This document shows, piece by piece, positions 1 through 25,667 of a stretch of 25,667 nt of DNA. The stretch spans positions 152,894 to 178,560 of the forward strand of contig NW_003158729.1 in the NCBI RefSeq assembly GCF_000003605.2. Direction: 5' to 3'. The notes beneath the pieces were generated by a model, which saw only the letters and a program-made list of their open reading frames with translations, ran no database searches and was not told the origin of the DNA. The stretch's first letter is position 1. Each line of letters starts with the position of its first letter. This DNA comes from Saccoglossus kowalevskii (lineage: Eukaryota; Hemichordata; Enteropneusta; Harrimaniidae). The position numbers were made by a program, and so were the translations under genes.

Positions 1-2493
1 ACCGAGCAGCACTTCGCATTCATTCCCGCGCTATTGTTGATGTACAGCGAATAATACTCAACATAGATTCTAGGTTACTGTTACAGAGTAGAACGCTGTG
101 TAGATTCTCTAACTGTTTCATACGATGACGAATATCCGTACATGAAAAATCGGAGTGAGCAATTTGCTTGAAGTTGGGTTACACTAAAGTGATAATTTTT
201 CTCCGACCTTATTTTTTTTTCAAAATCATTGTGTGGGGATACCAACAAAATGCGTATTCCACAAATATTAGTACAACCGTTATTCCTGTTATGAACATAG
301 ATGGAACTATTTACGACTTACTGAGGTAAATTTTATTTTATTAATTTTTTATTTCGTGACACATATATTTTTTTTCTATTTCGGGCAGTCTGAATATCAA
401 TGTTATTTTTTAAAAAAAAATGTGGTGTTGCACAAATGCACACGTGGTTTGAATTAATGGTACGTACCAGTTATTTCAAAAGTTTGTTCATTTGAGCATT
501 GTAAAACACGTGGAAATAGCTGCATGCAATTTTAGAGAATTTGATTCAATGCAAAATCTTAATTTAGCTTAAGTATCAACTATCCCATTTTGAGAATACA
601 CTTTCTGTTTAAAAAGCTTCATCTTGAATTAGCGAAATTGTAGATTAGCTAGATTAGCTAAATTAGCTAAAATAACACGCTAGCTAAAGAGAGTAGTAGT
701 TCATTATTTTAACAAATAAACATCCGTGTACGCTCGATCACTGCGACGTATGATAGTTCGCGATGAAGCATAGTCCCGTGTGTGTGGTATAGTGACTTAC
801 ACTACCGAAAAAATAACACAAACTACGCAAAATTGTTTATTATGTCCTCTAAATTTTAGAAACAATTATTATGCCTGACAACCGGAGTGTCAAAATCCAG
901 ATGTATGGCGATTTGTGTCAATCATAAAGTCGGGTATAACCGTGTTTGCGTTTTTGTTTACATTAAATCACTTTAACCACTCCCTTTGACTGAATTGCCT
1001 TGAAAAGTTTACGGTTTATGAGGTTCTAAACAAGAATAAAGATTTCAGGTGTCACGTGTCACGATGAGTTACTTTTGCCCGCTGCTGTACATCGTGACGT
1101 GTAAATCTGAATTATAACTTGTTGCATAATGACAATGCGGTGTCAGACGCCAATAACTGAACTCTTATATTTTTAAAAATTCTAATATCGAGTTCAAATT
1201 ATATAGAATTGTACCATCGAAACCTCGGTTGGAGGTCCATTTAACTAGTTTCGCGTGTTTCATGTGCCCAGATCACTGACCCATAATTTGACGACAGGGA
1301 ATTTGTGATGACGTCACTGGAGGGAATTGTAGTAACATGAGTAACTACACGTATGCTACAATAAAGGGGCAGGGGCACCTCTAAGTTCTCCAATGTTATT
1401 TACTGTCACGATTTGTCTATAATTATTTGTTACTTACAGTATTCGACAACAATGTGTACCCTTGTTTGTGTTTGCTAAAAACTTTTTCCCTAGAAAACTG
1501 TCAAATAATACAGCGATTTTAGAATTACATTTCAATTATAGTTTTTATATACATTTGTGGTCATTCAGAAACCACTGAAATAATACGATTTTTATATATA
1601 TGTTTTGTAGGACATCATATAGTATTTTCACTCGGTGTCATCAAGAAAAATGTTGAGATAATTTTGTTTCGTGGCAGACAATTGCAAAATGTAGTAAAAT
1701 CTGCAAAAGTGACCTTTTTTACTGCTGGACATCAATTTTGTCAGATCTTTTGACGCTGACTCAATGTATTTCTCCGTTCTTCTAACATTGCGTGTCACAT
1801 AAATAATGTGAAAATATAGAAAACGACACAAGTTTTATTTTTAGGTGGCGTGTACCTCAATGTCACTAAAAGTGGATCAAGAATTTATTTGTGGTTTATT
1901 TGTTCGTATTTTTCTCACACATTCACTATAGTAGTCATATGTGTTGTTGGCGTGGCCTCGCTCTCCTGGTAGACTTTGGTCTCTATACCTTATAGAACTT
2001 ACATGTTGATACCAAAGTAATTCACAATATATGATGATGTTCAATATAAACCATGGCACTGTTTTCGTAATCAACGTACATTTATTACAATAAGTTCAAA
2101 TAAGTCGCTGTAAAAATAGTATATCAGTATGTGATATCGTTTCCAATTTATCATATCTTAATCTTTACACACGGACCTGTCGCACACTGGAATTTATCAT
2201 TAAACGAATATTTCGAAAGTTTATTTATTTAAAGTTTATTCGATCAAAGACATTTCACCTTTTCACAACCGTTAGAATACCGTTGCTAATCCGATATTGT
2301 GCGGTGGTCACACATTGTCTAATCAAAGACGCGCATATTAAGTATCGAAAGTATATTCACCCCCAAAAGATTGTTTTAGCTAAAATTGTGTATACATATA
2401 GTCTTACGCATAGCTTATGTTATTTCATGATACCCCGTTTGCTTTCTATTCCACTCAGTGACACTGACAATTAATGTACATGGACTCAATTCC
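1..2493. other. AT-rich non-coding DNA, no gene recognised
   Basis: No frame here has a convincing coding pattern. A minus-strand open frame near 1628-1831 has a helix-like stretch (about 1700-1780) but no signal peptide and no convincing splice acceptor. The rest is AT-rich sequence with short homopolymer runs. Confidence 0.6.
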
Positions 2494-2540
2494 ATCAGAT
2501 CACAGTCACTCTACTCCGAGTAGAGTGACTGTGATCTGAT
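2494..2540. repeat. Perfect 47-nt palindrome
   Basis: The left arm 2494-2516 is the exact reverse complement of the right arm 2518-2540, with one central C at 2517. Each arm is 23 nt and there is no mismatch. It lies in non-coding DNA. It may be a minimal fold-back element or a recent inverted duplication; no target-site duplication is obvious. Confidence 0.9.
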
Positions 2541-3178
2541 GTTCGTTCGCGTCTCTCTTTGACATTCCCGGGTCGCTTCGACTCGAAGTCTGCCCACTTT
2601 TCATTCGACTGCAATGCGACGTCGAACAGAGGTTGTCAGGCAGTTTTAAACCACCCCTGCACGCAATACCGGAGCAACTTGGTGAAAAGAAAGTTAACGA
2701 CGAATTTCTTAACATAAAACGCAAGAGAGTGTTATTAAAATAAATTTCGAACATTTTACATGAGTTTTGCTTACATAGCAACCGACAAATACAATCACGT
2801 GACACGGATTACGTTCGCGTATACGACTTTCTAGGGGAGACTTTCGTTACCACGGGTCACTACGAACGTGTCACTCAGAGCACTCAGAGTTGGCGACGCG
2901 AACGCACTTCTGACCAAACCAACCAAATTACGTTCAGGCAACTCTTCTCTAACGAAATTTATAACGTGTGTTCTGATTGGTTGCTGACCTAACGAAAAAT
3001 GACCCCTATTTGGGTAGCCAAGATGGGGATTTGAGGCTTAGAGGCGATGGCAAATGCAGTTAAAAGCGAATGGAGCATCTGTCTATACCACATTTTAATC
3101 AAATTGGCAATTGTCAAACTTTTCCTTTTCTTTTTTTAATTGGCTGGAGAGCATTTTGGAAAATGGAGCACTTTGTTT

Positions 3179-3311
3179 ATAAAGGGCGGTGTTCGTCGCG
3201 CAACGCGTGTTCCAATTTCATGTAAACAAACAATGTACTTTACACACGTTGTATACGTCGCTAGGAGTCTCATATCAAACACGACGCGGTGCGTCGACCA
3301 CTGCCTTTAAA
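3179..3311 (-). mobile_element. MITE family 1, copy 1 (TAAAG termini)
   Basis: A non-coding element about 130 bp long, bounded by TAAAGGGCGG at the left and CTGCCTTTA at the right. Its core (TTCATGTAAACA, then ACGTTGTATACGTCGC, then a GAGTCTCATAT block) is the inverse of the copies at 8786-8924 and 17468-17582. Short open frames through it are accidental. Termini and multiple copies support a DNA-transposon derivative without its own transposase. Confidence 0.65.
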
Positions 3312-3439
3312 CATTGTAAAGATGGACGGCACTATACATGGTTGTACGTTTACCCTGCTTTCCTGGAGAACATGCATCTTTGCTAACCAATGCACGTTTG
3401 TCTGGCCATCACCTCACCGCCGTACTTTGGCAGATTCTG

Positions 3440-3487
3440 TTCAGCCACAGTCCCTCTATAGACTATGGAGGGACTATGGTTCAGCCA
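3440..3487. mobile_element. Tiny inverted-repeat insertion with flanking direct repeat
   Basis: Arms at 3449-3460 and 3464-3475 (AGTCCCTCTATA against TATGGAGGGACT) pair with one mismatch around a 3-nt centre. The 8-mer TTCAGCCA occurs at 3440-3447 and again at 3480-3487, like an 8-bp target-site duplication (5 bp if CCA is counted as part of the terminus). The same CACAGTCCCTCTAT start recurs near 14821. It could be a minimal hAT-type element or a remnant of one. Confidence 0.45.
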
Positions 3488-3865
3488 ACTACTACTAAAA
3501 TGTGTATTAAAGTGCGCCCTCTTCGGCAATTCGAAACTCCGCCCTTTTGTTTTATTTCTCTCACGTAAGCTACGCCGGCACTGATTGGGCGCATGTTTTT
3601 CAGACGCTTCCATTTATCTATATCCGATGTCATATACACGACCTCTCGGTAGGATCTGCAGACAGTTGTCTGAGGCAGAATCACGCACGGGTATCATTCT
3701 GAATTTCTAAATTCGAAGCCAAATGATTATCACCATGTAACGTACATTTCATTACAGTGGTTTTTGGTAACCACCCACCTCCACGGGTATATAGGGCTTA
3801 TATGATGAGTACGTACAACCCCGTTTAAGTACATATGCGAAATTAGCACAATTGATTGGATCTGC

Positions 3866-4267
3866 TTAAACATATAAATACCTTATTTTGTTAAACACTT
3901 TATTAATAAATTTCGCCGTCTGGACGACGCTGTTGGTCATAGTTACATAGTGTGTTCCATTAACAACCACGTGATCTACCAAATTAGATCTAGATTCATC
4001 ATGAAATGTGCAGTTTAACAGAAAACGAGTTTCGTCTTCATTTTTACCCGTGTTACAAAGACAAAATAATATATTTTCAATTATTTCGTTCCTGAATCGA
4101 TCCGCCTCTATTAGTAGAAGCAAAATGCCACAACGCAACTGTGACAAATATGAGCGTTGAGGGCGTGACAAAAAGTTGCGAGCAAATTCTACACTCATTG
4201 CGAACAATAATAATAATACATGATACTCTAAACAGGAAAAAAAATCAAGAGGTTGGTCAAGTTGCAA
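3866..4267 (-). pseudogene. LINE reverse-transcriptase C-terminal remnant
   Basis: The 133-residue open frame resembles the tail of the ORF2 product of invertebrate LINEs (CR1/L2/Jockey-like), downstream of the reverse transcriptase domain. Visible signs are an SQLRCGILLLLIEADRF-type segment at about residues 40-58, a zinc-knuckle-like CLCNTGKNEDETRFLLNC at about 88-105, and a final AKFINKVFNKIR-type helix before the stop. In the known family these parts read as an RCGILPL-type block, then a C-x-x-C followed by an EDExHFLL-C motif. There is no polymerase core, so this is a 5'-truncated copy, typical of LINE insertion. Upstream sequence on the same strand shows no continuation in frame. The family is recognised from memory of its motif. 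Confidence 0.6.
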
Positions 4268-4726
4268 ACGTTTTATTTTGTAATAATATTACAGGATTAT
4301 GAATTAGATACATAACGGAGACGTTGTGTGGTTTCCCTTATTCGCATGGCTTGCTACTAGTCTGTTGTATGACACCGTGACCTTCCAAACAGTCAAGACA
4401 TTTCCAGGTGAAATCGATTAAGACATAGGCTTTCTTCGTACTCAGTTTTGAATTCCATTATTGTTTCCGTGTTTACTTCTATCAGGATCACACCTGAAAA
4501 ATATTTTAACACGAAATGCTACATCTGTTACGTATTTAGTTAGCTAATGCAACACTGCCCTCAGTCGGTTAAATGTTCGTCAATCCACCACCCCCATCAA
4601 TAATCGATTAAGTTAAGATTTATTTAAATATGAAACAGATTTTGCACCTGTGAATAGATAATCTTGAAAACATATTGTGACGAACGCGACGAGAAAAGAA
4701 AACTATTATTAATTCATGACAATACT

Positions 4727-4760
<34 letters not shown>

Positions 4761-5757
4761 CGAAGAAGATTGACTCCGAGCTACTCATTGTATGACGGGA
4801 TCTAAGCAATTATGGGTGGACCATGAAAAAACTTTGGGTGGGCGATGGTCAAAAAAACTAAGCTATTTTTTCATAATAAATTCGATGCAATGTTTTTTAT
4901 TTCAACTCTGTGTAATATATCCTAAGAAATAGGCGTACGGATATTGTTTACTGTTATTGATCCCTGCAGATTTTTTTTTTCACGATTTTAACCTGTGCAA
5001 ATTTTTTTTTTTTGCTAATGCACCTACAGTTTATAATTATCAACTCTTTACAGCTGTAGATAACATTCAAAGTTCCATTTGTCTTCGATGAAAGACAGGC
5101 AAAGACGGTGGCACTATACGTGTATGTAGTGCGCCACCACTTGTGCACCAGCTTGAGTTTTTGCCCCAGCTGTGCTATACAGACCTTGGCTGGTTCCCGC
5201 CTCAAGTGTCATGGCGTACCAAGCAAAGGACGCTGGGAACCAGCGATATACAGACCATGTTGTAACCATCAGGTGCCGTAAAACGTCTGGATTTTACGAC
5301 GATAATATACGTAAACACAAACAGCATTCCAACACAGTAACTCAAACAAATATTTTACAATATGGGTACAATTTAATGATGATTTTATTTTGAATAAAAC
5401 AACATAAAATGATCATGACACAGATCGCATATTAATCTGAATATCGGTTGCAGATAAATCGAATATCGAGTTAAACAAGATGAAATTTGACAAATATAAT
5501 AGTAACATATTAATACTTTTACAATTTAATGACGATTTTCTTATGAAGAAAACCACATAAATAAAAAAAATATAATGCAGATAAAAATAATATGACTAAA
5601 ATAAAATGAAATATATAAAAAATCAAATCACGGTTAATGATGTACACTGAATATATAAATAGTAAATTCACAAAAAGTATAAATATTATACAAAAATTAA
5701 TTAAAAATTAAACGACAACAACTTTTTCTAATTACTTGTAAACGCATAAATGAATTA
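4268..5757. other. AT-rich intergenic DNA, no gene recognised
   Basis: Non-coding by eye. It holds an (AATC)n tract, poly-T runs near 4971-5012, and a GCTGGTTCCC/GGGAACCAGC inverted pair at about 5183-5245 flanked by two copies of TATACAGACC. From about 5350 the sequence is very AT-rich, with degenerate repeats (TACAATTTAATGAYGATTTT occurs near 5366 and 5519). Confidence 0.5.
4727..4760. repeat. (AATC)n microsatellite
   Basis: About 8.5 uninterrupted copies of the tetranucleotide AATC. Confidence 0.95.
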
Positions 5758-5867
5758 CAGTGACCCCTAAGTCGCGGGTGTCGGGATCCAAGCGAAAACC
5801 GCGACACAATACATTTGTTTGGAGTAATCGACGACTTACTAAGGCGCGACTTAGCGAGGGGCCACTG
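5758..5867. mobile_element. Tc1/mariner-pogo-like MITE (Tigger-type termini)
   Basis: The 110-bp element starts CAGTGACCCCTAAGTCGCG. It ends with the imperfect reverse complement, GCGACTTAGCGAGGGGCCACTG. It is flanked on each side by TA (5756-5757 and 5868-5869), the target duplication of the Tc1/mariner superfamily. CAGTG ends with TA duplication are typical of pogo/Tigger elements. It is much GC-richer than its surroundings and has no room for a transposase, so it is a non-autonomous copy. Confidence 0.75.
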
Positions 5868-6660
5868 TATAAGGGGCACCAACATTAAATCAAAACATTG
5901 TCAATGTTATAACTCGAATAAAAAGATTTCTGATAATGATAATAATGAAGATTTGCAATAAACTGACTTGAAACAATTGAAAGGTAATCTTACCCTGGCT
6001 AAAAAGTATACGATAATAAAAGTATATTACAATATAAATATTATACTAAACGGTGACGTAACATTAATCTCTGTGATATCTTGACCTAATTAAAACACAT
6101 GAATGCTTGGGTGAAGATTGAAACAATTAAACTGACAAAAACAGATCGAATAAATACGGATAATGTTATATTGTTTTACAAAACACATTTCAAAATATGA
6201 ATATTATACAAAACTCCAATCACCATGGCAACTGACCTTAACTAAAACACCTGATTATTGGAATCAGTTACAGAATACAACCACAAATAAATAAAACAAA
6301 TACGTATGCAAATATAACCTCAACTACAATCACTAAGTCAACTCGACAAAAATAACATATCAATATTAATAACAAATAATGATATGAATAAACACATACT
6401 GACTAGAAGTACCGGTAATCAAATTACGGTTAATGTCACACTGAATATAAATTATACAAGAATGGCAAAATTCAAATCGCCATGACAAATAGATGATGAT
6501 CATGATACAGATCAAACATAAGCTGACTGTGTAAAAAAAACACAGTCAAATTGCGATAATTGTTTTATACAGTTTTACGAGTTACAACATTTCTGTAAAA
6601 CTTTGAGACTGGATACCAGTTACTAAGAGAACCAAACTTGGTCTGTGTTAGAACGAGTTT
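5868..6660. other. AT-rich DNA downstream of gene B, likely including its 3' UTR
   Basis: This lies 3' of the gene B stop codon at 6661 on the minus strand. A TATAAA poly-A signal variant (minus strand) lies at 6564-6569, about 95 nt past the stop. No canonical AATAAA is seen nearby on the minus strand. A TGACTGTGT/ACACAGTCA hairpin lies at about 6524-6548. Diverged repeats of the 5400-5660 block recur at about 6420-6520. Confidence 0.4.
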
Positions 6661-6816
6661 TTAAAACTCGGTTTTGATTTCATCGAAGTAGTACTTGATG
6701 TTTATCGCGTACGACAGCAACCAATCAAGCACGTCCATGAGTGATGTCACGGTCAAATCGACATTTTTATCATTCTTGTTACCATTCTCCGAAACCATGT
6801 GACCATTCTCGTAAAG
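6661..6816 (-). CDS. Gene B last exon (C-terminal helix)
   Basis: This exon has 156 nt including the TAA stop at 6663-6661. It follows a strong pyrimidine tract and CAG acceptor at 6819-6817. It codes 51 residues: a polar N/K/D-rich lead, then an amphipathic segment with SLMDVLDWLLSYA and IKYYFDEIK, the expected place of helix D. The corresponding exon of gene A has the same order of polar lead then helix. Confidence 0.8.
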   Translation of the reverse strand, partial: LYENGHMVSENGNKNDKNVDLTVTSLMDVLDWLLSYAINIKYYFDEIKTEF

Positions 6817-8681
6817 CTGAAGAAAAAGAATATCAAAACAGTGTCATAAATGTGTGTTGATGATACCAGCCCGAGAATCTGTGTTTATGTAATTCTAACC
6901 AGTGTCCTTGCCCGGACCAGTGCATTACTCTGTGGCACACCGCAACACAACTTTCTCAATTACACACGGGTACAGATTACAGTAAAATCTTTCTTTTGAA
7001 TTTTTGTACCATTTAAAAAAAAATTGTTAGGGTTAAGCGCAGAATTCGAATTACTAATAAGCATTATTATTTTGTTTTATTTAATACAGTATTTAAAAAA
7101 CACCAACGTCGTTTTTATATTGTTGGACTATTAAAAGTAAAACATACTCACCAAGTTACTTATTTCGGTATTTAATTGTTTCAATTTCTTAATCGTACCA
7201 CGCAATTTTATTTTCTTAGCAATAATTTTATGTTCATTATAATATGGTTTCAAAGCCGATAAAAAGCACGAAAGGTCATCGTTTGCTCTATGTAGTGTTT
7301 CTTTAAAATGGTCAACCTATATAAAAAAATAAAATATTTAATTAGTCATTATATGGTGTCGTTAATGTTAGATACCCCCCTCCAGCAAATATAACAACGA
7401 ACGAACCAACAGACTAAAACACAAGAGTATTTGAATAGCTGATCAGTGCATCGGAGAGGTTTAAGTATGGATTTTTGCTTACTCAGCAGAATAAATTAGA
7501 ATACAAATGTGGTTTCGTTTTGAGCAAAATACAAATATCCAAATAGTGCGTTCCGTCCTGAGGAATCGCCGAAAAGGTTTTGTCCAAGCCCAAAACTCGT
7601 TATTGAATGTGGCGAAAAATATGGTTTATAGCTGATGTAAAAAAAAAGAACCATCGTCTATGATGAGGTAAATTTTGTGGCGCCCTCTGACATCCACGTA
7701 CACCGCCCAGGGCCTGAAAATTTCGTAGTTTGAAGTCTATTGTGAAATGACGACACTTTATTTTATATTCTCGTCGTTATAAATGTAGTCGTGTACCACG
7801 TGACTTACCTTAGTTTGCTTAAGATCCGAACTGTCTTGTAGCATGAGTATATTTTCACAGAATACTTCAAGTTGTATTTCTTCGTCGTCTTTTGAGATCT
7901 GTAACGCAATGAAACACTATTTATCTGTCTGATTATATACGTGGCAACAGACAATTATACGCTAGAGTGTATACCATGACTTTAACATGATAAACAGGTA
8001 CCCTGCCCTGACGTGAATCCTGGACCTCAGAGAAGGTACCCTGCCCTGGCATGAACCTTGGACCTCAGAGGAGATTACAAATTATACTCATGGACAAGAA
8101 CTACATAGTAACCAGTAGATAAAGTCATAATGTGGGCATCGAAACCCTGTTTGGCGTTTAACATGCAATGAACCCGACTCCTGTATGGACATTATGTGCT
8201 CAATAAAGAGAAGAGAAGTGCGCCCTCACATCAAAGGAATAATTTCCCGTATCACGCCCGATCCAGCGTGCCCGGCTTTCATCGTTCAAAACAAAACGCG
8301 GCATTCTAAATTACGTCGTGTGTTTGAGGTCACGCTGTGGTAAAATTGTTATTACACCAATAAGGTATATGATTGCAAGCCCGGGCGCTTCTGCCGAACG
8401 ACCCCGGGCCGCAAAAGCCGTATCTAGTTCATAAAGAATATTTGTGCTAGAGTATAAAATGCGCGTGGCAATTTTCAGTGCGTACCCCATCAAAATCACG
8501 TTACCCACAATTATACGCACCTTCATATCACTTGTCAATTTCCTAATGCTTTTTTTCGTGGCACTGTAAAGCTGGCGTGCCTTCTTGGCCGAAATATGAA
8601 TCCCGGCTGTCGGTTTTGATTGGCTTGATACAAATAAGGAGACAAAGACTAAAATAACTACCAATGACAGCAACGCAGTAC
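6661..8681 (-). CDS. Gene B: candidate secreted four-helix cytokine-like protein (5' exon unresolved)
   Basis: Four coding exons join cleanly on the minus strand: 8681-8521, 7898-7809, 7316-7152 and 6816-6661. All introns between them are phase 0 with GT/AG ends; the acceptor before 8681 is phase 1. They give 189 residues plus a missing short first exon, about 197 in all. The first visible exon begins with a strong hydrophobic run (signal peptide core) followed by a polar, helix-forming segment. The later exons are rich in K, E, L and I with amphipathic spacing. Exon sizes and phases match gene A about 7 kb upstream in the same orientation. The two share a readable pattern in the third visible exon (HR-N, S-F, A-K, then E--I-K-I). 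Two mature cysteines lie in the middle exons, at different places from gene A's single one. A helical cytokine role is inferred from architecture; another small secreted helical protein is possible. Confidence 0.7.
7152..7316 (-). CDS. Gene B long helical exon (helix B/C region)
   Basis: This exon has 165 nt, phase 0 at both ends. The acceptor TATAG precedes 7316 and the donor GTGAGT follows 7152. It codes 55 residues without a stop. It shares with gene A exon 4 the spaced pattern H-R-x-N, S-x-F, A-x-K, then E--I-x-K-I. The N-terminal part is one amphipathic helix; after a short break a basic, leucine/isoleucine-spaced second helix follows. It contains one cysteine. Confidence 0.8.
7809..7898 (-). 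CDS. Gene B short linker exon
   Basis: This exon has 90 nt, phase 0 at both ends, with acceptor TTACAG and donor GTAAGT. It codes 30 residues: an acidic start, a hydrophobic-spaced middle with one cysteine, and a polar end. It corresponds by order and size to the 96-nt exon 3 of gene A. Residue similarity between the two is slight. Confidence 0.75.
7997..8072. repeat. Two-copy 38-bp tandem repeat in gene B intron
   Basis: Copies at 7997-8034 and 8035-8072 both begin GGTACCCTGCCCTG and end with GGACCTCAGAG. They differ at a few positions and lie within the intron between the first two visible gene B exons. Confidence 0.85.
8130..8220 (+). mobile_element. Possible LINE/SINE 3' tail in gene B intron
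   Basis: The stretch CTCCTGTATGGACATTATGT, followed by GCTCAATAAAGAGAAGAG, resembles the 3' ends of invertebrate LINEs and their SINE partners, which often end in a short-unit AATAAAG tail. It is in the opposite sense to gene B. This is recognised from style only. Confidence 0.3.
8521..8681 (-). CDS. Gene B signal-peptide / helix A exon
   Basis: This exon has 161 nt. It starts after a long pyrimidine tract and TTTCAG (phase 1: GT completes a split codon) and ends before GTGCGT in phase 0. Its first 20 or so codons are almost all hydrophobic (LLSLVVILVFVSLFV), a signal peptide core. After QSKPTAG comes a basic amphipathic helix (about the last 24 residues). Gene A exon 2 has the same order. 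The reading frame also stays open upstream to ATGs at 8727 and 8715, so an unspliced start is possible. The strong acceptor and the shared phase with gene A favour a separate first exon. Confidence 0.7.
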
Positions 8682-8785
8682 CTGAAATGTAGTGAAAGAA
8701 AAAGAATATTGACATTACGATTCGCATATTTACAATAATAGTGTAATGTAAATATTGTTACCACCAACCACCAACAATTGTAGAT

Positions 8786-8924
8786 TTAAAGGGCGGCAGT
8801 CACGATCGTCGTGCCACGTCCTGTTCGATATGGGACTCATAGTGACGTATACAACGCGTGTAAAATACATTGTTTATTAACATGAAATTCGAACACTCGC
8901 TGCGCGACGACCACCGCGCTTTAA
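8786..8924 (+). mobile_element. MITE family 1, copy 2
   Basis: This copy begins TTAAAGGGCGGCAGTC and ends CGACCACCGCGCTTTAA, whose reverse complement matches the beginning imperfectly. It lies directly upstream of gene B exon 2, so it could be in the gene's promoter or first intron. The core GTATACAACGCGTG, then ATTGTTTATT and CATGAAAT, is shared with copy 3. Confidence 0.75.
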
Positions 8925-9493
8925 GTGGGTCGGCACACGGTGAATAACGTTACGTGTACACTTAGTTGTTGGCGGCATATTGACTTTGTGTTGAAATGCA
9001 TAGGCGCCTTAGTCAGGGGGATCAACTTGAAATATATTTCTGGATTTTCTGAGCGTGAAATCGAAATATTATGATTATCCAATTTGGTTCATTGGTCCAA
9101 AGCGACACATAATAAATGCCTTCTAAAGCTACTCAGTGCATAAAAAGAACAGGTTAGATACCAGGAAATGGTACGTGTATCTAAGATGTGATGACTAATC
9201 TTAAATAAAAGAGAGCAAAAAGCAATTTAAAAGTCGTCATACAAAAGTTTTATTTCACCGTGTTTTATTACATCATCAAGGTACGAATATTCTTGACAGA
9301 TTTACATAAGTAGATATACAAAAAAAAAACGCTAAATATCATCGAACGTTTTCTCCGTTAGTTTGTTAATACCAGATTTACGCGTCGCAATACACACTGT
9401 AGATTGCTGGGTTCGCACGGTAAAAATAGTAGTCATTCAATAAACCTTGATATGTTAGAATTTTAATCGTATTCCCCTAAAACGCGAGCAAAA

Positions 9494-9660
9494 TCATTGA
9501 ATATTTTTCTTTAAAATGGAATGAAGTAAACGAATTTTAAAGCACGAAATTGAGACAAAACGCAAAGCATTTATGGCAAAGTCTAACATGCATACTCGAA
9601 ATAGTAAAACGAGTATCCGGTCCACGTAAAAATTATACAATTTTCAACGGATTTACATTT
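9494..9660. repeat. Diverged duplicated segment, copy 1
   Basis: It aligns in the same orientation with 10520-10712. Shared blocks include TGAATATT-TTCT-TAAA-TGGA-TGAAGT, a GACAAAA-GCA block, ACATACTC-AAATA, a GGTCCA-G block and GGATTT-AC near the end. Similarity by eye is about 60-65%. Confidence 0.55.
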
Positions 9661-10519
9661 GTATAAGCATATAACCAGAATGTTAACGTTAAGTTTAACT
9701 CCAAATCCAAATGTCATCGAACGTATTAATTTGTCAATGTTGGGTTTACATATTCTTTCTGTCGCAAAAGGGATTGAAATTAAGATTACTTACAAGAAGC
9801 CATATGTGGACGCGTTGATAAATTGTGCTGTATATACTTAACTTCAACCCTACAGTTCGGCTATGCACAGGTAAATAAAGTTTGATTGAACATTCTTACT
9901 TTTAATGATATAACATTAGGAATATCCATGGTACAACAAATTAAATTTAGCACAAAGTTAAATTCCGTATATGTTTTTTTCAATGGGCATTCGAATTGTA
10001 GGTTGTTGGGTCAGCAGGGTAAAAATATTAGTCATTCGGTAACCCCGTGTCACGTGACGTACTTTTACCTGGCGAGAGTCCAAAGTGTCAGCGTTAATCA
10101 ACGTTCCTTCGATGCACGGCAGTAACGTTTGAAGATTCATAAAAACATAAATCAGATTAAATTGGATTCGCACCAATTAGAGAATTAGTTGAATCTGGGG
10201 AAGCGAGTCTCCCATACGTGCGGTATTGAACATTTCTATAGATCACCTCATGGTGGCGTTGACGGACCACACCTGTAAATATTTACGTCATGTGTCTGTT
10301 TGTCGTCTGTCTCTATGAATGTCATCTCAGGACATATCAGGTCACCAGAATAATTCATTTTTGTTTTAGCAGTTTGTCCAACAAATAAGAGTATTTACAC
10401 AATCGGCGAAGGATTCCGACAACAATGTAACTGTCAAGTTTATTTTCTAGTTGTGTAATCCTACTTTTGGGAAAAAGCCGCAGATTTTAAATTACATTTT
10501 TTCCTTCAAATAATTACAA

Positions 10520-10712
10520 AGTCAATGAATATTCTTCTCTAAAGTGGAGTGAAGTCGACGAATCTCAACCCATAGAAATGGGACAAAATGCACGACATTG
10601 TTTCATAGAACGTGGCCGACAAACATACTCCAAATACGGAAGAGCAATTATGGTTGAATAGTGAGTACCTGGTCCAAGCGAAAATACAATTACAAGTGGA
10701 TTTCACGGTGAC
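10520..10712. repeat. Diverged duplicated segment, copy 2
   Basis: This is the partner of 9494-9660, same orientation, with several small insertions. No reading frame is conserved between the two copies, so the shared sequence is more likely an old repeat or regulatory DNA than an exon. Confidence 0.55.
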
Positions 10713-13700
10713 TATCATATTTAATTCTCTCATCTTAGTTTTATGACTCACGTTATTTGGGTCAAAGGTCACCCTGTACGATAACTGACAGGTTCAGGTC
10801 TTCACAACTCAGGTATGTAGTTCCTGGCCGGAACAGCATGGAAACCAATAAATACAATCAATTATAGTTTTTAGGGCCAAAGTTCAACATTTATGTACTG
10901 CTGGTATCTGTGCTATGAGATCCCTTAATCTAGGACGTCACATTGACGGACCTCAAGGTCAAGGTAAACTGTCGGTTTATTTATTTAGTGGCTCGTCGCA
11001 TTTTGTAATTTTTTGTTACCTGAGTACTTATCCAACTTGTTTAGATTGTGAATGCGTCCACTCATGCTTTACATATACAACTGTTCAACCCAGTGCACAC
11101 CTGTCGATTTTGATGCGATTGTTCTACGACTCGATGTTTCAGACGGAACGCATACACACGCGCACGCCACGATTGCAAACGACGCGTTCGCCACTGACGC
11201 ATGCGTGCTGTCCGTCTTTTTTGCGTTCTATCTCGAGATAAAATACAGGTTACACATTTTTTCCAAGCTATTGGTTTATTGCACATTAATTATTATACAA
11301 AACCTTTTCAAATATTTCAAGTAGTTTTCCAAATGACCAGAATTTGACCTGGTACAGTAATGGTATCAGAAAAGTATTTCCAAAGTATTCCTACATTAGT
11401 ATATAATCTTTCATCTTTCTCCGACAACGTCATGTTTTATAGTAAACAAATTGCATATCACATAATAACAAATACAATAGGCTCGTCTACGAGTGGGCAC
11501 CATATACAACACGATCTCAGTCAGCGACCGGTCGACGATTAGTCGTAATGGCTCAAGATGGTGAATCTTTATGACTCAGTCGCCAACTAGAAATTCTCTG
11601 CCAGGAACACTCGCACACTTTACCATACGCTTACCAACCGGCATTACATGTCAAAAATAAAAGGCGAATAAACTGTTGGCGAATTTCAGTGTCACGCGGT
11701 GTATTTGTCTGAGTATGTCATGAATTCCGTCATTTTCCTAAATTATTTTCTAACCAATGACAGGCAACCTTGCGATGACGTAATAGATCAGAACATCATG
11801 TGCTCAATTGTCTATTACCACGGTAACTTAAGTAGGTCGGTATATTCCGGGGCTCTCATGGAATGATTTACTTTCTCTAACAAAAAATATGTGATGGTAT
11901 TTATTCAGCCTTTACAGGATTTATTAATTTGAATACATTTTCTCACAATGAAATATTTGACCCACCCGTTTCGTACTTTACTTCGACGACTTTATTTCGC
12001 GTTATTACATTAATTATTATGAATTTATTGTTACAACTATCCACTGGCCACAATTAAAAAAATTGTCAAGCCGGACTTATTTACACATAGAACCAATTAT
12101 TTAAACAAAAATAAAATAGTATCATTACATGATTCGAAAGTCACAGAAATGAAGCCTATTCAATCACAGTGGTAACTAAAATATTGCAAAAGTTGACCAA
12201 GCCATTTCAAACCTGGTTTGTTTTCACTAACATTCCATTCGCAAATCTGGACATTCAGGTATCATATTAAAATAATGTTTGAAATCTCTTGATAAACGCG
12301 GTTTGTATTTGCACTGGTACGCATTTTAGGTAAGGTGTAGAACGCATATGAGTAACATACACTAAATCCCCAAGATGTATGCTGAGTTTTATTATCATCA
12401 TTATATCCGGTTCTTAGTTTATACTCGAGGCCCCTCGAGAAATGTTAAGATAAATACATTCTGGCACAATGCCAATGATGTACCCGTCACGTAAAAATGT
12501 ATAATCCCAATTATGAGGGTGATTCGCTCTAATAACTATTCACAGATGTTCGGTAATGTATGTGGGGGCAAAAACGTGATTCACCCACTAAAACAGAAAT
12601 GAATATGAAAGTTGATTGAACAGTTTTATTGCACATAGTTTTCAATTTTATACAAAAATAACCATTAAAAATTCTTTATCAAACATTCAAAAAGTGACAC
12701 CTGTAAGTTTATTATGACGTGGGCGTATAAGCTCACACATGGCTTCGAATTAAAATATCCTACGAAAGTTTGCACATATATTTAATTCTTGTATTTTTCG
12801 AATATTTCACCAAGAACGCCTTTCCTGGAAAATTAATATTTACTAACTTCAAACTGACGGCAAAATTGTCTGCATAGCATGTGAAAATGGTAATTCCCCC
12901 CCAACGAATGAGAATTTCAAATACATGTTAAATTTAAAATTGGAATATATAAAAAGATTAAATACAATAAATAGATAAATAAAAATTAATAACTTATAAA
13001 TATCATGAAACTAATAATAAATATCAAAACAACAATTAAAATATAGTAATTAAGTTTTTAAAGTTTTTGAAACCAAAATAATATAAATGAAAAAAGCTAT
13101 TAAAATTCAAATATTTTATATTTGTTTCTATGTTTTAACACCTGCTTCGGTCAACGAAAAAAAAAACACACCCCACACATCCTAAAAATTGATAAATATT
13201 AATATCATTAGCGATATAATCCTACAAATAAATACAAAACAATTTAGAAAATATATATTGCAAACCGTACTCTTCGAAACTTTTATATGTCAGACTTCGT
13301 TCAAGTAAGTGAATCATATATATATATATATATATTAATAAAATACAAAAATTAGGTATAATAATTCTACGTGACCTAGTAAACCGTTGAAATATATAAG
13401 ATACTGTATATAATACACCTTTTACTCTAAAAAAAAATAACATTATAAAATTCAAATATATGAATATTGTACATAATACAGTTTTTATGCTGAATCCGAA
13501 ATCCGAAAATACTTTAAACTAAGAACCCAATGGTGTTAGTTCCATTGGGTGCTATCATTACACTTAATTATGCTTAACTCACAAGTGAGAAACAAAAAAC
13601 AAACAAAAAAACAACAACAGAAAATAGCACCATACGGCAACGCAGAATGAAAGACAGAGAGTGTTTCTAGTACTCTGTAGCCATTCCACTGTATTAATAT

Positions 13701-13918
13701 TATTGCAGATTTTTGGTCATTTGTGTCAGTCAAGAAACTGACAGTACAAAAAAAAAAAATTCAAAAAAGTTTTTAAAAAGTATAAGTATTTGTATAACAA
13801 ATAAACTGAAATGAGTGCTTAGCACTCGTACTTTGGAGATTACAAACGTCTACCATAGGAGAGTCGTAATCCGGGTATGTAAATCACGTGATACCACTGC
13901 GCACGCGCAATGGGACTA

Positions 13919-14110
13919 TCAGTCCATCTCGTGTTTCGTGCTGAGCGATTCCACGCCTTGCTTAGCACGTCCAATGTACATGAATAATTCATACACCACT
14001 TTAACCCCTCGGTATTCTGATGGCTGGAATTTGCTAATGGACCTCGCCTTTTTCTTCTCTTCCTTGGAAAGGTTTTCTCTGACTTCGTCTGTGCATCCCA
14101 ACAAAGACAA
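13919..14110 (-). CDS. Gene A exon 5 (C-terminal helix)
   Basis: This exon has 192 nt including the TGA stop, after acceptor TTGTTCAG. It codes 63 residues. The first 30 are polar and basic, with the only mature cysteine and the NLS sequon. Residues 31-58 of the exon form an amphipathic stretch (YRGVKVVYELFMYIGRAK) that would be helix D. Confidence 0.85.
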   Translation of the reverse strand: MSLLGCTDEVRENLSKEEKKKARSISKFQPSEYRGVKVVYELFMYIGRAKQGVESLSTKHEMD

Positions 14111-15902
14111 CTGAACAAAAAGAAATTTAGGAAAAAAAAGGATTATTATAAGTTAGTGGCGAAGAGGTTTACACAAGGAACAAACAATCTGTAATTTTAA
14201 TGTATCCGTGAATGGTGTATTCTGGGTAACAAGGACACATTTTATACTTACTATGTCAGCTATTTTGTTTTTTGTATTTCCAACAAAACGATATATGTTC
14301 TTGAAAATACGTTTCTCTTTCTTGTCAAGTGATTTCATTGCTTTCTTCATAAATAGTGAATACATCTCCAGATTTCGTCGATGTGCCATCAGCAGCTCTT
14401 GTTCCTAAATATAAAAAAAATCAGAAAAACAAAAATCAGCACTGTCTTTAATCGATGTTGGCATTACAAGAAGTCGAAACATGTAGGCTTTAATGTTATT
14501 TAAAACGAATAAAAAGTTACTGACTGATATATTTAAATGCATTTTTTTTCCTATTTCAAATAAATCGATATGACTTCAAACACATACGAATGCGAGGGTG
14601 GAAGTGTTCAACTCATGCAATTTATATATATCCCATAACTACTCTCGAGTAACACTTACTTCAAATTTTTTTTCACTTTGTCTGTCAATAGCGTTCGGCA
14701 GGCCATTCACATGATGAGTCGATAGTTCATTCATTAGTTTCGGGTTGCTATCCTCCTATAAACAGATAAAGAACAGCACACCATTATGTTTTTGTGCGAT
14801 GAGTTAATGGCCAGTACAATCACAGTCCCTCTATCATAGAGTGGTACAAGCATAGACGTTTCCGGCAGCCGTACCAAAGACGACGTAAAGACACGTAAAG
14901 ACCCGGAGACTAAGTCATGTGGGAGTTTCTATATGTATACTAGTATATACTTTGTTTGTTGTCACCTACGCATGCCGACCTATTTTGGTCATGGGGTTTC
15001 CTACTAAACTTCAATACAACTCCTTCTGGAATTTGCATAATAATGCAGGGCCGTCCTTGTCTTGGTGACGTACATGTTATGCTGCTGCTTTACGTCTCCA
15101 ATGTAAAGACTTGTTGGGAGTTTGCTACCCGGATGTGGTTATGAGGTTGAAATAGTAGGGGTGACCGGAAAAGTGTGTCCGGTGCAATTTTTGTTTTCTC
15201 GTTCTTATCTGTGCAACTTTGGCCTGTAACACTTTGCATGCAAATTCTATTCTCTGTGTCCAGATTTCAATTTTTTCTAAACAAAAATGACAGCCACCCC
15301 CATGATTTAAAATGGTTGATTCCTTAAAGATTACATCAGATTGAATGTACAAATTAACAGAACCAGTCATCAAATTTTATATACAGAACGAAACAAAATT
15401 ACGTGATGGTCATTACCGCCTTCGAGTAAAGAAATCTTTAGTTAATGAATGACAATTTATTTTCGTTGAGTTTCTACAAACAAATACCAACTCATGACTA
15501 TTATACAATTAATTTTATCAGGATCCCTCTATTGAATAAAAACAGCTTTATATACTTACATATTTTGTATACATTTCTTTAGTCTTTTTTTGTAAAATTT
15601 TGACAAGTAACACCAATCGGCTATATTCGTCGTTTATATCCGTTGATCCCCTTGTGCTGCGTCCTCCGTTCTCGTCTTTGCCGTGTTTCCCCTTTTTCCC
15701 ATCTTTGACCGGCTTTCCAATACAACCATGCATTATAACTACTAAGAGTAGTGTCAGGATACCTGTGAAATGGACAATATGCCGTGAGAGGAGAACGCGA
15801 TTCACAATAAATACTGAGGAACGACGGAGATAGGAACGAGAAAACCGACATGTTCGATGACTCAAAGGTAAGATACCAACCTATTTTGAAAAGTGTAGCC
15901 AT
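13919..15902 (-). CDS. Gene A: candidate secreted four-helix cytokine-like protein, five exons
   Basis: Exons are 15902-15881, 15762-15560, 14755-14660, 14404-14252 and 14110-13919 (22, 203, 96, 153 and 192 nt). Intron phases are 1, 0, 0, 0 and every junction is GT/AG. They encode 221 residues. Residues 1-23 form a signal peptide (MATLFKIG, then a leucine/valine core to HGCIG). Residues 24-48 are a basic, glycine-rich linker. Residues 49-75 form a first amphipathic helix. The exon 3 segment is 76-107, a long helical exon 108-158, and a last helix about 189-216. One cysteine (164) and one N-glycosylation sequon (Asn171) lie in the mature part. The size, the signal peptide and the 1-0-0-0 five-exon plan are those of vertebrate IL-6/G-CSF-type cytokines, which act outside the cell on gp130-class receptors. 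Gene B is a tandem relative. Family assignment rests on architecture; the gene itself is strongly supported. Confidence 0.8.
14252..14404 (-). CDS. Gene A exon 4 (long helical exon)
   Basis: This exon has 153 nt, phase 0 at both ends, with acceptor ATTTAG and donor GTAAGT. Its 51 residues are almost all helix-formers (K, E, L, M, R) with hydrophobic residues spaced three or four apart. It aligns with gene B 7316-7152 through HRRN, S-F, A-K and E--I-K-I positions. It is the best conserved exon of the pair. Confidence 0.85.
14660..14755 (-). CDS. Gene A exon 3 (short linker exon)
   Basis: This exon has 96 nt, phase 0 at both ends, with acceptor TATAG and donor GTAAGTG. Its 32 residues are polar with scattered leucines (KLMNELSTHHVNGL). 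This place corresponds to the A-B connection in five-exon cytokine genes. Confidence 0.8.
14821..14850. repeat. Sequence shared with the 3448-3460 inverted repeat
   Basis: CACAGTCCCTCTAT here repeats the left arm of the small inverted repeat at 3449-3475. It is followed by CATAGAG, giving a short CTCTATcATAGAG fold-back. It lies in gene A intron 2. Confidence 0.4.
15560..15762 (-). CDS. Gene A exon 2 (signal peptide core and helix A)
   Basis: This exon has 203 nt. It starts in phase 1 after ATTTCACAG and ends in phase 0 before GTAAGTA. It codes the hydrophobic signal core (ILTLLLVVIM), a lysine/glycine-rich linker (KPVKDGKKGKHGKDENGG) and a helix ending KKTKEMYTKY. The linker could be unstructured or bind acidic glycans. 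Confidence 0.85.
15881..15902 (-). CDS. Gene A exon 1 (start of signal peptide)
   Basis: This exon has 22 coding nt: ATG at 15902-15900 then six more codons and one base, followed by donor GTTGGT. Joined to exon 2 it completes a standard signal peptide. An alternative unspliced start (ATG at 15863) would give a long basic leader with no signal-like start, so the spliced form is preferred. Confidence 0.75.
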
Positions 15903-16017
15903 TATCGTGGTATACAATAATATATGTATATATACAGACGATATTTGTAGGGGTCCGTCTGTGTTCAGTGCTGACCAGAACGAATGAAGTTGCATGTGGG
16001 CAGTCATGGTTTAGCTG

Positions 16018-16025
16018 TATATATA
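16018..16025 (-). promoter_or_regulatory. TATA element of gene A
   Basis: TATATATA on the minus strand, about 115 nt upstream of the gene A start codon, would place transcription start near 15987-15994 with a 5' UTR of about 85-90 nt. A second TATATATAC-like stretch at about 15915-15937 is closer to the ATG and is an alternative. Confidence 0.45.
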
Positions 16026-16046
16026 CACATGGTAGCATGAGACGGT

Positions 16047-16056
16047 GGGAACTCCC
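16047..16056. promoter_or_regulatory. NF-kappaB-like site upstream of gene A
   Basis: GGGAACTCCC is a perfect-arm match to the loose kappaB consensus GGGRNNYYCC, on either strand. It sits 21 bp upstream of the TATA element. Binding is not shown. Confidence 0.45.
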
Positions 16057-16081
16057 ATTCAAAGTGTCTGGGTCAATTCTA

Positions 16082-16090
16082 TTCCGAGAA
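16082..16090. promoter_or_regulatory. STAT-like (GAS) site upstream of gene A
   Basis: TTCCGAGAA matches the STAT dimer consensus TTCNNNGAA. It lies 25 bp beyond the kappaB-like site. A match alone is weak evidence; the clustering is what makes it worth noting. Confidence 0.35.
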
Positions 16091-16787
16091 TTTGTGTCTC
16101 ATTTTATGTATTGGTCGATATGACACGCTCGTACCCCACGTACGTTAGGACTTCCCCCGTTAAGTGTACACTCATCGAAGGTCAAAGGTTTATATTTAAA
16201 TATATAGTATCGGACTATGGATGAACTACACGGTGTATACCGTTGAACTACGTGTATACAGCGGCTGCATTGGCCCCCGGCTCGACTCTGATTATTCACC
16301 CATTATACCACGTACGATACAGTCTACACAGTAACGATTTATTGCTCAGTATACAAGCATATTTGCTCGCCTTCAGTGTATCAGGAAATGCACCCAGTCT
16401 GCCCTAGTCTGTTATTTAAATTGACAGCAATCTTGGTATACGGTGTATTGTTTTGACACAAGCAAATGAAAGATAGGATTTGGGAAATTTCGTGGTTCAA
16501 CTACAAACAACTCAAATATTAATTCATTCCAAAATGTCATTTGGATACAGTGGTACAACAAGATCATGTGGAAAACACAAAATGAAACCAAGTGCTGTTG
16601 TTGTTTGTTCAATGTATTGTTACGGAAATCATGAATGCGTGTGGGAAGACGAATTTCTTTACAACCTCGCTATTTATAGAAACGTACTCGTTACGCCGCT
16701 TTATTATGCTTCAGTTGTAGTGGTGAAGTACATGCTGTTATTACTATGTTTATTTCGCTGGATTTATCAAATATCATGATAGCAGGG
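16091..16787. other. Upstream intergenic DNA, no gene recognised
   Basis: No convincing exon is seen. Overlapping short open frames on both strands (for example 16480-16779) lack signal peptides, domains or splice context. Confidence 0.5.
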
Positions 16788-16856
16788 CTTGCGTCTGTCG
16801 ATAACATGTTTGTTCGGGCGAAATATGCTGTCCGAACATGTTTGTGCAGACGCAAG
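16788..16856. repeat. Imperfect hairpin element
   Basis: Left arm 16788-16817 (CTTGCGTCTG... ...TTCGG) pairs with right arm 16832-16856 (CCGAACATG... ...CAGACGCAAG), with a 5-nt length difference, around a 14-nt loop. Confidence 0.7.
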
Positions 16857-16879
16857 ATAACTCATAAAATGTATAGCAG

Positions 16880-17315
16880 GGATTGCCAGATATGGATAGG
16901 GTTACCATGAATACAGCAATTTCGGAAATAAAAAATTGATGAATTCTCATAACATATTCAGGAGCCGTTGCTCTTAGAATGAACAAACAGATTAGATTTG
17001 GGCTAAGATTCAAATATGGTTTCCATAGCAACAACAGTTTTTTCATTCATAACGCAACAAATTATGTACAGATTTTCATGGGATTGCCCTTGATGTTGAT
17101 AAAAGTGTGTATCTGGTTGCCATGGAATTTCGGGAATGAATTATAATTCAAAAACGTGTACATTGATTCACATAAAATTTTCATGAGAGTGTCGGCATTG
17201 ATACGACCCAATTCGATTCATATTCAGATATAGTTGTCATGAAAAAAAACAATTTCTGGAAATATTTTCATTTTAACAAACAATCGATGTGGATCGATTT
17301 GCCATGGAAACAGGA
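16880..17315. repeat. Diverged tandem array carrying X-box-like motifs
   Basis: A motif of the form GTTNCCATRGNAAC recurs about every 65-120 bp, at 16901, 17019, 17116, 17233 and 17298, each linked to an ATTTCGGGAAT-like block. The copy at 17019-17032 (GTTTCCATAGCAAC) is a full RFX/X-box consensus. Confidence 0.55.
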
Positions 17316-17467
17316 ACTGCAGTAATAATCATATAAGTATAATTTCAAATGCGGAGTGTATAATGTGTATACAATGAATGTAGTGGCATTAATGTTAGAT
17401 GTAAGTCACAATATATGGGTAAAAAATTGTTTGACGGAGGTCAGCGCTTTCCGAATGCTAGTTTATA

Positions 17468-17582
17468 TTAAAGGGCGGCAGTCGTCGTGCCGCGTTCTGT
17501 TCGATATGGGACTCATAGCGACGTATACAACGCGTGTAAAATTGATTGTTTATTTTCATGAAATACGACCACCGCGCTTTAA
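17468..17582 (+). mobile_element. MITE family 1, copy 3
   Basis: The termini are TTAAAGGGCGGCAGTCGTCG and its imperfect inverse ending ACCACCGCGCTTTAA. The flank AGTTTATAT occurs on both sides, like a 9-bp (or 8-bp) target duplication. The core matches copy 2 closely but is about 25 bp shorter. Confidence 0.75.
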
Positions 17583-18189
17583 GTTTATATTATTTCTAGT
17601 TTATATTAAAACATCTGACGCAAGTTCCAGTTGTAGAGTAGTAGAATGTGCGCATCACCGTGACATATATTAGGGCATCAGACAAAAACTTACATGACAG
17701 TTGACTACACATAAGTAAAACAATAACGAAAAAAATAAATAAAAGAAAAGGAAATGCAAAAAAGCCCAGACGAAGAAATTTTCCTAGCTTGAAATGGCAG
17801 ATTGCAAGTAGGGAAATGTCCTTATTTACAATACGCATCGTCTGAACAAGGGACCTAGCGCAAACTCGGAAACGATACTGAGATGCATGAAAAAAACAAT
17901 ATAAAACAAATATACCAAAATACAACTTACCACTGGCTTAGACCGTACCATTATTCCACGCAGGGTAACGAGCTATCGTGATACGTATCTAATATGCCAA
18001 TCATTAGCATTAACGTTTATGAACTATACGCATGTAAATATAAGTTGTATATGAAGATGAGCAACAGGTGGTTTCTATGGTTACGCCGACTTTCTGGACC
18101 CGACTACATAGCATGGTCGTAGTCCAACTCATATTATATGCATGCTCAATCTATGTCAAACAAATCTATGACACAGACTGCTATAATTA

Positions 18190-18255
18190 ATGTAAAGGAC
18201 GGTGGCTGTCGTGCCGTGTTCGGTTTAGTTCCCATGAGGCGAAATATACTAAATT
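18190..18255 (+). mobile_element. MITE family 1, partial copy 4
   Basis: TAAAGGACGGTGGCTGTCGT, then GCCGTGTTCGGTTTAGTTCC and CATGAGGCGAAATATAC, follows the first half of copies 2 and 3 with substitutions. The right end is missing. Confidence 0.5.
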
Positions 18256-18427
18256 CTATACTAATCTAAATGCTCGGTGAAAACTCTCTGCAACTGAATC
18301 CAGGTGTTATACATTTCACTACACGTTGATGGGAATGGACGCTGACCAGACATACTAAAATTATACAGTAAAAGCGATTACGTCATGACAATATCATATT
18401 TAGAGATTTAAGCACTTCTCCTTAGTT

Positions 18428-18508
18428 AAATGAAATGTCTATAGACATTTACAAAGTTTTAACACGAGAAGAGGATGCCTTGGTTAAATGTCTATAGACA
18501 TTTCATTT
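18428..18508. repeat. Inverted repeat of a palindrome
   Basis: The arms 18428-18451 and 18485-18508 are perfect 24-nt reverse complements. Each contains the palindrome AAATGTCTATAGACATTT (18433-18450 and 18486-18503). The spacer is 33 nt. Confidence 0.9.
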
Positions 18509-20580
18509 TCATTTCCATACATCCTCAAGGTATATTTTAACTATGGTTTAAAACTTGTATACAGTGTTTGTCGTTGATAAAATAACATGATTAGGGTCTA
18601 TGTATGACCTATGGGTATAGCTTCAACCAAATACAGTGGGAAGGCGTGCAGCAACCATGACAACCATATACTATACATCAACCTATTAAGCAAACCGGAA
18701 ATAGTTTGCAAATATAATATGCCCAAGTGGCAGGTGATTTCCTTTGCACAATTCTGAGCGAGAACTCCCCCTTCTTGAAAAAAATAACTACTGGAAGATT
18801 CGAAATGAATGTGTAATACTAATTAATGTATTGATCGATTCAACAATTGGTAAAATTACACAGACAACATGACCCCCACCACCTTAAACAAACCGTCTCT
18901 CCGACACTGGCAACATTTCAAAAGCTATATGAGTTTACCAAATAAACATTTACATGTTTCAACAATAAATTATCTTTATTACTTTAATACAAATTGTATT
19001 CATTATTCAACACAATTGCGAGGCAATTGTGATCTATGACCCAGCTCTGCGACATTACCCAGTGACACTGGAATGTTGCTGCTCGTGTAAGCACGTAAAA
19101 GCGAGTTCAATGACCTGACTTTAAATGTAAGTTTCCCTTGATGTCAGCAAAATGTACCCCGTTTTGCGTAAAGGGGAATGTCACTGAACGTAGACTCGAT
19201 TTGAAACACAGTCAACATTTTGTGGTTGAAAGCAAAACATTAGACGCACAGGGCGATCGAGTTTCATGTAAACATGCAACGTATATTACTCGCGTTGTAT
19301 GCGTCGCATGGGACTCACATGAAGCATCTGTGACGCTTTAACAATAATTTACGCAGACGAGGGAAATAAAAAAATAAATAAACGCTATTTCCGATCCACA
19401 CAGAACAATAAGCAATTGCAAATTTTCAGATTAGAACTGCGCACTGACGAAATTGAATCTATCTCGGAGGAAATTTATGTTGAAACCTTGCATGCGACCA
19501 TCTAATAATCGCAACACAATCGCAATGCATCGCCAAGTTTCTCTCGTTGCTAGACAGATATACAAACATATGTCAATAAGTTAATGTTTCTCTAATCACT
19601 TTGAATCACGTGCAGTAAAAACATTTCTTTGATTTGGTCAGTAAACTATTACTGCATGTACCATACAGAGCATTCAGTATTCAATAACAAGTTTTAAAAA
19701 AGTTGATATTTTAGAGAAAGTGGGGAACCATGCCAAATAGCTTTAACTGTTCAACAAACATTGTATTATTGTTGTATGACCATCTGATGTAACGAATGAA
19801 ACGACCAAAACAGGTTTCACCATAGGTGGCGCACTTTGCCGAACTCTTGTCACTGGTCTATCGTCTAATATGCATTTCCTCATTTTTTTCATTTGCGGGA
19901 TGAGTAGAAATACGTTTAAATATTTCCAATGAGTTAATTATGAAAACGAGGCATTTACCTTAAAATCTGCATTCATACTTGTACATGTGAATGTTATGAG
20001 CACGTTGACTTGAGTAGTAAATGTCAAAATTGTCTAGATTTGCCACATGGGGGCGCTCTCAGTATGGCGTTCAACCAAGATTAGAAAATGTATGACATAA
20101 TTTCACATTCTTACTATGGATTTCACCTCAAGTTTTTTTTCTAAAATACAATAAAATGCGATATACATATATGGTTAAAAAATGAAACAGTGTAAGTTTG
20201 TGCGATATTAAGTTGTGATTTATTTTTTTCACTTTTCGCCTTTAGTGAGTATAGTAACCAAACAATTCCATTTGCCATTTTTTTCACAAAAATGGAATTC
20301 TGATGGAGATAAGCACTTGGAGATACTTTGACAAAATATTATTTGGATGCCATGACAACAGTGCTACAATGTTATTTAAACGTTGTAGTTCTAGCCATAA
20401 TAGAACTGCCAGTGCGTGCTGGAGATAAAAATAAGTGGTACAATGACAAGAGTATGGAAAAGGTGGAAAATTTATTTTTTTGATTTCAACTCAACTACTC
20501 GTAAAACAACTCGAGGAGCATGTTTAAAATTCTGATGGATTAAGACTCGTGATCAACACCAGACCACCCAACAACCGCAA
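18509..20580. other. AT-rich intergenic DNA, no gene recognised
   Basis: No gene is supported. A degenerate inverse copy of MITE family 1 is visible at about 19222-19340 (TTTCATGTAAACATGCAACG then CGCGTTGTATGCGTCGCATG). The open frame over it (19138-19341) is a by-product. Confidence 0.5.
19222..19340 (-). mobile_element. MITE family 1, degenerate copy 5
   Basis: It matches the inverse orientation of copies 2 and 3 (GTTTCATGTAAACA, CGCGTTGTATGCGTCGCATG, GGACTCACATG), with a decayed left end and a CTTTA terminus on the right. Confidence 0.5.
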
Positions 20581-20697
20581 TCATCACCAGGGCACCCGCC
20601 ATCACCGCCATTACACCGTCATCACCACCAGTGCACCCGTCATCACCATCAGTGCACCCGTCATCCCCACCAGTGCACCCGTCATCACCATCAGTAC
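20581..20697. repeat. 21-bp minisatellite, array 1
   Basis: Degenerate copies of a unit like GTGCACCCGTCATCACCATCA. It is separated by about 200 bp from a more regular array of the same unit. Confidence 0.8.
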
Positions 20698-20893
20698 ATT
20701 ATATCACATGAGAGGTGCCGCCAAAACATTACATTGCGCTGACCAGGTGTCAGGGATTAATTAAATCAATTAATATAATTACAATAATTAAGATCAAACA
20801 TAAATAGAGTATAAAGTAAGTATGAACGTAAACATAAACATACAGAGTGACGCTGTCCGCCCGACGGGAAAAATAAACAAAAACAGTTTCCCA

Positions 20894-21058
20894 CATCATC
20901 ACCATCAGCCTGAGTGCACCCGCCATCACCATCAGTGCACCCGTCATCACCATCAGTGCACCCGTCATCACCATCAGTGCACCCGTCATCACCATCAGTG
21001 CACCCGTCATCACCGTCAGTGCACCCGTCATCACCATCAGTGCACCCGTCATCACCAC
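20894..21058. repeat. 21-bp minisatellite, array 2
   Basis: About seven near-identical copies of the 21-bp unit GTGCACCCGTCATCACCATCA. Because 21 is a multiple of three, several frames stay open and give repetitive peptides such as HHHQCTR or GCTDGDD. These are not taken as proteins. Confidence 0.9.
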
Positions 21059-21279
21059 TATATCCAAAGCACACAGAGTTATTGGGGAACCAGAATTGTA
21101 ATTGAATATTACAGAGTATGACATGGTTGGAGTGTGTAGAAATATTTTGCTTAGCATGCAGTCGCTGGAATAGAAAGCGGGAATCACGTATATTAAGTCT
21201 TGACCCTCACTCTGTCTATTGCGGTAATTTGAAGACTGTACACGCGTTCTATCATACTAAACTGGTCACCAAATTTAAC

Positions 21280-21826
21280 AACTGTTTCTAATGGGGGTGA
21301 GAATACCGCCAAAATTAGCTTGGTGTCATTATTTGAACATTGTTTAGTTGTTTGGTCATTATTTGGAAACTTGTTTGGTTATCATTTGGTCATTATTTTG
21401 CGCTTATTCCATTATTGTGTTATTGCTACAATATTATTTTGTCATTGTTTCATTGTGTTACAATTGTGTCGTTATTTAGAAATTATCTTGACATTCAATT
21501 GTCATAAGATTCGGTTATTTTCACGTCTAAATGTCTCGACATTCGGTTCACTTGACTTGCGATTACCTCAACATTCGGTTCGCTTGACTTGCGATTACCT
21601 CAACATTCGATTACCTGACCTACATTAGCTGACCCCGCTATACATGTAGTATTCGATCCATAGTCCCGGGCCGCCTCCAATAAAGCATTGCTCAAGATGG
21701 CAATGCGGCCTTTGTAAAAGTTAGCGGGAATTTCTAAATAATGGTCGTTTCACCAACATCCAGGGAATGACTGAGGTCGTCAGAGCCTGTCGTGACATAA
21801 TATCAAATGCCGCAAACTTGGTTAGA
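21280..21826. repeat. Long inverted repeat, left arm
   Basis: It is the reverse complement of 24948-25434 with indels. Shared blocks are GGGGTGAGAATACCGC, AAAATTAGCTTGGTGTCATT, the CATTATTTGG-rich stretch, GATTACCTGACCTACATTAG, ACATGTATAGCGGGGTC (inverse), and the GACGACCTCAGTCA block near the inner end. The left arm has an extra ~150-bp piece with two copies of TTCGGTTCRCTTGACTTGCG. Its version of the internal open frame is frameshifted. Confidence 0.85.
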
Positions 21827-22121
21827 GAATATTATTTCTCCAAATGCGATGACTGAAGTGAGGAGGAATTATTAAACAGATGATCGTGACACGGCTGACA
21901 CGATCAATAACCGGCCTTTCAGTGGACTTGGTAGTGCCATCACGGTTCTTTTTTTTTAAGTGAAAGTTGAACCATGTATCATTCTGATTCTCATTCCCCG
22001 GCCTCTCCTATCTCAGGTACTTATTGACAGACATATTCCTGTTATGGGCGTGATTTTTTACGTTCACTTCATTATTGTCAAGATGCCGATATATTTGTAC
22101 GGCTGATTTGTAGCGCGCCAT

Positions 22122-22420
22122 TCATTTCATGGCGCTACGAAATCGGATGTCTTCGTTGGTAACAACTGCATTGGCAATGAATTTGTGGGTTTCATTGCCA
22201 ATAGCAATCACGTCAGTGTCACAAGAGTTTTTCGCCAGCCATGCCTCGCATCTGCAGTAATCATAATTATGCTGTCTTCGAGGTTTTTGGTAAATGTCGA
22301 CTTCCTCTCGCAAAGCAGTTTCAATTTTGTTTTGATTCGATTGCTGTGAATTTCTCCTCCGTCAAATTCCCCATATATTACTGGCCAAAGTAGCCTATTC
22401 CGACGGTTGACAAAACTCAA
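22122..22420 (-). pseudogene. Frameshifted transposase-like relic
   Basis: Two overlapping minus-strand frames (22420-22208 and the one ending at 22122) read as one product if a single-base shift near 22230 is allowed. Together they show ADARHGWRK, then N-SCDTDVIAIGNETHKF. The pattern D-x-R-H-G, R/K-N, D-x-V-x-A-I-G, T-H-K resembles a motif I remember from transposase-like proteins of aquatic invertebrates and fish. The family name is uncertain (a Kolobok-type or other RNase-H-fold transposase is possible). The frame is interrupted at both ends, so it is dead. Confidence 0.4.
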
Positions 22421-22936
22421 TTCTGTAGTTGACTAGAAATTTGCTATTTAGTAGATGGGGAGCTGAATTCCATCGAAATGCATACCCCCGGTTGCAACGG
22501 GTTTTCATAAGTTGCTCCATGGACTAAATAAACTGGGTTGCAGTTGTAACTGTGGAATTTCGCTTGCTGCACAAGGTTGTCGATAGATGAAACTGTGGTA
22601 ATAAACATTTGCTGCTCAGTATCATGTGATCGATTAATTTGAGTGTTATTAAACCTTCACGTCAGAGGTACCAATTCTCCACCTTTCTATCGAACAAAGG
22701 CATACAGAGAATCGAATCGTTTCAACCTCTCATCTCAGCGCCACGTCGGAACTCTCTCAAGAGCGCGTTAAGACTGCGTCAAGGCTGCCCCAGGACTGCT
22801 TGCCTCGGGGTGAGCTTGCCACAACTAACTGAGATCAGCTGTATTCATTTCTTAACTGTTAGCCAATTACAGAGGAGTTTAAGAGCTTGAGGCGTTGCCT
22901 AGATACATTCAATTCGCATATAGCCAATCACACAAA

Positions 22937-22966
22937 GACATTATGGCATTAACACGCCATAATGTC
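22937..22966. repeat. Hairpin with perfect 11-nt arms
   Basis: GACATTATGGC and GCCATAATGTC flank an 8-nt loop. Confidence 0.85.
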
Positions 22967-23559
22967 AGATTAATTGCCCCCGATGCCGGGACATAACTCC
23001 CGTATTTATAGGCGCCTCGTTGACTTAACCAACTTCTATAGTCGCAATTATATCAGCCAGTTGTTCCATTCACTAATTTCCTAACATACGAATGAACCTG
23101 ATCATGACAAGTTACAGCAGGTCTGGATTATCCAGGGGTCATCAGTGAATGTCGCCATGACTACAAAAAACGGCCTCATCCAAGCACATGAAAATATAAA
23201 TCATGACAATCACCGCACAATGTATTTAGTACGTAATTTCCAGAAATATCAGTATGTGTTGGCGGTATTCATTCGTTTTATCGATCTTTATATAAAACTT
23301 TTGACGGTTTATAGAATAATGTATGTTTATTCATATCACATTTATTGACAGTATACTTCTTAGAATCATCATTTCATAACAATATGGGAAACTACTAGTA
23401 AGCACACCGTGCATTTATTTGGCCAATATTTTTTCGAACATCGGAGTAAACACCGTATTTCTATTGGGTTCATGAGAACGCCTCCGCCCTAAAAATTGTT
23501 ACTCGAAGGGATCTATGGCAACGTTGTGCGTTTTTGGCACTCGTTTTAGTTCACATCTG

Positions 23560-23780
23560 TGATTCAGATGGGGCGGCACGAAACTTTACATCCGTCGGGG
23601 GCGAGATCTGCTCACAACCTCTAGGGGATCCGGGGGCATGCACAAATTTGAAATCTAGACCCTCTAAAACGCTATTTTCTGCATTTTGAGGGGCAAATTT
23701 TGCTGACACAAAGGGTTTCCGCTTGATTCTGGAGGGGCGACGCCCCCAACATTTTCTTCGTGGGGCGACCGCTGCCGCTG
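23560..23780. repeat. GC-rich dispersed repeat
   Basis: This block is far richer in G and C than its surroundings, with GGGG/CCCC clusters (CGTCGGGGGCGAGATC, GATCCGGGGGCATGC, GGAGGGGCGACGCCCCC). This style is common in repeated elements of marine invertebrates. Its minus-strand open frame (23551-23784) is probably incidental. Confidence 0.35.
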
Positions 23781-24426
23781 CCACCGTGACAGTGTATGTA
23801 TGCTATTGAAGAATAAATCGAGGTTGAGTTGTAATTTTCACGACGTGTCCGTTTCAGTTTCACTGCTAAGAAGATCGACACCCCTACACCCCCATACGCG
23901 GGTCATAGATTGGAGTAAATTCATATCGTTTTCTAACGAAACTAAACTAAACGGTCCTTTTCAGGGCCAACATATCTTCCCAAAAGAGTGATACCGTACC
24001 AAAAATTACATAATTTTATTATAAATAATAAACTGTCACACATACTCGCCACGACTGACAAATTACTCTTTGTGTGGAGTATAAACAAGAAAAAATATTT
24101 CTGCGTGTTTTTTCCGTGTCCCTAAATCTTTTGAATGAAATAAAAAAAACACCGATGCACGCATGTCAATGTTACTGTAGTAGTCTGAGATGTTATGACT
24201 TAGGGTTAGGAATACTTTAGAGTTAACTACTAGTATCTTATTTCAGGCTCGAAAAGACTAATTGATATAGAGTAAAATACTTTATTATAGCTGGAATTAA
24301 TTTTCGCTGTCATTTCCCCCAATGCGTTTTTTATTATACCCTACGATATTTTTTATGTAAGCACCCTACCCACTAAAAAAAAGTTTCCCTGTCCTTCCAT
24401 TTTTTAAGAAATCTGCCCTGGCTACA

Positions 24427-24438
24427 GGGGGGGGGGGG
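24427..24438. repeat. Poly-G run of 12
   Basis: Twelve G in a row, followed by a pyrimidine-rich stretch; it may form a G-quadruplex-like structure with nearby G-runs. Confidence 0.9.
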
Positions 24439-24943
24439 TACTGATATTTCCCGCCCCCTACAAAAAATAGAAAAAAATCCCCTGATCTCAAAAAAACCTT
24501 TGGAACAGCTTTTCCGATGAACAGCTCCATTGTAACACAGTCCTGCATGATTGTGATACATTAGTAGTGCCGACGCCAGTTCCAACGAGCTGCCTCGTCA
24601 CCAGAAACGAGTTGTTGATTTCACTTTTCACAGCTCAGACCACAGGAAGCCCAGGAACTAAAATAAACTGTACGCGGTACCTATGAGCGAGGGGGCGTGA
24701 TCGGCTGGTATCGGCTAGTGTAATAGACAAGGGATAAAGGCTCCAGTCAGCTCACATTTTAAACTGGAAAAACAGGCAAAAAGAATGAAAAATAAAATCT
24801 AAAAAAAAAAATACCAGCTTGATGAATATTAGTTGCTCTTTCATGACACGGTAACAGGTCTTGTGATTAGTTCTTGGCACGTTCTAATCATCATCTAATG
24901 ATCAAGTCGGATCATCTCTCGCAAATTTTGCTAGGAGCGCGTC

Positions 24944-25168
24944 GTGTCAAGTTTTGCGGCTTCTGATATTGTGTCACGACAGGCTCTGACGACCTCAGTC
25001 AGTTCCCCGGATGTTGATGGAAACGGCCATCATTTAAAAATTCTCGCTAACTTTTACAAAGGCTACATCGCTATCATGAGCAATGCTTTATCGGAGGCGG
25101 CCCGGAAATATGGATTGAATACTACATGTATAGCGGGGTCAGCTAATGTAGGTCAGGTAATCGAATGA
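24944..25168 (+). pseudogene. Coding-like fragment inside the repeat, family not recognised
   Basis: The 74-codon frame has a balanced amino-acid make-up, unlike the low-complexity frames around it. It shows a hydrophobic-spaced helix (LKILANFYKGYIAIMSNALSEAARKYG) followed by a CIAGSAN segment. The same residues are partly readable in the left arm. It probably derives from the mobile element's protein; no domain is recognised and no start context is seen. Confidence 0.35.
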
Positions 25169-25434
25169 AACAATGACAAAATAAATATTGTAGCAATTAC
25201 ACAATAATAAAATTTTTAAGAAATAAAGTTGAAATAATGAAACAATAACAATACGATGCTGCAGTAATAACACAATAATGGAATAAGCGCAAAATAATGT
25301 TTAAATAAAGAACAAATAACTGAATAATGACCAAATAATAACCAAACAAGTTTCCAAATAAAGACCAAACAACTAAACAATGTTCAAATAATGACACCAA
25401 GCTAATTTTAGCGGTATTCTCACCCCATAGTTTC
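24948..25434. repeat. Long inverted repeat, right arm
   Basis: This is the partner of 21280-21826. It contains an open frame on the plus strand (24944-25168) that reads like real protein in the part about 24990-25150 (ANFYKGYIAIMSNALSEAAR, then KYGLNTTCIAGSANVG). The left arm preserves the same residues only with frameshifts. The right arm has an extra ~80-bp AT-rich piece. Confidence 0.85.
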
Positions 25435-25589
25435 TGGTCTTTACACTCTGAATGTCTGAAGTCTGAATCAGAGCGTCGGCAAGTCTCGATAGGTTTTGAT
25501 TGTATACAGCGCCACCAGTGGCTGTTCCCGGCTCCATGCATCCAGTCATTACAAATGAACCCATCACCTGGGATCACCTTCAGAGCACC

Positions 25590-25667
25590 CAACACCCGTG
25601 GTCATCACCAGGGCAACCAACACCCGTGGTCATCACCAGGGCAACCAACACCCGTGGTCATTACCAG
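25590..25667. repeat. 28-bp minisatellite, running off the window
   Basis: Nearly three copies of a 28-bp unit beginning CAACACCCGTGGTCATCACC. The unit shares CACCCGT and CATCACCA with the 21-bp arrays at 20581-21058 in the same orientation. The array continues past the window edge. Confidence 0.85.

What the first reader, a model, noticed from the sequence alone, without database searches (positions are those of the whole stretch)
6661..15902. Tandem pair of candidate invertebrate four-helix cytokine genes
Two minus-strand genes (A, 15902-13919; B, from about 8.7 kb to 6661) share exon order, sizes, phases and a signal peptide followed by amphipathic helices. Seen directly: every splice site, the phases, the 221-residue gene A product, and weak residue similarity strongest in the 51/55-residue helical exon. 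Known: class I helical cytokines diverge so fast that gene structure and fold outlast sequence. Inferred: these are secreted cytokines, possibly ligands for gp130/Domeless-like receptors, for which clear ligands in non-vertebrate deuterostomes are poorly known to me.
Basis: partly seen in the sequence, partly recalled or inferred. Interest (0 to 1): 0.95.

Follow-up and report, generated by a model that had tools for sequence, protein, structure and literature searches.

The report
Candidate acorn-worm cytokine gene pair
Two neighbouring genes in what looks like an acorn-worm genome encode small secreted helix-rich proteins built like the genes of vertebrate IL-6-type immune messengers, and the same genome carries a gp130-type receptor; if they are its ligands, this signalling pair is older than the vertebrates, but the protein fold could not be tested here.

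Summary
Gene A (five exons, 221 aa) and gene B (four firm exons; exon 1 uncertain) are real gene models. A scan of both strands under all 81 intron-phase strings finds only 1-0-0-0 models, at exactly these two places, and none in 400 shuffled windows (limits were set after seeing the genes). Both start with a signal-peptide-like stretch, then helix-rich exons. A and B resemble each other weakly (exon-anchored p = 0.010). The mitochondrial contig has Saccoglossus-type gene order and code, so the host is most likely an acorn worm. The strongest new context is a gp130-type receptor gene in the same genome (the 14 best solved relatives are all gp130, best E = 7e-16). Against: no Pfam or PDB sequence match, similarity to vertebrate cytokines no better than in helical controls, and no fold test, because the structure tool takes no spliced protein. 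Verdict: secreted helical proteins with class I cytokine gene architecture, probably ligands of the gp130-like receptor (about 0.6). Papers seen report no such cytokine in acorn worms.

The parts
15881..15902 (-). gene A exon 1 (22 nt, MATLFKI + 1 base; intron phase 1); two in-frame ATGs lie upstream, at 15995 and 16007
   Evidence: weak donor
15560..15762 (-). gene A exon 2 (203 nt): rest of signal peptide, basic linker, predicted helix A
14660..14755 (-). gene A exon 3 (96 nt): predicted A-B loop
14252..14404 (-). gene A exon 4 (153 nt): predicted helix B, turn, start of helix C
13919..14110 (-). gene A exon 5 (192 nt with stop): end of helix C, C-D loop, predicted helix D
9794..9803 (-). 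gene B possible exon 1 (10 nt, ATGGCTTCTT|gtaagt, phase 1); unproven
   Evidence: one of six candidates; donor 2.30 bits, another candidate (11065-11020) 2.91; preferred because it gives a signal-peptide start MASC-TALLSLVVIL and because TATATACAGC lies upstream
8521..8681 (-). gene B exon 2 (161 nt): signal peptide, predicted helix A
7809..7898 (-). gene B exon 3 (90 nt)
7152..7316 (-). gene B exon 4 (165 nt): predicted helices B and C (moment of C not significant)
6661..6816 (-). gene B exon 5 (156 nt with stop): predicted helix D at the end
16014..16023 (-). TATA-like motif TATATACAGC upstream of gene A (one of four TATA-like matches on the sense strand of the 1 kb upstream)
16047..16056 (-). 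palindromic NF-kappaB-type site GGGAGTTCCC, the only GGGRNNYYCC in the window
   Evidence: consensus recalled; such a site is expected about once per window, only its place is notable
16082..16090 (-). STAT-type site TTCTCGGAA (TTCNNNGAA; one of 8 in the window, 9.2 expected)
9827..9836 (-). second of two exact copies of TATATACAGC, upstream of the possible exon 1 of gene B
   Evidence: the wider stretch shows no special similarity to gene A's promoter

Best explanation
Genes A and B are a diverged tandem pair encoding secreted, mostly helical messenger proteins of class I helical-cytokine type. Each is made as a preprotein, the signal peptide (split over exons 1 and 2) is removed, and the mature protein of about 165-200 residues folds as a four-helix bundle: helix A in exon 2, the A-B loop in exon 3, helices B and C in exon 4 and across the exon 4/5 border, helix D at the C-terminus. 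One or both bind and bring together the gp130-like receptor encoded elsewhere in this genome, which signals through JAK and STAT. Gene A may be inducible through a kappaB site beside its TATA box. Shown: gene models, phases, no second copy by sequence search, receptor gene. Supported but weak: helices, A-B homology, promoter logic. Inferred: fold, secretion, receptor binding, JAK-STAT output.
For: Models with phase string 1-0-0-0, at A and B, are the only ones found among 81 strings on both strands of the window; 0 of 400 shuffles give any. Coding-exon sizes A 22/203/96/153/192 and B 10(?)/161/90/165/156 parallel IL6 19/191/114/147/168 and CSF3 40/155/108/147/165 (the two human rows are recalled; their phases work out as 1-0-0-0); a carp G-CSF paper states that five exons and four introns are kept from human and mouse to fish (PMC6389648, passages). 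Hydrophobic moments at 100 degrees in hand-placed helices: A p = 0.07, 0.04, 0.0025, 0.06; B p = 0.016, 0.02, 0.03 in three of five. A-B exon-anchored p = 0.010. Receptor: an Ig domain and two cytokine-receptor domains with WSNWS, fibronectin-like exons by eye; Pfam EpoR_lig-bind 8.9e-10; of 60 PDB rows shown the 14 best are all gp130, best E 6.9e-16. The single kappaB-type site of the window lies 145-154 bases upstream of gene A's ATG. A and B match only their own exons in 572 Mb at E <= 10, so they are not repeats.
Against: No cytokine family among the 5 weak Pfam rows for A and B and no credible PDB relative for A, B or their joint profile (one row each, E 0.87-1.2). Alignment z-scores against ten vertebrate cytokines average 0.76 (A) and 0.37 (B); reversed A and B average 0.26 and 0.20, reversed known cytokines 0.46; the two z > 3 for A are IL-11 (in register) and CNTF (out of register). 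hhalign probabilities are all under 1%. HMM p-values of 0.001-0.003 are matched by 3 of 41 negative controls for the CNTF group and 7 of 41 for the joint set (p <= 0.005). Exon-anchored comparison with IL-6 and G-CSF shows nothing (p 0.29-0.56) while IL-6 with G-CSF gives z = 6. Automatically chosen helix stretches (three per protein) give no moment p below 0.05, and two of five hand-placed stretches in B give 0.54 and 0.75. AU-rich elements are not enriched in the 3' regions. The fold was not tested. No STAT match was found, which the tool says does not show absence.
Confidence: 0.6

Rival explanations
1. A and B are secreted helical proteins of a lineage-specific family (hormone, mucus or immune effector) that is not a class I cytokine; the 1-0-0-0 pattern is coincidence, since a phase-1 intron after a signal peptide and phase-0 introns are both common.
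For: No sequence link to any cytokine; chance of the phase string alone about 3% with assumed phase frequencies; if A and B are duplicates, the pattern counts once.
Against: The same string and similar exon sizes in two very diverged neighbours, the size of the helix-B/C exon, and a gp130-type receptor in this genome for which the papers seen name no ligand in acorn worms.
Confidence: 0.25
2. They are helical cytokines of another branch (growth-hormone/prolactin-like, or class II such as IL-10/interferon-like) and use a receptor other than the gp130-like one.
For: Amphioxus has a described GH-like type-I helical cytokine of 208 residues (PMC9010856, passages); growth-hormone genes are recalled to share the 1-0-0-0 pattern.
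Against: No match to an EPO/GH profile, though that test has little power; IL-10-family genes share an intron pattern of their own (PMC2654155, passages; the phases are recalled). The two other places found with EpoR_lig-bind were below cut-off.
Confidence: 0.12
3. The gene models are artefacts or decayed genes without a protein product.
For: No transcript evidence; gene B exon 1 is uncertain and gene A's first donor is weak.
Against: Open frames across all exons, phase-compatible junctions, 0 of 400 shuffles with any such model, not repeats.
Confidence: 0.03

Closest known systems
IL-6 / G-CSF / IL-11 (five-exon gp130-type class I cytokines of vertebrates)
   Same: signal peptide, about 200 residues, five coding exons with phases 1-0-0-0, similar exon sizes, predicted helices in the same exons (human rows recalled)
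   Different: no significant sequence similarity; few cysteines: A has one after the signal peptide, B two
CNTF / CLCF1 / cardiotrophin-1
   Same: the hhalign match of A to this group is in register over 71 columns (loop 'LP' motif through helix C, 23% identity), reached by about 1 in 60 shuffles; helix D GVKVVYELFMYIGRAKQGVE resembles CNTF GLKVLQELSQWTVRSIHDLR, p = 0.035, one of two p < 0.05 among 16 such tests
   Different: probability 0.5%; controls reach similar scores; vertebrate genes of this group have fewer exons (recalled)
Amphioxus GH-like type-I helical cytokine (GHl)
   Same: invertebrate deuterostome helical cytokine of 208 residues with little sequence similarity to vertebrate relatives (PMC9010856, passages)
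   Different: grouped with growth hormone by its authors; not compared here by sequence
Drosophila Unpaired (Upd) ligands of Domeless
   Same: ligands of a gp130-like receptor outside vertebrates (PMC13203501, section 3 and passages)
   Different: not compared here by sequence or gene structure

Membership tests
class I helical cytokines | secreted: N-terminal signal peptide | tested here: met
   hydrophobic start required and found in both models; cleavage sites by eye only, no signal-peptide program; for gene B the very N-terminus depends on exon 1
class I helical cytokines | four long helices in up-up-down-down bundle | not testable with these tools
   spliced protein not accepted by the structure tool; amphipathic helices only suggestive
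class I helical cytokines | five coding exons, intron phases 1-0-0-0 (IL-6/G-CSF type) | tested here: met
   five exons of G-CSF from PMC6389648; human sizes and phases recalled. Met outright for gene A; for gene B exons 2-5 with entry phase 1, exon 1 uncertain
class I helical cytokines | binds a class I cytokine receptor | not testable with these tools
   a gp130-type receptor exists in the genome; binding unknown
named Pfam cytokine families (IL6, LIF_OSM, CNTF and others) | profile match | tested here: not met
   hmmscan of A and B at E up to 10: none of the 5 family rows is a cytokine
gp130 receptor family (gene on contig C3044) | N-terminal Ig, cytokine receptor domains with conserved cysteines and WSXWS | tested here: met
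   exons joined by eye
gp130 receptor family (gene on contig C3044) | transmembrane segment and Box 1 | not tested
   that part of the gene was not fetched

The most novel reading that the evidence does not exclude
A and B are the ligands of the gp130-type receptor of a hemichordate: a complete IL-6-type ligand-receptor module outside the chordates, found by gene architecture where sequence search fails. The ligand would then be at least as old as the deuterostome ancestor, against the published view that IL-6-family ligands began in vertebrates, and the phase-1-0-0-0 scan would be a general way to find the missing ligands in other invertebrates.
Probability: 0.5. Interest if true: 0.85.

Novelty: new member of a known kind. 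Interest (0 to 1): 0.72.

Why it matters
Many invertebrates have gp130/Domeless-like receptors, JAK and STAT, but IL-6-like ligands have not been found in most of them: a 2026 survey of 18 phyla or subphyla found IL-6-family cytokines only in vertebrates (PMC13203501; [quoted passage not shown] A named candidate pair with a named receptor in the same genome makes the question directly testable.

Tried and rejected
Direct homology: hmmscan, phmmer and profile search of PDB, pairwise alignments with ten recalled vertebrate cytokines, hhalign, HMM scores. Encouraging p-values were rejected as evidence after one search showed that reversed and unrelated helical proteins score alike. CNTF z = 3.2 rejected: the alignment is out of register. 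Further paralogues by sequence: none found in the genome. Promoter likeness of A and B as proof of gene B exon 1: only the 10-mer is shared; 7 more places in the window match it with one mismatch, and in a wider alignment scan 59 of 1022 windows score as high as the 9.9-kb stretch and one at 13.5 kb higher. AU-rich elements: not enriched. STAT_bind search found nothing, but the tool states that this does not show absence. IL6Ra-bind alone was below cut-off. Synteny: 120,979 of the 225,667 bases joined read N (withheld); only an nAChR-type channel exon was recognised, which tells nothing.

Full report
1. What is there. Gene A: 15902-15881, 15762-15560, 14755-14660, 14404-14252, 14110-13919, giving 221 residues; its first donor is weak (0.38 bits) and two in-frame ATGs lie upstream, at 15995 and 16007, so exon 1 may code for more. 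Gene B has 8681-8521, 7898-7809, 7316-7152, 6816-6661. Its exon 2 begins in phase 1, so a first exon is needed. Of six candidates I lean to ATGGCTTCTT|gtaagt at 9803-9794, which would give MASCTALLSLVVIL... (193 residues). For it: the 10-mer TATATACAGC occurs exactly twice in the window, both on the minus strand, 23 bases before this ATG and upstream of gene A. Against it: the candidate 11065-11020 has a slightly better donor (2.91 against 2.30 bits), seven near copies of the 10-mer exist, and beyond the 10-mer the two upstream stretches are no more alike than many others.

2. Chance. I wrote a small gene finder (donor and acceptor weight matrices from general animal consensus, recalled; exon 2 110-260 nt with a hydrophobic start, exon 3 60-135, exon 4 120-200, last exon 40-80 codons to a stop, introns 60-1300). 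On both strands of the window, over all 81 phase strings, only 1-0-0-0 gives models: three, at two places, which are A (score 23.6) and B (33.8). None of 400 dinucleotide-preserving shuffles gives any model (an earlier run with a stricter donor cut-off found B alone and nothing in 60 shuffles). Over 104,688 unmasked bases of the contig, window included, the scan adds one model with another phase string inside a tandem repeat; four other fetched stretches give none. Limits and cut-offs were set after seeing A and B, so this shows that the models are not chance, not that the phase string was predicted in advance.

3. Whose genome. The window lies in a 572-Mb assembly of 4830 contigs. Its mitochondrial contig (17,037 bases) reads cox2, atp8, atp6, cox3, nd3, nd4L, nd4, nd5, cob, -trnP, -nd6, trnF, (rRNA region, inferred), trnL, nd2, trnL, nd1, -cox1, trnQ, trnA (protein genes recognised by eye, cox1 also by Pfam). 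In COX1 TGA is Trp, and conserved positions fit ATA = Ile and AAA = Lys (read by eye). PMC2697986 (passages) says that nd5-cob adjacency is shared by the two hemichordates and Xenoturbella, that ATA = Ile is found in echinoderms and hemichordates, and AAA = Lys in Saccoglossus; PMC3121625 (passages) says that Saccoglossus differs from Balanoglossus by inversion of COX1 and transposition of ND1 or ND2. That is the order seen here. The host is thus most likely an acorn worm of the genus Saccoglossus or a near relative.

4. Are A and B related? Unconstrained alignment says no (z 1.2, p 0.12, reversed controls as high). If exons are aligned one by one, as a shared gene structure would demand, z is 2.5 and p 0.010, per-exon p 0.44, 0.17, 0.038, 0.072; reversed exons and wrong exon order give z -0.3 and 0.3. 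Neighbours on one strand with the same structure: a diverged tandem duplicate is the simplest reading. Neither shows another copy in the genome by sequence.

5. Are they class I cytokines? Gene architecture fits IL-6 and G-CSF closely (human sizes recalled; five exons of G-CSF in carp, human and mouse from PMC6389648, passages). Helical moments support four amphipathic helices in A (p 0.07, 0.04, 0.0025, 0.06) and three of five stretches in B, but these stretches were placed by hand; the three automatic stretches per protein give no p below 0.05, and the same simple rule recovers the helices of known cytokines only in part. Sequence does not decide: no Pfam cytokine, no credible PDB chain, pairwise z-scores near the level of reversed sequences except IL-11 for A, hhalign below 1%, although its best match for A, to the CNTF group, runs in register from the 'LP' of the A-B loop to the end of helix C. 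HMM scores looked good (A against the CNTF group p 0.0013, B against the joint gp130 set p 0.002), but of 41 negative controls 3 reach p <= 0.005 for the CNTF group, 7 for the joint set and 2 for the IL-6 group, so this only says 'amphipathic helices'. Known cytokines can themselves be invisible to each other in such tests: CNTF finds no other cytokine in PDB by phmmer at E <= 10. The fold test was not possible.

6. The receptor. Searching the genome with Pfam receptor families led to contig C3044 (EpoR_lig-bind over its cut-off, IL6Ra-bind not). On its minus strand lie an Ig exon, four exons of a cytokine receptor homology region ending in YWSNWS, and, by eye, further fibronectin-like exons. 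Joined by eye, the first five give Pfam Ig_3 6e-10, EpoR_lig-bind 8.9e-10, fn3 2.6e-6, IL6Ra-bind 6e-5 (just under its cut-off). Of 75 PDB sequences at E <= 0.01 (60 shown) the 14 best are all gp130, best 6.9e-16. A search of the genome with it gives 8 places: its own four exons, a 72%-identical stretch of the WSXWS exon on C3943 (E 2.8e-12, in withheld surroundings; perhaps a second related receptor) and three weak ones (E 1.4 or more). The transmembrane and Box 1 part was not fetched. A Saccoglossus 'IL6R' is already in print (PMC13203501, section 3); the parts I saw name no ligand for it.

7. Regulation. The only GGGRNNYYCC in the window is a palindrome, GGGAGTTCCC, at 16047-16056, 23 bases from gene A's TATA-like motif and 145 from the ATG. 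One such site per window is expected by chance (1.1 matches; 31 of 100 shuffles have two or more), so only its place is notable, about 1% for a given 200 bases, and it was noticed after the fact. A TTCNNNGAA lies beside it, but such sites are not rare (8 seen, 9.2 expected), and the 1 kb upstream holds four TATA-like matches on the sense strand.

8. Novelty. PMC13203501 (abstract, section 3 and passages) finds IL-6-family cytokines only in vertebrates, with a BLAST cut-off of 1e-5 and 30% identity, which genes like these would hardly pass. PMC9010856 (passages) reports a GH-like helical cytokine and further related genes in amphioxus and none in acorn worms and sea squirts. PMC1963337 (passages) describes a gp130-like receptor in Ciona. 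My ten literature searches, nine of them on cytokines or their receptors, listed no report of a hemichordate helical cytokine; most subscription papers and preprints are not held, and long result lists were seen only at their top.

9. Verdict. Real genes, secreted and helical as far as sequence can say, with the architecture of gp130-type cytokines and a gp130-type receptor in the same genome. I hold 'class I cytokine, probable ligand of that receptor' at about 0.6; the claim is one structure prediction and one binding assay away from a decision.

Noticed in passing
genome contig C3044:394024-399135 (-), L033, L036, L039: A gp130-type receptor gene (Ig, cytokine receptor homology region with WSNWS, fibronectin-like exons); a 72%-identical stretch of its WSXWS exon lies on C3943:39201-39353, perhaps a second receptor.
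   Followed up: partly
genome contig C4830 (L034, L035): Mitochondrial genome with Saccoglossus-type order (inverted cox1, nd2 before nd1) and a repeated segment between atp8 and atp6.
   Followed up: partly
window 21294-21816 and 24953-25426: A dispersed element in inverted copies (four arm pairs of 54-148 nt, 81-91% complementary), perhaps a fold-back or transposon remnant.
   Followed up: no
window 20580-21057: Two arrays of a 21-base tandem repeat (5.6 and 6.9 copies), related and about 220 bases apart.
   Followed up: no
window 8806-8896, 17482-17572 and 3207-3314: A 91-base direct repeat (90% identity) upstream of gene B exon 2 and at 17.5 kb, with a third inverted relative at 3.2 kb (79%).
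   Followed up: no
window 3866-4288 (-): A 140-residue open frame that by eye resembles the end of a retrotransposon reverse transcriptase; no Pfam family over its cut-off.
   Followed up: partly
contig C4776:269029-272018 (L030): Open frames of a nicotinic-type ligand-gated ion channel (Neur_chan_memb 6.7e-18 for the first), about 100 kb from gene A.
   Followed up: partly
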